A stretch of 64,000 nucleotides of DNA from Bacillus sp. ISL-45 (GTDB lineage: Bacteria; Bacillota; Bacilli; Bacillales; Cytobacillaceae), in NCBI RefSeq assembly GCF_018613195.1, contig NZ_JAGGQQ010000011.1, forward strand, positions 248,001-312,000, in the 5' to 3' direction. A model generated the notes under the pieces. That model searched no databases and was not told the origin of the DNA. It saw only the letters and a program-made list of their open reading frames with translations. A program made the translations under genes and the position numbers. Positions 1 to 64,000 of the stretch are shown piece by piece. Within the stretch, counting starts at the first letter, position 1. Every line of letters begins with the position of its first letter.

Positions 1-724
1 CTTCAACTGCATTGGATGCTGGCTTGGAAATATCATAGCCATAGCTCATGGCAAGCTGCTTCAATTCATTCAATGAACGGTATTGCTCAGAAATTTCTTC
101 CCTTAGGCGCATTGTGTCCTCTGTCATGACACTGCTGGTCATTCCATGATCTTTCTTCTTTTGCTCCATCAGGAAGTCTACACCATAAAGAGCTACACGG
201 CGGTAGTCGCCAATGATGCGGCCGCGTCCATAAGCATCCGGCAGGCCAGTGATGATCCCGGCTTTACGAGCCTGGAGCATTTCTTTTGTATAAACATCGA
301 ATACACCCTGGTTATGAGTTTTACGGAAGTCAGTAAAGATTTTTTCTACTTCTTTATCCAATTCATAACCATATGCCTCGCATGCTGCTTTCGCCATACG
401 AATGCCGCCAAAAGGCTGCATAGAACGTTTAAATGGCTGATCAGTCTGGAAGCCTACGACTTTTTCTTTGGTCTGGTCAAGATAGCCCGGCCCATGGGAT
501 GTAATAGTGGATACGACTTTCGTATCCATATCAAAAACACCGCCGTTGTCACGTTCCTGCTTTGTCAATTCCATTACCTGCTGCCATAATTGAAGCGTTT
601 CATCTGTTGCACCTTCAAGGAAACTGGAATCACCGGTATATTCAGAGAAGTTTTTTAGAATAAAGTCCCTAACATTGATATCTTCCTGCCAAGCACCATT
701 TTTAAAGCCTTTCCATTGTTCCAT
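1..724 (-). CDS. pflB: Formate acetyltransferase (pyruvate formate-lyase), N-terminal part
   Basis: Pyruvate formate-lyase is a glycyl-radical enzyme that cleaves pyruvate with CoA to acetyl-CoA and formate during anaerobic growth. The reverse strand encodes about 241 residues from MEQWKGFKNGAW onward, including the family stretches TITSHGPGYLD and RTHNQGVFDVYT-like sequence, followed by LPDAYGRGRIIGDYRRVALYG. The ATG at 724 follows a TTAGAGGTGAA ribosome site. The gene runs off the left edge, so the catalytic cysteines, the glycyl loop and any pflA activase lie outside the window. A Rex-like operator sits about 90 bp upstream. The enzyme is the likely source of the formate handled by the channel and dehydrogenases further along. 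Confidence 0.95.
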   Translation of the reverse strand, partial: MEQWKGFKNGAWQEDINVRDFILKNFSEYTGDSSFLEGATDETLQLWQQVMELTKQERDNGGVFDMDTKVVSTITSHGPGYLDQTKEKVVGFQTDQPFKRSMQPFGGIRMAKAACEAYGYELDKEVEKIFTDFRKTHNQGVFDVYTKEMLQARKAGIITGLPDAYGRGRIIGDYRRVALYGVDFLMEQKKKDHGMTSSVMTEDTMRLREEISEQYRSLNELKQLAMSYGYDISKPASNAVE

Positions 725-810
725 TTTAATTCACCTCTAAAGTAGATGTTTATATAACAGTTACCACACTTTTATCATACTACGGATATAACAGATTGAG
801 TGTGACATAT

Positions 811-828
811 TTGTGAAATTATGAACAA
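811..828. promoter_or_regulatory. Rex-like operator upstream of pflB
   Basis: The 18-mer TTGTGAAATTATGAACAA matches the Rex consensus TTGTGAA-N4-TTCACAA at 7/7 positions in the left arm and 5/7 in the right arm. Rex is the NADH/NAD+-sensing repressor of fermentation genes in Firmicutes, and pfl is a known Rex target in some of them. The site lies in the 326-bp gap between pflB and the cupredoxin gene, where the pflB promoter must be. An overlapping TGTGA direct repeat starts at 801. Binding is inferred only from the match. Confidence 0.5.
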
Positions 829-1050
829 TACAATATTAATATGTGTTTCACTCTTGAATATGGATCTGAATTTAAAAACTGTTCTATAATTGTGCGGAGG
901 TTTTCTGGCGCTGTTATATATGAATTTCTTTATTATAATTCTATCAGGAAATTTAGTACCGTGTTTATAGTGTTATGGATGTTTTGTGTCAATTTCAGAA
1001 GTGGAACCAAAAGAAAAAACAGGATGCAATATCCTGTTTCACCGTTTGGC

Positions 1051-1500
1051 TTAATCGACGACGATATAGGCGATCATAGGTCCGTTATGCTCAGCTGAAG
1101 GATGAGTCAGACAAATCAGCCTGTATGTCCCTTCTTTTTCAAATTGTAAAGGGACAACTGTTTCTTCCCCATTCTTTACCACACCTTTAATATCGGTTCC
1201 TTCAATGATGAAAGGATGTTCCTTTCCGTTGACCCCCAGTATCTTCAAATGAACCTTTTCTCCTTTTTCCAAAAAGATTGTTCCTGGGTCCCATCGGTAT
1301 GCTTCAATTTCCTTGCCATCATCTGTAGTAGACTTGAACTCGCCGGTCACCATATGGATTTCGCGGATTTGTTCATTCTGTCCGCCAATTGCCGGAGTGG
1401 CATCAGGCTTTAGGCTCAACCATAGAGTACCGACGATGGCAATAAATACGATTAGTCCCAAAAAATATAATGTTCTTCTTTTAAACACAAAGAAATGCAT
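1051..1500 (-). CDS. Membrane-anchored cupredoxin-domain protein
   Basis: A 149-residue protein with one N-terminal membrane segment (about residues 11-30), followed by an extracellular cupredoxin domain. Likely copper ligands are His95, Cys130 (in LICLTH), His133 or His138, and Met142, the His-Cys-His-Met set of type 1 or CuA-like folds; only one cysteine is present, so a binuclear CuA site is unlikely. The ATG follows TAAGGAGGTGAAAAC. A role in electron transfer or copper handling at the membrane is inferred. It is convergent with nothing and sits alone between pflB and nrnB. Confidence 0.8.
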   Translation of the reverse strand: MHFFVFKRRTLYFLGLIVFIAIVGTLWLSLKPDATPAIGGQNEQIREIHMVTGEFKSTTDDGKEIEAYRWDPGTIFLEKGEKVHLKILGVNGKEHPFIIEGTDIKGVVKNGEETVVPLQFEKEGTYRLICLTHPSAEHNGPMIAYIVVD

Positions 1501-1641
1501 GTTTTCACCTCCTTACGATCCTCTTTAAATATCTATGCTCGTCCCCTAGCTGAACTTGTCTAATTTTTTTTTGAATTTCTCTTGTATAGATTAACTGGAC
1601 AACAACAAACTATAGATTAGATACGAACCAAGGAGGAAAGT

Positions 1642-2835
1642 ATGTACCGTTTATTTACGCATAATGACTTAGATGGAGTGGCCTGCGGGATTTTATTCAG
1701 GCTTGCGTTTGGTGAAAAGGCCGATGTCCGTTATAATTCTGTCTCTGGACTTAACTTCCAGGTGGAGAAATATTTTGACAGAATGAATGAGCGCATGAAA
1801 AAGGAGGACCACCTTTACATAACCGATTTATCTGTTAACCATGAAAACACTGAAAAAATCAATCAGTTTGTTAATGAAGGTGGAAAGGCGAAGTTGATTG
1901 ACCACCACAAAACTGCCATGCATTTCAATGAATACAGCTGGGGCAGGGTAAAAGTGGAGGATGAATCCGGGACGCTGACTAGTGCAGCATCACTCGTATA
2001 TGGCTATTTAGTCCAGGAAAATCATCTGGTTAAAAATGGATCTCTCGACGAGTTTGTTGAGCTTGTCAGGCAATACGATACCTGGGACTGGGATATCCTT
2101 AAGAATTACAAGGCAAAGAATTTGAACGACCTGTTTTTTATGGTTTCGATAGAAGAATTTGAAGACCGGATGGTACCTCGTCTGACATCTGGAGATCGTT
2201 TTGATTATGATGATTTTGAAACAAAACTGCTTGAGATGGAAGAAGATAAAATCGAGCGATACATCAGGAGGAAAAAACGGGAAATTATCCAGATTGAAAC
2301 AGATGGACTATATGGAGGCGTCGTTCACGCGGAATCCTATCATTCGGAATTGGGGAACGAGCTCGGCAAGGAATATCCACATCTTGATTATATAGCGATT
2401 ATGAATTTAGGAGGAAAGAAAATAAGCTTCCGGACAATACATGATGATGTGGATGTCTCTGCCGTAGCAGGCGAATTTGGCGGGGGCGGACACGCTAAAG
2501 CATCTGGATGCTCCATGAACAAAGAAGCTTATAACCGCTATATTGAACAGGCTTTTCCGCTGGATCCAATCAAGCCGGACGCCTTTAGAAATACTTATAA
2601 TTTAAAGGACTCCAAAAATGGATGTCTGTATGAGAATCGAGACAGGGACTTATATCTGATTTATACGGATGGTACCCATTATTTCGTTCAACAGGAGAGC
2701 AAGGAACGGCATGGGCCCTTTGACGGTTTTGAATTAGCTGAACGGTTTGTAAAAAGGGAGTATGGAGCCGCTCTTGCCAGGGATGATGTATATATTTCCT
2801 ATCTGGAAAATATCGTTTTCAACGGAAGGAGTTGA
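1642..2835 (+). CDS. nrnB: DHH-family oligoribonuclease / nucleotide phosphodiesterase NrnB
   Basis: A 397-residue DHH/DHHA1 phosphoesterase, close to the length of B. subtilis NrnB (YngD). The DHH domain shows the metal-binding series THNDLDG (residues 6-12), TDLS (61-64) and LIDHH (85-89); the DHHA1 domain carries GGGGHAKASG near residue 280, which binds substrate. Such enzymes trim very short RNAs (nanoRNA) and hydrolyse pAp or cyclic dinucleotide products in the cytoplasm. The start ATG follows AAGGAGGAAAGT. The gene is a single unit closed by a strong terminator. Confidence 0.88.
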   Translation: MYRLFTHNDLDGVACGILFRLAFGEKADVRYNSVSGLNFQVEKYFDRMNERMKKEDHLYITDLSVNHENTEKINQFVNEGGKAKLIDHHKTAMHFNEYSWGRVKVEDESGTLTSAASLVYGYLVQENHLVKNGSLDEFVELVRQYDTWDWDILKNYKAKNLNDLFFMVSIEEFEDRMVPRLTSGDRFDYDDFETKLLEMEEDKIERYIRRKKREIIQIETDGLYGGVVHAESYHSELGNELGKEYPHLDYIAIMNLGGKKISFRTIHDDVDVSAVAGEFGGGGHAKASGCSMNKEAYNRYIEQAFPLDPIKPDAFRNTYNLKDSKNGCLYENRDRDLYLIYTDGTHYFVQQESKERHGPFDGFELAERFVKREYGAALARDDVYISYLENIVFNGRS

Positions 2836-2888
2836 GGGGGAGAGGGTCTCAAAACCTCAGTCAGTGGTAATGAATTATAGTTACATTT

Positions 2889-2925
2889 AGGTCACCGATG
2901 ACTTTTTATGGTGACCTGTTTTTTT
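2889..2925 (+). terminator. Intrinsic terminator of nrnB
   Basis: Perfect 8-bp stem AGGTCACC/GGTGACCT with a 13-nt loop, followed by GTTTTTTTG. Confidence 0.85.
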
Positions 2926-3285
2926 GAAATAACGCTAAGTCGGGTCCATTGGTTAAAGGATTTATAATATCCGCATTTGTCCGAAATCGATGTGCTTCAT
3001 TGGTAAACTGCTTTACAGGAACTCGATCTATTGTGGGACAATGAGGGTGACCGATTTATCCAGAATCTGGATTTTTCATGCGCCAATAGTTTAGGGACGT
3101 AATTCTTAAAAATCTTCATTTCCCCTGCGCCAGTGAGCTTCATTGGTTCATAGGAGCAGACCCGGAGGTTTTTTATGTTTACAATCTTTTCAGATTATTC
3201 CAGTTTAATTAAAAAATTATAACACTAAACATCTTTCGACAGAATTCTGCTAAAATAAGGGAGAGATTAGGATACTGGAAGTGGT
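2926..3285. other. Intergenic region without recognisable gene
   Basis: About 360 bp between the nrnB terminator and the carboxypeptidase gene. I see no open frame with a ribosome site, no tRNA and no conserved riboswitch. The last 100 bp are AT-rich and must hold the promoter of the next gene, but no single -35/-10 pair stands out. Confidence 0.5.
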
Positions 3286-4458
3286 ATGATGAGGAAGTTT
3301 TTGGCCCTATTTATGTTGTTATTGTTTAGCGTGTATCTTTCCGCCGGATTCGTTAAGGCAGAGGCAGATAATCCTGTTTTAACTTCTGAAGCCGCCGTTT
3401 TGATGGATACGCAGACGGGTGCGTTATTATTCGGAAAAAATGAAGAAACAAAGATGTATCCTGCGAGCTTGACGAAGATTGCTACAGCCATCTATGCAAT
3501 TGAAACAGCTGACCTTAATGAGCTAGTCATAGTAAGTGAGGAAATAGAGAATATCGATGGAACAAGGGTTTATCTCAACCCGGGAGAACAGGTTTCATTG
3601 AGACAGCTGATCCAGGGTATGCTTATTAATTCAGGAAATGATGCTGCACTGGCAATTGCCATCCATTTGGATGGTTCGATGGAGAGCTATTCAAAAAAGA
3701 TCAATCAGTTCCTGGAGGCAAATATTGGCGTAGAGGATACTCATTTTGTCAACCCGCATGGTTTGTTCAATGAAAATCATTATACAACAGCCAGGGACCT
3801 TGGCTTGATCTTAAACTATGCGATGAACAATCCGGATTTCCGGGAGATTTTTGGCACTAAGCAAGTAGATTGGGATGGAGAGTCATGGGATACGACCATT
3901 CACTCTCACCATCGTATGCTAAAAGGTGAAATACCATATGATGGAATAACAGGGGGAAAGACGGGCTTTGTAGACCAATCCAAACAAACGCTTGCCACCA
4001 CAGCTGATAACGGCCAGTTGAAATTGACGGCCATCCTGCTGAAATCAGAATACAAACGGAAAATTTATGAGGATACTGCCAAGCTATTCGACTATGGTTT
4101 CGCTGCTTTTAAGTCCTCACAAATCAAAAAAGGGGAAACCTTCGCAAGCGGAAATCTGAAGTTCAAAGCAAGTGAAAACCTCCTTTTTACTGAACCGATT
4201 GAAAATGGCAAGAGAGTCGTGGACAAAGACGGAATTTTAAAGATTCATAATAAGGATGGGGAAATAATCCAATCTATCGAACTTAAACCCCTGATTGGAA
4301 AAAAACCTGAAGTGAAAAAGGAGGCCGCACCAGAGCCGAAACAAAGCGGCCTGCTTTCCATCAATACTTTAATAGGAGCTGTAGTGTTAGTGGCGGCAGC
4401 GGGAGTGTGGATGGTCAATCGGAAACAAAAAAAGAGCAGAAGATTTCGAAGCAGGTGA
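3286..4458 (+). CDS. D-alanyl-D-alanine carboxypeptidase (penicillin-binding protein, S11 family)
   Basis: A 390-residue S11-family serine D,D-carboxypeptidase that trims the terminal D-Ala from peptidoglycan pentapeptides outside the membrane. It has a signal peptide (about residues 1-25), the nucleophile motif SLTK (Ser61-Lys64), SGN (116-118) and KTG (225-227). A DacF/DacA-type C-terminal domain follows, then a C-terminal hydrophobic helix (about 355-378) and a basic tail that anchor it to the membrane. A second ATG immediately follows the first; either could be used. It is monocistronic, with a terminator overlapping the stop codon. Which B. subtilis Dac it replaces cannot be decided from sequence alone. 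Confidence 0.9.
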   Translation: MMRKFLALFMLLLFSVYLSAGFVKAEADNPVLTSEAAVLMDTQTGALLFGKNEETKMYPASLTKIATAIYAIETADLNELVIVSEEIENIDGTRVYLNPGEQVSLRQLIQGMLINSGNDAALAIAIHLDGSMESYSKKINQFLEANIGVEDTHFVNPHGLFNENHYTTARDLGLILNYAMNNPDFREIFGTKQVDWDGESWDTTIHSHHRMLKGEIPYDGITGGKTGFVDQSKQTLATTADNGQLKLTAILLKSEYKRKIYEDTAKLFDYGFAAFKSSQIKKGETFASGNLKFKASENLLFTEPIENGKRVVDKDGILKIHNKDGEIIQSIELKPLIGKKPEVKKEAAPEPKQSGLLSINTLIGAVVLVAAAGVWMVNRKQKKSRRFRSR

Positions 4459-4477
4459 GATATCGCCTGCTTTTTTG
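4451..4477 (+). terminator. Intrinsic terminator of the carboxypeptidase gene
   Basis: Stem GCAGGTGA/TCGCCTGC (one G-T pair), 4-nt loop, then TTTTTTG. The stem includes the stop codon of the gene. Confidence 0.8.
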
Positions 4478-4500
4478 TTTTTTCGAAAAAGTGAAATGAC

Positions 4501-4565
4501 ATTAACGAAAATTCAATGTTTTTTTACATTCTATTAATATGAGATTAATAGATTCCCATTATATT
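4501..4565 (+). promoter_or_regulatory. PhoP-box array and -10 of the alkaline phosphatase gene
   Basis: Four TT-A-A-type hexamers occur at an exact 11-bp period: TTCAAT (4512), TTTACA (4523), TTAATA (4534) and TTAATA (4545), with a further TTAACG at 4502. PhoP of Bacillus binds tandem TT(A/C/T)A(C/T)A boxes with 11-bp spacing upstream of Pho genes. A TATATT -10 candidate begins at 4560, ten bases after the last box, as in PhoP-activated promoters that lack a good -35. Phosphate-starvation control is inferred. Confidence 0.65.
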
Positions 4566-4602
4566 AAGAGGCGTAGTATATAAATTTTCTGGAGGTCTTG
4601 AA

Positions 4603-5991
4603 ATGATTAAAGCAAACTTTAAAAAGAAGATACTCCCGATCGCTGTCCTATCAACAGTAGCGTTCGGCAGTTTAGCAGGAACGTTTGACGCTAAAGCAAA
4701 AAATGAAGCAAAGGAAAACTCTGCTGAAATCAAGAATGTTATTTTCTTAATTGGTGATGGAATGGGGGTTTCCTATACATCGGCTTACCGTTATTTGAAG
4801 GACAACCCTGAAACTGCTGAAGCAGAAAAGACAGAATTTGACAAATACCTTGTAGGCAGCCAGATGACTTACCCGGAAGACCCTGAACAAAACGTAACTG
4901 ATTCTGCTTCAGCTGCAACAGCGATGTCAGCAGGGATCAAAACTTACAATAATGCAATCGCAGTAGACAATGACGGAACAGAAGTAAAGACAGTTTTGGA
5001 AGCTGCCAAGGAAAATGGCAAAGCTACTGGCCTTGTAGCTACTTCTGAAATTACACATGCCACTCCAGCTTCTTTTGGAGCGCATGATGAAAGCCGCAAG
5101 AATATGAATGCTATTGCTGATGATTATTATGATGAATTGGTTAAAGGCGAGCATAAAATCGATGTAATGCTTGGCGGGGGAGTAAGTAACTTTGTTCGTA
5201 ATGACAGAAACCTTGCAGAGGAATTCCAGAAAGATGGCTATAGCTATGTAACGAACAAGCAAGACCTGCTAAATAACAAAAACGAAAAGGTACTTGGCCT
5301 TTTTGCACCAGGTGGAATGGATAAGATGATCGATCGCAATCAAGAAACTCCATCCCTCGAAGATATGACAAAAGCAGCAATACAGCGTCTGAACAAGGAT
5401 AAGGATGGTTTCTTCCTGATGATAGAAGGCAGCCAGGTCGACTGGGCTGGACATGACAACGATATTGTGGCTGCCATGAGCGAAATGGAGGATTTCGAAA
5501 AAGCATACATAGCAGCAATCGAATTTGCAAAGAAAGACAAGCACACATTAGTTGTTGCGACTGCTGACCATTCAACTGGCGGATATTCAATTGGTGCTGA
5601 TGGAATCTATAACTGGTTTGGAGCGCCAATCAAAGCTGCAAAACGCACACCAGATTACATGGCTGCAGAAATTGCTAACGGTGCTGATGCAGAAAAAACA
5701 TTAAAGAAATATATTGACTTTAAATCTGTTGGCCTGCCTGAGTTGACTGCGGAAGAAATTCAGACCGTAAAAGACGCAACTTCAACAAAGAAAGCCAGAG
5801 ACATTGACAACGCTATTGAACAGATTTTCGATAAACGTTCCCACACTGGCTGGACAACTGGCGGACACACTGGTGAAGACGTGCCTGTATATGCATTTGG
5901 TCCTGGGAAAGAGCGCTTCTACGGACAGATCGACAATACTGACAATGCGAAAAACATTTTTGATATCCTTGCAAACGGCAAAAAAAAATAA
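4603..5991 (+). CDS. phoA: Secreted alkaline phosphatase, PhoA family
   Basis: A 462-residue alkaline phosphatase, the size of B. subtilis PhoA/PhoB, which releases phosphate from phosphomonoesters outside the cell. It carries an N-terminal signal peptide (about residues 1-32). Active-site elements are IGDGMG (metal ligand Asp52), TDSASAATAM (nucleophile Ser101 after Asp100), THATPASFGAH, EGSQVDWAGHDND, TADHSTGG and the C-terminal WTTGGHTGEDVPVYAFGPG. The ATG has a GGAGG site seven bases upstream. The upstream PhoP-like boxes fit induction under phosphate limitation. Confidence 0.95.
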   Translation: MIKANFKKKILPIAVLSTVAFGSLAGTFDAKAKNEAKENSAEIKNVIFLIGDGMGVSYTSAYRYLKDNPETAEAEKTEFDKYLVGSQMTYPEDPEQNVTDSASAATAMSAGIKTYNNAIAVDNDGTEVKTVLEAAKENGKATGLVATSEITHATPASFGAHDESRKNMNAIADDYYDELVKGEHKIDVMLGGGVSNFVRNDRNLAEEFQKDGYSYVTNKQDLLNNKNEKVLGLFAPGGMDKMIDRNQETPSLEDMTKAAIQRLNKDKDGFFLMIEGSQVDWAGHDNDIVAAMSEMEDFEKAYIAAIEFAKKDKHTLVVATADHSTGGYSIGADGIYNWFGAPIKAAKRTPDYMAAEIANGADAEKTLKKYIDFKSVGLPELTAEEIQTVKDATSTKKARDIDNAIEQIFDKRSHTGWTTGGHTGEDVPVYAFGPGKERFYGQIDNTDNAKNIFDILANGKKK

Positions 5992-6056
5992 TGAATTTGA
6001 AAATCTCCCGCGGAACCCTGGATCTGCGGGTGATTTACTGAAAAGGGGTTTTCAAA

Positions 6057-6710
6057 ATGAAAAATTATTTGCAGTTAATGCTGGCTGTTTCACTGCTGAC
6101 AGGCTGTTCATTCGCACAGGCTGATTCAAATGAGGAGTTGAATTCTGTTGAAACTATTGCAGAGAAACCAATAAAGAAAAGGACAGAAGTATATGTACCG
6201 AATCCGCAAGTTACGGATGACACGGAACTGAAAAAAGCAGGGGATTATTTGATTGATGATAAGGGAGAATTAACACTTAAGGCGGTAAAAGAAGTCAATA
6301 AAACATTCAATCTTAATGGAATTGAATATAAAATTAAAGATATTAAGTTAATGCATTTTATTCCTGATTACAGCCTGATCGATTTCTTCCATCCATACAC
6401 ACATCAAGAGGAGTTTGATTTTGTAAAAATTGGCGTAGAAGTAAAAAATCATTCCAATGAAAGCTATCATTTTGGGCCTGTGGCAATGTTGAATATCAAT
6501 GATAGAATCCACAAGACGTGGGAAGACGATTTTTATCTGGAAGAACTACATGGAGAGATTTTATCCGGACAAACGAAGCAAGGGAATCTCGGGTTTATCG
6601 TAGAGGAGCTTGAAAACCTTGATAAAGTGGAAATCCTCTCAGGCGACCTGGCTGATAAGGACAAAAAGAAAATCGGGGAACCTATCAACCTTGTTGTAAC
6701 TTTTGATTAA
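6057..6710 (+). CDS. Putative lipoprotein with DUF4352-like domain
   Basis: A 217-residue predicted lipoprotein: the signal peptide ends in the lipobox LLTGC with Cys17 as the lipidated residue. An acidic, charged linker (about 20-75) leads to a beta-rich domain containing NLNGIEYKIKDI and VKIGVEVKNHSNESYHF, which resembles DUF4352-type extracellular immunoglobulin-like domains. It starts 65 bp after the phosphatase gene with no clear intervening T-tailed terminator, so it may be co-transcribed and phosphate-regulated. Function unknown. Confidence 0.75.
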   Translation: MKNYLQLMLAVSLLTGCSFAQADSNEELNSVETIAEKPIKKRTEVYVPNPQVTDDTELKKAGDYLIDDKGELTLKAVKEVNKTFNLNGIEYKIKDIKLMHFIPDYSLIDFFHPYTHQEEFDFVKIGVEVKNHSNESYHFGPVAMLNINDRIHKTWEDDFYLEELHGEILSGQTKQGNLGFIVEELENLDKVEILSGDLADKDKKKIGEPINLVVTFD

Positions 6711-6792
6711 AAGGTTAAAAGTTTATAATATACCCTGTTTTTTTCTAAACGGAGAGTTTGTATACTGCTTTAGAGTCTATTAGAATGCAAGA

Positions 6793-6819
6793 AAGCCATG
6801 GAAGGTCCATGGCTTTTTC
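6793..6819 (+). terminator. Intrinsic terminator after the lipoprotein gene
   Basis: 9-bp stem AAGCCATGG/CCATGGCTT with a 5-nt loop, followed by a T run. Confidence 0.8.
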
Positions 6820-6897
6820 TATACAATTTGAAGGGATTGGAAACCACCAATCAGAGGGTATATCTTTTCGTTAAACCAGATTATCGATATGCTTCTT

Positions 6898-7563
6898 TCA
6901 TTGTTTTAATAATGAAGTCGAAAGGAGCATAAGGAATGATATTCCCACCATGGCAATTACCCATAGCCAGGCTGACTGCATATTTCCTGACTCAAGCGCT
7001 ACATAGATTGCTGTTGGGGCGGTCTGAGTCTTGCCGGGCAAGTTGCCGGCAAACATAAGGGTTGCTCCGAATTCCCCTAGGGCCCTGGCAAAGCTTAAAA
7101 TGAGCCCCGTGATCAATGTTTTTGCTGATAGGGGTAGAGTAACATATAAAAAAACCTTCCACTCATTTGCTCCATCTACTCTTGCCGCTTCCTCCGCTCC
7201 AGGGTCAATTGACAGAAAGCCTGTCTTGGCTGATTGATACATCAATGGAAACGCAACGACAGAAGCAGCAATAACAGCTGCCCACCAGCTGAAGATAAGG
7301 GGACTGCCAAAAACATGTTCAATCATTCTTCCGATTGGACTATTTATGCCAAAGACGACAATCAGTAGAAATCCCACTACAGTTGGAGGGAGTACTAAAG
7401 GCAATGTCAACAGCGTCTCTACAGCTGTTTTACCAATGAAACGCCTCCTTGCCATAAACCTTGCAGCAAATATGCCGAATAAGAACACGAATACTACCGA
7501 CACCGAAGCAACCTCAAGGGAAAGTTTAATCGGACTCCAGAAATCACTGCTCATAAAAATCAA
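6898..7563 (-). CDS. modB: Molybdate ABC transporter permease ModB
   Basis: A roughly 218-221-residue integral membrane permease with about five membrane helices and the ABC-permease EAA loop (GAEEAARVDGANEWKVF), which docks the ATPase. LPLVLPPTVVGF is typical of ModB. The frame opens with TTG at 7563 overlapping the modA stop, but the ATG at 7554 (MSSDFWSP) is the more likely start through translational coupling. No modC ATPase gene follows; the next gene downstream is convergent. ModB must therefore use an ATPase encoded elsewhere, as appears to be the case for the B. subtilis yvgL-yvgM pair. Confidence 0.92.
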   Translation of the reverse strand: MIFMSSDFWSPIKLSLEVASVSVVFVFLFGIFAARFMARRRFIGKTAVETLLTLPLVLPPTVVGFLLIVVFGINSPIGRMIEHVFGSPLIFSWWAAVIAASVVAFPLMYQSAKTGFLSIDPGAEEAARVDGANEWKVFLYVTLPLSAKTLITGLILSFARALGEFGATLMFAGNLPGKTQTAPTAIYVALESGNMQSAWLWVIAMVGISFLMLLSTSLLKQ

Positions 7564-8342
7564 TCCAATGCTGCTTTAAAGCCATATTTTTTAAAAATGT
7601 TCATTGCTTCTTGTCCATTTAGGAAATTGAAAAAGTCGATGGACTCATTAGGATGCTGAGTCCTTGCAACTACACCAACTGGATAAACAATAGGATCGTG
7701 AAGTGCTTTTTCATTCAAAGGGATAATCCTAATTTTATCGGAAATCAGTGCATCTGTTTTATAAACAAAGCCAGCATCGACATTTCCTGTTTCAACATAG
7801 GAAAGAACCTGGCGAACGTCCTTAGCAGGAATAACTTTTTGCTCAAGTTTTTCCCATAAGTGCAACGATAGCAATGCTTGTTTCGCATACATGCCGGCAG
7901 GCACAGATTCGGTAGTGCCCATGGCAATTCTTTCAATATTAACGCTAGTCAGCGATTCAGCTGAATTTATATCCTTGTTTTCTTTCTGTGTGATCATTAC
8001 AAGTTCGTTTCTGAGCAGTCTTACGCTGTGTTGTTGATCTATAAGCTTTTTGGAAAGTAAATAATCGAATTTATCCTCAGCCGCGGAAATAAACAAGTCT
8101 ACCGGGGCACCCTGGGAGATTTGCTGCTGCAAGGAACCGGATCCGCCAAAATTGTAGACCACTTTAATTCCTGGATTCTGTTCCATATATAGTTGCCCGG
8201 CTTCTTCCATGACTTCCCGGAGGCTTGCTGCGGCAGAGATAGTCAGTTCAATTTTCCTTGGTTTACTGGCATCTGCACATCCTGAAATGAAGAGTAAGAG
8301 GGCTGTGAGAAGAACAATATGTAATTTCCTCAATCCTGACAT
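7560..8342 (-). CDS. modA: Molybdate-binding lipoprotein ModA
   Basis: A 260-residue solute-binding lipoprotein of the molybdate/tungstate family. The lipobox FISGC gives lipidated Cys22. Oxyanion-binding features include SAAASLREVMEE near the start, NFGGSGSLQQQI, and the VETGNVDAGFVYKTDA segment. It captures molybdate outside the membrane for ModB. The ATG follows GAAAGG. It is the first gene of a two-gene operon and supplies molybdenum for the cofactor of the two formate dehydrogenases in this window. A palindrome about 35 bp upstream may be its operator. Confidence 0.92.
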   Translation of the reverse strand: MSGLRKLHIVLLTALLLFISGCADASKPRKIELTISAAASLREVMEEAGQLYMEQNPGIKVVYNFGGSGSLQQQISQGAPVDLFISAAEDKFDYLLSKKLIDQQHSVRLLRNELVMITQKENKDINSAESLTSVNIERIAMGTTESVPAGMYAKQALLSLHLWEKLEQKVIPAKDVRQVLSYVETGNVDAGFVYKTDALISDKIRIIPLNEKALHDPIVYPVGVVARTQHPNESIDFFNFLNGQEAMNIFKKYGFKAALD

Positions 8343-8376
8343 CCTTTCAAACAGTCCTTTTTAAACATATACAATA

Positions 8377-8394
8377 GATATAACTGATTATATC
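8377..8394. promoter_or_regulatory. Palindrome upstream of modA (ModE-like)
   Basis: GATATAA-CTGA-TTATATC, a perfect 7-bp inverted repeat with a 4-bp centre, lies 35 bp before the modA start. It resembles the TATA-rich half-sites of ModE molybdate repressor operators. No modE gene is in the window. Confidence 0.35.
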
Positions 8395-8478
8395 GAAATT
8401 AGAATCATCCTACATACAGAAAATATCACAAGTTGGTGAAAATATCATGAATTAGGGGTAGGAAAAGAAAATAGGGGC

Positions 8479-8505
8479 AAAAAAAAACTGCCTGATCGGC
8501 AGTTT
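8479..8505 (-). terminator. Intrinsic terminator of ykuS
   Basis: On the reverse strand an 8-bp stem AAACTGCC/GGCAGTTT with a 5-nt loop is followed by a long T run. Confidence 0.85.
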
Positions 8506-8513
8506 CATAAGTA

Positions 8514-8765
8514 TTATTGATTCTGTCCGGTTTTTTGATCAATCTGCCTGCAAACCTCATCTGCGGAAAGCCCGTTTGCCTCAATGACTGATCCTTGTGT
8601 TGAAACATCCTGCATCCCCATGACGTTTGAGTCTATTCCAGTTACAACACAGCAGTCACAGCCTTGAGCATCTGCTTCTGAGCGTAACTCGACGACATCA
8701 TGTCCTCTTTCACGCAAGGCTTCAGAAATGTTCGTTAGTGATTGTTCTACACCTACTCTTGCCAT
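8514..8765 (-). CDS. ykuS: UPF0180 family protein YkuS
   Basis: An 83-residue cytoplasmic protein with the UPF0180 signature: [12 protein letters not shown] at the N terminus and [19 protein letters not shown] in the middle, closely matching B. subtilis YkuS. The frame is open from a GTG at 8774, but that codon lies inside the ribosome site; the ATG at 8765 has GGAGGTG six bases upstream and is the start. The conserved Cys-Asp-Cys-Cys could bind metal, but the function is unknown. Confidence 0.85.
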
Positions 8766-8868
8766 CAATAACACCTCCTCACTAATCTAAGTTGTCCGCC
8801 AGCAGTATAAAATATTCTTTTCGCAAGACAATATTAAAGAAGACTATTTGTAAAGTGGAGGGGTATTT

Positions 8869-9003
8869 ATGAGCAATAAAAGAAAAAAGGATCCATCGAC
8901 AATAGGGTTGAATTCATCCCAGGTTGAAGGGCAGGGGACAACGGTGAGTGAGACAGGCAGCAGAACCGCTGCTTCTTCAAGAAAGAAACAGAAAAAAGAT
9001 TAA
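8869..9003 (+). CDS. YuzL-like small basic protein
   Basis: A 44-residue lysine/serine-rich protein beginning MSNKRKKDPSTIGLNSS and ending RKKQKKD, with SQVEGQGTT in the middle. This resembles the small YuzL family of Bacillus and, more loosely, minor small acid-soluble spore proteins. A GTGGAGGGG ribosome site precedes the ATG, and a bidirectional terminator follows at 9034. It could be spore-associated; function unknown. Confidence 0.65.
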   Translation: MSNKRKKDPSTIGLNSSQVEGQGTTVSETGSRTAASSRKKQKKD

Positions 9004-9033
9004 GAAAGTTAATGTCCAAGCTTTAAAACAGAG

Positions 9034-9060
9034 AAACCCTCGGGAAATTCCCGAGGGTTT
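9034..9060. terminator. Bidirectional terminator between the YuzL-like gene and ykpA
   Basis: Stem AAACCCTCGGGAA/TTCCCGAGGGTTT with a minimal loop lies between convergent genes; weak T runs follow on both strands. Confidence 0.75.
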
Positions 9061-9063
9061 ATA

Positions 9064-10683
<1,620 letters not shown>

Positions 10684-10987
10684 TTATTTAGTAGCCTCCA
10701 TTAATATATATCCCAAAGATTATAACATGTTTAAATGCTATGAGCGAATGAATGGAACATTTTTTTGTTTAATGGTGTTTTTATAGGGAACAAAATGGGA
10801 AAAGGCGAGTGTAGTAATTAATGAGAAAATTTGTTTCTTATTTATCAAAATGTATCCTTAGTGTCTATTGGGAAATATGCGATTATTTTTTATAGCTATT
10901 GTCAATTTTTTTGCTCATTTTCACACATATTTCATATTTTTCATGTAAAATAATATTAGATAAAGATGGTAAAAGGAGTTTTTGAAA
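10684..10987. other. AT-rich divergent promoter region
   Basis: Roughly 300 bp between the divergent ykpA gene and a small ORF. It is strongly AT-rich and must hold promoters for both. No gene, conserved RNA or clear terminator is seen. Confidence 0.5.
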
Positions 10988-11125
10988 ATGGCTAAAAAGC
11001 AGCTGGTTGATTTTGTTAACCGTCTAAAGGAATCAGGGATAAAAGTCAGCTTCACTAAGCCAAAATCAGAATTTTTTTCCCTGCAAAAAACAGAGAAACA
11101 TCCCACAACAGTGAATTCGCATTAA
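10988..11125 (+). CDS. Small hypothetical protein
   Basis: A 45-residue basic protein (MAKKQLVDFVNRLKESGI at the N terminus, HPTTVNSH at the end). An AAAGGAG ribosome site lies eight to nine bases upstream of the ATG. The N-terminal part is predicted to be amphipathic helix. I do not recognise the family. Confidence 0.55.
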   Translation: MAKKQLVDFVNRLKESGIKVSFTKPKSEFFSLQKTEKHPTTVNSH

Positions 11126-11219
11126 GAGATAGGCGTGCTTATCATTATACAGATTCGGCCTTCAAGAAGTATTAAGACAGATATAATGAAAAGTAAACAA
11201 TTAAACTAAATTGAACAGC

Positions 11220-11250
11220 AAAAAAAGCGGTGCATTCAACCGCTTTTTTT
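11220..11250. terminator. Bidirectional terminator between small ORF and sco gene
   Basis: Stem AGCGGT/ACCGCT flanked by a 7-A run on the left and a 7-T run on the right, so it works on both strands. Confidence 0.8.
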
Positions 11251-11255
11251 GTGTG

Positions 11256-11855
11256 CTATAACTCATCCATTATATCTTCGAAAACTTCATCTTTATTGAA
11301 ATCTTCCCCCATCGGGAATTTTTTTATGAATTTATTGTTTTTATCAATCAGGTAAGTAAATGTACTATGGACATAGAACCCGTTCCCTGGATCACGATAC
11401 TGGAACTGGAATGTATCGGCAACCTGTTTGATTTTCTGTTGCTCTTCTAAAATGTCGGCTGGATCGCCTGTCAAGAAAATCCAATTCCCATCATTTTCAA
11501 GTCCGAAATTGTCCATGTATTTTCTTAAAACTTCAGGGGTATCCCGGTACGGGTCAATTGTAACAGTAACAAACTGAACTTCCTTACCATATACTCCTTC
11601 TTCGTTCAAGTCTTTGCGCAGCAGGTTCATTTTTTGTGTTGTCGTTGGGCAGATATCAGGACAATGAGTATAGATGAATTCCACAAGTTTGATGGTCTCT
11701 GTTTCTTCTCCAAAAGTATAGTGTTCTTCATCCATGGTTACGAGCGTGATGTCCTCTGGAATCTGTGCATTGGCATCCCTGATTAGAAAGAATGAAATTC
11801 CCGATGTAATGCCTATTAATACAATTAGTGAACTGATAAGATAGATTTTTTTCAT
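11256..11855 (-). CDS. Sco1/SenC-family copper chaperone (YpmQ type)
   Basis: A 199-residue membrane-anchored thioredoxin-fold protein of the Sco family, which delivers copper to the CuA site of cytochrome c oxidase outside the membrane. It has one N-terminal membrane helix (about residues 5-25, without a lipobox), the copper motif Cys65-PDI-Cys69 and the third ligand His163 (YVHSTFTYLID). GNWIFLTGDP is also typical. The ATG follows GGGGGAGG. B. subtilis YpmQ is the nearest family member I know. Confidence 0.88.
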   Translation of the reverse strand: MKKIYLISSLIVLIGITSGISFFLIRDANAQIPEDITLVTMDEEHYTFGEETETIKLVEFIYTHCPDICPTTTQKMNLLRKDLNEEGVYGKEVQFVTVTIDPYRDTPEVLRKYMDNFGLENDGNWIFLTGDPADILEEQQKIKQVADTFQFQYRDPGNGFYVHSTFTYLIDKNNKFIKKFPMGEDFNKDEVFEDIMDEL

Positions 11856-12043
11856 AACACAATCCTCCCCCTTATAAAGATATAAAAAATATGAGGAAAA
11901 TCATATGGACATTGTGTGAACTATGTTTAATATGGCACTTTCAAAAATAAATAAGTGAATATTCTTGAAATGTGATGAATGAGATTTATAATGAAATGTA
12001 AAAACATTTTCAATGTCTATGGGAATACAAAGGGGAATAAAAC

Positions 12044-12442
12044 TTGAAAGCTGATAAAATTTTAAAATACCTATTGCAAATTGCAGGGTTGATCCTGATT
12101 AATAAAACTGGTTTTTATATTGTAGAGTTTTTCGAACTGCGTATTCCAGGGAATGTTTTAGGAATGATCCTTCTTTCCGTGCTGTTATGGACGAGGGTAG
12201 TCCGGCTTGAATGGTTTGAAGGCGCGGCGGATTTTCTCGTCAGGCATCTATCTTTCTTTTTTGTACCGATTTCAGTTGGTTTGATGACTCTCGGGGGAAT
12301 TATCGCAGAAAATGGGATTCAACTTGCGGTTATTTTAGTTTTGAGCGCTATTGTAGGCATGGTGTTTGCGGGAGGCACTTCACATGTCCTGGTAAAGCGA
12401 AAAGGGGGGGAGAAAGCTGGGAACTCTGCTCACGATCTTTAG
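12044..12442 (+). CDS. lrgA: CidA/LrgA family holin-like protein
   Basis: A 132-residue membrane protein with about four helices and the CidA/LrgA stretches ELRIPGNVLGMILL and FFFVPISVGLM. These proteins form holin-like complexes with LrgB partners that affect autolysis and, in some species, pyruvate uptake. It starts at TTG after AAAGGGGAATAA. The C terminus is charged (KRKGGEKAGNSAHDL) and its coding sequence contains the ribosome site of the downstream lrgB. CidA and LrgA cannot be told apart from sequence here. Confidence 0.85.
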   Translation: MKADKILKYLLQIAGLILINKTGFYIVEFFELRIPGNVLGMILLSVLLWTRVVRLEWFEGAADFLVRHLSFFFVPISVGLMTLGGIIAENGIQLAVILVLSAIVGMVFAGGTSHVLVKRKGGEKAGNSAHDL

Positions 12443-13103
12443 TATTCTCATAACATTGCTTGCATACCTTCTCGCCAGGAAGGCTGCTGGCAAATATCCA
12501 TCTCCGCTGACTTCCCCGGTATTTTTGAGTACAGCGATTGTAATTACCGTGCTGCTGTTGCTGAACATATCTTATAAGGATTATGAACCAGCAAGTGAGA
12601 TTATGACCTATTTTCTGGGACCTGCTACTGTGGCATTAGCAGTACCATTATATCGCCAAAGAAAAGTCATTTCTGCTTACGCAGTTCCGGCTTTGTCCGG
12701 TCTGATTTCAGGTATCGTCTCGACCATACTCTCAGCTGTGTTCATAGCTTATTTGCTTAACTTATCGGATTTGATCCTAGTTTCTTTGACAATCAAGTCT
12801 ATTACAATACCTGTAGCTTCAGAGGTTGCCAGGATCATCGGGGCAGACTCAATTTTGGTTGCTGCGTTCGTCATGATTACAGGCATGCTTGGGGCGATGA
12901 TTGGCCCGTTTCTTATGAACATCATGAAAATCGATGACCCTTTTTCAAGAGGGTTAGCCATCGGAACCATTGCTCACGGAATTGGAACAGCAGAAGCCGC
13001 CAGGGAAGGAGAGCTGCAGGGCGCAGTTTCAGGTGCAGCAATGGGAATGGCCGCTATAATAACTTCGTTGTTCCTGCCAATAATTCTCCCGGTATTTTTG
13101 TAA
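12417..13103 (+). CDS. lrgB: LrgB/CidB family membrane protein
   Basis: An LrgB-type protein with about six membrane helices and the family motifs KSITIPVASEVARIIG and GIGTAEAAREGELQGAVSG. A TTG at 12456 gives 215 residues but has no ribosome site. Extending the frame upstream adds GTLLTIFSILIT, typical N-terminal LrgB sequence, back to a CTG at 12417 with GGGGGGAG four bases before it. That start gives 228 residues, the usual family length, and a 26-bp overlap with lrgA. I chose it although CTG is rare. Confidence 0.8.
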   Translation: MGTLLTIFSILITLLAYLLARKAAGKYPSPLTSPVFLSTAIVITVLLLLNISYKDYEPASEIMTYFLGPATVALAVPLYRQRKVISAYAVPALSGLISGIVSTILSAVFIAYLLNLSDLILVSLTIKSITIPVASEVARIIGADSILVAAFVMITGMLGAMIGPFLMNIMKIDDPFSRGLAIGTIAHGIGTAEAAREGELQGAVSGAAMGMAAIITSLFLPIILPVFL

Positions 13104-13114
13104 GGATGCATATG

Positions 13115-13144
13115 AAAAAGGAAACCTCCTCTGGTTTCCTTTTT
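13115..13144. terminator. Bidirectional terminator between lrgB and fnr
   Basis: 12-bp stem AAAAAGGAAACC/GGTTTCCTTTTT with a 6-nt loop lies between convergent genes. Confidence 0.85.
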
Positions 13145-13149
13145 CACAT

Positions 13150-13851
13150 TTATTCAATATTGCAATACTCGATTGGACAATTTTCACAGTCGATTTGTTG
13201 TTTTAAGTAGTTCAGGTTATGGATGATAATTCTTTTCTTGTGTATCGAGATGATTCCTTCATCCCGCAGTTCACCGAGCATGCGGCTGACGCTTTCCCGC
13301 GCGGTTCCACAGTAGTTAGCTAAATCCTGGTTCGTGATTGGTACATTAATGTGGATGCCATCCTCCTGTTTAGTGCCATAACTATTGCTTAGCCTGATCA
13401 ATGTAGAATACAACGCTCCTTTTTTGCCGTTCAAGACAAGATCGCGAAATTTAGTGATGGTTCTTCGAATATGGTCATTCATCCACTTAAGGAATTGGTA
13501 CGCAAGCTGGCTGTTATTGAATAATATTTGTTCCAGATTTTCAATATTAACAGCTGCTGCTTCACCATCTTCAACTACTCGTGCATTGAATAAGTATCTT
13601 GGGCCTGCTGTAAAGAGAGTTAGCTCACCTACAATGTCGTTTTTTTTACATAATCTTAAATACAATTCTTTTCCTTCGGCGTTCATTTTCGAGATTTGTA
13701 CCTTGCCAGACAGAATAACATACATCTCCTTTGCTTCCTGCCCCTCGCGGAATAAAAAAGTTCCTTTCTTGAATTTAATGTTTTTTTCGGATGCTTTTAT
13801 TAATTCGCTCATCTCATAAGTAAGGCTATTTTGATTTTCCTGGCTGGCCAC
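13150..13851 (-). CDS. fnr: Anaerobic regulator Fnr (Bacillus type)
   Basis: A 233-residue Crp/Fnr-family regulator with an N-terminal cyclic-nucleotide-type beta barrel, dimer helix and C-terminal winged helix (NQDLANYCGTARESVSRML). It lacks the N-terminal cysteines of E. coli FNR but ends in Cys222-x2-Cys225-x4-Cys230, the same spacing as the C-terminal cluster that ligates [4Fe-4S] in B. subtilis Fnr. It should activate anaerobic genes when oxygen is absent, by binding TGTGA-N6-TCACA boxes. It starts at GTG with GGTGGAG five bases upstream. A 12-bp inverted repeat lies in its promoter region. Confidence 0.9.
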   Translation of the reverse strand: MASQENQNSLTYEMSELIKASEKNIKFKKGTFLFREGQEAKEMYVILSGKVQISKMNAEGKELYLRLCKKNDIVGELTLFTAGPRYLFNARVVEDGEAAAVNIENLEQILFNNSQLAYQFLKWMNDHIRRTITKFRDLVLNGKKGALYSTLIRLSNSYGTKQEDGIHINVPITNQDLANYCGTARESVSRMLGELRDEGIISIHKKRIIIHNLNYLKQQIDCENCPIEYCNIE

Positions 13852-13903
13852 GCAATCTCCACCTTTTCCGTCCGTTGTTTAAACCTAATTTAAAATGAAA
13901 TAT

Positions 13904-13956
13904 AAACAATAGGTCAATAGAGAAAATGTGAACAATCTTTTTTGGACCTATTGTTT
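13904..13956. repeat. Inverted repeat in the fnr upstream region
   Basis: AAACAATAGGTC (13904-13915) and its perfect complement GACCTATTGTTT (13945-13956) flank 29 bp containing ATGTGAACAATC. It lies about 55-105 bp upstream of the fnr start and has no T run matching fnr transcription; an operator or cruciform is possible. Confidence 0.55.
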
Positions 13957-14023
13957 CTATATTTATAACTTAATTGGATAAATGTGGTTGACTATCCTGA
14001 TGAAATGGAAGTATTCTATTGTA

Positions 14024-14238
14024 GAAGAAAATTTTTTTATATTTGGGAGTATGTTTTATGTTAGGTGCCGTTCTTAACTAAACCGTTAATTTCATACGGT
14101 CAATCCGGATTTTTTAATAGGCCTGCAATGGGTTTATTTAACTATGCGCGGGATTGAATGTTAAGAACAATGAACATAGTAAAGCATGCTTGATATCCGT
14201 AAGCAGAAGCTGTGTCTTTGTACACAGCTTTTTCTTTT
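14024..14238 (+). ncRNA. Candidate structured RNA with terminator, upstream of the mutS2-like gene
   Basis: A promoter candidate TTGACT (13988), 18 bp, TATTCT (14012) would start a transcript near 14024. It can fold into a closing helix GTTCTTAAC/GTTAAGAAC (14070-14078 with 14160-14168) that encloses a hairpin ACCGT/ACGGT and a helix CAATCC/GGATTG. A hairpin TGCTT/AAGCA follows, then an intrinsic terminator AAGCTGTGT/ACACAGCTT with a T run at 14207-14238. There is no ORF with a ribosome site. I do not recognise it as any named riboswitch; it may be a free sRNA or a regulatory leader. Confidence 0.5.
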
Positions 14239-14247
14239 GGAAAGGAG

Positions 14248-14320
14248 TGCCTGCAGCCGTGTCTGCGAGGCATTTTAGAAGCCGCTGTGGACTTGTTCCA
14301 TAGCGGCTTTTTATATTTTT
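14248..14320 (+). terminator. Hairpin plus second terminator in the leader of the mutS2-like gene
   Basis: TGCCTGCAG/CTGCGAGGCA (14248-14272) is followed by AAGCCGCTGTGG/CCATAGCGGCTT and a T-rich tail (14279-14320), immediately before the AAAGGAGG site of the gene. A terminator this close to a start suggests attenuation or readthrough control. Confidence 0.7.
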
Positions 14321-14336
14321 AAAGGAGGAAACTAAC

Positions 14337-16265
14337 TTGAACGAACAAACATTTACAGTTCTTGGTTACGACAAAATAAAGGGTGAAATCGCTGGATTTG
14401 CTTTAACTGAATCAGGCCGAATAAAAGTAACGGAAATGCAGCCTTCCGCCAATCTGAAGCAGATCACATCATGGCAGGAGGAAGTTTATGAAGCAGTTGA
14501 AATTCTCAGGATTAGTACCAGTGTTCCGATCCACGGTCTTGAAGGGATGGAAACAGTTCTTAAGGGATTTAACAAAGGAATCCCGCTTCGGACAGAGCAA
14601 CTGGCGCTGCTGCTTTCCTTCCTGGAAACCTGCAATAAGATCCGCCGTTTCATGAAGGATAAGGAGTTTGCCGCTCCAAGAGTTTCTCAATATGTCCAGG
14701 GAATCGAAGAACTGCCTGAACTTGCTGCTGAGATACAAAGGTGTATTCGGAACGGCCAGATTGATGATTACGCATCTAGGGAACTATTGAGGGTCCGGAA
14801 ACAAATAGGAATCCAGGGAGAACGTTTAAAAGAGAGGCTTAACCAGTTGTTGAAATCTGCAAAAATAAAACCACTTCTTCAAGAAGCTGTTATCAGCCAA
14901 AGAAACGGAAGGTATGTTGTTCCTGTAAAGAAGGAATATCGCGGCAAGGTAAGAGGAGCGGTCCTTGATATATCGGCATCAGGCTCAACTCTTTTTATCG
15001 AACCAGAAGAAATTGGCTCATTCCAGGACCAGATGGAGTGGCTTTATTTAGACGAGCAAGCCGAAGTGGAGAAAGTACTGTTTGCCTTGACTGGTCTGGT
15101 TGAGGGAAAAGAGAAAGAAATCCGGATGGCCATGGAGACGATGGTTCACTATGACTTCCTGTTTGCAAAAGCAAAATATTGCAGGTCTATTGACGCAAAA
15201 AAAGTTGCAATTATTGATGACCCTGTCATTTTATTCAATCAAGCGCGCCATCCGCTGCTTGGTGAAAAAGCGGTTCCATTGAATATTGAAATTGGAACAG
15301 ATTATCATGCTCTTGTCATTACCGGACCGAATACAGGCGGGAAAACCGTATCCATCAAGACAGCGGGGCTGCTTTCACTAATGGCACAAAGCGGACTGCT
15401 TCTGCCGGTAAGCGGGGGGAGCACTGCGGGAATTTTTCATAAAGTGCTTGTCGATATAGGAGATGGGCAAAGCATCGAGCAAAATCTGAGCACCTTCAGT
15501 TCCAGGATTGTCAATATAAAAGAGATCTTGAAGGACGCCAATGACAAGTCACTTATCCTTCTTGATGAGCTGGGCTCAGGGACTGACCCGGGAGAAGGGA
15601 TGGGACTAGCTACAGCCATCCTTGAGAGCCTGAACAATAAGGGGGCGACTATATTTGCGACAACGCATTACAGCGAGATTAAAGACTTCGCTGACAATCA
15701 TGAGGATTTCATGAATGGTTCAATGGAATTTAATCTTGATACACTTAAGCCTACTTATCGTCTGCGGATCGGAAAGGGTGGGGAAAGCCAGGCTTTTGCA
15801 ATTGCGCTAAAACTGGGCATTCACCCCAAGCTGCTTGAACGGGCTCATGAAATAACCTACAAAGCAGAGCATGATTACACTTCGTTATTTGTGGATGATC
15901 CTGCTGCCTTGATAGAAAGAGAGCAGCAAATCACAGCAAACAGACATAAAAGACAGAAGTCTTCCAAGGTTTCAAAGAAGCAAGTGATAAAATTTGAAAT
16001 GGGTGATAGTGTTCATGTATTAAACACTGGGGAACTGGGCGTTATTTATAGTGGACCAGACATTCAGGGGAATTACCTCGTCCAGGTCAGGGAGCGAAAA
16101 GTCGAGGTGAATCATAAACGCCTAAAGCTGAACTTGCCTGCGTCTCAGCTTTATCCGGAAGACTATGATTTCAATATTATTTTTGAGTCCAAAGAGAACC
16201 GGAAGCTGTTGAACAGAATGGATAAAAAACATATCGAAGAAAGTGTTATACGTGAAGATACTTGA
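14337..16265 (+). CDS. MutS2-like ATPase lacking the Smr nuclease domain
   Basis: A 642-residue protein of the MutS2 branch: N-terminal MutS core/lever region, clamp, and a C-terminal ABC-type ATPase with Walker A GPNTGGKT (330-337), Walker B LILLDELGSGTDPGEG and the following TTHYSEIKDF. Full MutS2 proteins such as the B. subtilis one are about 785 residues with a C-terminal Smr nuclease; here the protein ends soon after the ATPase and a short basic region, so it is a short paralogue. MutS2 proteins act on recombination intermediates or collided ribosomes. It starts at TTG after AAAGGAGG, downstream of two tandem terminators. Confidence 0.85.
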   Translation: MNEQTFTVLGYDKIKGEIAGFALTESGRIKVTEMQPSANLKQITSWQEEVYEAVEILRISTSVPIHGLEGMETVLKGFNKGIPLRTEQLALLLSFLETCNKIRRFMKDKEFAAPRVSQYVQGIEELPELAAEIQRCIRNGQIDDYASRELLRVRKQIGIQGERLKERLNQLLKSAKIKPLLQEAVISQRNGRYVVPVKKEYRGKVRGAVLDISASGSTLFIEPEEIGSFQDQMEWLYLDEQAEVEKVLFALTGLVEGKEKEIRMAMETMVHYDFLFAKAKYCRSIDAKKVAIIDDPVILFNQARHPLLGEKAVPLNIEIGTDYHALVITGPNTGGKTVSIKTAGLLSLMAQSGLLLPVSGGSTAGIFHKVLVDIGDGQSIEQNLSTFSSRIVNIKEILKDANDKSLILLDELGSGTDPGEGMGLATAILESLNNKGATIFATTHYSEIKDFADNHEDFMNGSMEFNLDTLKPTYRLRIGKGGESQAFAIALKLGIHPKLLERAHEITYKAEHDYTSLFVDDPAALIEREQQITANRHKRQKSSKVSKKQVIKFEMGDSVHVLNTGELGVIYSGPDIQGNYLVQVRERKVEVNHKRLKLNLPASQLYPEDYDFNIIFESKENRKLLNRMDKKHIEESVIREDT

Positions 16266-16299
16266 ATCCAACCGGGGGAATTTATATATAGACTCCGCT

Positions 16300-16330
16300 A
16301 AAAGGGCCTTTTTAACAGAAGGGCTCTTTT
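16300..16330 (+). terminator. Intrinsic terminator of the mutS2-like gene
   Basis: AAAAGGGCC/GGGCTCTTTT stem (one wobble pair) with an 11-12-nt loop. Confidence 0.7.
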
Positions 16331-16443
16331 AACGTTAGCACAATTCTGGTATAAGGATAGATTATGCCAAACACCTAAGGGGTTTCCCCTATTCATTTAT
16401 AGGGTTAAAAGCCTGCTCTTCAAAGAAACCCTCTATAATGCAA

Positions 16444-16458
16444 ATGAAAACGCTTCGA
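16444..16458. promoter_or_regulatory. cre-like CcpA site upstream of the FNT channel
   Basis: ATGAAAACGCTTCGA fits the cre consensus WTGNAANCGNWNNCW with one mismatch, about 115 bp before the start codon. Catabolite control is inferred. Confidence 0.45.
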
Positions 16459-16537
16459 AAATGGACATAAACAGTTCATGGTGTTAGCTATTAACAAACT
16501 CTGATTTCGGGTTTAAGATTAATCTATCAGTAAAAAA

Positions 16538-16553
16538 TGTGACTTTATTCACA
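16538..16553. promoter_or_regulatory. Fnr/Rex-type palindrome before the FNT channel
   Basis: TGTGACTTTATTCACA is a perfect TGTGA-N6-TCACA Fnr/Crp box and also matches the Rex consensus at 11 of 14 positions. It ends 18 bp before the start codon, too close for Fnr activation from -41.5, so a repressor position (Rex, or Fnr as repressor) is more likely. Confidence 0.55.
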
Positions 16554-16571
16554 TATAGAGGAGTCTTAACA

Positions 16572-17408
16572 ATGAGTGAACAGCCAATGAAACTAGCCAT
16601 CAACACTGCATTAAAAAAGAAAGAGTATCTCAGTGAATCAAAGGGTAAGTACCTCATGCGTGCAGCGCTTGCTGGTGTGTATATCGGCTTTGGCATCATG
16701 GTCTCTTACCGGTTGGGTGAATATTTTTTTGATGCTCATTCAGCAGCAACACCTATCGCCAGCTCGATCTTCTTCGGATTGGCACTTGTCCTGATTTTGT
16801 ACGGCGGTGGAGAACTGTTCACAAGCAACACAATGATGATGACAATCAGCTCTTTGAAAAAAGTAACGACGTGGAAGGATACCATAGAAAACTGGATAGC
16901 ATGTTATTCCGGAAATCTAATTGGAGCATTTTTCTTTGGCATTCTAGTCATGCTGTCGGGAATATTTTTATCACCAGAAAAAACACAATATATGATGGAA
17001 ACTGTAAGCATGAAAATGAATACACCGGCTTATCAATTGTTCTTTCGTGCTATCCTGTGCAATTGGCTTGTTTGCCTTGCTGTATGGGTTCCATTTAGTA
17101 TAAAAGGAGATGGAGCAAAAATCGGAGTCATAATGCTTTTGGTCTTTGCTTTTGTTGTCTCAGGATTCGAGCACAGTGTGGCAAACATGGTCCTCTTTTC
17201 GATTGCGCTTCTCGTACCGCATCCTGAAACAATCAGTATTGCCGGCAGTTTGTACAACCTCGTGCCTGTAACCTTGGGAAATATAATAGGCGGAGGCTTT
17301 TTCGTTGGCACTCTCTATGTATACCTTAATGCGAAAGGGACGGCGAAAGAGGAAAGCCACACTGCAGACCGGACAGTATATCGACAAAATGCCTTAAAGC
17401 GAATGTAA
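16572..17408 (+). CDS. Formate/nitrite transporter family channel
   Basis: A 278-residue FNT-family channel protein with about six membrane helices; family members form pentamers that pass formate, nitrite or hydrosulfide. Typical segments are ALAGVYIGFGIMVSYRLG, GGGELFTSNTMMM and the second-half CNWLVCLAVW and SGFEHSVANMVLFSI. The frame is open further upstream, but the ATG at 16572 has GAGGAG eight bases before it. With pflB and two formate dehydrogenases nearby, formate is the likely substrate, although family sequence alone does not exclude nitrite. Confidence 0.88.
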   Translation: MSEQPMKLAINTALKKKEYLSESKGKYLMRAALAGVYIGFGIMVSYRLGEYFFDAHSAATPIASSIFFGLALVLILYGGGELFTSNTMMMTISSLKKVTTWKDTIENWIACYSGNLIGAFFFGILVMLSGIFLSPEKTQYMMETVSMKMNTPAYQLFFRAILCNWLVCLAVWVPFSIKGDGAKIGVIMLLVFAFVVSGFEHSVANMVLFSIALLVPHPETISIAGSLYNLVPVTLGNIIGGGFFVGTLYVYLNAKGTAKEESHTADRTVYRQNALKRM

Positions 17409-17417
17409 AAACAATAA

Positions 17418-17447
17418 AAAATCCGCGGAGCTGTCCGTGGATTTTTT
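17418..17447 (+). terminator. Intrinsic terminator of the FNT gene
   Basis: AAATCCGCGG/CCGTGGATTT stem with one wobble and a T run. Confidence 0.8.
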
Positions 17448-17596
17448 GTTTTCGCTTTTCGCTTTTCGCTGCATTGACAGTTCAATTTAAGCATATTCAT
17501 GCAGTCTTATTCCTCTTGGCTTGGGGCCTATACGGATATGTGATTTGAAGTGCCTGAAGTGAGGTTTACAGAAAGAGCCTATGCTTAAGCAGCCTA

Positions 17597-17767
17597 TCAA
17601 CCTTTAAAGGAATTCAGAATCCACTCTCCAACAACTCCGCCTAAATAAACTCCTACAATTCCAAGTACACCTGCAAGAACTGGAGGTGCTGGAAGAGGAA
17701 GCTTCAGGAATTTAAAAAGGATACCTACTACTAAACCAGCAACTAAGCTTAAGATGATTTCTTTCAT
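17597..17767 (-). CDS. XapX domain protein (small membrane protein)
   Basis: A 56-residue protein of two hydrophobic helices with the XapX/DUF1427 pattern KLPLPAPPVLAGVLGIVGVY. GAGGCGGTG precedes the ATG. The family is widespread and of unknown function. It is too short for usual ORF cut-offs. Confidence 0.8.
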   Translation of the reverse strand: MKEIILSLVAGLVVGILFKFLKLPLPAPPVLAGVLGIVGVYLGGVVGEWILNSFKG

Positions 17768-17974
17768 GTTTTCACCGCCTCTTTTGGCAAGATGGTTAAT
17801 GAATTTTTACAGTGAGCAGACGTCTGATCACATAGCAACATTATTTTAACATGAGGTTGATGAAATGAAAACGCTTTATTCATTCTTTTATAATGCATGA
17901 AACAAAATGATCTATTCTTATATTAAAATAGTGGTAAAATATAACTCAATAACGCGTCAGTACGGAGGATACAA

Positions 17975-19153
17975 ATGGACATGCACGTTAAGCGCAATAT
18001 CTTTACTTTGCAAGGCTTTTATCTTTTTGTTTTTTTTGGCATAGGCAGTTTATTTCCTTTATTAAGTGTTTACTTAAGTGAAGTTGAAAATTTAAATGGA
18101 TATCAGATTGGGATCATCCTGTCCATTGGTCCAGTCATTATGATTTTCTTCCAGCCGTTTTGGGGAATGCTTGCTGACATGAAAAATGCCCATAATATGC
18201 TCCTGACTTTAACTACCTTGATAACAGGTGTTGCCGCTTTGGGTTATGTTTTCTTCGATGGATTTATTTCGTTCTTGATCATCGCAACGCTCCTCGCGAT
18301 TTTTCAGAGTGCAATCATACCTTTATCAGACAGTATTTCCTTGAAGTACACTAGCAAAGCAGGAGTCAATTATGGAAATGTCCGATTATTTGGTTCACTG
18401 GGATTCGGACTGGCGGTTTTTGTAATGGGCCGGTTGTCCGAGTGGAACCCACAAGTGATATTTTACGCTTTTTTCCTGACATTATTGATCTCGGCATCTT
18501 TTTCATTGAAAATGCCCAAAGAACCTTCAGGACGGCCAATAGGGCTATTTGCAGGCATGAAGGATTTAATGCAGATGAAGAAGTTTCTAATTTTCCTTGG
18601 AGTCACATTCATGATTTTCGGTCCTAATTTGGCCAATAACTTTTACTTCAGTCTGTTTGTGGAGGACCGTGGCGGCACTTATACTGGGATTGGTATCGCC
18701 TTTCTTATTGCAGTGTTATCTGAAATTCCATTTATGAGGGCTGCAGGAAGCTGGATTCGTAAATTAGGGCTGCTTCAGGTCGCTTTTATTGCAGCGATCG
18801 TTTCATTAATTCGATGGATTTTCTATTTTACAGAACCTTCTTTATCTCTTGTTTACGCCTCAGCTATTATCCAGGGCTTTTCTCTTGGATTGTTCATTCC
18901 TGCAGGTTTGCAGTATATTCGGGATATTACTCCCCTGCATATTACTGCAACGGCAGTAACGATATACTCGGCAGTCGGCAACGGATTAGGCAACTGGTTT
19001 TTCACATTCTTCGGCGGCATCATTTTTGAAGAATTCAGTATTTATGGGGTGTACTTATTTTTTGCTGCACTGACTTTAATGGGAGTTTTGCTGACAGTCT
19101 GGTTAATAAAGGATGAAAAAAGAGGTCATTCGAAACAGGTTGCTGCAAACTGA
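17975..19153 (+). CDS. MFS transporter, MFS_1-like (LacY/PPP-related) family
   Basis: A 392-residue permease with about twelve membrane helices. The GVNYGNVRLFGSLGFGLA segment in helix 4 and the ITATAVTIYSAVGNGLGNW segment in the C-terminal half match the MFS_1-like group, which includes 3-phenylpropionate and nucleoside/sugar-proton symporters. ACGGAGG lies six bases before the ATG. The substrate cannot be told from sequence. Closed by a terminator at 19178. Confidence 0.85.
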   Translation: MDMHVKRNIFTLQGFYLFVFFGIGSLFPLLSVYLSEVENLNGYQIGIILSIGPVIMIFFQPFWGMLADMKNAHNMLLTLTTLITGVAALGYVFFDGFISFLIIATLLAIFQSAIIPLSDSISLKYTSKAGVNYGNVRLFGSLGFGLAVFVMGRLSEWNPQVIFYAFFLTLLISASFSLKMPKEPSGRPIGLFAGMKDLMQMKKFLIFLGVTFMIFGPNLANNFYFSLFVEDRGGTYTGIGIAFLIAVLSEIPFMRAAGSWIRKLGLLQVAFIAAIVSLIRWIFYFTEPSLSLVYASAIIQGFSLGLFIPAGLQYIRDITPLHITATAVTIYSAVGNGLGNWFFTFFGGIIFEEFSIYGVYLFFAALTLMGVLLTVWLIKDEKRGHSKQVAAN

Positions 19154-19177
19154 AAATTTTGTTATAGAGTATTCCAG

Positions 19178-19219
19178 AAACCCTGTCCTTCCTTATAGAA
19201 GGGCAGGGTTTGTTTTTTG
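19178..19219 (+). terminator. Intrinsic terminator of the MFS gene
   Basis: AAACCCTG-T-CCTTC/GAAGG-G-CAGGGTTT stem followed by GTTTTTTG. Confidence 0.8.
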
Positions 19220-19299
19220 TTTCTATAAGTATTGAAAACAGAAGTATGGATTTAGGATTTATATCAAAAAATAATCTAAGTACGAAAGGAGGGACTTTC

Positions 19300-19503
19300 A
19301 TGAGAGAGAATAAAGGTAAAAGTAATGGGCTTGCAGGGCGGATGTATGATACATCGGATTATCATAAAAATGACGAACTTTCGCAAGGGCTTGCAATGAC
19401 ACATGAGCAGGCTAGTGACAGTTATGTAGAAGGGGAAGTCGGCGGAAAAATTGAGCGCTCATCCGGAGCTGAAGATGAACTGAACAACAGAGGTTATCAG
19501 TAA
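19300..19503 (+). CDS. YozQ-like (DUF4025) small protein
   Basis: A 67-residue acidic soluble protein with GLAGRMYDTSDYHKNDEL and GLAMTHEQASDSYVEGEV, the pattern of the YozQ/DUF4025 family in Bacillus. An AAAGGAGGG site precedes the ATG. Function unknown. A second small ORF follows 21 bp downstream, probably in the same transcript. Confidence 0.65.
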   Translation: MRENKGKSNGLAGRMYDTSDYHKNDELSQGLAMTHEQASDSYVEGEVGGKIERSSGAEDELNNRGYQ

Positions 19504-19524
19504 GCAGGAAACGAGGTGTCCTAA

Positions 19525-19683
19525 GTGTCGAATAAAGGTGAATTTCAATCCAATCGAGATCAATACAAAATGCCGGATGCGTTAAAACAAAAGAAGGATT
19601 TTGTCTATCGAGTTGGCTATACTTCAAGCACTGGCAATCAGACGAATAACGAAGAAGAACCGGTCAAGAGATCAGATCTGTAA
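19525..19683 (+). CDS. Small hypothetical protein
   Basis: A 52-residue hydrophilic protein (start GTG, GAGGTG site six bases upstream), containing DALKQKKDFVYRVGYTSS. It follows the YozQ-like gene closely and is closed by the terminator at 19689. I do not recognise the family. Confidence 0.55.
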   Translation: MSNKGEFQSNRDQYKMPDALKQKKDFVYRVGYTSSTGNQTNNEEEPVKRSDL

Positions 19684-19688
19684 ATCGT

Positions 19689-19719
19689 ACAGGCCCTTTT
19701 GGAAAAGGGCCTGTTTTTA
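19689..19719. terminator. Bidirectional terminator
   Basis: 12-bp stem ACAGGCCCTTTT/AAAAGGGCCTGT with a 2-nt loop; T5 on the + strand. It overlaps the stop codon of the convergent methyltransferase gene. Confidence 0.85.
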
Positions 19720-20748
19720 TCTGGGACGTGCGATGATCCCGTTATGGACTTTTATATAACCATGTCTTAAGATATCCAAACCATTCTCGTATAAATACAG
19801 CCCCATCTGCTCTACGGTCATCAGTTCCCTGTAAGTGTGGTTCATGACATCGGCCATGATTTCATAATACAGTTTGGATTTTAACTGAGCTCTTGGCGTG
19901 GTCATGATAATATATCCACCTGTTTTCAGGAACTTCTTATGCCAATCCACGACTTCGCTTTTTAATGTATCCGGGAAGTGCTCAAGCAACCCTACACTGA
20001 GAACGATATCAAATTCATGGCCAAAAGGAAGGTTGCGAATGTCTTCAACAATGTATTCAGTCTCAAAATCACTTTTATGATAGACTTTATTGCCTCCTGT
20101 TGAGGGATTTGTTCCGAGAAAGGGATAAGTGTCAGGAAAATCCCTAAACCTCGTATCCTTGCAGAAAGGATCATAATCCACAAACACAATGTCACCGCCT
20201 GGATACATGGCACTTAGCTGCATTGCTTCGTAACCTTCAGCGGCTCCCAGGAAGAGGATTCTTGGCTTTATTAAATCAAGTCCTTCGAACAATGCGCGTT
20301 TGCCCCTTGGGTCCCAGATGCCGTCCTCAATCCGGTGAGCGTAGTTCCACAGGTGGATTCTGATCAGTTCACCTAATGCAGACTTTGTTTCATTCAGTTT
20401 GAAACCCTTTAAGCTCTCCATGAAATTTTGTTTCGAATTGTCCATTTCTGCAGGAACATCCTTAACAAACCACTCGTGAAACGATTTGTTGAACATTTGC
20501 CAGGAGGTGTGTGCGGGCAGACTTTGTTGATTGACTTGCTCCCATTCCTTTTTTTCCTGCGCAAAGGATGTTACCTCATATGGCCTTCCTGCATCTTTCC
20601 AGCGAAGCTGGCTCCAATCATTAACTGTATTCAATTTTACGAACTTATTGTATTCCTTTTCGGAAAAACTCCTGAGGTCCATTCTGTAGGAAGGCTGCAA
20701 GCGGGTTTCATTGAGTTTTATTGCAGGTTCAATTTCTAATTGAAGCAA
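19717..20748 (-). CDS. Class I SAM-dependent methyltransferase
   Basis: About 343 residues. The C-terminal half is a Rossmann-type methyltransferase domain with SAM motif ILFLGAAEGYEAMQL, an acidic loop VFVDYDPFCKD and the motif LSVGLLEHFPDTLKSEVV. The N-terminal 120 residues are helical and unassigned. An ATG at 20766 opens the frame but has no ribosome site; a TTG at 20748 has GGGGTGA five bases upstream and is preferred. Substrate unknown. Confidence 0.75.
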   Translation of the reverse strand: MLQLEIEPAIKLNETRLQPSYRMDLRSFSEKEYNKFVKLNTVNDWSQLRWKDAGRPYEVTSFAQEKKEWEQVNQQSLPAHTSWQMFNKSFHEWFVKDVPAEMDNSKQNFMESLKGFKLNETKSALGELIRIHLWNYAHRIEDGIWDPRGKRALFEGLDLIKPRILFLGAAEGYEAMQLSAMYPGGDIVFVDYDPFCKDTRFRDFPDTYPFLGTNPSTGGNKVYHKSDFETEYIVEDIRNLPFGHEFDIVLSVGLLEHFPDTLKSEVVDWHKKFLKTGGYIIMTTPRAQLKSKLYYEIMADVMNHTYRELMTVEQMGLYLYENGLDILRHGYIKVHNGIIARPR

Positions 20749-20828
20749 TACAGTCACCCCAAACATTTTTATTGCTTACTAAATTCGAGTAAAGAAAGGT
20801 AAAACCCTTTAAATTTCTAAAAATTACA

Positions 20829-20858
20829 AAAAAGCACACCCTTTATGGATGTGCTTTT
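20829..20858. terminator. Terminator-like hairpin
   Basis: AAAAAGCACA ... TGTGCTTTT hairpin between the methyltransferase promoter and the small gene at 20881; on the reverse strand it ends the 20881-21000 gene. Confidence 0.65.
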
Positions 20859-20880
20859 AGAGGAAAGAGGATTTGCTCAT

Positions 20881-21000
20881 TTAAAGCTTTCCGCGTCGTA
20901 TCACTTTGTTGGGGGTAAGGGTGCCTTTCTTTAGGTAGACAAATCCTCCTTCGAGTGCAGAGCCAATGACGAGCTTAGAAGATGCTGTTAAAACCCTCAT
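20881..21000 (-). CDS. Small hypothetical protein
   Basis: A 39-residue basic protein (MRVLTASSKLVIGSALEG at the N terminus, VIRRGKL at the end). GGAGGG lies six bases before the chosen ATG; a second in-frame ATG is too close to the site. I do not recognise it. Confidence 0.5.
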   Translation of the reverse strand: MRVLTASSKLVIGSALEGGFVYLKKGTLTPNKVIRRGKL

Positions 21001-21085
21001 CTTCATCCCTCCTAATTGGAATTGGCTTGCGTAATTGAATTTACCCGTATGAAAAGCTGTTAAAACCTTATAAAAAGGGTGATGG

Positions 21086-21334
21086 CTAAGAATGATACGG
21101 ATCCACTGCATCAAAATATGCATTTTCGGCCGCCTCTTGAGTAGCAAAGAGTGCATCATCATCTTCAATTACATGCAAGGTATCATTCAGGAACAGGGCG
21201 AACGCGTTAGGATCTTTAGGATGCTGGACAATTTCACCTGCTTTAATGTTAGATACAGATGGTACATGCGGGTTACGGTAGATAACGAAAACTTCATCAC
21301 CAAACTTCAAATTTTTCGGATCGATTAAATCCAA
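21086..21334 (-). CDS. splA: SplA-like transcriptional regulator
   Basis: An 82-residue protein with FGDEVFVIYRNPHVPSV, IVQHPKDPNAFALFLN and EDDDALFATQEAAENAY, the pattern of SplA, the negative regulator of the spore photoproduct lyase operon splAB in Bacillus. It starts at TTG with AAGGGG seven bases upstream. No splB follows, so it is a stand-alone copy. Assignment rests on remembered family motifs. Confidence 0.6.
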   Translation of the reverse strand: MDLIDPKNLKFGDEVFVIYRNPHVPSVSNIKAGEIVQHPKDPNAFALFLNDTLHVIEDDDALFATQEAAENAYFDAVDPYHS

Positions 21335-21472
21335 TTGAATACCCCTTTCGATGAGTCTTATAAGTGGTTATGCTTACCTTATTCAAAATTCGGTTTTATC
21401 CAGAACCGAGGGTTTTATGAACCGTAAAAATCTTGATATTGCAGGGACTATAGTTTAAATAAGTTAGGCAAG

Positions 21473-21643
21473 CTATAAATTTTCATTTTGCTGTTTTATT
21501 TCATCGCCCGTCAGAATGATATTTCCCGCTTCAAAATCTCTGTGCTCGTCAACTGATCCGCCGGGTACATACCGTTGATTTGGAGTATATGTCGAGCTGA
21601 GTAAATCTTTATCCCTTTTTAAATCATCTTTATGAATGTCCAT
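21473..21643 (-). CDS. Small hypothetical protein
   Basis: A 56-residue hydrophilic protein (MDIHKDDLKRDKDLLSS start). A strong GGGGGTGA site precedes the ATG. It includes TPNQRYVPGGSVDEH and DFEAGNIILTGDEI. Family not recognised; the size and composition resemble small sporulation proteins. Confidence 0.55.
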   Translation of the reverse strand: MDIHKDDLKRDKDLLSSTYTPNQRYVPGGSVDEHRDFEAGNIILTGDEIKQQNENL

Positions 21644-21770
21644 TTTCTCACCCCCTGATAAGGGTAGTTTTTGTATTGAGAGTGAGGATATACTGGGAAT
21701 TTAATTGAGTGATAATTATTGGAAAGGACACTAATCTGTCACAAATGAAAGGGTTTACATTTGGATATGG

Positions 21771-21779
21771 TGGTATAAT
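21771..21779 (+). promoter_or_regulatory. Extended -10 promoter before the 593-bp element
   Basis: TGGTATAAT is a perfect extended -10. A TTTACA lies 14 bp upstream, shorter than usual. Transcription from about 21786 would run through the element to the terminator at 22396. Confidence 0.5.
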
Positions 21780-21800
21780 AAAAGTGTAGAAAGAAAGTGA

Positions 21801-22393
21801 TTAACATCTTAGGAGGCTCAACCAATTGTGTTCGTTCCGTAGTGAACGAAAAGTGGTTATTCCTAAAGTGTTTGAAGCTGATCTTCAAAAGTCAGCATCA
21901 CCAGCTAAAGGGAAAAGGACCTGTTCACGAAGTTAACCTAAAGAAAGTTCTTGACCTTCCGATGGTTCAATTCAAAAGGGAAAAAGCAAGAGTCCAGCCT
22001 ATTAGTAAATGTACGTTGGAAAGAAGCTTTTTACCAACAGAGTATCAATAGATACTTGGAAAGGTGCCAGCGTATTAGGAAGTCAACAAATTTCAGGTGA
22101 AACAGTCGTAGTAGAATATTTCCTTCATAGTAGCTGCCATTCAAATGGAGTGGTCAGTTGGGATGCATGACCTAATTGGAGAAAAGACGCAAACACACTA
22201 GCGAATAATGAGTCTCTCGGTGATTATACCGAAAAATGTGTTTGTAAAGGGACGTCATAAAACAGGGAAACCTTTTTTAAAAGACACCCTTAATGCGGAA
22301 CAAGCACTCATCGGCTATAGTAAGAGGATCATACAACTCAATAGTTCCAAAAATGTTTTGGGCTGATGCTGGTTGGGTCTCCTAAGATGTTAA
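21801..22393. mobile_element. 593-bp element with 23-bp inverted terminal repeats
   Basis: The left end TTAACATCTTAGGAGGCTCA (continuing ACC to 21823) and the right end (22371-22393) are inverted copies over 23 bp with two mismatches. Both ends carry TTAA, which could be a 4-bp target duplication or part of the repeat. The interior has no intact gene but several broken frames that read like protein. Size and structure suggest a MITE-like element or a passenger remnant; a large structured RNA closed by the end repeats is the alternative, since a promoter precedes it and a terminator follows. Confidence 0.45.
21842..22366 (+). pseudogene. Decayed coding sequence inside the 593-bp element
   Basis: Three protein-like stretches lie in different frames: VHEVNLKKVLDLPMVQFKRE (frame ending at 22051), VSIDTWKGASVLGSQQISGE (22009 to a TGA at 22168, reading on to 22260), and KGRHKTGKPFLKDTLNAEQA (to a TGA at 22364). 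Together they look like one protein of roughly 180-190 residues broken by at least two frameshifts and one stop. I do not recognise the family. Confidence 0.4.
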
Positions 22394-22395
22394 AG

Positions 22396-22422
22396 AAGAA
22401 GCTCGATATGAGCTTCTTTTTT
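22396..22422 (+). terminator. Intrinsic terminator beside the element
   Basis: AAGAAGCTC/GAGCTTCTT stem, 5-nt loop, then TTTTTTC. Confidence 0.8.
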
Positions 22423-22448
22423 CTTTGCAGTCCTTTCTGGATTATATA

Positions 22449-22481
22449 AAAAGGCACCTTTCAGCTTTGAAGGTGCCTTTT
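22449..22481 (-). terminator. Terminator of the YhfH-like gene
   Basis: AAAAGGCACCTT/AAGGTGCCTTTT 12-bp stem; on the reverse strand it directly follows the small zinc-ribbon gene. Confidence 0.75.
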
Positions 22482-22485
22482 CATA

Positions 22486-22617
22486 TTACTCCTCTTTTTT
22501 CGATAAACAACGGTCGCATTCCATTAAATATGATTCTGCTTGTTCCTGCATTCCCTCACCACATTCAGGGCACACCTTCTTTGGTAACTTACGAAAAAAC
22601 TCAACCGGACTCATCAT
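22486..22617 (-). CDS. YhfH-like small zinc-ribbon protein
   Basis: A 43-residue protein starting MMSPVEFFRKLPKKVCPECG and containing a second pair, CDRC: a Cys-x2-Cys ... Cys-x2-Cys zinc ribbon. The N-terminal VEFF-LP-K-C pattern is that of the YhfH family in Bacillus. GGAGGGG precedes the ATG. Function unknown. Confidence 0.7.
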   Translation of the reverse strand: MMSPVEFFRKLPKKVCPECGEGMQEQAESYLMECDRCLSKKEE

Positions 22618-22955
22618 ATAAAACCCCTCCTTTTATAGTACAATTTATGTTTTACTTAACCTGTTATAGTACAGTATAAACATAATTTGAAAAATTGTGT
22701 AGCCTTTTTTTGAAAAAACTAAAAAATAGGTGTTTGTTCATATAATCAAATGGGGGTATTGGTTAATAAAAGGCAAATCAAATATTTATTTGGAATTCTG
22801 CACCATAAGCAATCACAGAAGAGGCTTTTTTCCAAAATTCAAGAGTCAATAGATAAAAGTGACAAAGTTATTACATTTTATTTAATAAATCCTTTTATTC
22901 TTTTCTGATTTAACATACAATCGAAATGAAACTTTAAATGGGGAATGATGCCTAA
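22618..22955. other. Intergenic region with one doubtful small ORF
   Basis: About 340 bp before the kinase gene. An ATG frame at 22750-22908 (52 residues, starting MGVLVNKRQIKYLFG) has no convincing ribosome site unless a TTG at 22759 is used after GGGGGT. I see no RNA or terminator. Confidence 0.3.
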
Positions 22956-25115
22956 ATGGATAATCCGGAATTATCCTTCAATCCAATACTGCTGCTAGTA
23001 GCCATTTTATTGACAGTCATGTCATCTTATACAGCACTCGATTTATTCAGTCTGATCAAGTCTTCCGATCGAAATAAACGATTTCTGTTTTTAGGCGGGA
23101 CATTTTCGCTTGGTATAGGGATTTGGGTTATGAACTTCTTTGGAATGCTTGCTCTGAATCTCAATGGCACGGTCTCTTACCGTATTTCAATAACAGTCTT
23201 ATCGATTATCCTGGTTATTTCTTTCACAGCAATGGCGTTCTATACAATGACTGGAAAGACAATAAACAAGATCAATTTGATTGCAGGAAGTTTGTTCATG
23301 ATGCTTGCAGTCCTGGTTGTCCATATCCTGGGAATGTACTCAATGAAATTAGATTTTAGTTATGAGCCTTCCATTTTACTGATTGCCCTCCTTCTTGTAT
23401 TTGGGTCATTCTATTTTTCCTTTTGGATGCTTTTCTTTTCGAAAAGCTTCACTCAAGGAGATCATGGATGGATTAAACCATTAAGCGCTCTTGTCGTTAC
23501 TGCTGCAATTGTTGAAGGTCATTTTCTTCTAACAAGGGCTTCCTCAATTAATATGAGGGACGGGGTAGTAGAACAGACCGGGATCCCAGAGTCGTTAATC
23601 AGTTATTTAATTGTTTTTATCTCTGTGCTCATCCTTGCTGGTCTAATCGGTTCAAGTGCGTTGATCAGCAAAAGGCTGGCAGTTTCTGATACAAACTTAA
23701 AAGATATTACGGATGCTCTTAATTCATCGGCGATTGTTGCCATTACAGACCCTAAAGGTAATATCACCTATGTTAATGAAAAGTTTATTGAGATTTCAGG
23801 TTACAGTGAAGGAGAACTATTAGGTCAAAATCACTCGATCTTGAATTCTGGACTTCATGCGAAGGAATTTTTTAAGGATATGTGGAAAATAATTGGTTCC
23901 GGTGAGGTATGGAAGGGTGAAATCCGGAATAAGAAGAAGGATGGTTCTTATTATTGGGTTGATACCACGATTGTTCCATTCTTGAATAGTAAAGGCAAGC
24001 CATATCAATATGTCTCGATTCGTTCAGATATAACTCAAAGGAAGCAGGCAGAGGCGAGCCTAAAAGAAACGCTGAAAGAGGTCAATGATATCAATTTTGC
24101 CCTCGACCAATCCTCTATTGTTGCTTTTACTGACGAAAAGGGGATTATCAAAAGTGTGAATGATAAATTCTGTGAGATCTCTAAATACACCAGGGGAGAA
24201 TTGATTGGTAATGACCACAGCATATTGAATTCAGGATTGCATTCCAAAGAGTTCTTTAAAAACCTGTGGAAAACCATTGGATCTGGTCAGGTTTGGAAAG
24301 GCGATATCCGAAACAGGGCAAAAGATGGTTCATTTTACTGGGTGGCTACCACCATTGTTCCTTTTTTAAAAGAGAATGGGAAGCCATATCAGTACCTTGC
24401 AATACGTAATGATATCACAGAGAAGAAAAAATCTGAGGAAATGCTTCACCGCCAGGATAAGCTTGCTGCTGTTGGCCAGCTCGCGGCTGGTGTTGCCCAT
24501 GAAATCAGAAATCCGCTGACATCGATGAAAGGATATGCAGAATTCCTCCAGCTTGATGAAACAGACCCGCAACGCCAGGAGTTTATTGAAATCATCCTTG
24601 ACGAAATTGACAGAGTCAATAATATTGTTGAAGAGTTCATGGTACTTGCAAAACCTAAGGCTGTGGAGCTTGAGGAACATAATATCATACCGATTGTCCA
24701 AAATGTAGTTTCTATGCTGAAATTCGAAGCAAGAAAAAGGAATGTCAAACTGGATTTTGATGCTACCGAGGAAATTATCCAGATCGAATGTGATGAAAAC
24801 CGATTGAAGCAAGTATTCCTGAATTTTATAAAGAACGGAATCGAAGCAATGCCTGAAGGCGGAGATTTAAAAGTAAGAACTGAAATACAGGATGACAATG
24901 TCCTCATTTCCATCAAAGATACCGGTGTAGGAATTCCTCCAGAAACTTTGAAGAAGATTGGTGAGCCGTTTTATACCACCAAGAAAAATGGAAATGGACT
25001 CGGCTTGATGGTCAGCTTCAAGATCATTGAAAGCCACAATGGCAAGGTTTATATCGAAAGCGAGCAAAACAAAGGAACAACCTTCAAAATTATGCTCCCG
25101 GCAAAAACTGCATAG
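22956..25115 (+). CDS. Orphan sensor histidine kinase: MHYT-like membrane domain, two PAS, HisKA, HATPase
   Basis: A 719-residue kinase. Residues 1-230 form about seven membrane helices with the layout of the MHYT sensor domain, but the MHYT motifs are degenerate (MNFFGM, VHILGM, EGHFLL). Two tandem, nearly identical PAS domains follow (NITYVNEKFIEISGYS and its copy), then a HisKA box AAGVAHEIRNPLTS with phospho-acceptor His515, an N box (NFIKNGIEAMPEGG), G1 (DTGVGIP) and G2 (NGNGLGL). The kinase half resembles the sporulation kinases KinA/KinE that feed Spo0F. No response regulator is adjacent. ATG after GGGGA. Confidence 0.85.
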   Translation: MDNPELSFNPILLLVAILLTVMSSYTALDLFSLIKSSDRNKRFLFLGGTFSLGIGIWVMNFFGMLALNLNGTVSYRISITVLSIILVISFTAMAFYTMTGKTINKINLIAGSLFMMLAVLVVHILGMYSMKLDFSYEPSILLIALLLVFGSFYFSFWMLFFSKSFTQGDHGWIKPLSALVVTAAIVEGHFLLTRASSINMRDGVVEQTGIPESLISYLIVFISVLILAGLIGSSALISKRLAVSDTNLKDITDALNSSAIVAITDPKGNITYVNEKFIEISGYSEGELLGQNHSILNSGLHAKEFFKDMWKIIGSGEVWKGEIRNKKKDGSYYWVDTTIVPFLNSKGKPYQYVSIRSDITQRKQAEASLKETLKEVNDINFALDQSSIVAFTDEKGIIKSVNDKFCEISKYTRGELIGNDHSILNSGLHSKEFFKNLWKTIGSGQVWKGDIRNRAKDGSFYWVATTIVPFLKENGKPYQYLAIRNDITEKKKSEEMLHRQDKLAAVGQLAAGVAHEIRNPLTSMKGYAEFLQLDETDPQRQEFIEIILDEIDRVNNIVEEFMVLAKPKAVELEEHNIIPIVQNVVSMLKFEARKRNVKLDFDATEEIIQIECDENRLKQVFLNFIKNGIEAMPEGGDLKVRTEIQDDNVLISIKDTGVGIPPETLKKIGEPFYTTKKNGNGLGLMVSFKIIESHNGKVYIESEQNKGTTFKIMLPAKTA

Positions 25116-25127
25116 TGTTCATTACGA

Positions 25128-25163
25128 AAATAAGGCAGGAGTTAACTCCTGCCTTATTTTTTT
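25128..25163 (+). terminator. Intrinsic terminator of the kinase gene
   Basis: 15-bp perfect palindrome arms centred on AGTTAACT (AATAAGGCAGGAGTT and its complement) followed by T7. Confidence 0.9.
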
Positions 25164-25170
25164 ATAATTA

Positions 25171-25350
25171 AGCTGTTTTCGTAAAGGTTGTTGTTAAAAT
25201 CCTAAAGCCGATTTTAACGTAATATAAAGCCATTTGCAGGGCGGTATTAAATTTGCATGCTCTTCTCATAAAAGAGTCAACTTAGCGAAGAAAAATTGGT
25301 CATTCAACCCTATTTTGCAGTCAATAGCAACCAAGTTCGAGAAAAGAGCC
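25171..25350. repeat. MITE-like repeat, copy 1
   Basis: A 180-bp sequence that recurs at 41245-41419. Shared blocks include GCTGTTTTCGTAAAGGTTGT, CCTAAAGCCGATTTTAACGT and GAGAAAAGAGCC. The ends are imperfect inverted repeats (GGCTGTTTTC at the left of copy 2 against GGCTCTTTTC read from the right). No ORF is inside. Confidence 0.75.
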
Positions 25351-25395
25351 TATAATTAACAACTTCTTGTCTGATTAGCTAAATTTGTCGGTGAA

Positions 25396-25413
25396 TTGTC
25401 AGAAATATGACAA
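25396..25413. promoter_or_regulatory. Palindrome upstream of the selenocysteine-type formate dehydrogenase
   Basis: TTGTCAGAAATATGACAA, a perfect 6-bp inverted repeat with a 6-bp centre, lies 90 bp before the start. It matches Rex and Fnr consensus only partly (10 of 14 Rex positions), so the binding protein is open. Confidence 0.4.
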
Positions 25414-25502
25414 GAAATATGATGATTTTTTCACATTGCAACGATAATTTAGACTACTATGAAACTAAGGGGAATATTAAATAGAATGCCGGAGGGGAAG
25501 CT

Positions 25503-27563
25503 ATGTCATCGATTAGCCAGGTAAAGACGGTCTGTGGTTATTGTGGAACAGGCTGCGGTTTAATATTGGATGTAGAAGATAATAGAATTGTGAAAATCAG
25601 AGGAGATAAGGACGCACCTGTAAATAAAGGACAAACATGTATAAAAGGTGCTTTTGCCTATCAATATGTCCATGCTCCGAAAAGATTGAATACACCTATG
25701 ATCAGGAAAGCAGGAGAGCTGGTAAAGGCTACCTGGGAGGAAGCGTATAATTACATAGCAGGCCGATTGACTGGAATCAAGACGGATTTTGGTCCAGAAT
25801 CCATATCGATGTTTGCCTGCGCACGGACTACCAATGAGTCGAACTACGTTACCCAGAAGTTCATGAGGACTGCTATCGGAAGCAATAATATTGATGGCTG
25901 TAACAGAACCTGACATGCTCCTAGTGTCGCCGGTCTGGCGACTGTTTTTGGAAGCGGTTTCCCAACAAATACATTGGAAGATATCGGTGAGGCAGAAGTG
26001 CTTTTACTTATGGGTTCCAACACGACGGAAGCACATCCAATCATAGGAAACAGAATAAAAAAAGCTGCCAAGGGCGGTCTCAAAATAATTGTCATTGACC
26101 CAAGAAAAATCGACATGGTCAAGTTCGCTCATAAACATCTGCAAATTAACGTCGGTACAGATATTGCGCTGATCAACGCGATAATTCGAATCATTATCAA
26201 AGAAAAGCTGTATGACCAAGGATTCATTGGCAGGCATACTGAGGATTTTGATGTATTGCTGTCAAAGGTCGAACGCTATACATCAGAATATTCTGCAGAA
26301 ATCACCGGTTTGGCGCCAGAAGATATCATTGAGGTTGCTCACCTGTATGCAAAGGCCAGCAGGGGGATGATTGCATACACACTCGGTATTACTGAACATC
26401 ACTGTGGAGTGAACAATGTATTCGATATCGCTAACCTTGCTCTGCTGACTGGCCAGATTGGCAAAAAAGGTTCAGGCATCATGCCTTTAAGAGGACAGAA
26501 TAATGTCCAGGGAGCCGGGGACATGGGATGCCTGCCGAACCAGCTTACAGGTGCTGTCAGCATATTGGACGGCGAATACCGTGCACGTTTCGAGAAATTA
26601 TGGAATATTGAAATCAGCAAAAGAGTTGGTGACACCCAGACGAGGACCTTCGATAAAATTGATACAGGTGAAATCAAAGCATTATATTGTATAGGGGAAA
26701 ATCCGCTAGTCGCAGACGTTCATATGAACCATACCAGAAGCCTATTGGAAAAACTCGATTTACTCATCGTCCAGGATATTTTCATGACAGAAACGGCCGA
26801 AATGGCAGATGTAGTGCTGCCAGCCAAGTCATGGGGCGAAGTTAACGGGACTTACACCAATACAGACAGGAGAGTCCAGCGTGTACGCACTGCAGTCAAT
26901 GCCCAGCCTGGAGTGAAAGAAGACTGGGAGATATTGTGTGAACTATCGGCGAAAATGGGTTACCCGATGGGTTATCAATCAAGCGAAGAAATTTGGAATG
27001 AAGTAAGGGAACTTGCTTGGGAGATGTATGGGGGCATATCATATGAACGCCTTGAAAAAGAGTATGGCATCCACTACCCGTGTCCTGATGAGACTCATCC
27101 AGGTACGAAAATCCTTCACGAAAGGTTCCATGCTGAAAGTGAAAATGAAAAACGATCCAGTTTTGTACCAGTTGAATTCACACCACCCTTGGAACAGCCC
27201 GATGAACATTATCCTTTTACCCTGACAACCGGCAGACGGTATGAGTCATACAATACTCATACACAAACCCGACACTACGCAGCAGGGGTGAAAATTAGAC
27301 AGACAGAGGAAACCCTTGATATTCATCCAGAAGATGCACTTCGCCTTCATATCAATGATGGAGATCTCGTCAGGGTGAGTTCACGACGAGGCACACTTGA
27401 CGTAAAAGCAAAAATAACTGCTCAGGTTGTTCCTGGACTCGTGTTCATGAGTTTCCACTGGTCCGAGGTTCCGACCAATGTACTTACACTGAATGAATAT
27501 GACCCAATTTCCGGTACCGCCGAATTCAAGGCTTGTGCCGTGAAAATTGAAACAATCGCATAG
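25503..27563 (+). CDS. fdhF: Formate dehydrogenase H-type alpha subunit, predicted selenoprotein (UGA = Sec137)
   Basis: Reading through one in-frame TGA at 25911-25913 gives a 686-residue molybdopterin formate dehydrogenase that is collinear with E. coli FdhF. Residues 11-46 hold the [4Fe-4S] cysteines (CGYCGTGC and Cys46). The UGA lies in NNIDGCNRT-U-HAPSVAGL, where E. coli has Sec140 followed by His141; the neighbouring Cys-type enzyme has Cys there. Downstream are [41 protein letters not shown] and a C-terminal molybdopterin-dinucleotide domain, with no decay after the TGA. A SECIS-like hairpin follows the TGA. ATG after GCCGGAGGGGAAGCT. It stands alone, with no electron-transfer subunit beside it. 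Confidence 0.92.
25911..25950 (+). promoter_or_regulatory. SECIS element with the UGA selenocysteine codon
   Basis: Directly after the TGA a hairpin GTCGCC-GGTCT-GGCGAC (25926-25942) forms. Its loop GGUCU occupies positions 22-26 counted from the U of UGA, the same distance and the same loop sequence as I recall for the E. coli fdhF SECIS that binds SelB. Position 17 is U as in E. coli, although here it can pair rather than bulge. This supports recoding of UGA as selenocysteine rather than a nonsense mutation. Confidence 0.85.
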
Positions 27564-27570
27564 GAAGTAT

Positions 27571-27607
27571 AAAAGCTAAAATCCCGCTCAGGGATTTTAG
27601 CTTTTTT
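27571..27607 (+). terminator. Intrinsic terminator of fdhF
   Basis: 15-bp stem AAAAGCTAAAATCCC/GGGATTTTAGCTTTT with a 5-nt loop and T run. Confidence 0.9.
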
Positions 27608-27819
27608 GCATGTTGAAATAAAACAATCCATTTCCTGCTCGTGATGGACCTACTAAAGTTTAATGTCATGAAAAGCGAAAATTTTTAAAAGGTGAAACTC
27701 GAGGGTGCAAGAAAATTATGGGTAGACATGAAAATACTGGAATAATTTTCAAATCAATTAGAAATTATTCCTACGAAAGTTTTATTTTAACTGAATATTC
27801 AGTATATATGACATGTTCT

Positions 27820-27836
27820 CGTTATATTTCTGTTAT
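27820..27836 (+). promoter_or_regulatory. WalR-like box upstream of the LysM-3D gene
   Basis: CGTTAT-ATTTC-TGTTAT is two TGTWAH-type hexamers (one mismatch) with the 5-bp spacing of WalR sites. YocH is a known WalKR target in B. subtilis, which fits. It lies about 100 bp before the start. Confidence 0.45.
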
Positions 27837-27933
27837 TCTCGTAATCCAATTTAAATATGCTTGTTCTTTTTGTACCGAAATTCTATGTTACGATAATTCA
27901 CGTGATAAAAATTAGCCGATGGGAGGCAAACAA

Positions 27934-28707
27934 ATGAAAAAGTCATTATTATCTTTGGTTGCAGCAGCGGCAATTTCTGGAGCTGCCGGCACACAAGCAC
28001 AGGCAGAGGAAATCGTCGTACATAAGGGGGATACACTTTGGGGTATTTCAAAGGAATACGGCGTAACAGTAGATTCACTAAAAAAATGGAATAACTTAAC
28101 TAGTGATGTCATTCATCCGAACGATTTACTAGAAGTATCTCCTATTAAGCATGCGCAAGTAAGAAAAGGAGATACACTTTGGAGTATTGCCAAAGCTTAT
28201 GGTGTAACAGTAAATGATCTAAAAGATTGGAATAAATTATCATCTGACCTTATTCATCCAGGGATGAGTCTGGCAGTTTACACAAATATGCCAGTTGAAA
28301 TGAAAGTGGAAAAAACAAACTCTGCAAAACCGGCTGCAACTCCGGTAGCAACACCAGCAGCAGCGCCTGCTAACCAAGTAAAAGCCCAACCCGCTGCAGC
28401 AAAGCCAGCAGCAGCGACAAACCAGATTACCGTTGAAGCGACGGCTTATACAGCATCTTGTACAGGATGCTCAGGAATTACAAAGACAGGTGTGAACCTG
28501 AAAGCTAATCCAAATGCAAAAGTAATTGCTGTTGATCCAACAGTTATTCCTCTTGGATCTAAGGTATATGTTGAAGGCTATGGCTATGCCACTGCCGAAG
28601 ATATTGGCGGAGCCATCAAAGGAAACCGCATTGATGTCTTTATCCCTACTCAAAGCGGGGCCCTTCAATGGGGAAGAAAGCAAGTGAAAGTGACAATTTT
28701 GGACTAA
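27934..28707 (+). CDS. yocH: Secreted LysM-3D cell-wall protein (YocH-like)
   Basis: A 257-residue secreted protein: signal peptide ending near AQA, two LysM domains (HKGDTLWGISKEYGVTVDSL and RKGDTLWSIAKAYGVTVNDL), an Ala/Pro-rich linker, and a C-terminal 3D domain (VEATAYTASCTGCSG, VIAVDPTVIPLGSKVYV, DIGGAIKGNRIDVF), which is a lytic-transglycosylase-like barrel with the three conserved Asp. This is the architecture of B. subtilis YocH. An upstream ATG at 27919 lies before the ribosome site; ATG 27934 has GGGAGG seven bases upstream. Confidence 0.88.
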   Translation: MKKSLLSLVAAAAISGAAGTQAQAEEIVVHKGDTLWGISKEYGVTVDSLKKWNNLTSDVIHPNDLLEVSPIKHAQVRKGDTLWSIAKAYGVTVNDLKDWNKLSSDLIHPGMSLAVYTNMPVEMKVEKTNSAKPAATPVATPAAAPANQVKAQPAAAKPAAATNQITVEATAYTASCTGCSGITKTGVNLKANPNAKVIAVDPTVIPLGSKVYVEGYGYATAEDIGGAIKGNRIDVFIPTQSGALQWGRKQVKVTILD

Positions 28708-28718
28708 ACGGTGTCTGG

Positions 28719-28750
28719 AAAAGCATTGGCAATTTGCCAATGCTTTTTTT
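28719..28750 (+). terminator. Intrinsic terminator of the LysM-3D gene
   Basis: AAAAGCATTGGCAA/TTGCCAATGCTTTT stem followed by T run. Confidence 0.85.
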
Positions 28751-28787
28751 ACTGGATAAGAAAGTATAAATATTTCCACTTAGATGA

Positions 28788-28999
28788 GTGTCTAGCTCCA
28801 GCGCCTAGCCCCTCGAGACGTTTGTCTAGCTGCGGCTCCTAACTCCTCGAGTCGCTTCGGTGCTGCCAATGAAGTCAAAGAGCGACTTCTTCGGTCGGCC
28901 CTCCGTGGCACACGATGTGCTAGACCCGCCAGCCACAGGACGTGGCGCTTTAAGGCGGGCAACGCTCGTCGGGGCTGACCAAGGCGCTGCGCTTTTTTT
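28788..28999 (+). repeat. GC-rich intergenic repeat, copy A
   Basis: About 210 bp, much richer in G+C than its surroundings, shared with 35967-36175 and 47990-48341. Conserved blocks include CTAGCTGCGGCTCCTAACTC, CTGCCAATGAAGTCAAAGA, GGCACACGATGTGCTAGA and CCACAGGACGTGG. It contains several short inverted repeats and ends in GGCGCTGCGCTTTTTTT. It fills the gap between the convergent genes yocH and the coiled-coil gene, reaching the latter's stop codon. Confidence 0.85.
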
Positions 29000-29777
29000 A
29001 TTTTTCCTGTTTTGCTTTTGTCTTAAACGTTTTACCTCTGATAATTTTCTTTTGAGTGATATTGGGCATGATAAGACTTAAGAAAAATTGTGTGAATCTG
29101 GAGTATTGTTCTTCAACTTTTTCAAGGATCGCGTTAGCTTTTGTCGATAATGAAGTTTTGATTTCGCCTAGCTGGTCATTAATTGTTTCACCAACGGCAT
29201 CCTGTTTTCCGAGTCGTTCCATGACTGTTTCATGAAAAATACCCTGCAAATCGGCATGTTTTGCCAGCATATCCTGTAGTTCTTCCTGTTTTTGAGCCTG
29301 TGTGACCAGAGCTTTTGTGACATCTTCGTATTGGAGAAGCTTGCGGTTCAAGTCCTGTATCATTGATTGCTGATGGGCCAGCTGATTTAGTATTGCCTCG
29401 CTTGTCAGCTCTCGATTCAAAAGAGCCTTCGAAAATTGTTCGTGCATCTCTTCAAGTTTAATCAGTTTATCATCGATTTCTGTTGTGGATTCCTTCTGCT
29501 CAGAGATGTTTTCCATGACCCTTTCTGAAAGGTTTTCCTGTTTAGAGAGAAACGAAACCATTTCCTGAAATTGTGAAAATTGTTCTTGTCGGTTGTGCTC
29601 CAACGTTTGATCGAATTTTGTTACGCTGCCTGTCAAATCTTTATTTAGCTTTTGCTGCTCATTAAGTATTTCTTGTAAATAATTGAGGTGGAATTTTTCC
29701 TGGTTGCTCTGTACCTTGAGATCGTCGGTGTTGCAAAAAACCTGTGGAGAAACATATCCATTAACAAATAAAGGCAT
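28998..29777 (-). CDS. Coiled-coil protein of unknown function
   Basis: A 259-residue, Gln/Glu/Lys-rich protein that is predicted coiled coil over most of its length (about 30-235), with a short N-terminal segment MPLFVNGYVSPQVF and a hydrophobic patch near the C terminus (RFTQFFLSLIMPNI). The frame is open further upstream, but the ATG at 29777 has AGGAG eight bases before it. It is divergent from the YteA-like gene. Family not recognised; a structural or spore-related role is a guess. Confidence 0.65.
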   Translation of the reverse strand: MPLFVNGYVSPQVFCNTDDLKVQSNQEKFHLNYLQEILNEQQKLNKDLTGSVTKFDQTLEHNRQEQFSQFQEMVSFLSKQENLSERVMENISEQKESTTEIDDKLIKLEEMHEQFSKALLNRELTSEAILNQLAHQQSMIQDLNRKLLQYEDVTKALVTQAQKQEELQDMLAKHADLQGIFHETVMERLGKQDAVGETINDQLGEIKTSLSTKANAILEKVEEQYSRFTQFFLSLIMPNITQKKIIRGKTFKTKAKQEK

Positions 29778-29927
29778 AGGCATCACTCCTGATAATAAGT
29801 TGTCATATATACTATGACTTGTGCCGCAATAATGGTACTTGCGGCTAGATAACACTTATTACCTTTTATTAAATGGGGCAGATTGCAGCAAGCTAATAAA
29901 AACTGCACTAAGAAAGGAGCAGCTGAT

Positions 29928-30683
29928 ATGCTAACAAAAGGCCAGCTGTCGGCATTCAAGGCAGAGCTTCTCAAAAATAAAAAAGATCTCAATTCCCACC
30001 TTGACGCAAATGACCATTTTGATCTAAGAAGTGGACATGCGCATGAGTCAACAGGGGAGCTTTCAAGCTATGATAACCATCCAGGGGATGAAGGAACAGA
30101 GTTATATGAGCGAGAGAAAGATATTGCACTGAATGACCACGTAGAATATCAACTCCAAAGCATAGATAAAGCCATTCAGGCAATTGAGAAAGGAACTTAT
30201 GGAAAATGCGAGGTTTGCGGGCGCGAGATTCCATATGAGCGACTTCAAGCCGTACCCGAAACGACATTTTGTATTGAACATACACCTGACCGTACGGTTT
30301 CCCATAATCGGCCTATTGAAGAAGGGGTGCTGATGCCGCCTTTCGGAAAATTTGATCTTGACAACAAGGATGAAAATGTCGCTTTTGACGCAGAAGATTC
30401 CTGGCAGGAGGTTTCGAGCTGGGGAACTTCAGAAACTCCATCTGATTTTATGACGCCACAGAATCATTATAATGACGTCTATATTGAGTCAGAAGAGAAT
30501 GTAGGTTATGTTGAGGACTTCGAGAATTTTGTAGGCAACGATATCACCGGCACGGAAATCACCGTTTACCCAAATAAACAACATGAGAAATACGAAAATG
30601 AGCTGGATGAAGAGGGGATTATGACATCCTTTGGCGACCTTCCTGCTTACGAACATGACCCATATGTAGAGAACGATAAGTAA
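29928..30683 (+). CDS. yteA: YteA-family DksA/TraR-type zinc-finger protein
   Basis: A 251-residue soluble protein. The first 120 residues match YteA: helical N terminus (LTKGQLSAFKAELLKNKKD), HAHESTGELSSYDNHPGDEG, and a C4-type finger CEVCGREIPYERLQAVPETT followed by FCIEH, as in DksA/TraR proteins. The C-terminal half is acidic with tyrosine repeats and low complexity. YteA is a sporulation-linked protein in Bacillus. AAAGGAG lies eight bases before the ATG at 29928. Confidence 0.82.
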   Translation: MLTKGQLSAFKAELLKNKKDLNSHLDANDHFDLRSGHAHESTGELSSYDNHPGDEGTELYEREKDIALNDHVEYQLQSIDKAIQAIEKGTYGKCEVCGREIPYERLQAVPETTFCIEHTPDRTVSHNRPIEEGVLMPPFGKFDLDNKDENVAFDAEDSWQEVSSWGTSETPSDFMTPQNHYNDVYIESEENVGYVEDFENFVGNDITGTEITVYPNKQHEKYENELDEEGIMTSFGDLPAYEHDPYVENDK

Positions 30684-30690
30684 TTCGATG

Positions 30691-30716
30691 AAAAAGACCA
30701 GAGATGGTCTTTTTTG
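30691..30716 (+). terminator. Intrinsic terminator of yteA
   Basis: AAAAAGACCA-GAGA-TGGTCTTTTTT stem-loop. Confidence 0.85.
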
Positions 30717-30812
30717 TTTGCGTGATTATACAGGATTTCCTGTCATGATTAAAAACTCTCTTGGCGGGGAAAAGACAAGCATAATTAAATGTCCATGAGA
30801 GGTGAGTCATAA

Positions 30813-31673
30813 TTGAAAGAGAAACTTAAACACTATGGTAAAAGCCTGCTGGGGGAATTGAAAAAAGACCGGGCAACGGGTTTGGCTGCTCAACAGGCGT
30901 ATTATTATATGCTGGCGCTGTTCCCATTGCTGATTCTAATGATAGCAATTGTTCCTTACTTGAATATCGATCCCCAGAAAGCTATAAATGTTGTAAATAC
31001 ATTATTGCCCTCGCAATCAGCCGAATTATTAAGAGATAATGTTGTCAAATTGGTAAGTGAACGAAACGGCGGTCTGCTTACTTTTGGTATCATAGGAACG
31101 TTATGGTCAGCATCGAGCGGCATGAACGCGTTTATAAAAGCAATGAATATTGCGTTTGATGTAAAGGAAACGAGATCATTCATTAAAGCAAGGCTTGTTT
31201 CGATTATGCTGACATTCGGTCTGATCCTGGCGTTTGTAGTGGCGCTTCTTTTGCCGGTATTCGGTAAAGTGATTTTGGATGCTGTAGAATCAATCGTCCA
31301 CATTCCAGAGCCTTTTGATATTGTGTTCAACATTGTAAGATGGGTTGTAGCAATTGTCGTTATGGCCGCAGTTTTGGCTGGCTTATATCGAGTAGCTCCA
31401 AATAAACATTATCCATTCAAGCATGTAATTCCAGGGGCGATTTTCGCAACAATCGTATGGCAGCTGATTTCATTGGGATTTTCTTTTTACGTTAGCAATT
31501 TCGGAAACTATTCAGCCACTTATGGAAGCATCGGCGGGGTAATCGTCTTGATGCTCTGGCTATTCCTGACAGGGCTTGCCCTTGTACTTGGAGGAGAAAT
31601 CAATGCGATTTACCACAGGGACAAAACGGGTGAAGAGCCAGTCGAAGAGCATGCAGCATCAGTGAATAGTTAA
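30813..31673 (+). CDS. YihY/BrkB family membrane protein (YfkH type)
   Basis: A 286-residue integral membrane protein with six helices of the YihY (formerly RNase BN) family. Typical stretches are GLAAQQAYYYMLALFPLLIL near the N terminus, GTLWSASSGMNAFIKAMN in the middle, and GVIVLMLWLFLTGLALVLGG near the end. The C terminus is acidic and cytoplasmic. The family is not a nuclease; function is unresolved. It starts at TTG after GAGAGGTGAG. Confidence 0.85.
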   Translation: MKEKLKHYGKSLLGELKKDRATGLAAQQAYYYMLALFPLLILMIAIVPYLNIDPQKAINVVNTLLPSQSAELLRDNVVKLVSERNGGLLTFGIIGTLWSASSGMNAFIKAMNIAFDVKETRSFIKARLVSIMLTFGLILAFVVALLLPVFGKVILDAVESIVHIPEPFDIVFNIVRWVVAIVVMAAVLAGLYRVAPNKHYPFKHVIPGAIFATIVWQLISLGFSFYVSNFGNYSATYGSIGGVIVLMLWLFLTGLALVLGGEINAIYHRDKTGEEPVEEHAASVNS

Positions 31674-31737
31674 CGCAGATTATCATTTGAACTTTTTTAG
31701 AGACAGCAAAACAGTTTGTGAAAAGGATCATAGTAAA

Positions 31738-31767
31738 AAAACAGCAGATTATCTGCTGTTTTTTTTG
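31738..31767. terminator. Bidirectional terminator
   Basis: AACAGCAG-ATTAT-CTGCTGTT stem between A and T runs, separating convergent genes. Confidence 0.8.
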
Positions 31768-31806
31768 TTTCTCTTTATAGTGGAATGGGAAAATTCCCTC
31801 CGATGT

Positions 31807-32058
31807 TCAATAGAGTAATTCGTATACTTCATTCAATTGCTGAGCACGTTTATCGTCCAGTTCATTTTTTGCATACTCAATGGCATCAGGTAGAATTTTG
31901 TTCAAAAACTCTATTTCTTCGGCAGTCAGGTCTTTGACAAATTCACCCTCAGACGGGTAATCGCCCTGTTCTAACCGATGATAGATTTTCTTGCTAAGCG
32001 GATAGGTCTCTGTGTAATTGGATATGATTTCACGTAGATAAGCCTGTGTTTTTTCCAT
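31807..32058 (-). CDS. CsgA-like sporulation protein
   Basis: An 83-residue acidic protein beginning MEKTQAYLREIISNYTETY and ending KRAQQLNEVYELLY. The N-terminal pattern and the LNEVYELL ending match the sigma-G-dependent small acid-soluble-type protein CsgA of Bacillus. It follows the 66-residue ORF by three bases, so the two form an operon. Assignment is from memory of the family. Confidence 0.6.
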   Translation of the reverse strand: MEKTQAYLREIISNYTETYPLSKKIYHRLEQGDYPSEGEFVKDLTAEEIEFLNKILPDAIEYAKNELDDKRAQQLNEVYELLY

Positions 32059-32061
32059 TGT

Positions 32062-32262
32062 CTACTCCTTAAAGTACTCTTTGAATTGTTCGGAATCAGT
32101 CATTTGATCATTTTTGAAATAAGGATTTTCCTCAGTTGCATCACTTGGATCCAGATTTGTTTTGATCACCAGCTGCGGCCCATTGGCAGGCTCGGCGATA
32201 ACTCGGTCAGTCATTTCCTTGAAATCAGGGAGTTTTTTATTTCCGGGCTGTTTAGGTTCCAT
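32062..32262 (-). CDS. Small hypothetical protein upstream of the CsgA-like gene
   Basis: A 66-residue hydrophilic protein (MEPKQPGNKKLPDFKEMTD start). GGAGGTG lies seven bases before the ATG at 32262. It contains NGPQLVIKTNLDPSD and an acidic tail. Family not recognised. Confidence 0.6.
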   Translation of the reverse strand: MEPKQPGNKKLPDFKEMTDRVIAEPANGPQLVIKTNLDPSDATEENPYFKNDQMTDSEQFKEYFKE

Positions 32263-32407
32263 TTTTCTACACCTCCATTTTATAACTTGCATTATTGAAG
32301 AGTAATTTATGTACAAAGCTAATTATTGGAAACTCTTCCATAAGTGTTTTCTCTGATTACTTGCAGGGAAAAATAAAATGTAGTTAATAGGAATGGGGTG
32401 GAGAATC

Positions 32408-33541
32408 ATGAAAGCAGTTACTTATCAAGGTTCAAAGGATGTACAAGTAAAAAATGTAGAAGCTCCAAAAATAGAACATGAACAAGATATGATTGTGAAA
32501 ATTACCTCAACGGCAATTTGCGGATCAGACCTGCATCTTTATCAGGGCAATATGCCTCTCCGTCCAGGCTATATCATCGGACATGAGCCAATGGGGATCG
32601 TCGAAGAAGTGGGACCTGGAGTGAAAAAATTGAAAAAGGGAGATCGTGTGGTCATTCCTTTCAACGTTTCATGTGGAGAGTGTTTTTACTGCCAGAATCA
32701 GATGGAAAGTCAATGTGATAACACAAATGAATACAAGGATACGGGGGCGTATTTCGGATACACCGAACAATACGGTAACCATCCTGGTGGACAGGCAGAA
32801 TACTTAAAGGTGCCATATGCTGATTTCACATCATTTGTTGTGCCTGAATCATGTGAGCTGGAGGATGAGTCGCTGCTGTTCCTGTCAGATGTTATCCCGA
32901 CTGCATGGTGGAGTGTAGAGCATGCTGGTGTAAAAAAAGGAGATACTGTTATTGTGCTTGGGAGTGGACCGATTGGATTGATGACGCAGAAATTTGCCTG
33001 GATGAAAGGGGCGAAACGTGTCATCGCTGTCGACCACCTCGACTACAGGCTGATGCATGCCAAAAAAAACAACAATGTTGAAATCTTTGATTTTACACAG
33101 GAAGATGATCCAGGAAAGTTCCTGCAAAACTTGACTGACGGCGGAGCGGATGTCGTAATTGACTGTGTAGGAATGGATGGAAAGAAATCCGTCGTGGAAA
33201 AGGTAGAACAAAAACTGAAGCTTCAGGGAGGAACTCTTTCCGCGCTGGAAATCGCCCATACAGCAGTAAGGAAATTCGGAACCGTGCAAATTACAGGTGT
33301 TTATGGTTTAAGATACAATATGTTCCCGCTTGGCCGTTTCTTTGAACGCAATATTACGATGAAAATGGGACAGGCTCCAGTTATTCATTACATGCCAAAA
33401 CTATTTGATATGGTCTCAAACGGAGAATTCGATCCAACTGACATCATCACTCACAAAATTCCGCTCGAAGATGCGGCAAAAGGGTATGAAATGTTCAATG
33501 ATCGAAAAGACGACTGTATCAAGGTGATTTTGAAGCCTTAA
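32408..33541 (+). CDS. adhB: Zinc-dependent alcohol/formaldehyde dehydrogenase (AdhB type)
   Basis: A 377-residue medium-chain dehydrogenase of the glutathione-independent formaldehyde dehydrogenase group. Catalytic zinc motif ICGSDLHLYQG and GHEPMG; structural zinc lobe with CGECFYCQNQMESQC; NAD-binding VLGSGPIGLMTQKFA followed by the acidic VDHLDYR. B. subtilis AdhB is the nearest relative I know. It could oxidise formaldehyde to formate, which would link to the formate dehydrogenases, but the substrate is not shown by sequence. ATG after GGGGTGGAG. Confidence 0.85.
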   Translation: MKAVTYQGSKDVQVKNVEAPKIEHEQDMIVKITSTAICGSDLHLYQGNMPLRPGYIIGHEPMGIVEEVGPGVKKLKKGDRVVIPFNVSCGECFYCQNQMESQCDNTNEYKDTGAYFGYTEQYGNHPGGQAEYLKVPYADFTSFVVPESCELEDESLLFLSDVIPTAWWSVEHAGVKKGDTVIVLGSGPIGLMTQKFAWMKGAKRVIAVDHLDYRLMHAKKNNNVEIFDFTQEDDPGKFLQNLTDGGADVVIDCVGMDGKKSVVEKVEQKLKLQGGTLSALEIAHTAVRKFGTVQITGVYGLRYNMFPLGRFFERNITMKMGQAPVIHYMPKLFDMVSNGEFDPTDIITHKIPLEDAAKGYEMFNDRKDDCIKVILKP

Positions 33542-33603
33542 GGTACTTGGGTGTGCATAACCAAAGCTCAATAGAGGCAATAGTTAACCTTGGAGTCATA
33601 TAG

Positions 33604-33645
33604 AAAGGTCTTGGATTAAGCATTAGCTTTTCCAGGGCCTTTTTG
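33604..33645 (+). terminator. Intrinsic terminator of adhB
   Basis: AAAGGTCTTGG/CCAGGGCCTTT 11-bp stem with two wobble pairs and T5. Confidence 0.7.
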
Positions 33646-33685
33646 ATTATAATGATAAAAACGGTAATAGTTAGGAGCACTAATT

Positions 33686-34285
33686 TTGGGAAAAATATTT
33701 GCTTTTTCTTATGATAAACTCATGGGACCACTTGAGAAGAAATGGATCGCGAGGGTCAGGAAAAAAATAATTTCAGATTTAGTGGGAAATGTCCTTGAAA
33801 TTGGTGCAGGTACAGGAGCAAATTTCCCTTACTATTCCAGGGAAAAGGTTGAAAATGTTGTTTCACTGGAGCCCAATCCTCATATGCTTGGTCAGGCAAT
33901 TCTTAGAGCGAAGGAAGCAGGATTGCCAGTCGAGTTCCATCAGGGGATGGCAGAGACACTTCCATTCAAGGATGGTGAGTTTGATACTGTTGTGGCCACG
34001 CTTGTTCTTTGTTCCGTAAGTGAGCCGCAAAAGGTTTTTCAGGAAGTGCGAAGAGTGTGTAAAAAAGGCGGGAAAATTGTCCTTTTTGAGCATGTCAGAA
34101 CGGAATCCAAAGCGCTTGCGGCCCTGCAGGATGTCCTGACACCCGCGTGGAAACGGCTGTGTGATGGCTGCCACTTAAATCGTGATACAGGTCGCTATAT
34201 GAGGGAATCTGGAATAAAAGTGATAAAAGAAAAGAAGTATTTAAAGGGTATTTTTGTTGAGTATGAGGGGCTTAATCCAGAATAA
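33686..34285 (+). CDS. Class I SAM-dependent methyltransferase
   Basis: A 199-residue UbiE/Methyltransf_11-like enzyme: SAM motif VLEIGAGTGANFPYY, acidic SLEPNPHML, post-I MAETLPFKDGEFDTV and GGKIVLFEHVR. It starts at TTG after TTAGGAG. The CDG-CHLNRDTG segment near residue 160 resembles METTL7-type methyltransferases. Substrate unknown. Confidence 0.8.
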   Translation: MGKIFAFSYDKLMGPLEKKWIARVRKKIISDLVGNVLEIGAGTGANFPYYSREKVENVVSLEPNPHMLGQAILRAKEAGLPVEFHQGMAETLPFKDGEFDTVVATLVLCSVSEPQKVFQEVRRVCKKGGKIVLFEHVRTESKALAALQDVLTPAWKRLCDGCHLNRDTGRYMRESGIKVIKEKKYLKGIFVEYEGLNPE

Positions 34286-34350
34286 ACGGACGCAAGCACA
34301 CCCTTCACTCCTCTCCATACACTGATACAAAGAATTTGGGGAGGATTGAC

Positions 34351-34779
34351 ATGTATCCATATTATGACCATTACAGACAGAACCAAAAGCTTGTCAGTGA
34401 CCTGATGAAAGCTATAAATGGAGAATACAGTGCGACACAATGCTACGCTAAGCTTGCAGAGATGGCGCCGAATGAGGATCAGCGGAACCAAATCCATGAA
34501 ATTCTGAATGATGAGAAAAAGCATTTGCGTCAGTTTACTCAGATTTATACAACACTGACAGGGAAGCGGCCGGAGCTGCAAATGACTGAAGAATGCGGTG
34601 ACACGTATCTTGAAGGCCTCAAAGCATCTATTAAGGATGAACAAAAAACAACTGATTTTTATCATGAAGTAGCAGATGAAGCTGCAGACCCGGTCGTAAA
34701 AGAAGTTTTCAGGCGTGCAGCTTATGATGAGCAGAACCATGCCGTGTGGTTTCTATATTATTTAGGAATGGAAAAGTAG
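34351..34779 (+). CDS. Ferritin-like (rubrerythrin-fold) protein
   Basis: A 142-residue four-helix protein with di-iron ligand patterns: GEYSATQCYAKL, NDEKKHLRQF, IKDEQKTTDFYHEVADEAAD and YDEQNHAVWF, giving Glu...ExxH pairs in two helix pairs. It lacks the rubredoxin domain of full rubrerythrins. A role in iron or peroxide handling is inferred. GGGGAGG lies six bases before the ATG. Confidence 0.82.
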   Translation: MYPYYDHYRQNQKLVSDLMKAINGEYSATQCYAKLAEMAPNEDQRNQIHEILNDEKKHLRQFTQIYTTLTGKRPELQMTEECGDTYLEGLKASIKDEQKTTDFYHEVADEAADPVVKEVFRRAAYDEQNHAVWFLYYLGMEK

Positions 34780-34806
34780 GAGCTGGAGAAATCCAGCTCC
34801 TTTTTC
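34778..34806 (+). terminator. Intrinsic terminator of the ferritin-like gene
   Basis: GGAGCTGG/CCAGCTCC stem, 6-nt loop, then TTTTTCC; overlaps the stop codon. Confidence 0.85.
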
Positions 34807-34928
34807 CTATTCTATAGTTTTCACTATTTCTACATATTTAATATAAAAATAGTTGTGTCATCTATACTAGAATGGGTATAGGGAAATTGGATAGCAATTT
34901 GAATAATCTACATAAAGAGGAAATCATT

Positions 34929-35861
34929 ATGAAAAACAGTCTTGCTATTATTATTGGATTTTTAATCGTAGGATCATTATTTGTTGGCTGGAAAATCAGC
35001 CAGGACCTGGGACCGGCTGAAACAGCAACAGCGCCTCAGCCGCAAACTGAAAGTGCAAGCAAAGAAATTGAATTTAACCCGCCAAGCATGGAGGATGTAC
35101 CCGATGGTCCTCTAGGCGAAAGTATAAAATATGGACATGAGCTTGTCATGGAAACGAATACAGTTGCCGATGAGTACGTTGGCAATAATCTTTCATGTGC
35201 AAGCTGCCACGCAAATGGGGGTACAGTGAAAGAAGAGGCCCCGATGGTCGGGCTTTCTGCAGTCTATCCAGAATACAGGCCGCGTGAAGGTGAGGTTTAC
35301 ACTCTGGAAGATCGTATCAATGGATGTATGATCCGAAGCATGAATGGAAAAATGTTCCCGACTGACAGCAAAGAAATGCGCGCGATGATTGCTTATTTGC
35401 AATACATGTCAGAAGGGGTCCCTGCTGGGGCAGACCCTCCGTGGAGAGCGCCTAAAGAGCCAAAGCAATATCCCGTTCCTAGCGTTGAGGACGGAGAAAA
35501 GCTTTACGCACAATCTTGTGCAAGCTGCCATGCTGCTGATGGCTCAGGTACTGGAACAAACACAGGACCTGCTGTATGGGGAGAAAATTCTTTCAACGAC
35601 GGTGCAGGTATGTCAAGAATGACCAAAATGGCGGGATACGTTCAGAAGAACATGCCTAAAGGACAGGGAGGAACTTTATCTGACCAGCAAGCGATCGATT
35701 TGGCCGCATTTATCCTTTCGCATGACCGACAAGAATTCAAAGGACATGAGGGAGACTGGCCGAAAGGGGGGAGACCGGCAGACATCATGGATAAAGAAAA
35801 ACGTGAGCAAGTCAAAAACGGTACAATCGATTGGGAAGCAATACTCTCGGTAAAAAATTAA
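34929..35861 (+). CDS. tsdA: TsdA-type dihaem cytochrome c (thiosulfate dehydrogenase family)
   Basis: A 310-residue protein with one N-terminal membrane helix (about 5-25) and two c-type haem domains, CASCH at 90-94 and 197-201. The first domain has VGNNLSCASCHANGG, VGLSAVYPEYRPR and LEDRINGCMIRSMNGK, the signature of TsdA, in which the conserved Cys (here Cys133) is an axial haem ligand. TsdA joins two thiosulfate to tetrathionate or runs the reverse reaction, on the outside of the membrane. AGAGGAA precedes the ATG; the open frame extends upstream without a site. No TsdB partner is adjacent. Confidence 0.85.
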   Translation: MKNSLAIIIGFLIVGSLFVGWKISQDLGPAETATAPQPQTESASKEIEFNPPSMEDVPDGPLGESIKYGHELVMETNTVADEYVGNNLSCASCHANGGTVKEEAPMVGLSAVYPEYRPREGEVYTLEDRINGCMIRSMNGKMFPTDSKEMRAMIAYLQYMSEGVPAGADPPWRAPKEPKQYPVPSVEDGEKLYAQSCASCHAADGSGTGTNTGPAVWGENSFNDGAGMSRMTKMAGYVQKNMPKGQGGTLSDQQAIDLAAFILSHDRQEFKGHEGDWPKGGRPADIMDKEKREQVKNGTIDWEAILSVKN

Positions 35862-35870
35862 GACTAGTAG

Positions 35871-35909
35871 AAACCCAGCACCTGCATTTGCAGGGCTGGG
35901 TTTTATTTT
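35871..35909 (+). terminator. Intrinsic terminator of tsdA
   Basis: AAACCCAGC-A-CCTGC/GCAGG-GCTGGGTTT stem followed by TATTTTT. Confidence 0.85.
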
Positions 35910-35966
35910 TGTTAAGGAATTTATAAAATTTCTAAAGTTGTGGATAACTCTATGAAGTTTTCTTAA

Positions 35967-36175
35967 TCCAGCTCCAGCACCTAGCCCCTCGAGTCGCTTG
36001 TCTAGCTGCGGCTCCTAACTCCTCGAGACGCTTCGGTCCTGCCAATGAAGTCAAAGAACGACTTCACTGGAAGGCCCTCCGAGGCACACGATGTGCTAGA
36101 CCCGCCAGCCACAGGACGTGGCGTCATAGGCGGGCAGCGCTTGTCGGGGCTGAACGAGGCGCTTGCGCTTTTTGT
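35967..36175 (+). repeat. GC-rich intergenic repeat, copy B
   Basis: About 209 bp, nearly identical in layout to copy A, in the same orientation, from CCAGCTCCAGCACCTAGCCC to GGCGCTTGCGCTTTTTG. It fills the gap between the convergent tsdA and ykoC genes and touches the ykoC stop codon. Confidence 0.85.
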
Positions 36176-36955
36176 TCATAGTTCGCCTTTATACAATGCA
36201 AGGTAACCTAGCTTATGTGAGGTAAATGCACTCACGATAACGATGGTGACCAGTAAACATAACAACAGCCAATCCTTTTTAGAAACGGAGATTACTTTAT
36301 AAAATTCTCGGTTTCTATCTCCTGTGAAACCTTTTGATTCCATTGCAACAGCTGTTCTTTCCGCTTTTCTAATCCCGCTTGCCAGCAGGGGAATTGCATA
36401 CCTCTTTATTTGCTTAAGTTTATCCCGGAAAGTTATGGTTCTGCCTGCCCCTCTTATTCGATGGGCACTTCTGATAATACTGAACTCATCTTTTATCAAG
36501 GGGAGAAATTGATAACCTGCCATGATGGAATAGGCAATCTTGGGAGAAAGCCTGCATTGCTGCATCAAGCTAAGCAAAAAGTTAATCGGGTTTGTTGTAA
36601 GGGCAAATAAGAGTGAAAGGGAAGCGAAACTCAGTACTCTTAATCCAAGCGATATGCTTCTTTGGAATCCTTCCGCAGTAATGGTGATGAACCTCCATTC
36701 CCAGATGATACTGTCTCCAGGATCTACTCTAGGAAACAATAGTGATGACCAGACATAGACAATCGCCATAAAGAGAAAAGGAGAGAATAACAGGATCCAC
36801 TTCTTAAAACTTACCTGTGCAAAACTAAATGTGATCACTATGGTCAAAACGAGACTTAACATGGGCGTGACTGGATCGAAAAATATCGACAGCAGCAAGA
36901 TGCTGACAAGAATGCTCAGGGCTTTTATGCTAGGGTTCATCTCATTTAACAGCAT
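36176..36955 (-). CDS. ykoC: ECF transporter T component for thiamine precursor (YkoC)
   Basis: A 259-residue membrane protein of the EcfT/CbiQ family with about five helices. The cytoplasmic coupling segments RSAHRIRGAG and TAVAMESKGF contain the Arg-Gly motifs that contact the ATPase. It is last in ykoFEDC; GGAGGG lies five bases before the ATG, which overlaps the ykoD end. It couples ATP hydrolysis by YkoD to uptake through YkoE. Confidence 0.88.
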   Translation of the reverse strand: MLLNEMNPSIKALSILVSILLLSIFFDPVTPMLSLVLTIVITFSFAQVSFKKWILLFSPFLFMAIVYVWSSLLFPRVDPGDSIIWEWRFITITAEGFQRSISLGLRVLSFASLSLLFALTTNPINFLLSLMQQCRLSPKIAYSIMAGYQFLPLIKDEFSIIRSAHRIRGAGRTITFRDKLKQIKRYAIPLLASGIRKAERTAVAMESKGFTGDRNREFYKVISVSKKDWLLLCLLVTIVIVSAFTSHKLGYLALYKGEL

Positions 36956-38618
36956 ATTTTCCCTCCAGGCGCATCTCCAGTTCCTTGAGGAATGGCAGTC
37001 TTAAACTTGCTCTCGTCAAAATTCCAGGTTGATTCCACAGCATTCCTGGAGCACCATAAAATATCATTTTTCCTTTTTCCATTACTAATACATTATCTGC
37101 GTAACGATCAACTAAATCCATATCATGTGTAATCATAATAATGCTTCCTGTCTCTGGTACGGCATGGACCGCAAAATCGATGATTTCCTTTGAAGTGACA
37201 GCATCCTGTCCAAATGTTGGTTCGTCCATAATCAGGACCTCCTGCCCGTTCACCAGCATGACAGCCACACTCAGTCTCCTTTTTTGTCCTTGGCTCAATG
37301 AGAATGGGTGACTGTTAACGTGGTCAGCCATACGAAGGGTTCTCAAAATATCTTTATTTTTATAATTTTGTGCCGTTTGCTCTTTCGATTGAAGACTGTA
37401 ATTTATTTCTTCCATCACAGAATCAGTAATAAATTGGTGCTCAGGATTTTGGAATACGTATCCGAGTCTTCTCCACTTTTGTTCCTCAGGCCAGTCTCCT
37501 AAAGAGTGTCCATAAAATTTTATCTCGCCTTGTGATGTAATCAACCCGGCCAAACATTTTGAAAAAGTGGTCTTTCCGGATCCGTTTGAACCTGCTATTG
37601 CAATTATTTCACCACCATTAATCGATATAGAAATATCTTCAATTAATATATGATTGTCTTTCGAATAGCTGACATCCTTCACTTCGAAAATGGCTGGAGA
37701 GGGATTCGGTTTTTGCTTGCGAACCTCAGTTGTTAAGAACTTAATTGTATTTCCTATATCTTTACTATTTTCAATCAGCTCATCAATCGTCATAGGCAGG
37801 AAGGAGGACGTTAGCAATCCAGCCTCCTTAAGCTTCAACCCTGCGTCAATAGAGCGGGGTAACCAAATCCCTTCAATTGCCAGTTCTTTTGCAAAATGAT
37901 TAAAACAAACACTAGGCGGACCATTAAAAAACAGTTCACCCGCAGAATTCAATATGATGCAGCGATCCATAATTTCAAGCCAATAATCCAGGTTATGCTC
38001 GATAACGAGGATACTGAACGAGTGTTTATTCTTTAATCTTTTTAACGTCCGGACCAATTCGAACCCTGAGGCGGGGTCTAGATTGGCAGTAGGTTCATCA
38101 AGTATTAATAATTCAGGTTCCATTGCCAATGCACAGGCAATCGCAAGTTTTTGCTTTTGCCCGCCGGAGAGTGAGTGAATCAGCCTGTGTTTAAAGTGCT
38201 TTATGTCTACTAAGTCAAGGGCATAATCTATCCTTTCTTTCATTTCCGATCTGGGAAACTGAATATTCTCTAATACAAAAGCTATTTCTTCCTCGACAGT
38301 CAGCATGCAAAACTGGGAATCAGGATCCTGCATGACCAATCCGACTTTTTGATTTATCTCTCCGGATTCGAAGGAGGATAATTCCTTGCCTCTGAACTTT
38401 ATACTGCCGCTCATTATTCCATCAACAGACGCTGGATATAGATTATTCATGCAGTATGCGAGTGTGCTCTTACCTGAACCGCTTGGACCCAGTACAAGAA
38501 TGTTCTCATTTTCATTAATATCAAAAGTGATATTCCTTAAAACATCCTTCTGATCATCCTCAAATCGGAACGTAACGTTTGACACTTCAAGAAATGGCAG
38601 ACTAGGCTGAAATATCAT
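36942..38618 (-). CDS. ykoD: ECF transporter duplicated ATPase (YkoD)
   Basis: About 558 residues with two fused ABC ATPase domains. Domain 1: LGPSGSGKSTLA, HSLSGGQKQKLAIA, LLILDEPTANLDPAS. Domain 2: IAGSNGSGKTTFSKC, LSQGQKRRLSVA, LIMDEPTFGQDA. The two halves replace separate A and A' subunits. The frame opens at 38651, but the ATG at 38618 (MIFQPSLPF) just inside the ykoE end is the likelier start; its ribosome site is weak, suggesting coupling to ykoE. Confidence 0.88.
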   Translation of the reverse strand: MIFQPSLPFLEVSNVTFRFEDDQKDVLRNITFDINENENILVLGPSGSGKSTLAYCMNNLYPASVDGIMSGSIKFRGKELSSFESGEINQKVGLVMQDPDSQFCMLTVEEEIAFVLENIQFPRSEMKERIDYALDLVDIKHFKHRLIHSLSGGQKQKLAIACALAMEPELLILDEPTANLDPASGFELVRTLKRLKNKHSFSILVIEHNLDYWLEIMDRCIILNSAGELFFNGPPSVCFNHFAKELAIEGIWLPRSIDAGLKLKEAGLLTSSFLPMTIDELIENSKDIGNTIKFLTTEVRKQKPNPSPAIFEVKDVSYSKDNHILIEDISISINGGEIIAIAGSNGSGKTTFSKCLAGLITSQGEIKFYGHSLGDWPEEQKWRRLGYVFQNPEHQFITDSVMEEINYSLQSKEQTAQNYKNKDILRTLRMADHVNSHPFSLSQGQKRRLSVAVMLVNGQEVLIMDEPTFGQDAVTSKEIIDFAVHAVPETGSIIMITHDMDLVDRYADNVLVMEKGKMIFYGAPGMLWNQPGILTRASLRLPFLKELEMRLEGKYAVK

Positions 38619-39198
38619 GATTCTGCTTTGCCTTTCTGGCTTCCTTTCCAAGCGGGAAGCTATTCAATGCTCCTGTTTTAGCGAGGCTGTCGCTTATGTA
38701 TTTACCTAAAAGACCTGCTAAGATTGCTCCGCTTATAAGCCTGACGACAAACATGGCTGTTACATAACCAGGTGATAGAGCGGAGAAGCCGCCTAAAAAG
38801 TAACCCCATGCGAAGCTGGTGATTGAGGACCCCATTCCTGCTGCTACAAGAACCCATGTAGAATAGTTCTTCCATTTGGTTGCCGCAAAAGCAGCTTCCG
38901 CCCCCAGTCCCTGGATAATCCCGGCCAGGATCAGACGCGGACCAACAGCGTTTCCAAGCATGACCTCGATTGTTGCTGCAATTGTTTCTGATAACGCCGC
39001 TGCTCCAGGCTTTCTGATGATGTAAGCAGCTATGATGGAAACGATGAACCAGATCCCGAAGATCAAGTCATAGCCGATTAGTCCGAACATGCCTACAAGC
39101 ACATTGCCGAACTGTAAGAACAGAAGGTAGATTACGCCAAAAACGACTGCCAGTACAGATAAAACTACAACCTCTCGAAGTTTCCAGTTTGCGAGCAT
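38602..39198 (-). CDS. ykoE: Substrate-binding membrane component YkoE
   Basis: A 198-residue ECF S component with about six membrane helices, matching YkoE (GLIGYDLIFGIWFIVSI, EVMLGNAVGPRLILAGIIQG, SFAWGYFLGG). It recognises the hydroxymethylpyrimidine moiety or thiamine. AAGGAGG precedes the ATG, which overlaps the ykoF stop by one base. Confidence 0.88.
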   Translation of the reverse strand: MLANWKLREVVVLSVLAVVFGVIYLLFLQFGNVLVGMFGLIGYDLIFGIWFIVSIIAAYIIRKPGAAALSETIAATIEVMLGNAVGPRLILAGIIQGLGAEAAFAATKWKNYSTWVLVAAGMGSSITSFAWGYFLGGFSALSPGYVTAMFVVRLISGAILAGLLGKYISDSLAKTGALNSFPLGKEARKAKQNHDISA

Positions 39199-39800
39199 TA
39201 TCGTTCCTCCTTACGGGAAGGACTGTTGGCCGACATGGTCACCGTCATAACAATATGTGAAGAATCACTGTTCCGGGCACCATCAAAAGCACTTTCTATT
39301 CCGGTAAAAACCTTATTGGCATCGCCATCCAATCTTGAGGCATAATGAACTCCTCCGCTAAAGACACCTTGCTGCTCAACAGTTTTTATTTGATCCATGA
39401 TTACATTCATATATCCAGGAATTCCTAAAGGATAGAGAGCAAACTGGGCTGCGACCTCCTGGTTGATTTTTTGAGAACGCTCATCATTCATTACATTTGA
39501 ATCTTCCGCCATAAAAGCATCCCCTGCACTGTCACCGGGACATCCATTTGAAAACGTGGCATTTAGGACCACATGATCTCCACCGATTGAAGCATTCAGG
39601 AATATGGCTTTAACAACGTCAAAAACATGTTCAGAACGTCCCCGCACACAGGTGCTGACATCATCTGTCTCCATCCAAACCTTTGACGTATCAACTTCCT
39701 TCAATGCAGAGAGGATAATGTCAACAAACCTGTCTGACATTGGGGAAATGGAAAACCTGGCCCCTGTAATCTCACTTGTACCGCAAAAAATCTCTTTCAT
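39198..39800 (-). CDS. ykoF: Thiamine/HMP-binding protein YkoF
   Basis: A 200-residue soluble protein with two tandem ferredoxin-like repeats, matching the thiamine/HMP-binding protein YkoF (GARFSISPMSDRFVDIIL, ETDDVSTCVRGR, GVHYASRLDGD). First gene of ykoFEDC, directly downstream of a TPP riboswitch and terminator. It probably binds the substrate inside the cell or delivers it to the transporter. AAGGAG lies about ten bases before the ATG. Confidence 0.9.
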   Translation of the reverse strand: MKEIFCGTSEITGARFSISPMSDRFVDIILSALKEVDTSKVWMETDDVSTCVRGRSEHVFDVVKAIFLNASIGGDHVVLNATFSNGCPGDSAGDAFMAEDSNVMNDERSQKINQEVAAQFALYPLGIPGYMNVIMDQIKTVEQQGVFSGGVHYASRLDGDANKVFTGIESAFDGARNSDSSHIVMTVTMSANSPSRKEER

Positions 39801-39830
39801 ACCATTACATCTCCTTTGTTCATTGGGTAG

Positions 39831-39867
39831 AAAACAAAAAACTGCATCCAGCGTGGTGGATGCAGTT
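39831..39867 (-). terminator. Terminator of the TPP riboswitch expression platform
   Basis: On the reverse strand AACTGCATCC/GGATGCAGTT followed by TTTTTGTTTTC lies between the aptamer and ykoF, so bound TPP would stop transcription here. Confidence 0.85.
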
Positions 39868-39914
39868 GAATTCTATCGTCAGATAAAAAAAGATATAACG
39901 AAGAGCTTCGCCTG

Positions 39915-39995
39915 CACTTCCCCACGCTGGTATTATCCAGATCGGGTAATAAGGGTCAGAACAAAGTTCTTCTCAGCCAAAAGCTCCCCTAGTGC
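39915..39995 (-). ncRNA. TPP (thiamine pyrophosphate) riboswitch aptamer
   Basis: On the reverse strand the aptamer runs from GCACTAGGGGAGC to GTGGGGAAGTGC with P1 arms GCACT/AGTGC, the THI-box core GGCTGAGAAG, GACCC, and ACCCGATCTGGATAATACC followed by AGCG. These are the conserved TPP-binding elements. It controls ykoFEDC. Confidence 0.95.
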
Positions 39996-40077
39996 AAAAA
40001 CCTATACAGTTGTTGTTTTCAAAATCATCTTAATGTAAATAGGCTGAATTGTAAATGGCTAATTTTCAAAATTTGAT

Positions 40078-40326
40078 TCATTCGGAATGGTTATGGAAAT
40101 ACTTTCTCTGCCTGTAGCTTTCAAGGGTGCCCAGTTCCTTATTAAGAAGCCGCTCCATTTCCGCCAGTTCAGATTTAGATACAACTGGATCCTTTAAAGA
40201 CCAATTAACAGTATATACGAAGTAGTATTCTTTGATTTGGCGGAATAAAACGACTGAATTTGGAAAAACATCGAATTGAGCTTTGATATTATATCTCTTT
40301 GTGTAAGACCATTTTGTAAGCTTCAT
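40078..40326 (-). CDS. Small hypothetical protein
   Basis: An 82-residue basic protein (MKLTKWSYTKRYNIKAQFDV start). GGAGA lies six bases before the ATG at 40326. It contains PNSVVLFRQIKEYYFVYTVNW, predicted beta-rich, and a helical C terminus. Family not recognised. Confidence 0.55.
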   Translation of the reverse strand: MKLTKWSYTKRYNIKAQFDVFPNSVVLFRQIKEYYFVYTVNWSLKDPVVSKSELAEMERLLNKELGTLESYRQRKYFHNHSE

Positions 40327-40640
40327 AGAAATTCTCCATGTCATTCGAATTTTAATAGGGCAACAAGGAAGGTAAGTTTAAGCAGTTAAGTAATCCAGTT
40401 GTGAGGGAAAAAGAAACTCTATATAATTCCCAATTCCCGCAAGAAAAACAAATCTTGATATAAATTACCCTGTAAGAGGATAGGAAAAACAACATAGTGT
40501 TGTAAGGTGATAGATTATGTTAAAATAAAAGACGTTGCGGCAGAGTTAGCGACACATATCTACATAATATCAAACTGCTAGCAAGTTGATGAATAGTATT
40601 TTTTACATAGAAGTAAAGGATTTGGAGGGAAATCTGTTCC

Positions 40641-40829
40641 ATGAATGAGGCCCAGAGAATTCAGTTGAATGTGAGAGTGTCCAAGGAAACATCTGATAAA
40701 CTAGATGAGATTGTTGAATATTATCAAGAGAATACAAAAATCGGCAGGATATACAAAGGCGATGTATTAACAGATATAATAGAAAAATCATATGAGATCA
40801 TGCAAAAGCAAAAGAAGTTGAATAGATAA
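40641..40829 (+). CDS. Small ribbon-helix-helix-like protein
   Basis: A 62-residue protein with the pattern IQLNVRVSKETSDKLDEIVE followed by a helix, as in Arc/CopG/MetJ-type ribbon-helix-helix DNA-binding proteins. The N-terminal strand LNVRVS would lie in the DNA groove of a dimer. GGAGGG is about 12 bases before the ATG, which is long. No toxin gene is adjacent, so it does not look like an antitoxin. The 314 bp upstream hold no other gene. Confidence 0.6.
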   Translation: MNEAQRIQLNVRVSKETSDKLDEIVEYYQENTKIGRIYKGDVLTDIIEKSYEIMQKQKKLNR

Positions 40830-41001
40830 GCCGGACCGAGCTCAAAGATTAATGATGTCCATGAAAAGATTTAGGTAAAACGGACTACGCCAAATTGTCA
40901 ACGTTCAAATATGGCGAATTAGTGAACAAAACAGTTGCGTTAATCAATAATTAGTCGTATTATTTAAATAATCTGATAATGCGATAAGGTGGTTTTTGAT
41001 T

Positions 41002-41244
41002 ATGATGCGAATGGCAATTGCAGGTGTAGCCGGCTTTGTCCTTGTGTTCATTGAGTCATATATTGTAATGGTATTTAAACAGTATGAGACGATTGAGTTC
41101 GGTGGGATGGCCCCGTTTGTCAGTGTCTGGTCGATGAACTTTTTCCTCGTTTTCTCCATCCTGACTCATATTAAATTTTGGTATGAAGAAAGAGAAGCAC
41201 AGCGGGAAGAAGATGCGGCGGAAAGAGACCGGTTCATTAGTTAA
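41002..41244 (+). CDS. Small membrane protein
   Basis: An 80-residue protein with two membrane helices (about 5-22 and 40-58) and a charged, Glu/Arg-rich C-terminal tail (EEREAQREEDAAERDR). AAGGTGG precedes the ATG. Family not recognised. The MITE-like repeat begins at the base after its stop codon. Confidence 0.6.
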   Translation: MMRMAIAGVAGFVLVFIESYIVMVFKQYETIEFGGMAPFVSVWSMNFFLVFSILTHIKFWYEEREAQREEDAAERDRFIS

Positions 41245-41419
41245 GGCTGTTTTCGTAAAGGTTGTTGTTAAAATCCTAAAGCCGATTTTAACGTAATATA
41301 AGGCCATTTGGCAGGTCGGTATTAAAGTTTGCATGCTCTTTTCTCGTAAAAGAGTCAACTTTGCGAAGAAAGACAGCCTATTTTGCAGTCGAATTGCAAC
41401 CAAGTTTGAGAAAAGAGCC
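41245..41419. repeat. MITE-like repeat, copy 2
   Basis: A 175-bp copy of the repeat at 25171-25350, in the same orientation, starting GGCTGTTTTCGTAAAGGTTG and ending GAGAAAAGAGCC. Differences are scattered substitutions and small indels, so the copies are old. Confidence 0.75.
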
Positions 41420-41468
41420 TTATTTAAAGCACTTTGTGTAAATACTTGCTTTACTAACCCTCAATAGG

Positions 41469-41499
41469 AAGAGAAAGGCTAATTGCCTTTCTCTTTTTA
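41469..41499. terminator. Bidirectional terminator
   Basis: AAGAGAAAGGC/GCCTTTCTCTT stem with a 5-nt loop and a T run on the + strand; it also ends the minus-strand ORF at 41497. Confidence 0.8.
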
Positions 41500-41649
41500 T
41501 TTTTCTTTATTTTGATCTGTATCGATGCGGTCTCGTTCAGCCTCTTCAGCTGCTATTCTTAATTCCTGAAAAAATAACTGGTCATTGCATACCATACTGT
41601 GCTGTTCGTCTTCCTCATTGAAATGTTTATGGTTTTGTTTTTGGTCCAT
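41497..41649 (-). CDS. Small hypothetical protein
   Basis: A 50-residue acidic hydrophilic protein (MDQKQNHKHFNEEDEQHSM start) with a helical RIAAEEAERDRIDTD tail. AGGAGGATGAGAGA precedes the ATG. Family not recognised. Confidence 0.55.
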   Translation of the reverse strand: MDQKQNHKHFNEEDEQHSMVCNDQLFFQELRIAAEEAERDRIDTDQNKEK

Positions 41650-41828
41650 TCTCTCATCCTCCTGCTCTGTTTAGTATTTTGTATATTACTTCTTCCCTCA
41701 ACAATAAGATTCATGCCTAGGGTTCCGTCGTTGTAAGTATTTACTAACGATTTTAAAACATGCAAAACGGATTCATTAACTTTTGCTTACAGTGGGAAAC
41801 TATCTCTACTTTTCTAATGGAGGGAAGC

Positions 41829-42263
41829 GTGAATATAGTGAGATCGGTTTATCAATTTGATGATGACCAGCATTTTCTTAAAATTGATTTTCTAGTGGGG
41901 AATGAACAACAATCTTCGTGGCATGCTTATGTTTTTGATGAGAATTGGAATGACGTCATCAGTTCTGCCTCGGTTATTTCCGAATCCACGGCCGACAGTA
42001 TGGAATATGCTTTTGAAAGCCTTGGAATCCATGGCAGGATTGCTGTCCTGGAAGCACTCAAACCTGGAGATTCACTAACAGAAGTGATTGATGTTTCTCT
42101 ATTCCATCTGCAGGCATTGCTTTTTGTTTCAGCCATCATTGTTGTTGGAGATTACGGTGAACTAGAGAATTTGGGTTTTACTAAAGAAAAATCCACCAAT
42201 GGAAAGACGCTGTATATTCTTTCCTCTGATGAAGCGGGAAATGATGCTTGCCGCTTTTTATAG
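41829..42263 (+). CDS. Hypothetical protein
   Basis: About 144 residues from a GTG start with GGAGGG four bases upstream (the frame opens at 41760 without a site). Acidic, containing FDDDQHFLKIDFLVGNEQ, WHAYVFDENWNDVI and a hydrophobic stretch FHLQALLFVSAIIVVGDYG. Family not recognised. Confidence 0.5.
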   Translation: MNIVRSVYQFDDDQHFLKIDFLVGNEQQSSWHAYVFDENWNDVISSASVISESTADSMEYAFESLGIHGRIAVLEALKPGDSLTEVIDVSLFHLQALLFVSAIIVVGDYGELENLGFTKEKSTNGKTLYILSSDEAGNDACRFL

Positions 42264-42274
42264 TAAATAATCTC

Positions 42275-42310
42275 AAAGCCTTTACCTTAATCAGGTGGGG
42301 CTTTTTTTTT
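42275..42310 (+). terminator. Intrinsic terminator
   Basis: AAAGCC-TT-TACCT/AGGT-GG-GGCTTT hairpin followed by T8. Confidence 0.75.
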
Positions 42311-42545
42311 GTCCAATATGTTAATTTTTTTAATCTCCCTAAAAGCAAAAATGTGGAAGACGTACAAACAAATAATAACCTCTGTGGTTTTTTTGGAAGG
42401 TAAGAACTTTATTATAGAACAATGATTTTAATAATCTGTAATATCAGAGCCATTTTCAAAAAACTCTCATAAAAGTGGTTAAAGTCATTCGTGGTTTGGG
42501 TAGTGAGAAAGAGAGCGATTTCTATACAGAAAGGAAGATGAGGTC

Positions 42546-45503
42546 TTGTCTGGCAAAATAAATGTAACAATCAACGGTGCTGACGTTGCGGCTAAAGAAA
42601 ATCAAACAATCCTTCAATACCTTTCAGATAGCTCGATAGAAGTGCCAAGTGTATGCTATCATCCAAGCCTTGGCCCAATTGAGACATGTGATACTTGTAT
42701 TGTAGAAGTGAACGGAGAAATGGCCAGGTCTTGTTCGACAATCATGAAGGATGGGGATACCATCGACACAGTGGCACCAGATGTTAAGAAGGCACAAACA
42801 ATGGCGATGGACAAGATTTTGTTTAATCATGAACTGTATTGTACTGTCTGTGACTACAATAATGGGATGTGTGAGGTACATAACACAGTAAAAGAAATGA
42901 AAATCAATCACCAGAGCATCCCATTTGATCAAAAGCCATATGAAAAAGATGAATCAAACCCTTTTTACCGATATGATCCTGATCAATGTATTTTATGCGG
43001 GAGATGCGTGGAAGCCTGTCAGGATGTACAGGTAACCGAGACGCTGAGAATCGATTGGGAACGTGAACGTCCACGTGTCATCTGGGATAATGATGTACCA
43101 ATCAATGAATCCTCATGTGTTTCTTGTGGTCACTGTTCAACCGTATGTCCATGTAATGCAATGATGGAAAAAGGAATGGAAGGCGAAGCCGGCTTTTTGA
43201 CAGGAATCGCAAAAGATACTTTGCGGCCAATGATTGAAATTACCAAGAATGTCGAGACTGGTTACGGGTCCATCCTGGCGATTTCCGATATGGAAGCCGC
43301 CATGCGTGAATCTAGAATCAAGAAAACCAAGACTGTTTGCACTTACTGCGGAGTGGGCTGCAGTTTTGATGTGTGGACGAAGGGGCGAGAAATCCTGAAG
43401 GTCGAGCCGCAGGTTGAAGCTCCAGCCAATGGAATTTCTACATGTATAAAAGGTAAATTCGGATGGGATTTCGTTAACAGCGAAGAGCGCCTGACCAAGC
43501 CGCTGATACGTGAAGGAGACAGCTTTAGAGAAGCAGAATGGGATGAGGCATTGAATCTCATCTCCAATAAATTTACAGAAATCAAGAATGAGTATGGCCC
43601 TGATTCTCTTGGCTTCATAACATCGTCTAAATGTACGAATGAAGAATCATATCTAATGCAAAAACTGGCAAGGTCTGTAATTGGAACAAATAATGTCGAC
43701 AATTGCTCCCGATATTGCCAAACGCCTGCTACTGTTGGTTTGTTCAGAACAGTTGGACATGGTGGCGATGCTGGATCAATCACTGATATTGCAATGGCTG
43801 ATTTGGTCATCATCGTCGGGTCCAATACAGCAGAAGCACATCCTGTCCTTGCAACCAGGGTGAAACGCGCCCAAAAGCTGACTGGGCAAAAAGTGATTGT
43901 CGCCGACCTTCGTGAGCATGAAATGGCTGACCGTGCTGATATGTTCGTAAGGCCAAAGGCAGGCAGTGACCTTGTCTGGATTTCCGCTGTCACTAAATAC
44001 ATTATCGACCAGGGCTGGGCTGATGAAGAATTCCTGAACAATAAAGTCAATGGACTTTCGGAATACGTTGACAGTCTTGAAGGATTCACTTTGGAATATG
44101 CAGAAAAAACAACTGGCCTTTCAAAAGATACGCTGATTGAGATTGCTGAGAGCATCCATAAAGCAAAAAGCGTTTGTGCACTATGGGCAATGGGAGTTAC
44201 ACAGCATATTGGCGGGAGTGACACCAGTACGGCGATTTCGAACCTATTGTTGATTACTGGAAATTACGGCCGTCCAGGAACGGGTGCATATCCACTGCGA
44301 GGACATAATAATGTCCAGGGAGCAGGCGATTTTGGCAGCAGCCCGGACTCACTGCCAGGGTACCAAAAGGTAACCGATGAAGAGGCGCGAATGAAGTTTG
44401 AACAAGCATGGGGAACCAGGCTGCCTGCTGAACCAGGGATCAATAACCATGACATGGTTGAAGGGATGCATAAAGAAACGCTTAAAGCCCTTTACATCAA
44501 GGGTGAAGAGATGGGCCTTGTGGATTCCAATATCAATCACGTCCAGGCCGGCTATGAGAAGCTCGACTTCTTTGTAGTCCAGGATGTATTCTTCTCCAGG
44601 ACCGCACAATTTGCAGACGTTGTTCTGCCAGCAAGCCCAAGCTTTGAAAAAGAGGGCACATTTACGAATACCGAGCGAAGGATTCAGCGTTTGTATCAGG
44701 TATTCGAGCCAGTTGGTGAATCTAAGCCTGATTGGCAGATTCTGATTGAAGTCGCCAACCGCCTTGGTGCAGGCTGGACATATGAGCATCCTTCTGAAAT
44801 CATGGCTGAAGCGGCAAGCCTAATGCCGATTTACTCTGGCGTGACGTATGAACGCCTTGAAGGGTACAAGAGCCTTCAATGGCCAGTACAACCGGATGGA
44901 ACTGACAGTCCTGTATTGTATTTGGATGGCTTCCCATTCCCGGATGGGAAAGCACGTCTCTATCCAGTAAAATGGTCTATTCCGATTCAGTATGGAGAGG
45001 AATATGACATTCATGTCAATAATGGCCGTCTTCTTGAGCATTTCCATGAAGGTAACCTGACTTATAAGTCAGAGGGAATCACCTCGAAGACTCCTGAAAC
45101 ATTCCTTGAAGTCTCACCAGAGCTTGCAGAAGAAAGGGGCTTGAAGGATGGAACACTAGTGAGGCTGACGTCGCCGTATGGCAACGTTAAGGTCAGATGT
45201 GTTGTAACCGACAGAGTGCAAGGAAAGGAAGTCTATCTGCCTATGAACGACCAGGGTGATGCAGCCATCAATCTCCTGACAAGCAGCTATGGAGATAAAA
45301 ACACGGATACTCCAGCGTATAAGGAGACGAAGGCCAAAATGGAAATCCTCCAACTTGAAGGAGTCAATCCTTTGCCAAGGAATAATTTCCGATACGGTAA
45401 TCCACAGCCGCAAATCGGCGTCCAAGTCGAAAAGAAGTGGGCTCGTCCAGATTACAGCTTTCCAGGAGATCTTGTGAAAAAGGAGCGTACCCAGCATGGC
45501 TAA
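42546..45503 (+). CDS. yrhE: Formate dehydrogenase alpha subunit, cysteine type (YrhE-like)
   Basis: A 985-residue soluble formate dehydrogenase. Order: N-terminal [2Fe-2S] ferredoxin domain ([15 protein letters not shown]), His-Cys cluster region ([15 protein letters not shown]), two [4Fe-4S] ferredoxin motifs ([25 protein letters not shown]), then the molybdopterin domain with its own cluster ([13 protein letters not shown]). The catalytic position is Cys391 in [18 protein letters not shown], where the paralogue at 25503 has UGA. It starts at TTG after AAAGGAAGATGAGG. The architecture is that of B. subtilis YrhE and NAD-linked enzymes of this type. It overlaps the next gene by eight bases. 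Confidence 0.92.
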
Positions 45504-46053
45504 AGCAATCACTAACATCAATCGTATACAGTTGACAGAAGAACAAAAACGTAAGAGTGACCTGGAGGAAATCGAGTCTGCCTTGCTTGATAACAAGGAT
45601 GCTATTTTACAGTCGATGGACATACTCAAGCATATGAATCAGCGCGGTGTGTTGTCGCTGTTGGACGGACTGTTTAGTGAAGGAGATAAGGTCTTAAATG
45701 TTCTTGTTAAAGCAGCAGACAAGCCAGAAGCTACCAATACAATCAAAAACCTGTTGCTGATGATTGGCGTTCTCGGTACAATCAATGTCCAGCAGCTTGA
45801 GCCTTTGCTGTTAAAATTGAATTCTGGCATTGCTAGAGTAGCAGAATATACGGATAGCGAGGATGAAGACAAGCTTGGCTATTTTGATATCGTCCGTTCT
45901 TTAAAAGACCCGGAAATAAACCGAGCGCTATCCCTGCTTTTTGAGTTTCTTAAAGGGATGGGTGAAGATACAGAGGGGCTTGAAAGAACCACACAACTAC
46001 CGGAAAATCAGGATATCCACCAAAGCCAGGATGGTACGCTCGAGGAAAAGTAG
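45496..46053 (+). CDS. yrhD: DUF1641 protein (YrhD-like formate dehydrogenase partner)
   Basis: A 185-residue helical protein of the DUF1641 family, always found beside YrhE-type formate dehydrogenases in Bacillus in my knowledge. Contains [20 protein letters not shown] and [20 protein letters not shown]. Its ATG lies inside the end of the dehydrogenase gene, so the two are translationally coupled. Probably an accessory or electron-transfer-linking subunit; exact role unknown. Confidence 0.82.
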
Positions 46054-46060
46054 TCTAATA

Positions 46061-46101
46061 GGCAGGCATCAAGCATTCCCGCTTGTTCGCCTGCTTTTTT
46101 A
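46061..46101 (+). terminator. Intrinsic terminator between yrhD and fdhD
   Basis: GCAGGC ... GCCTGC outer stem with inner CAAGC/GCTTG and T6. Confidence 0.8.
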
Positions 46102-46175
46102 AGTTTCACTATCCAGCTTTATGGATAAAAGGAGATTACCGGAAAGTAAAACTCGAATCAGAGAGGATGGCTGTT

Positions 46176-47000
46176 GTGAAACCAGTCGAAGTCAAAAGGG
46201 AAATTCTTCGTTTTGGAGATGGCCAGGCCGAAAGCTTGGAAGACAGCATCGTAACGGAATATTCCGTCACCATTAAAGTGAATGGTCAGGAATTGGTTAC
46301 GATGGTTTGTACTCCAGATTATATTGAAGAAATGGTCATTGGATACCTCGCGTCCGAAGGAATCATCAGGAAGTATTCAGATATTGAAGATATATGGATT
46401 CAGGAAAAAGAAGGGTTTGTCCATGTGAAAACTTCAAGAGTAAATCCCATTTACAAAAACTTGCAGGGTAAGCGTTACTTAACATCCTGCTGCGGGGCCA
46501 GCAGGGCAGGGTTTGTATTTGCGACAGATGCTATGACTGCAAAAAAACTCCATAAGGTCAAGACAGAAATCGAAGTGGAGGATTGCTTTAGGCTCATGGA
46601 AGAAATGCAGGATTCCGCTCACCTTTTCCAAAATACAGGGGGAGTCCATAACGCCTCTCTTTGCAGTTTGTTTGGTCCAGTTGTGTCGCGGATGGATATC
46701 GGCCGCCATAATGCCCTGGATAAAATTTTTGGGCATTGCTTAAAAAATGAAATTTCAATACACGATAAAGTAATTGTTTTCAGTGGACGGATTTCCTCAG
46801 AAATTTTATTGAAGGTAGCCAAAATCGGCTGCCCGATTGTATTATCCAAATCAGCTCCCACTGAACTTGCCTTGAAGCTAGCGGAGGAACTGGGGATTAC
46901 GACAATTGGCTTTATCAGGAATCGATCACTTAATGTCTACACACACCCGGAACGGGTTGCTGAGGCAAAATACGGAGCCAAGGAAAGCCAGGTTGAATAA
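46176..47000 (+). CDS. fdhD: Formate dehydrogenase accessory sulfurtransferase FdhD
   Basis: A roughly 274-residue FdhD, which carries sulfur from a cysteine desulfurase to the molybdenum cofactor, needed for active formate dehydrogenase. Seen: EEMVIGYLASEGII, the cysteine loop TSCCGASRAG, FQNTGGVHNASLC, DIGRHNALDKIFG and the C-terminal GCPIVLSKSAPTELAL. The frame opens far upstream; of the ATG at 46167 and the GTG at 46176, only the GTG has a properly spaced GAGAGG (nine bases). It can serve both formate dehydrogenases here. Confidence 0.92.
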   Translation: MKPVEVKREILRFGDGQAESLEDSIVTEYSVTIKVNGQELVTMVCTPDYIEEMVIGYLASEGIIRKYSDIEDIWIQEKEGFVHVKTSRVNPIYKNLQGKRYLTSCCGASRAGFVFATDAMTAKKLHKVKTEIEVEDCFRLMEEMQDSAHLFQNTGGVHNASLCSLFGPVVSRMDIGRHNALDKIFGHCLKNEISIHDKVIVFSGRISSEILLKVAKIGCPIVLSKSAPTELALKLAEELGITTIGFIRNRSLNVYTHPERVAEAKYGAKESQVE

Positions 47001-47011
47001 GCCTGGTTTTT
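46984..47011 (+). terminator. Intrinsic terminator of fdhD
   Basis: AAAGCCAGG/CCTGGTTT stem with one wobble, then T5; it spans the stop codon. Confidence 0.65.
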
Positions 47012-47130
47012 ATAAATCAGGCAAGGCTTAGGAAATTAGAATTCCCAGTCATATAGGGAGGGATTAGGAACTCTGTATAAGGTATGTAAAAGTATGGAAA
47101 AATGGAGGTGATAGCTGAAGGAGTGATAGA

Positions 47131-47376
47131 ATGGGTGAAAAGGAAATGGAAGATATGTTCGAATGGGCAGGTTTAGCTGATGTTTATGAGCAGCATGGTT
47201 ATAAAATGTGGCTGAGCGGCCTTGAAGATAACATTGATGTCGAACTATTGGATCATTTTTCGGACGCTTATTCATTTGAAAGTGCCGAAACCATGTTTTA
47301 TGACGAGTTTTTGTTCCACTTAAGAATTTTCAAGAATATAAGCAAGAATAATGAGCTGCCTCACCGATTTTGGTGA
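47131..47376 (+). CDS. Small hypothetical protein
   Basis: An 81-residue acidic protein (MGEKEMEDMFEWAGLADVYE start; ends NNELPHRFW). GGAG lies seven bases before the ATG. It ends just before the glycosylase gene and probably shares its transcript. Family not recognised. Confidence 0.55.
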   Translation: MGEKEMEDMFEWAGLADVYEQHGYKMWLSGLEDNIDVELLDHFSDAYSFESAETMFYDEFLFHLRIFKNISKNNELPHRFW

Positions 47377-47418
47377 GTGGAGAGAGAGATAGTCAACATT
47401 GGAGAGGAGAATGAGAAT

Positions 47419-47934
47419 ATGAAGCCGATTAGCGATCATTTACGGGAGAATCTGGACGTTATTTTTGTCGGTTTCAATCCCAGCATCCGGTCATCAGAAA
47501 CAGGTCATCATTACGCTAACCCAAACAATAGATTCTGGAAGATTCTTTTTGAAGCTGGCATCACACCAAGGAAATATGACTCTTCGGAGGATTATAAACT
47601 CCTGGATATAGGCTGCGGGATGACGAACATTGTTGCGCGGCCAACTAAAGCAGCAGATGAGATTACGAAAGATGAATACCAGCAGGGAAAACTTGAACTA
47701 AGACAAAAGATTGAAAAATATAGTCCGAGAATTGTTTGTTTTGTCGGTAAGGGTGTCTACCAGCAATATAGCGGCAAAAAAGATATTCCATGGGGGAAGC
47801 AGGATAAATCTGTTGTTGCTGGAACGGTCGATTTTGTAGCGCCCTCCTCAAGCGGACTTGTGAGGATGAAAATGGATCAAGTAGTGGGGATTTATAAAGA
47901 ACTCCCTCTTTTGATATCCAAGGAAAGGACCTGA
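47419..47934 (+). CDS. mug: G/U mismatch-specific DNA glycosylase (Mug/TDG family)
   Basis: A 171-residue uracil-DNA-glycosylase-fold protein of the Mug branch, removing uracil or ethenocytosine opposite guanine. Catalytic loop VGFNPSIRSSETGHHYANPN followed by NRFW matches the GxNPG...NRFW motif with the catalytic Asn; the minor-groove loop reads APSSSGLVRM instead of the usual NPSGLS. GAGGAG lies nine bases before the ATG at 47419; the frame opens earlier at a GTG without a site. Confidence 0.85.
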   Translation: MKPISDHLRENLDVIFVGFNPSIRSSETGHHYANPNNRFWKILFEAGITPRKYDSSEDYKLLDIGCGMTNIVARPTKAADEITKDEYQQGKLELRQKIEKYSPRIVCFVGKGVYQQYSGKKDIPWGKQDKSVVAGTVDFVAPSSSGLVRMKMDQVVGIYKELPLLISKERT

Positions 47935-47951
47935 CTATGGTCCTTTCTTTA
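47922..47951 (+). terminator. Intrinsic terminator of mug
   Basis: GGAAAGGACC/GGTCCTTTC stem, 7-nt loop, short T run; overlaps the stop codon. Confidence 0.75.
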
Positions 47952-47989
47952 TAATATCAGAATTTATATCATTTCAACTTTGAGAATTG

Positions 47990-48341
47990 TCCAGCTCCAG
48001 CGCCTAGCCAGTTTTCATCCCTGAGGGTGCTTCGTGGAGTATCTTGCGTGAAGCGGTAGCTTTGAGCAGCTCGAGACGTTTATCTAGCTGCGGCTTCTAA
48101 CTCCTCGAAACACTTCGGCCCTGCCGGTGAAGTCAAAGAACGACTTAACTATCAGGTCCTCCAGTGCTTGTCGGAGTTGGACAGTCGCCTATGCTTTTTG
48201 ATTTCGGTCCTGCCAATGAAGTCAAAGAGCGACTTCACAGTCAGGCCCTCCGAGGCACACGATGTGCTAGATCCGCCAGCAACAGGACGTGGCGTTTAGG
48301 CGGACAGCGCTTGTCTGGGCTGACCAAGGCGCTTGCGTTTT
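47990..48341 (+). repeat. GC-rich intergenic repeat, copy C (composite)
   Basis: A longer, rearranged form of copies A and B. The first part (47990-48200) is a diverged copy with an unrelated insert after the opening CCAGCTCCAGCGCCTAGCC and a shortened middle ending GTCGCCTATGCTTTTTG. The second part (48206-48341) is a good copy of the 3' two-thirds from CTGCCAATGAAGTCAAAGAG to GGCGCTTGCG. Again it lies between convergent genes (mug and a GNAT gene). Confidence 0.8.
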
Positions 48342-48348
48342 CCTTGTT

Positions 48349-48804
48349 CTACAAGGGCATCGATAACCTGATCATATCCCTGCACTGGATCCCATTTTCA
48401 AAAATAGGTTCTTCATAATTCCTTATAAAAAAATCATGATCTATTCCAGTGATTCTGAAGCCAACCTTTTGATAAAGAGCCAGTTGATTGATACTTGAAT
48501 TCCCTGTACCGATTTCAACTTTTTTATACCCCTCTTCAACTGCAGTTTGAATTGCATGCTCGATCAGGAGGGTACCTAAACCCCTCCCTTGGTGAGATTC
48601 ATCGACTGCCAGATTCATAATTTCGATGGTATGATTACTAACCGGCACCAGTAAGATTACCCCGGTAGTATCACCGTTTTCTGATTCCATAACATAGCAC
48701 AAACCCTTATCTAAATATCCTGAAACCAAATCCCGAGAAGGGTCTGCCATGAGCAGAAGATTCCAAGGCGGCTGTTCGCCTTCTTTTAACTGTCTAACGT
48801 ACAT
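48349..48804 (-). CDS. GNAT family N-acetyltransferase
   Basis: A 151-residue GNAT acetyltransferase with the acetyl-CoA-binding motif MNLAVDESHQGRGLGTLLIE and the C-terminal NQLALYQKVGFRITGIDHDF. The N-terminal part is adapted for an unknown acceptor. Its start overlaps the end of the VanZ-like gene by 11 bases, so the two are co-transcribed. Confidence 0.85.
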   Translation of the reverse strand: MYVRQLKEGEQPPWNLLLMADPSRDLVSGYLDKGLCYVMESENGDTTGVILLVPVSNHTIEIMNLAVDESHQGRGLGTLLIEHAIQTAVEEGYKKVEIGTGNSSINQLALYQKVGFRITGIDHDFFIRNYEEPIFENGIQCRDMIRLSMPL

Positions 48805-49285
48805 GTGTTTTCTCCTTGAATAGAAGTAGATAAATGATCTTGATTAAGAGGTACCCAATTGCACCTCCTATTGTGTTAAGGATGATATCATCGATGTCAA
48901 AACTGCCAACCCTTGTGGCAAACTGGAGGATTTCCACCGAGGAAGTCGCCAGAAAGACAGTACTGGTCGTTCGCCAGAATCCCATCAACCGTTTAAACAG
49001 CCAGGGAAGGAAGATTCCTAAGGGGAAAAAGGCAAGAACATTGCCAAATAAGTTGGACATCCAGATATTTTTATTGATGTGCGAAGAAGCTTTTATGTAA
49101 TCTGTGATTGTTTTAAATGGGATGATGTTATCAGGGTTTGAGCCTGCAGAATTGATTTCATACGCAGCCTGCCGATATGGGCTGAGAAACAACAAAATGA
49201 CGGCAATGATGATGTAGATAATGAATAAAGTATAGGAAATTGCTGAGATCCATTTCTTGTACTTAATATCTATTAGATTTAGCAT
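48794..49285 (-). CDS. VanZ-like family membrane protein
   Basis: A 163-residue membrane protein with four or five helices and the VanZ pattern: NIIPFKTI near residue 53, NLFGNVLAFFPLGIFLPWLF, SVEILQFA and DIDDIILNTIGGAIGYLL. The family takes its name from a teicoplanin-resistance protein, but most members have no known function. AAGGAG precedes the ATG. Confidence 0.85.
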   Translation of the reverse strand: MLNLIDIKYKKWISAISYTLFIIYIIIAVILLFLSPYRQAAYEINSAGSNPDNIIPFKTITDYIKASSHINKNIWMSNLFGNVLAFFPLGIFLPWLFKRLMGFWRTTSTVFLATSSVEILQFATRVGSFDIDDIILNTIGGAIGYLLIKIIYLLLFKEKTHVR

Positions 49286-49426
49286 AACTTCTCCTTGAAT
49301 TGATAAAAAATAAAAGCAAACAATGATATTTTAAAAGAAACATAGACATTTTTGAAAAAGACATACTAGATCTTAATTACCCAAACCGGCGATAGATTAA
49401 TTAGAAATTAATATCTCTATATTAGT

Positions 49427-49460
49427 AATTAAAATAAAAACCTTGCCATATGGCAAGGTT
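49427..49460 (-). terminator. Minus-strand terminator in the VanZ-ppiB gap
   Basis: The palindrome AACCTTGCCATATGGCAAGG (plus TT) is followed on the reverse strand by TTTTATTTTAATT. No annotated minus-strand gene ends here, so it implies a short unannotated transcript. Confidence 0.65.
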
Positions 49461-49475
49461 CGACAATATATTTGG

Positions 49476-49574
49476 TCATCCTGCCAAGGCAGGGCCCCTG
49501 CCGTCCGTACAGTGGTTAAGTGTCCCGCAACAAGCGAATGTCCGGCAGAGGCAGTTATATTTTAACACAAACAT
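49476..49574 (-). CDS. Doubtful cysteine-rich small ORF
   Basis: A 32-residue frame (MFVLKYNCLCRTFACCGTLN at its start) with five cysteines ends just before the minus-strand terminator at 49427. The DNA is GC-rich and distinct from its surroundings. There is no good ribosome site, so it may instead be part of a small RNA. Confidence 0.2.
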   Translation of the reverse strand: MFVLKYNCLCRTFACCGTLNHCTDGRGPALAG

Positions 49575-49666
49575 GTTGGAAAAATACAATGTGAAGGTGG
49601 ATACTTTTATTTTTATTTGTAATAGTGGTATGATAACAATGATTTTAACACAAGGAGATGATTTAC

Positions 49667-50104
49667 ATGGCTAAAAAAGGATACATACAAATGCAAAATG
49701 GTGAAAAAATCGAATTCGAACTATACCCAAACGAAGCACCTGGTACAGTTGAAAACTTTGAGAAGCTTGCAAACGAAGGCTTCTATAATGGTTTAAACTT
49801 CCACCGAGTAATTCCTGGCTTTGTTAGTCAGGGAGGATGCCCTAACGGAACAGGGACTGGCGGTCCTGGATACACGATCAAGTGTGAAACAGAAGGTAAT
49901 CCGCATAAGCACGAACCGGGTTCACTTTCAATGGCTCACGCAGGAAAAGATACAGGCGGCAGCCAGTTCTTCATCGTTCATGAATCACAGCCGCACTTAA
50001 ATGGTGTGCACACTGTTTTCGGGAAAGTTACTTCCAATTTGGAAGCTGCTAAAGCGATGAGCAACGGTGATGTTATGGAAAAGGTTATTGTAACAGAAGA
50101 ATAG
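49667..50104 (+). CDS. ppiB: Peptidyl-prolyl cis-trans isomerase (cyclophilin)
   Basis: A 145-residue cytoplasmic cyclophilin that speeds proline isomerisation in protein folding. Core motifs: [17 protein letters not shown] (catalytic Arg), [17 protein letters not shown] and HTVFGKV. AGGAG lies nine bases before the ATG at 49667. Promoter candidate TATGAT at 49629. Confidence 0.93.
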
Positions 50105-50113
50105 GATCGTCTT

Positions 50114-50143
50114 AAAAAAAGAGCCTGAAGGCTCTTTTTTTTG
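50114..50143 (+). terminator. Intrinsic terminator of ppiB
   Basis: AAAAAAAGAGCC-TGAA-GGCTCTTTTTTTT. Confidence 0.9.
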
Positions 50144-50268
50144 TACTTATTTACCCATTGAAGCGAACATACGCTCTTGTTATAATGAATCAAAGGAAAT
50201 TTGTATAAAATTGTTAAGTTGAAGAGTCTAATGTTCAATAAATTTGACTAAACTATCTAATATATATA

Positions 50269-50292
50269 AAATTAGATTAATTAGTCTAATTT
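50269..50292. promoter_or_regulatory. 24-bp palindrome before the SatD-like gene
   Basis: AAATTAGATTAATTAGTCTA plus ATTT: arms AAATTAGA/TCTAATTT around TAATTA, 11 of 12 positions symmetric. It overlaps where the transcription start should be and ends ten bases before the ribosome site. Related GAGTCTAATG and TTTGACTAAAC words lie upstream. It may be an autoregulatory operator. Confidence 0.45.
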
Positions 50293-50313
50293 GAGGTGTT
50301 AGGTGGAATGGCA

Positions 50314-51057
50314 ATGCAGCCAGTGTCAATATTTATAATGGATGTAACGAAGTCTTCCTCTGCAGGTTATGGCGAGGAGCTGAGTGATTATTTAGGGCAG
50401 CTAGTGACATATATAAATAAATGGTATGAAGGAATCGGTTCTATACAAATTAAGCACCGGTCTGGCGACGAGCTTATTTTCCTGGCCGAAGGCTATTCAT
50501 CTGCTTTTATTGCAGCCTTTTATATCAGCACGATTTGGAAGTATGAAAAACACATTCCGTATTTTGGGCTTGCCTATGGCAGGCTGGATAAGAATGTAGA
50601 AGAAATTGATATTGAAAAGTTGATCCATCCATTGGCGAAGCAGGCACGAAACGCGAATGACCATCTAAAAAAACAGAAGGACAGGGAATCTTTCTTTTTT
50701 CAAGGACATGATGGTGAATCGGATTTGCAGACATTAATTAATGGCATGCTCATGCTGCAGCATGTATTGAGAATGGATCAAACTGATGTACAACGGCTTG
50801 TATGCTCGCTTTATCTTCTTTACGGCAAGCAAAATGCTGTAGCAGACCTTCTCGATCGCTCGGCTCCTACGGTTTACAGCCATTTCAAGAAGGGGCATTG
50901 CGAGCATATCATTCGCAGCTTCCGAGATATCGTCAGCGTTTTGGATGCACGTCAGGCACAGGAGTTTCCGGAAATAGGAAATAGCCAAACAAAGGTTCTT
51001 GAAGACAGCATTAGAACAAAAATTAAAAGCCAGGTGCAGGATATTTTCAGCTTCTAG
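50314..51057 (+). CDS. SatD-family protein with C-terminal helix-turn-helix
   Basis: A 247-residue protein. The N-terminal half (MQPVSIFIMDVTKSSSAGYG, HRSGDELIFLAEGYSSAF, GLAYGRL) resembles the SatD family and has a nucleotide-cyclase-like alpha/beta pattern; the C-terminal part has an HTH-like stretch NAVADLLDRSAPTVYSHFKK. AGGTGG lies seven bases before the ATG at 50314; two upstream starts are possible. It forms an operon with the next membrane protein, a pairing common for SatD. Confidence 0.6.
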   Translation: MQPVSIFIMDVTKSSSAGYGEELSDYLGQLVTYINKWYEGIGSIQIKHRSGDELIFLAEGYSSAFIAAFYISTIWKYEKHIPYFGLAYGRLDKNVEEIDIEKLIHPLAKQARNANDHLKKQKDRESFFFQGHDGESDLQTLINGMLMLQHVLRMDQTDVQRLVCSLYLLYGKQNAVADLLDRSAPTVYSHFKKGHCEHIIRSFRDIVSVLDARQAQEFPEIGNSQTKVLEDSIRTKIKSQVQDIFSF

Positions 51058-51078
51058 ATTCTGGTGAAAGGAGCGCTC

Positions 51079-51951
51079 ATGCTTTTATTAAGTTTGATTA
51101 TGGCACATCTACTAGCCGATTTTTACCTTCAGACGGATCGAATGGTACAGGACAAGCTGAAGAACCTTAAAAAGCATATACTCCATCATTTCCTGGTGAA
51201 TACAATTGTACTTGCGGCAGGCTGGCTCTTTTTTTATCAGCAGAATAATCCCGTCATGACTGTCATATGGCCGGTGCTGTTCATCACAGCTACACATCTA
51301 ACGATTGACCTGGTGAAAATCAAGCTTGTGGATCAATTTACGGCAAGCGAAAATTTGAATAAACTCTGGTTTTTCATATTAGACCAGCTGCTGCATATTT
51401 TCATGCTTTTGATAGCGATGCAGTTATTTTATAAAATAACGCTAGTTTCCAATGTTAATAGATTTATAGAGCTTCTGTCTGAAGATGGGCGCCAATTAGA
51501 CGCTTCTAGTACAATCCTTGTCATTGCCATTATTTTAATATTGGGAACAACGGTCAGCGGACATATAATCCGCATCCTTCTCGGCTCTCTGCCCGGGCAG
51601 CTGCTGACGTTTGAAGGGAAATATACATTTAAAAATGAGTTGAGTGAGCCGGCATATCAGAAAACCAGCAAAGGTGAAAAGGGTTTATCCGAGCAATACA
51701 GCTATATGATCTTCAATAAACACGATATGTCACGCGGGAAGCTGATTGGCTATATCGAGCGACTGCTGGTAATTTTACTCACATACTACAGTTCATATCC
51801 GGCAATCGCCTTCATTGTTACTGCCAAATCAATCGCCCGTTTTAAGCAAATGGATGATCGTGACTGGGCGGAATACTTTCTGCTTGGTACTTTGACGTCC
51901 ATGTTCTTAGGTATCGTGTTCGGTATCCTTTTAAGAGAAATAGTGAATTAG
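51079..51951 (+). CDS. DUF3307 family membrane protein
   Basis: A 290-residue membrane protein with about seven helices. The N-terminal LIMAHLLADFYLQTDRMVQD, then HHFLVNTIVL and THLTIDLVKIKLVD, is the DUF3307 signature, with His/Asp residues in helices. AAAGGAG lies five bases before the ATG. Partner of the SatD-family protein; function unknown. Confidence 0.75.
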   Translation: MLLLSLIMAHLLADFYLQTDRMVQDKLKNLKKHILHHFLVNTIVLAAGWLFFYQQNNPVMTVIWPVLFITATHLTIDLVKIKLVDQFTASENLNKLWFFILDQLLHIFMLLIAMQLFYKITLVSNVNRFIELLSEDGRQLDASSTILVIAIILILGTTVSGHIIRILLGSLPGQLLTFEGKYTFKNELSEPAYQKTSKGEKGLSEQYSYMIFNKHDMSRGKLIGYIERLLVILLTYYSSYPAIAFIVTAKSIARFKQMDDRDWAEYFLLGTLTSMFLGIVFGILLREIVN

Positions 51952-52066
51952 GAGTACTTAATTACACTATTGATGCTTTTAGAATAACTGCAAGCCTTAT
52001 TTTTCGGCTCGGATGGTACAATTTTTAAAGAGCAAAGTGATAATCGTCAATAGCGGAGTGATTAGA

Positions 52067-53455
52067 ATGAACATCGTCCTTTTCAATAAAGATTTGCGCA
52101 TTTCCGACAATCAGCCCTTAGCTGAAGCAGCCAGAGCGGGGGAGGTATTGCCGCTGTATGTATTTGAGCCTTCACAGTGGGAGGATACGCCGCTTTCCGC
52201 GCGCCATTTTCAATTTGTTGTTGAAAGTCTGGAAGAGCTGGCAAAAGGAATTGAGAGTCTGGGCGGAAAACTCTTTCTGGCTATCGATGAGATGGAGACG
52301 GTTCTCGAAAAATTGCTGTATCATTATGATTCTATAAACTTATATGCGCACATTAATAGTAGCTTTATAGATATAGTTAAGGAATGGGCGAAGCAAAAAG
52401 AGCAGCTTCTTTTTGCTTATGGTCCGGAACTTGATAATGTCCCGGGGAGGCTGTTTAATAATCGTTTGAACGCTTATTTAAATGAATCGCTAGCTGAAGT
52501 TCCAAACAAAATTGATGTAACGTCAAAAATCCCTGATCTACTGTTTGCTGATTTTAAAAGATTTCAGAAATTGAGATTTAAAGGAAATAAGATCCGCTAT
52601 GGCCAGCAAGGGGGAGAATTAAAGGCTATTGAAACGCTGGATTCATTCCTCGAAGGCAGATTCGCAAACTATATTGAAAATCACCAAAAACCCCTGCCTT
52701 CCTCGCTTTCATCATCCAGGCTTTCTGCTTATATAACATGGGGAAATATTTCGGTCAGGACCATATTTCAGAAAACGGATGAAAAATTGCAAGCATGTGA
52801 GCTGGAGGAAGACCAGATTCAGCTAGAAGAGTTTTTATCAAAGCTTAATAAACGGGCAAAAATTTGCAGTTTGAGAATGGACGATCAGCAACAGGCAGAT
52901 GTAAATGAAATCAAAAGGGATTACAATGAAGAGTGGTTTCGGCGCTGGCTTCAGGGAAGGACAGGAATCCCGATGGTTGATGCGGCTATGAGGAGTCTGG
53001 ATAAAACGGGTTGGATGAACTTTCCGTTGCGGGCTATGGTTACTTCTTTTATTGCTAACACCTTATTGCTGGATGAGAAGAAGGTATCTGCTTCCCTCGC
53101 AGAGTTGTACTTAGATTATGAACCAGCTGTACATGATTTCTATATCCAGCAGCTAGTCGAGACGAAAGGGAAGATGAAAATCATAGATCCTGTAAAGGCC
53201 GGCAGACAGCTTGATCCGGATGGCACGTTCATCCGCCGATATGTGACTGAGTTAAGCAAGCTTCCGGACGAATACATACACGAACCATGGCTATACCCTG
53301 CTTTTTATCAGCTTGGCTATGAAGCGCCAATGGTCGATGTGAAAAAGGCTTGTAAACATGCCAGGCTTCAATACCGGACCATAAAGAGCAAAGGAACTCC
53401 TGGCCGGAAAAAAGAAAAGGAAGGAGAAACCGAGCAGCTATCCTTTGATTTCTAG
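52067..53455 (+). CDS. phr: Cryptochrome/photolyase family protein
   Basis: A 462-residue flavoprotein with an N-terminal Rossmann antenna domain (NIVLFNKDLRISDNQPL) and C-terminal FAD-binding helical domain (GRTGIPMVDAAMRSL, GWMNFPLRAMVTSF, DYEPAVHDFYIQQ). Photolyases split UV pyrimidine dimers using light. The last motif lacks the usual Trp-rich WQW of CPD photolyases (it reads YIQQ), so activity is less certain. GGAG lies eight bases before the ATG. The 3' end overlaps the convergent EamA gene by 18 bp. Confidence 0.8.
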   Translation: MNIVLFNKDLRISDNQPLAEAARAGEVLPLYVFEPSQWEDTPLSARHFQFVVESLEELAKGIESLGGKLFLAIDEMETVLEKLLYHYDSINLYAHINSSFIDIVKEWAKQKEQLLFAYGPELDNVPGRLFNNRLNAYLNESLAEVPNKIDVTSKIPDLLFADFKRFQKLRFKGNKIRYGQQGGELKAIETLDSFLEGRFANYIENHQKPLPSSLSSSRLSAYITWGNISVRTIFQKTDEKLQACELEEDQIQLEEFLSKLNKRAKICSLRMDDQQQADVNEIKRDYNEEWFRRWLQGRTGIPMVDAAMRSLDKTGWMNFPLRAMVTSFIANTLLLDEKKVSASLAELYLDYEPAVHDFYIQQLVETKGKMKIIDPVKAGRQLDPDGTFIRRYVTELSKLPDEYIHEPWLYPAFYQLGYEAPMVDVKKACKHARLQYRTIKSKGTPGRKKEKEGETEQLSFDF

Positions 53456-54331
53456 AGACGACTCTGCTAACTCTGTCCTCCCTTTGAAGTAGGTCAGGGA
53501 AACTCCCATAAGGGTTATCACACCGCCTGCTGCTGTCATGACTCCCGGTACTTCCCCCAGCCAGAACCAGGCGATAATGAAAGAAGCAGCAGGTGTCAGG
53601 TAAAGGGAACTTGCTGCTTCAGAGGCTCCGGATTGAGCTGTAATATAAGCTATAGCAAAGTAAGCAACCACCGTAGGGAAAAGTCCGAGATAAATAGCAC
53701 TAATCGTTGCTCCCAAGGGGGCTTCAGCTATCTGAGATTCAATTCCAGGAGCAAAGAAACCCATGAAAATGGTGGCCGCCCAAATAGTATAGGCAGTAAA
53801 AGGAAGGGCACCATACTTTTCTAAGTAATTTTTTTGGAACACAAAGTAAAGTGATTCAGATAATGAAGCAATCAATATTAACAGTACGCCAATGCCCAGC
53901 TCGAATCCACCGCCGGCCCCGATGGAAATGAGAACAATTCCTGTCATGCTGATCATGGCGCCGGACCAGTACCATTTACCGGTGCGCTCCTGGAAGAACA
54001 TCCTCCCTAACAATCCAATAAAAACGGGTGAAGTAGAAACAAGCAGACTTGCGGCACCTGCACTGACAGTTTGTTCACCAAAATTCAGCGCGGTTTGATA
54101 GACTGCGAATCCCAAAAATCCAAACATGAATATAACAGGCCAATCTTTTATTTCCGGAAGCTTCATTTTTGTTAATACAGCGTAGCAAAGAAGTGCCGAT
54201 GACCCGACCAAAAGCCGCAAGAATGACAAGTGCTCGGGTGAATAGGCTTCGAGACCATGCCTGATCCCCGCAAAAGCCGATCCCCATAATAAAATAACGA
54301 GTAAGTGTGCTGCTGCCATTCTTATGTCCAT
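53438..54331 (-). CDS. EamA/DMT family transporter
   Basis: A 297-residue permease of two EamA repeats, ten helices (LLWGSAFAGIRHGLEAYSPE; second repeat LYLTPAASFIIAWFWLGEVP). GAGGGGTGG precedes the ATG at 54331. It is divergent from a MocR-type regulator, like the ycxC-ycxD pair of B. subtilis, so the regulator probably controls it. Substrate unknown; amino acids or amines are typical. Confidence 0.85.
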   Translation of the reverse strand: MDIRMAAAHLLVILLWGSAFAGIRHGLEAYSPEHLSFLRLLVGSSALLCYAVLTKMKLPEIKDWPVIFMFGFLGFAVYQTALNFGEQTVSAGAASLLVSTSPVFIGLLGRMFFQERTGKWYWSGAMISMTGIVLISIGAGGGFELGIGVLLILIASLSESLYFVFQKNYLEKYGALPFTAYTIWAATIFMGFFAPGIESQIAEAPLGATISAIYLGLFPTVVAYFAIAYITAQSGASEAASSLYLTPAASFIIAWFWLGEVPGVMTAAGGVITLMGVSLTYFKGRTELAESSLEIKG

Positions 54332-54417
54332 GTAATCCACCCCTCTTAAAAACCATCCAATTTCCGTTACATATTAGTTTTATCTTTTAAATATAACTAG
54401 GTCTTGGTAAAATGTAT

Positions 54418-54450
54418 CCAACCAATAGGGGTATTTTAAAACCAACCAAT
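54418..54450. promoter_or_regulatory. Direct repeats in the EamA-MocR divergent promoter
   Basis: CCAACCAAT occurs twice in direct orientation (54418-54426 and 54442-54450), 24 bp apart. MocR regulators such as GabR and PdxR bind direct repeats in their divergent promoters. The right copy is close to the mocR start. Confidence 0.5.
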
Positions 54451-54469
54451 TTTGAATGGAGCAGGAGAC

Positions 54470-55879
54470 ATGAAAGCGCCTAAATACAAAGTGATCATCG
54501 ATTACATAAAAGAGCAGATTACAAACGGGATTTGGCCAGTTGGCAGCAGGCTCCCGAGTCAGCGAGACCTTGCAAAACAATTCGGTGTAAACAGAAGCAC
54601 AGTCGTAACTGCACTGGATGAATTAGCTGCTGATGGACTTGTAGAGGGGAAGCTGGGGATGGGGACGGTGGTCGTTAACAATACCTGGACACTCATGCGG
54701 TCTGCGCCACCGGTAAATTGGAATGAACAAGTGGCACTGGGCACCCATCAGGCAAGCCTGTCGACAGTACAGGCTATAAATCTGGCAGAATCCGATGAGA
54801 ATTTGATCCAGCTGAGTAAAGGGGAACTCTCCAAGGATTTATTTCCGCTGGCAGAAATGAGAGCTGTTTTAACAAAGATTGGACAGGATCTGGAGCCGTT
54901 CGGTTATGAGGATCCGAAAGGAAACCTGAAGTTGCGGGAAGAGATTGCTAGGTATCTTAATCAAAAGGGAATTATCGTCGATGCATCGTCCATTTTAATC
55001 GTTTCTGGTGCTTTACAGGCTTTGCACCTGATTTCGATTGGGTTATTGAAAAGTGAGTCAACTGTGTTCCTCGAGGATTCATCTTACTTATACTCTTTAT
55101 CAACTTTCCAGTCTGCAGGGATGAAACTCCAGGGAATCCCGTTAGACAAGGATGGCATCATGCCCGGGATGATAAAGGCGTCGCATCACAGTAAGAAATC
55201 GGTGCTGTACTGCCATCCGAATTTCCATAATCCTACTGGTACTCTTATGGGCGAAAACAGAAGGCAGGAACTGCTCAAACTGGCTGAGAGTGCCCAGCTT
55301 CCCATCATTGAAGATGATGTGTACGGCGATTTATGGCTGGATTCTCCTCCGCCGTCCCCCATTAAATCGCACGACCGGCACGGAAATGTTTTATATCTAG
55401 GCAGCCTTTCAAAAAGCCTGAATCCTGGATTGAGAATTGGATGGATCGCCGGGCCTCAAGCGGTCATTGATCGGCTGGCTGACCTGAAAATGCAGACTGA
55501 CTACGGTTCAAGTTCTCTATCGCAGCGAGCTGCCGCAGAATGGCTATCCAGCGGATTGTATGACCAGCATTTGGCAAATGTTAGAAAGCAGTTAAGAGTA
55601 CGAAGGAATGCGGCATTGGAAGCAATGGAAATACACTTAAGCCGTTATGCCGAATGGGAAAAACCTGCAGGCGGATTTTTCATATGGGTAAAAATGAATC
55701 CTGCTATCTCATTGCCTGATTTGTATAGAAAAGCTCTCGCGAATGGGGTGCTGATCAATCCCGGGAGAATTTATGCAACGCAAAAAATGCAGCACTTCAG
55801 GCTTTCTTTTGCGAATGCACGGGTTGAGGATATAACAAAGGGAATCGCTATATTAGAATCGCTGATCGAAGACTGCTAG
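54470..55879 (+). CDS. MocR-family regulator (GntR HTH fused to aminotransferase domain)
   Basis: A 469-residue protein: N-terminal GntR winged helix (PVGSRLPSQRDLAKQFGVNR, then STVVTALDELAADGLV) and a fold-type I aminotransferase domain with HPNFHNPTGTLM, IEDDVYGDLW and the PLP-lysine region YLGSLSKSLNPGLRIGW (Lys in SLSKSL). Such regulators bind PLP and an amine ligand. GGAG lies eight bases before the ATG. It probably regulates the divergent EamA transporter. Confidence 0.88.
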   Translation: MKAPKYKVIIDYIKEQITNGIWPVGSRLPSQRDLAKQFGVNRSTVVTALDELAADGLVEGKLGMGTVVVNNTWTLMRSAPPVNWNEQVALGTHQASLSTVQAINLAESDENLIQLSKGELSKDLFPLAEMRAVLTKIGQDLEPFGYEDPKGNLKLREEIARYLNQKGIIVDASSILIVSGALQALHLISIGLLKSESTVFLEDSSYLYSLSTFQSAGMKLQGIPLDKDGIMPGMIKASHHSKKSVLYCHPNFHNPTGTLMGENRRQELLKLAESAQLPIIEDDVYGDLWLDSPPPSPIKSHDRHGNVLYLGSLSKSLNPGLRIGWIAGPQAVIDRLADLKMQTDYGSSSLSQRAAAEWLSSGLYDQHLANVRKQLRVRRNAALEAMEIHLSRYAEWEKPAGGFFIWVKMNPAISLPDLYRKALANGVLINPGRIYATQKMQHFRLSFANARVEDITKGIAILESLIEDC

Positions 55880-55933
55880 AATAGAAGATATATATTAATT
55901 TAAGCATGAAACAAACAAGGAGAATTAGGATTT

Positions 55934-56689
55934 ATGAAATTAGTATCTTGGAATGTGAACGGCATCAGGGCTTGCGCTCGTAAGGGATTTTTAGAATTCT
56001 TTAAAGAAGCGGGCGCAGACCTTTTTTGTATACAGGAAACGAAGTTGCAGGAAGGCCAGATCAATCTTGAACTGGAAGGGTATCACCAGTTCTGGAATTA
56101 CGCAGAAAAGAAAGGCTATTCCGGAACAGCTGTTTTTTCGAAAAAACAGCCTCTATCAGTAAAGTATGGAATTGGTTCTGCAGAACACGATCACGAGGGC
56201 AGGGCAATCACTGTAGAATTTGATGAGTTTTATCTCGTTAATGTCTACACGCCAAATTCGCAGCGTGATCTCGCGCGCCTCGGCTACCGCCTATCCTGGG
56301 AAGACAAGCTTAGGGAATACTTGCTAGAATTGGAGGATGATAAGCCGGTAATCCTTTGCGGCGATTTGAATGTCGCCCATAATGAGATTGATTTGAAAAA
56401 TCCAAAACCAAACCGCGGAAATTCAGGATTTACAGACGAGGAACGTGGAAAGATGACTGATCTCCTCAGCAGCGGATTCGTTGATTCCTTCCGCCACTTG
56501 CATCCTGAGGTTAAAGATGTCTACACCTGGTGGTCTTACATGAATAAAGTTAGAGAAAAGAACATCGGCTGGCGTATCGATTATTTCATTGTTTCCGAAA
56601 AACTGGCACCTGCCATCAAAGAAGCAGGTGCAGAATGCTTTGTTATGGGCAGTGACCACTGTCCCGTCACGCTTGAATTAAGCCTATAA
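55934..56689 (+). CDS. exoA: Exodeoxyribonuclease III / AP endonuclease
   Basis: A 251-residue AP endonuclease of the ExoIII/APE1 family (KLVSWNVNGIRACARKGF, FCIQETKLQ with catalytic Glu, LVNVYTPNSQRDLARLGYR, CGDLNVAHNEIDL, WRIDYFIVS, GSDHCPVTLEL). It cuts abasic sites in base excision repair. ATG after CAAGGAG. Matches B. subtilis ExoA in length. Confidence 0.93.
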   Translation: MKLVSWNVNGIRACARKGFLEFFKEAGADLFCIQETKLQEGQINLELEGYHQFWNYAEKKGYSGTAVFSKKQPLSVKYGIGSAEHDHEGRAITVEFDEFYLVNVYTPNSQRDLARLGYRLSWEDKLREYLLELEDDKPVILCGDLNVAHNEIDLKNPKPNRGNSGFTDEERGKMTDLLSSGFVDSFRHLHPEVKDVYTWWSYMNKVREKNIGWRIDYFIVSEKLAPAIKEAGAECFVMGSDHCPVTLELSL

Positions 56690-56698
56690 AAGTGGATG

Positions 56699-56730
56699 AA
56701 TCCCCTGAGTGGTACTCAGGGGATTTTTTT
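56699..56730 (+). terminator. Intrinsic terminator of exoA
   Basis: AATCCCCTGAGT-GGT-ACTCAGGGGATT followed by T5-7. Confidence 0.9.
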
Positions 56731-56757
56731 AGGTTATTTACCGTGTTTTAGCACAAT

Positions 56758-57520
56758 GCTGTCTGCAGCAACACCAAGTTCAGATAGCTTTTCGCTGATT
56801 TCCCATAAAGCTGTCAGAAGCAGCTCTAAGTTCAGACAGCTTTTCGCTGATTTCAGCATAGCTGTCAGAAGTTACCCGAAGTTAAGACAGCTTTTTGCTG
56901 ATTTCATACACAGCTGTCAGAAGTTGCCCCAAGTTAAGACAGCTTTTCTCTGATTTCATACAAAGCTGTCAAAAAAAGCCCGAAGTTAAGACAGCTTTTC
57001 ACTGATTTCCTTCAAAGTTGTCATAAGTAGGCCCTAGTTCAGACAACTTTTCGTGGATTTGCTTCAAAGCTGTCATAAGTAGGCCCTAGTTCAGACAACT
57101 TTTCGCAGAATACCTTCAAAGCTGTCATAAGTAGGCCCAAGTTCAGACAGCTTTTCGTGGATTTCCTTCAAAGCTGTCATAAGTAGGCCCAAGTTCAGAC
57201 AACTTTTCGTGGATTTGCTTCAAAGCTGTCATAAGTAGCTCCAAGTTCAGACAACTTTTCGTGGATTTGCTTCAAAGCTGTCAAAAGCAGCCCGAAGTTC
57301 AGACAGCTTTTCACTGATTTCCTTCAAAGTTGTCATAAGTAGGCCCAAGTTCAGACAGCTTTTCGTGGATTTGCTTCAAAGCTGTCATAAGCAGCCCCAA
57401 GTTCAGACAGCTTTTCGTGGATTTGCTTCAAAGCTGTCAGAAGCAGCCCCAAGTTCAGACAGCTTTTCACTGATTTCCTTCAGAATTGTCCGAAACAGTA
57501 CCAGACTCGGACACCTTTTC
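56758..57520. repeat. Tandem array of about 15 hairpin-forming 52-bp repeats
   Basis: A unit of 51-52 bp repeats about 15 times. Each unit has GCTGTC, 19 bp (typically ATAAGTAGGCCCAAGTTCA), GACAGCTTTTCG, then about 15 bp (TGGATTTGCTTCAAA). The arms AAAGCTGTC and GACAGCTTT are inverted, so each unit can form a stem-loop. Units differ by point changes; some carry GTTGTC with GACAAC. The last unit (from 57485) is degenerate. The array has no ORF with a ribosome site and sits between exoA and ccpN. Confidence 0.9.
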
Positions 57521-57747
57521 TAAGACTTATAGCCTTAGTCTGTTCCAAACAGTATGACATATTTTAAGCATTCAAAATAAACGTGTAACCCATTTAAACG
57601 CAAGAAACCAGGCTATTTTAATATATTCAAAGAATTATCAAAACCTTTTCTTTTGCTTTTTGGCTAAATGTTATATACTATAAATTAAAAAGGATAACAC
57701 ATTAAAAAAATCCTTGATAATGTTACATATTAATTATTGGGGGTACG
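57521..57747 (+). promoter_or_regulatory. ccpN promoter region
   Basis: About 230 bp of AT-rich DNA between the repeat array and ccpN. TATACTATAAAT around 57671 is a plausible -10 region. Nothing else is recognised. Confidence 0.4.
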
Positions 57748-58401
57748 TTGGTGGTGAGTTCTATTAAACTAACAAAACGGCAGGAAGAAATCGTTCAAAT
57801 TGTCAAGGAGGATGGTCCGATAACTGGTGAACAGATAGCCGAGAAGCTTAAGCTTACCCGGGCTACTCTCAGGCCAGACCTGGCGATCCTGACAATGGCA
57901 GGCAGTCTGGAGGCAAGGCCGAGAGTTGGCTATTTTTTCAATAAGGATAAAGAAAGACTGTTTGAACCGACAGAAGTTCTTAATCTTAAAGTCAATGACT
58001 ATAAAGGCCATCCGATCGTCGTCCAAAAGTCCTCCTCTGTTTATGATGGCATTGTCCAGATGTTCCTTGAAGATGTAGGGACTCTATATGCTGTTGATTC
58101 TGAAGGATGCCTTGCTGGCGTCATATCAAGGAAAGACCTGTTGAGGGCCGCTATCGGAAACAAGAATCTCGAGGATCTTCCTGTAAGCGTCATCATGACA
58201 AGGATGCCAAACATTATAACTGTGAAGCCAGAGGAAACACTCGTCCAGGCTGCTAAAAAGCTTGTGACAAACAGAATTGATTCTCTCCCTGTCGTCCGGG
58301 AACTCAAGCATAAACCAGATTCATATGAAGTCATCGGACGAATAACCAAAACAACCATTACAAAGGTTTATCTAGAAATAGCTGAGCAAAAATCTGTCTA
58401 G
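57748..58401 (+). CDS. ccpN: Gluconeogenesis repressor CcpN
   Basis: A 217-residue regulator: N-terminal winged helix (LTKRQEEIVQIVKEDGPITG, RATLRPDLAILTMAGSLEAR) and two CBS domains (SVYDGIVQMFLEDVGTLYAV; PVSVIMTRMPNIITV). CcpN of B. subtilis represses gapB and pckA on glycolytic carbon. Starts TTG, GTG or GTG (57748-57756) are clustered after GGGGGT. It heads an operon with yqfL and ppdK. Confidence 0.92.
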   Translation: MVVSSIKLTKRQEEIVQIVKEDGPITGEQIAEKLKLTRATLRPDLAILTMAGSLEARPRVGYFFNKDKERLFEPTEVLNLKVNDYKGHPIVVQKSSSVYDGIVQMFLEDVGTLYAVDSEGCLAGVISRKDLLRAAIGNKNLEDLPVSVIMTRMPNIITVKPEETLVQAAKKLVTNRIDSLPVVRELKHKPDSYEVIGRITKTTITKVYLEIAEQKSV

Positions 58402-58415
58402 GAAGTGAGCGTATT

Positions 58416-59228
58416 TTGGATATGAAGGAAGTTGTCTACGTGGTATCCGATTCAGTCGGGGAAACAGCAGAATTTGTTGTCAAGGCTGTGGCAACCCAGT
58501 TTAATGGCGGCCAGGTTGATATCAGAAGAAATTCATATGTTGAAGACGAGGAAGACATTGAAGACGTCATCATGGTTGCGAAGCAAGGACGATCAATTAT
58601 CGCTTATACGATCGTTGTTCCAGCGCTCAAGGCTTATTTGGATAAAAGAGCACAGGAGGAAGGGATCTATGCAGTTGATTTGCTGAATCCGCTGATGAAT
58701 GCCTTTGAAAAGAAGTTCAATAAGGAACCAAACCATCGACCGGGAATGATGCGTAAGCTTGATGATGAATACTTCCGCAAGATTGAAGCCATTGAATTTG
58801 CCGTCAAATATGACGATGGCAGAGACCCGCGCGGCATTTTAAGAGCGGATATTGTACTGGTGGGCGTTTCTCGGACTTCAAAAACACCTTTATCAATGTA
58901 CCTTGCTCACAAGCGTTACAAAGTAGCCAATGTGCCAATCGTTCCAGAGGTAAAGCCGCCAGATGAATTGTTCCAGATATCCAGAAGCAAATGTGTCGGT
59001 CTGATCATCTCGCCGGATAAACTGAACGAAATCAGGACGGAAAGGCTGAAAGCGCTTGGACTGGGGGCCAGGGCAAACTATGCAAGCTATGAACGAATAC
59101 TGGAAGAGCTTGATTATGCAGAAAAAATCATGAAACGTGTGGGCTGCCCAGTCATCAATGTTTCAAATAAGGCTATCGAAGAAACAGCAGGATTGATACT
59201 CGATATTTTAAAAAGTGAGAGGAGTTAA
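58416..59228 (+). CDS. yqfL: PPDK regulatory protein (DUF299 kinase/pyrophosphorylase)
   Basis: A 270-residue bifunctional regulator of the DUF299 family that phosphorylates a threonine of pyruvate phosphate dikinase using ADP and removes it by phosphorolysis. P-loop GVSRTSKT at 150-157; N-terminal VYVVSDSVGETAEFV; C-terminal GCPVINVSNKAIEETA. Starts at TTG with GGAAGTGAG six bases upstream; an ATG two codons later is possible. It sits between ccpN and its predicted target ppdK, 5 bp from the latter. In B. subtilis yqfL remains with ccpN but there is no PpdK. Confidence 0.92.
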   Translation: MDMKEVVYVVSDSVGETAEFVVKAVATQFNGGQVDIRRNSYVEDEEDIEDVIMVAKQGRSIIAYTIVVPALKAYLDKRAQEEGIYAVDLLNPLMNAFEKKFNKEPNHRPGMMRKLDDEYFRKIEAIEFAVKYDDGRDPRGILRADIVLVGVSRTSKTPLSMYLAHKRYKVANVPIVPEVKPPDELFQISRSKCVGLIISPDKLNEIRTERLKALGLGARANYASYERILEELDYAEKIMKRVGCPVINVSNKAIEETAGLILDILKSERS

Positions 59229-59233
59229 GGCTG

Positions 59234-61906
59234 ATGTCTAAATTTGTTTATCTTTTTAATGAAGGAAATAGCGGGATGAAGGAAATCTTGGGAGGAAAAG
59301 GTGCCAACCTGGCAGAAATGACCAATATCGGCCTTCCTGTACCTTTCGGGTTCACTCTTTCCACGGAGGCATGTAACGCTTATTATGATGCTGGAAAGAC
59401 CATTCCTGCTGAAGTTCAGGCACAGGTTTTAGAAGCACTGGGTGAATTGGAACAGAAAACTGGAAAAAAACTCGGAAATCCCCAGAACCCTTTGCTTGTA
59501 TCTGTACGCTCCGGAGCTGTATTCTCAATGCCGGGGATGATGGATACGATTCTTAACCTTGGGATGAATGACGAAACAGTCGAGGGTATGGCAAAACTAA
59601 CGAACAACCCTAGATTTGCTTATGATTCTTACCGACGTTTCATCCAGATGTTCAGTGATGTCGTACTCGATGTCGATGTCTTCTTTTTTGAGCGATTACT
59701 GGAAGAAACCAGGGAAGCGAAAGGCTACGCCGCTGATCCTGAAATGACTGCTGAGGATTGGAAGGAAGTCATCCAGGGCTATAAGAATATCGTGACCAAA
59801 CATACAAGAAAGCCTTTCCCTCAGGATCCTAAAGAACAACTATTCCTCTCCATAAACGCTGTATTTGATTCCTGGAACAACCAGAGGGCGATCGTGTACC
59901 GCCGTTTGAATAAAATCCCTTCACATCTGGGGACTGCTGTTAACATCCAGAGCATGGTCTTTGGAAACATGGGCAATGACTCAGGAACAGGTGTAGCATT
60001 TACCCGGGACCCATCAACTGGAGAAAGCATCCTTTATGGTGAATATTTGATTAATGCACAAGGAGAGGATGTGGTCGCAGGCATCCGGACTCCACAGCCA
60101 ATTCAGACGTTAAAGGATGAAATGCCTGCAGTTTATCAGCAGTTTGTCGATACTTGTAACCGTCTCGAACAGCATTATGAGGATATGCAGGATATCGAAT
60201 TCACGGTTGAACGCGGAGAACTGTTCATCCTTCAGACACGGACCGGGAAGCGCACTGCACAGGCTGCCATCCGCATCGCTACAGAGTTGTTCAAAGAAGG
60301 AATCATCGATAAAAAAACTGCATTGCTTCGTGTTGACCCGGAACAGCTTGACCAGCTCCTGCATCGCAGGATCGATGAGAATTTCGAGCGCAATCAGTTG
60401 GCCAAAGGTCTTCCTGCTTCACCTGGCGCAGCAACGGGAAAAGTAGTATTTGATGCGGATGAAGCAGAATTGCTTGCTAACGAAGGCGTAAAGGTCATTT
60501 TGGTACGACCTGAAACAACACCAGACGATATCCATGGCATTATCGCAGCACAAGCTGTCGTTACTAGCCGAGGAGGAATGACAAGCCATGCAGCTGTAGT
60601 GGCACGGGGGATGGGCAAGGCTTGTATTTGTGGTTGCGAAGCGATGAAAATCGATTTGCACGAAAAACAATTCCGTGTTGGTGAAACGGTAGTCAATTAT
60701 GGTGAGATCATTACGATTGACGGCGGAACGGGTGAAATTATGCTCGGTGAAATCCCAATGATTGAACCTGAGCTGTCCGAAGAGTTCCAGCTTTTGCTCA
60801 AATGGGCTGATGAAGAGCGCAAGATTGGTGTCCGTGCCAACGCAGATAATCCTGAGGATTCTGCCAAGGCTTTGGAATTCGGTGCAGGCGGAATTGGTCT
60901 ATGCCGAACGGAGCATATGTTTATGGACGCAGCAAGAGTGCCGATTGTCCAGAAGATGATTCTTGCAGAAACATTCGAAGAACGAAATGCAGCACTTGAT
61001 GAACTATTGCCGATGCAACAGGGGGATTTTGAAAAAATCCTTGAAGTCATGCAGGGGCTGCCAGTAACCATTCGTTTGCTGGATCCTCCTTTACATGAGT
61101 TCCTGCCAGATAAAGAAGAACTAATTGTCGAGATTACGAAACTGCAAATCCTGGACCCTGAATCAAAAGAGCTAAAGGAAAAGGAAGCGTTGCTTAAGAA
61201 GGTACGGCAATTGGACGAATTCAATCCGATGCTTGGCCACCGTGGCTGCCGACTTGGCATGATTCATCCCGAAATCTATGAAATGCAGGCAAGAGCCATT
61301 TTCTATGCTGTAGCAAATTTAGCTGATAAAGGAATCAATGCCCAGCCTGAAATTATGATTCCGCTGGTTGGCCATGTCAATGAGTTAAAGGAAATGCGTG
61401 AACTGGTCAATGCAGCTGCGCAAAGCATAAAAGAGGAAACTGGCAAAGATTTTGAATATACTGTTGGAACAATGATTGAGATACCGCGGGCAGCATTGAC
61501 TGCGGACCAGATTGCCGAGGAAGCTGACTTCTTCTCATTTGGTACGAATGACCTGACACAGACTACATTCGGTTACAGCCGCGACGATGCTGAAGGAAAG
61601 TTCCTTCAAGCGTATATTGAACAAAAGGTTCTGCCCGAAAACCCGTTTGCTGTGCTTGATCGTGAGGGAGTGGGCAAGCTGGTTGAGACTGGTGTGGAAC
61701 TTGGCCGTCAGACTAAGCCGGGCCTAAAGACAGGAATTTGCGGGGAGCACGGCGGTGAAAAGAGTTCGATTGAATTTTGCTACAATGCAGGACTTGACTA
61801 TGTAAGCTGCTCGCCATTCCGAGTACCGCTTGCAAGACTCGCTGCTGCCCAGGCAACGATCCGCCATGAGAGTAACAATGAAAAAGAAGCAGTAATTTCT
61901 AAATAA
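59234..61906 (+). CDS. ppdK: Pyruvate, phosphate dikinase
   Basis: An 890-residue PPDK interconverting pyruvate + ATP + Pi and phosphoenolpyruvate + AMP + PPi. N-terminal nucleotide-grasp domain (GGKGANLAEMTNIGLPVPFG), phosphohistidine domain with SRGGMTSHAAVVARGMGKAC (catalytic His452, regulatory Thr450), and C-terminal TIM barrel (GHRGCRLGM, SFGTNDLTQTTFGYSRDD, GICGEHGG with catalytic Cys). AGGAG lies nine bases before the ATG. Its regulator YqfL and the gluconeogenesis repressor CcpN precede it. Confidence 0.97.
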   Translation: MSKFVYLFNEGNSGMKEILGGKGANLAEMTNIGLPVPFGFTLSTEACNAYYDAGKTIPAEVQAQVLEALGELEQKTGKKLGNPQNPLLVSVRSGAVFSMPGMMDTILNLGMNDETVEGMAKLTNNPRFAYDSYRRFIQMFSDVVLDVDVFFFERLLEETREAKGYAADPEMTAEDWKEVIQGYKNIVTKHTRKPFPQDPKEQLFLSINAVFDSWNNQRAIVYRRLNKIPSHLGTAVNIQSMVFGNMGNDSGTGVAFTRDPSTGESILYGEYLINAQGEDVVAGIRTPQPIQTLKDEMPAVYQQFVDTCNRLEQHYEDMQDIEFTVERGELFILQTRTGKRTAQAAIRIATELFKEGIIDKKTALLRVDPEQLDQLLHRRIDENFERNQLAKGLPASPGAATGKVVFDADEAELLANEGVKVILVRPETTPDDIHGIIAAQAVVTSRGGMTSHAAVVARGMGKACICGCEAMKIDLHEKQFRVGETVVNYGEIITIDGGTGEIMLGEIPMIEPELSEEFQLLLKWADEERKIGVRANADNPEDSAKALEFGAGGIGLCRTEHMFMDAARVPIVQKMILAETFEERNAALDELLPMQQGDFEKILEVMQGLPVTIRLLDPPLHEFLPDKEELIVEITKLQILDPESKELKEKEALLKKVRQLDEFNPMLGHRGCRLGMIHPEIYEMQARAIFYAVANLADKGINAQPEIMIPLVGHVNELKEMRELVNAAAQSIKEETGKDFEYTVGTMIEIPRAALTADQIAEEADFFSFGTNDLTQTTFGYSRDDAEGKFLQAYIEQKVLPENPFAVLDREGVGKLVETGVELGRQTKPGLKTGICGEHGGEKSSIEFCYNAGLDYVSCSPFRVPLARLAAAQATIRHESNNEKEAVISK

Positions 61907-61915
61907 TTTTGAACT

Positions 61916-61948
61916 GGAGCGTGTAATGAGAACACGCTCCTTTTTTTT
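61916..61948 (+). terminator. Intrinsic terminator of ccpN-yqfL-ppdK
   Basis: GGAGCGTGT/ACACGCTCC 9-bp stem, 7-nt loop, T8. Confidence 0.93.
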
Positions 61949-62084
61949 ACTATCATTAATTTCCTTATTAATAGGTAACTGATGGAAAAAAGGGTATACT
62001 AAATATATACGTAATTCCTCGGGTCTTCTGGTGTTTCCACTTACCATGAGAAGGCGTGAGACCAAACCAGAGAGGATGAGGGAA

Positions 62085-62465
62085 ATGTTAGTAAAACTAT
62101 ATCAAGCAAAAGCGGGCGATGGCAGCAAAAAGAAGGGATTGAGGAGAACACAATCCTATTTTATTACACCGGAGGATGCACTAGCAGAAGCCTTTGCTTT
62201 AAAAGAAAAGATGGATTCAAGATACAAAAATGAAATAGAATGGGATTATCAAGGTGCTATGACAGGGACATCTGACAAAATGAAAATACTAAAGGGATAT
62301 CTGAAGGGAAATCGCCAAACCACACCGTTTTACCTTGAAATCCTAAGTGTGGATAACGTTGATAAAATTAAACCAGTTTCACCGATTAAACCTAAAAGTG
62401 TAACAAAGGACGACAAAAAGGTTCTGACCAAAGTAATGAAAAAGTTGAAGTTGAAGAACGCATAG
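62085..62465 (+). CDS. Hypothetical basic protein
   Basis: About 126 residues, lysine-rich, starting MLVKLYQAKAGDGSKKKGL. GAGAGG lies nine bases before the ATG at 62085; earlier in-frame starts at 62031 and 62076 lack spacing. It contains ITPEDALAEAFALKEKMDSR and a very basic tail (KKVLTKVMKKLKLKNA). Family not recognised. Confidence 0.55.
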   Translation: MLVKLYQAKAGDGSKKKGLRRTQSYFITPEDALAEAFALKEKMDSRYKNEIEWDYQGAMTGTSDKMKILKGYLKGNRQTTPFYLEILSVDNVDKIKPVSPIKPKSVTKDDKKVLTKVMKKLKLKNA

Positions 62466-62502
62466 TAAGCCGTTCCACTGATTTATGAAGAATATTAAAT
62501 GG

Positions 62503-62537
62503 AAGGGCACGCACATTTTGTTGTGCGGCCTTTTATT
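62503..62537 (+). terminator. Terminator-like hairpin
   Basis: AAGG-GCA-CGCACA/TGTGCG-G-CCTT stem with loop and TTTTATTTAT. Confidence 0.65.
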
Positions 62538-62652
62538 TATATAGCTATAAAAAGCTTTCTGCTCAAACCAGCATGGGTGGGGTCATAGACCTCCTGAAAA
62601 AGTGCTGCCGAAACAAAACATTTTCACTTTACATATAATAAGGGGTTCATAT

Positions 62653-64000
62653 ATGAAACAAATTGAAATAATCCACCAGCAGGCAGTGGAGAACACAAAA
62701 ACCAAGATAATGGATGATATCGAAAATTTCCTTGGTGAACAGGAAGTTCTTCCTGACTTCGCGGAGTATTTAGATAAAAGGCATACTTATATCAGCCAGA
62801 TTTGGATGAATGTGTGGCTGACAAAGTCTACTAATGACTTTTCGAAGCGTGATAAGAAGGCTTTTTTAAGTGAGCGGGGATATGTTGTTGAAGGTGTGGA
62901 CCGGAAGCTGATCAACAAGCTTTTCAGGAATGAAATGAGAGGCTATAAAGTCTTCAACACAATGGAATGGATCAAGTCCGCGATTGATGAGCACAGTTGG
63001 GAAGCACAATATCATCATGCAAGAAAAAAGTTCCTGAAGAAAGTGGAGGAAGACAGGCTGCTTGAGCAAAAGGCAGGCATTAAGGAGAAAATCCAGAACG
63101 TTTCCCATATGGTCTTAAGTGACTTTCAAGAATCAGCCTTCCTTAAAATCAGACATGAGATGGCAAAGAAACTAAAGATAATCTTAATCGAAAATCAAAA
63201 ATTCGAGGATATCGACACATACATGCTGGAAGAAAAATTAACCGTGATTGGAGCGTTCAATCCTGCTGATTACAGAACAATGGCTGACTTTTATGATGAA
63301 CTGACTGGTCAAATCCACCAAACAGCGAGTTTTGGGCGATTTTATTTTGAGTATGAGACCTACCAGTATCATTTCGCAAATGAAGTTTTAGAATATTTTA
63401 CACAGATAGCAGCTGAGAAGGTATTGGATCATCTCGATCAGCATATTTTCAGGGAATATGAGGAACTGTTCAAGGACAAACTTTCAGCTGCAGAGATAAA
63501 AAGAATTATTAATGATTTAGCTGAAGTTTATTTGGATGGTTTTCTTTTTAAGCTGCAGGAAGAGTATGTAACCGATTTGCTCGATTTGGCTGAAATTAAA
63601 TTTGATGAGGAAGAACATCAAGCAATATACGAAAGAGACCTTGGAGATAGGGAACGAAGGAAGGCAGAGGAGCAGGCAGAGCTTGAACGGAAAAGGGAAG
63701 AAGAAGCTCGCATGCTGGAGGACATTTTTGGCCGCGAATACAATCCTTCGCTGAGAAGAAATGTCAGGTATATACTTCACATCGGTGAAACAAATACGGG
63801 AAAGACCCACCACGCTCTGGAAAGGATGAAGGAGGCAAAAACAGGTTTGTATCTTGCCCCGCTTCGTCTGCTTGCTCTTGAGGTTTATGAAAAGCTCAAT
63901 ACAGAGGGTATTCCATGTTCCCTGAAAACAGGCGAGGAAGAAAAGCCAGTGGAGGGAGCCAACCATATATCCTGTACAGTTGAAATGTTTTACGAAAAGG
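62653..64000 (+). CDS. Suv3-like ATP-dependent helicase, N-terminal part
   Basis: An open frame of 449 codons that runs off the right edge. The first 370 residues are helical and charged, ending in an Arg/Glu-rich coiled segment (RERRKAEEQAELERKREEEA). Then the helicase core begins: HIGETNTGKTHHALERM (motif I) and LYLAPLRLLALEVYEKLN (motif Ia), closely matching Suv3/DExH RNA helicases. The rest is outside the window. AGGGG lies seven bases before the ATG. Confidence 0.8.
   Translation, partial: MKQIEIIHQQAVENTKTKIMDDIENFLGEQEVLPDFAEYLDKRHTYISQIWMNVWLTKSTNDFSKRDKKAFLSERGYVVEGVDRKLINKLFRNEMRGYKVFNTMEWIKSAIDEHSWEAQYHHARKKFLKKVEEDRLLEQKAGIKEKIQNVSHMVLSDFQESAFLKIRHEMAKKLKIILIENQKFEDIDTYMLEEKLTVIGAFNPADYRTMADFYDELTGQIHQTASFGRFYFEYETYQYHFANEVLEYFTQIAAEKVLDHLDQHIFREYEELFKDKLSAAEIKRIINDLAEVYLDGFLFKLQEEYVTDLLDLAEIKFDEEEHQAIYERDLGDRERRKAEEQAELERKREEEARMLEDIFGREYNPSLRRNVRYILHIGETNTGKTHHALERMKEAKTGLYLAPLRLLALEVYEKLNTEGIPCSLKTGEEEKPVEGANHISCTVEMFYEK

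What the first reader, a model, noticed from the sequence alone, without database searches (positions are those of the whole stretch)
25503..27563. Predicted selenocysteine formate dehydrogenase in a Bacillaceae genome
The fdhF frame contains one TGA at 25911, exactly where E. coli FdhF has selenocysteine (context NRT-U-HAPSVAGL) and where the paralogue at 42546 has cysteine. The frame is intact for 550 codons after it. The hairpin behind it carries the loop GGUCU at positions 22-26 from the UGA, as I recall for the E. coli fdhF SECIS. Automatic annotation would call this two fragments or a pseudogene. Selenoproteins are uncommon among aerobic spore-forming Bacillaceae.
Basis: partly seen in the sequence, partly recalled or inferred. 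Interest (0 to 1): 0.95.

Follow-up and report, generated by a model that had tools for sequence, protein, structure and literature searches.

The report
Selenocysteine formate dehydrogenase in Mesobacillus
The gene is very probably a genuine selenium-containing formate dehydrogenase that reads an in-frame stop codon as selenocysteine, but it is a standard example of a known kind and is common, not rare, in this group of spore-forming bacteria.

Summary
Window 25503-27563 (+) is a 686-residue FdhF frame with one in-frame TGA at 25911-25913, aligned with the selenocysteine codon of E. coli fdhF and with a cysteine in the paralogue at 42546. A hairpin with loop GGUCU follows at positions 22-26 from the UGA, as in E. 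coli. It also holds three further TGA genes: a second FdhF, SelD, and a SelW-like CxxU protein between selA and selD.

All 110 fetched FdhF loci carry TGA in that column. In 84 distinct genes, of 473 degenerate codon positions only the three over the hairpin loop use a single codon. One stem pair covaries (U-A 53, C-G 27, U-G 4, C-A 0).

The rarity claim fails for this family: selB is over cut-off in 170 of 193 genomes, and TGA-FdhF is listed for 130 of 193. Across a class sample it is a minority trait (85 of 398). Bacillales selenoproteins were tabulated in 2006. This is a new member of a known kind, with ordinary UGA recoding. Selenium incorporation and formate activity are inferred, not shown.

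The parts
25503..27563 (+). fdhF: formate dehydrogenase alpha subunit, 686 residues with selenocysteine at 137
   Evidence: TIGR01591 Fdh-alpha 774.6 bits against cut-off 666.25; Pfam Molybdop_Fe4S4, Molybdopterin, Molydop_binding; translation
25911..25913 (+). in-frame TGA, inferred to be read as selenocysteine
   Evidence: TGA in that column in 110 of 110 fetched loci; aligned with the E. coli fdhF TGA
25926..25942 (+). SECIS-like hairpin, stem 16-21/27-32 counted from the UGA
   Evidence: folds; pair 18-30 covaries; pair 19-29 is A-U in the own-genome paralogue
25932..25936 (+). hairpin loop GGUCU
   Evidence: invariant in 84 of 84 distinct genes; the codons over it (143-145) are the only single-codon positions among 473
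25491..25497 (+). GGAGGGG, probable ribosome-binding site of fdhF
   Evidence: read from the sequence
27571..27605 (+). inverted repeat with T run after fdhF, probable terminator
   Evidence: read by eye; not listed by the scan
42546..45503 (+). cysteine-type paralogue (YjgC-like, with N-terminal 2Fe-2S and 4Fe-4S domains), comparison only
   Evidence: Pfam; 842.3 bits to TIGR01591; 34% identity, Cys in the Sec column

Best explanation
This is a bacterial molybdenum (or tungsten) formate dehydrogenase whose active-site residue 137 is selenocysteine. SelD makes selenophosphate and SelA converts seryl-tRNA-Sec to selenocysteyl-tRNA-Sec. SelB carries that tRNA to the ribosome and binds the GGUCU hairpin whose stem starts 12 nt after the UGA, so that the UGA is decoded as selenocysteine instead of ending the chain. 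Shown here by sequence: the frame, the codon, the hairpin and its conservation, and all four sel genes. Inferred from homology and established knowledge of the pathway: selenium incorporation, SelB binding, formate oxidation, metal content. The electron partner is unknown.
For: Machinery: tRNA-Sec 58.3 bits, cut-off 47, ARAGORN tRNA-SeC(tca); selB 365.6, cut-off 242.25, with SelB winged-helix domains; selA 560.4, cut-off 267.9; selD 394.9, cut-off 125. Codon: TGA in 110 of 110 fetched loci at 66-100% identity (the loci are best matches, so Sec types are favoured). RNA: in 84 distinct genes, of 473 degenerate codon positions only 143-145 (GCC GGT CTG) show no synonymous variation (3 of 479 with two genes counted twice); codons 142-147 are the most conserved 6-codon window of 481. 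Pair 18-30: U-A 53, C-G 27, U-G 4, C-A 0; parsimony gives 9 changes of the pair, 5 on both sides at once. The 52%-identical paralogue of the same genome keeps the stem with A-U for G-C at 19-29. Protein: differences from the window at codon positions 1, 2, 3 are 0.20, 0.11, 0.54 before the UGA and 0.19, 0.12, 0.55 after it, so selection on the protein does not relax behind the UGA. Co-occurrence: TGA-FdhF with selB 128, TGA-FdhF without selB 2, selB without a listed TGA-FdhF 42, neither 21; Fisher p 6.5e-10, not corrected for relatedness. All 7 listed SelD rows without TGA are from genomes without selB. Solved relatives: HDCR FdhF 7qv7 and E. coli FDH-H 1aa6.
Against: No experiment shows selenium in the protein. 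The hairpin is not unusually stable by itself, and it lacks the bulged U that I recall for E. coli. The tRNA-Sec model is passed in 5 of 14 control genomes while selB is passed in 2 of 14, so that tRNA match alone is not decisive. Two genomes with TGA-FdhF lack a selB match (G006, 88% complete, 530 contigs; G145, 94%, 720 contigs), perhaps gaps in the drafts. One FdhF frame (G162) also has a TAG.
Confidence: 0.97

Rival explanations
1. Pseudogene or sequencing error: the TGA is a recent nonsense mutation or a miscall of TGT/TGC.
For: Formally possible for any single in-frame stop; no call supports it.
Against: The same TGA stands in 110 of 110 fetched loci, and codon-position differences are the same before and after it; selA, selB, selD and tRNA-Sec are present.
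Confidence: 0.01
2. The UGA is read as another residue (tryptophan or cysteine) by near-cognate suppression or a changed code, and the hairpin serves another purpose.
For: The paralogue at 42546 carries Cys in the column.
Against: A tRNA-Sec with anticodon UCA and SelB exist. TGA-FdhF goes with selB. In the seven listed selB-lacking genomes whose SelD has no TGA, SelD has TGC or TGT at the site.
Confidence: 0.01
3. The hairpin plus the following T run is a transcription attenuator, and the short 136-residue product is the normal one.
For: The scan lists 25926-25942 with a TGTTTTT tail as terminator-like. A run of five T follows the stem in 47 of 84 distinct genes.
Against: The T run is broken in the other 37 of 84 while the loop is the same in 84 of 84. 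The region has 4 terminator-like sites against 2.2 (sd 1.4) in shuffles. Protein-level constraint is unchanged downstream.
Confidence: 0.01

Closest known systems
E. coli formate dehydrogenase H (fdhF, selenocysteine 140; residue number recalled)
   Same: In-frame UGA in the homologous context, hairpin loop GGUCU at positions 22-26; whole-length match to 1aa6, E 5.7e-157
   Different: Here a straight 6-bp stem with a 5-nt loop; the E. coli stretch folds with an interrupted stem. The two flanking genes here are a PAS sensor kinase and a LysM/3D protein, not formate-hydrogenlyase genes
FdhF of hydrogen-dependent CO2 reductase (PDB 7qv7)
   Same: Best solved relative, E 2.8e-202
   Different: The PDB sequence has C in the Sec column (RLCHAP; whether that is the native residue was not checked). 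Hydrogenase partner subunits were not looked for in this genome
YjgC-type formate dehydrogenase (paralogue at 42546; PDB 8rqz)
   Same: Shared catalytic part, 34% identity
   Different: Cys instead of Sec; extra N-terminal iron-sulphur domains; followed by a DUF1641 protein and FdhD

Membership tests
Selenocysteine formate dehydrogenase (FdhA/FdhF selenoprotein family) | Formate dehydrogenase alpha-subunit profile over its curated cut-off | tested here: met
   TIGR01591 774.6 bits, cut-off 666.25
Selenocysteine formate dehydrogenase (FdhA/FdhF selenoprotein family) | In-frame UGA at the catalytic Sec/Cys column, frame open behind it | tested here: met
Selenocysteine formate dehydrogenase (FdhA/FdhF selenoprotein family) | Bacterial SECIS hairpin just after the UGA, apical loop 16-37 nt from it | tested here: met
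   18 nt lie between the UGA and the loop; conserved and covarying. The 16-37 nt range is from a passage of PMC10778597. bSECISearch could not be run.
Selenocysteine formate dehydrogenase (FdhA/FdhF selenoprotein family) | Sec decoding genes selA, selB, selC (tRNA-Sec), selD in the genome | tested here: met
Selenocysteine formate dehydrogenase (FdhA/FdhF selenoprotein family) | Selenium in the protein and formate oxidation | not testable with these tools
   needs 75Se labelling, mass spectrometry and enzyme assay

The most novel reading that the evidence does not exclude
In this Bacillaceae lineage the selenocysteine trait is a near-fixed core trait, and in part of the family it outlives loss of Sec-FdhF, being held by Sec-SelD and the SelW-like CxxU protein; where selB goes, SelD reverts to cysteine.
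Probability: 0.4. Interest if true: 0.4.

Novelty: new member of a known kind. Interest (0 to 1): 0.27.

Why it matters
It adds well-supported selenoproteins to a group usually pictured through Bacillus subtilis, which lacks SelB and tRNA-Sec (PMC1780047, passage seen). Gene callers that stop at TGA would lose most of FdhF. The family also offers a natural experiment: genomes with and without selB, with SelD carrying Sec or Cys. No new mechanism is involved.

Tried and rejected
Rejected: pseudogene, sequencing error, other decoding, and attenuator readings (see rivals). The folding-energy test alone was not significant and is not used as proof. Rfam at gathering threshold gave no SECIS hit in the window, only a TPP riboswitch. 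A first translation of the SelW-like gene was in the wrong frame and was redone. A regex for the Cys paralogue found nothing; the alignment replaced it. A regex for SelW-like frames also printed off-frame noise; only rows with the NYAPKAA context were read. A search for a repeat of the tRNA-Sec region in contig C19 gave only a 13-base match starting upstream of the tRNA, no support for a prophage boundary there.

Limits of the counts. The 86 rows were picked by the motif NRT*H[AG]PSV with TGA, so their TGA is so by construction; they also hold two genes twice (window with L027, L039 with L040). One search recounted on 84 distinct genes and, separately, read the Sec column in all 110 loci L027-L136 by tblastn with the column masked. 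Those 110 are the best 30 and the best 80 (of 261), include the window's own gene, and hold some genomes twice. Searches cut their row lists: the 130 genomes with TGA-FdhF and the SelD statements come from listed rows, so the 42 genomes with selB but no listed TGA-FdhF may include some with weaker, unlisted rows. In one search every listed row of 50% identity or more has a TGA (G162 also a TAG) and the stop-free rows begin at 38%. In the own genus 20 of 21 genomes have TGA-FdhF; G079 (66% complete) does not. The 23 genomes without selB include G177, G189 and G192, not printed and inferred because all other handles were. Against the SelD pattern, G145 and G189 have TGA-SelD but no selB match (94% complete in 720 contigs; 66% complete).

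Papers. Seen as passages only: PMC1794560, PMC5029168, PMC1780047, PMC10778597, PMC9312934, PMC8659212, PMC7331816, PMC10100899. PMC13188914, PMC12013277 and PMC5330540 were searched in the main text for Bacillus-type terms and had none. Searches for this trait in these organisms; apart from the papers just named, their results were seen as listings only. Three of the eight hits were opened; their passages speak of the selenate reductase of B. selenatarsenatis, not of its selenoproteins. A passage in PMC8659212 mentions a SelB 'from Bacillus' tested in E. coli; not followed up. The library lacks most subscription journals.

Full report
Observation. The frame at 25503-27563 (+) translates to 686 residues with a single TGA at 25911-25913. 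The other five frames hold 18-47 stops over the same stretch. The product scores 774.6 bits to the formate dehydrogenase alpha profile TIGR01591, cut-off 666.25, with three Mo-enzyme domains in Pfam. The TGA falls in the column of the E. coli fdhF TGA and of a cysteine in the paralogue at 42546. The hairpin is at 25926-25942, loop GGUCU at nt 22-26 from the UGA; E. coli has GGUCU at the same distance. As a free fold it is not exceptional.

Machinery. The window lies in G000, contig C3. The genome has tRNA-Sec at C19:3261-3353 (58.3 bits, cut-off 47; ARAGORN anticodon tca), selB at C25:89133-90992 (365.6 bits) with GTPase, beta-barrel and two SelB winged-helix domains, selA at C25:202917-204299 (560.4) and selD at C25:204833-205759 (394.9). 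Each is over its curated cut-off. Controls: the tRNA-Sec, selB and selD searches ring weakly in 14 of 14 control genomes, selA in 4; over the cut-off they ring in 5 (tRNA-Sec), 2 (selB), 1 (selA) and 2 (selD) of 14. The tRNA model is thus the least specific of the four, and the case rests on all four together.

Other selenoprotein genes in the same genome. SelD has one in-frame TGA, context AG-U-GCK. Between selA and selD, on the minus strand at C25:204676-204434, lies an 80-residue protein with FCMQ-U, over the cut-off of TIGR02174 SelT/SelW/SelH (71.2 bits against 34.2) and under that of NF041051 (80.6 against 88). A second FdhF, 52% identical, with TGA in the same place is at C27:263720-265750, next to an fdhD gene. 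So at least four TGA genes of known selenoprotein families are present; a full scan of the genome was not made.

Hairpin under selection. All 110 fetched FdhF loci have TGA in the Sec column when that column is masked in the query. On 84 distinct genes, among 473 degenerate codon positions (at least 60 sequences sharing the window's residue) only three use a single codon: Ala143 GCC (83 of 83), Gly144 GGT (84 of 84), Leu145 CTG (84 of 84), the codons over the loop. Codons 142-147 form the lowest synonymous-entropy window of 481, computed on the 86-row set. Stem pair 18-30 is U-A in 53, C-G in 27, U-G in 4 and C-A in none. On a tree made without this region, parsimony gives 9 changes of that pair, 5 of them on both sides. 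The own-genome paralogue replaces the G-C pair 19-29 by A-U. Positions 18 and 30 are third codon positions of Val and Ala, so the protein does not demand this pairing. Differences at codon positions 1, 2 and 3 are 0.20, 0.11, 0.54 before the UGA and 0.19, 0.12, 0.55 after it, so the part behind the UGA is under the same protein-level constraint.

Distribution. The 80 loci kept (of 261) run from 66 to 97% identity and bear names such as Mesobacillus, Neobacillus, Cytobacillus, Robertmurraya and Schinkia. The closest are Bacillus sp. ISL-41 (97%) and Mesobacillus species (up to 92%), so I place the window in Mesobacillus, by inference; NCBI puts that genus in Bacillaceae. In the family sample of 193 genomes selB is over cut-off in 170, selD in 180, and the SelW-like protein matches in 160. 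Listed rows show TGA-FdhF in 130 genomes, 128 of them with selB; the two exceptions are fragmented drafts. The seven listed SelD rows without TGA all belong to genomes without selB, and all seven (L147-L153) have TGC or TGT at the site. Against this, G145 and G189 have TGA-SelD but no selB match; they are 94% complete in 720 contigs and 66% complete. Across the class sample selB is in 85 of 398, of which 4 are from the window's own family.

What is known. A 2006 survey (PMC1794560, passages seen) found FdhA in 67 of 75 Sec-using organisms, FdhA or SelD in every one of them, and lists Firmicutes/Bacillales with 3 families and 3 selenoproteins; it also proposed that SelD can maintain the trait where FdhA is missing. 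B. subtilis lacks SelB and tRNA-Sec (PMC1780047, passage). Searches with genus and family names showed no paper on this trait in Mesobacillus or Neobacillus among the listings and the passages opened, but most hits were seen as listings only and the library is partial.

Verdict. The rarity claim is wrong for this family. The mechanism is standard SelA/B/C/D recoding. Interest is moderate to low.

Noticed in passing
G000 contig C25:202917-205759 (locus L023): selA, a SelW-like CxxU protein gene with in-frame TGA, and a selD with in-frame TGA sit together; in the relatives read the SelW-like hairpin keeps its stem through a paired change (CCGCG..CGCGG, CUGCG..CGCAG).
   Followed up: partly
L001:1706-2920 (G000 contig C19, beside tRNA-Sec): A tyrosine integrase gene (Pfam Phage_integrase, 102 bits) lies directly downstream of the tRNA-Sec gene, as if tRNA-Sec were an integration site; no attachment-site repeat was found in this contig.
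   Followed up: partly
window 25926-25950: The SECIS-like hairpin followed by TGTTTTT scores as an intrinsic terminator; a run of five T is present in 47 of 84 distinct genes and broken in 37.
   Followed up: partly
window 39902-40000 (-): TPP riboswitch, 80.3 bits (Rfam RF00059).
   Followed up: no
window 46083-47000 and L137:7775-8617: Two FdhD genes in the genome, one after the Cys-type formate dehydrogenase, one beside the second Sec-type one; the two genes flanking the fdhF of this finding are not FdhD.
   Followed up: no
G032:C18:15946-16173: This SelW-like homologue has no TGA although the genome has selB and TGA-FdhF, a possible Sec-to-Cys change.
   Followed up: no
L061 and L118: Records titled Chryseobacterium sp. 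ISL-80 and Pseudomonas sp. ISL-84 carry this FdhF at 88 and 74% identity; the titles look like mislabelled Bacillaceae genomes.
   Followed up: no
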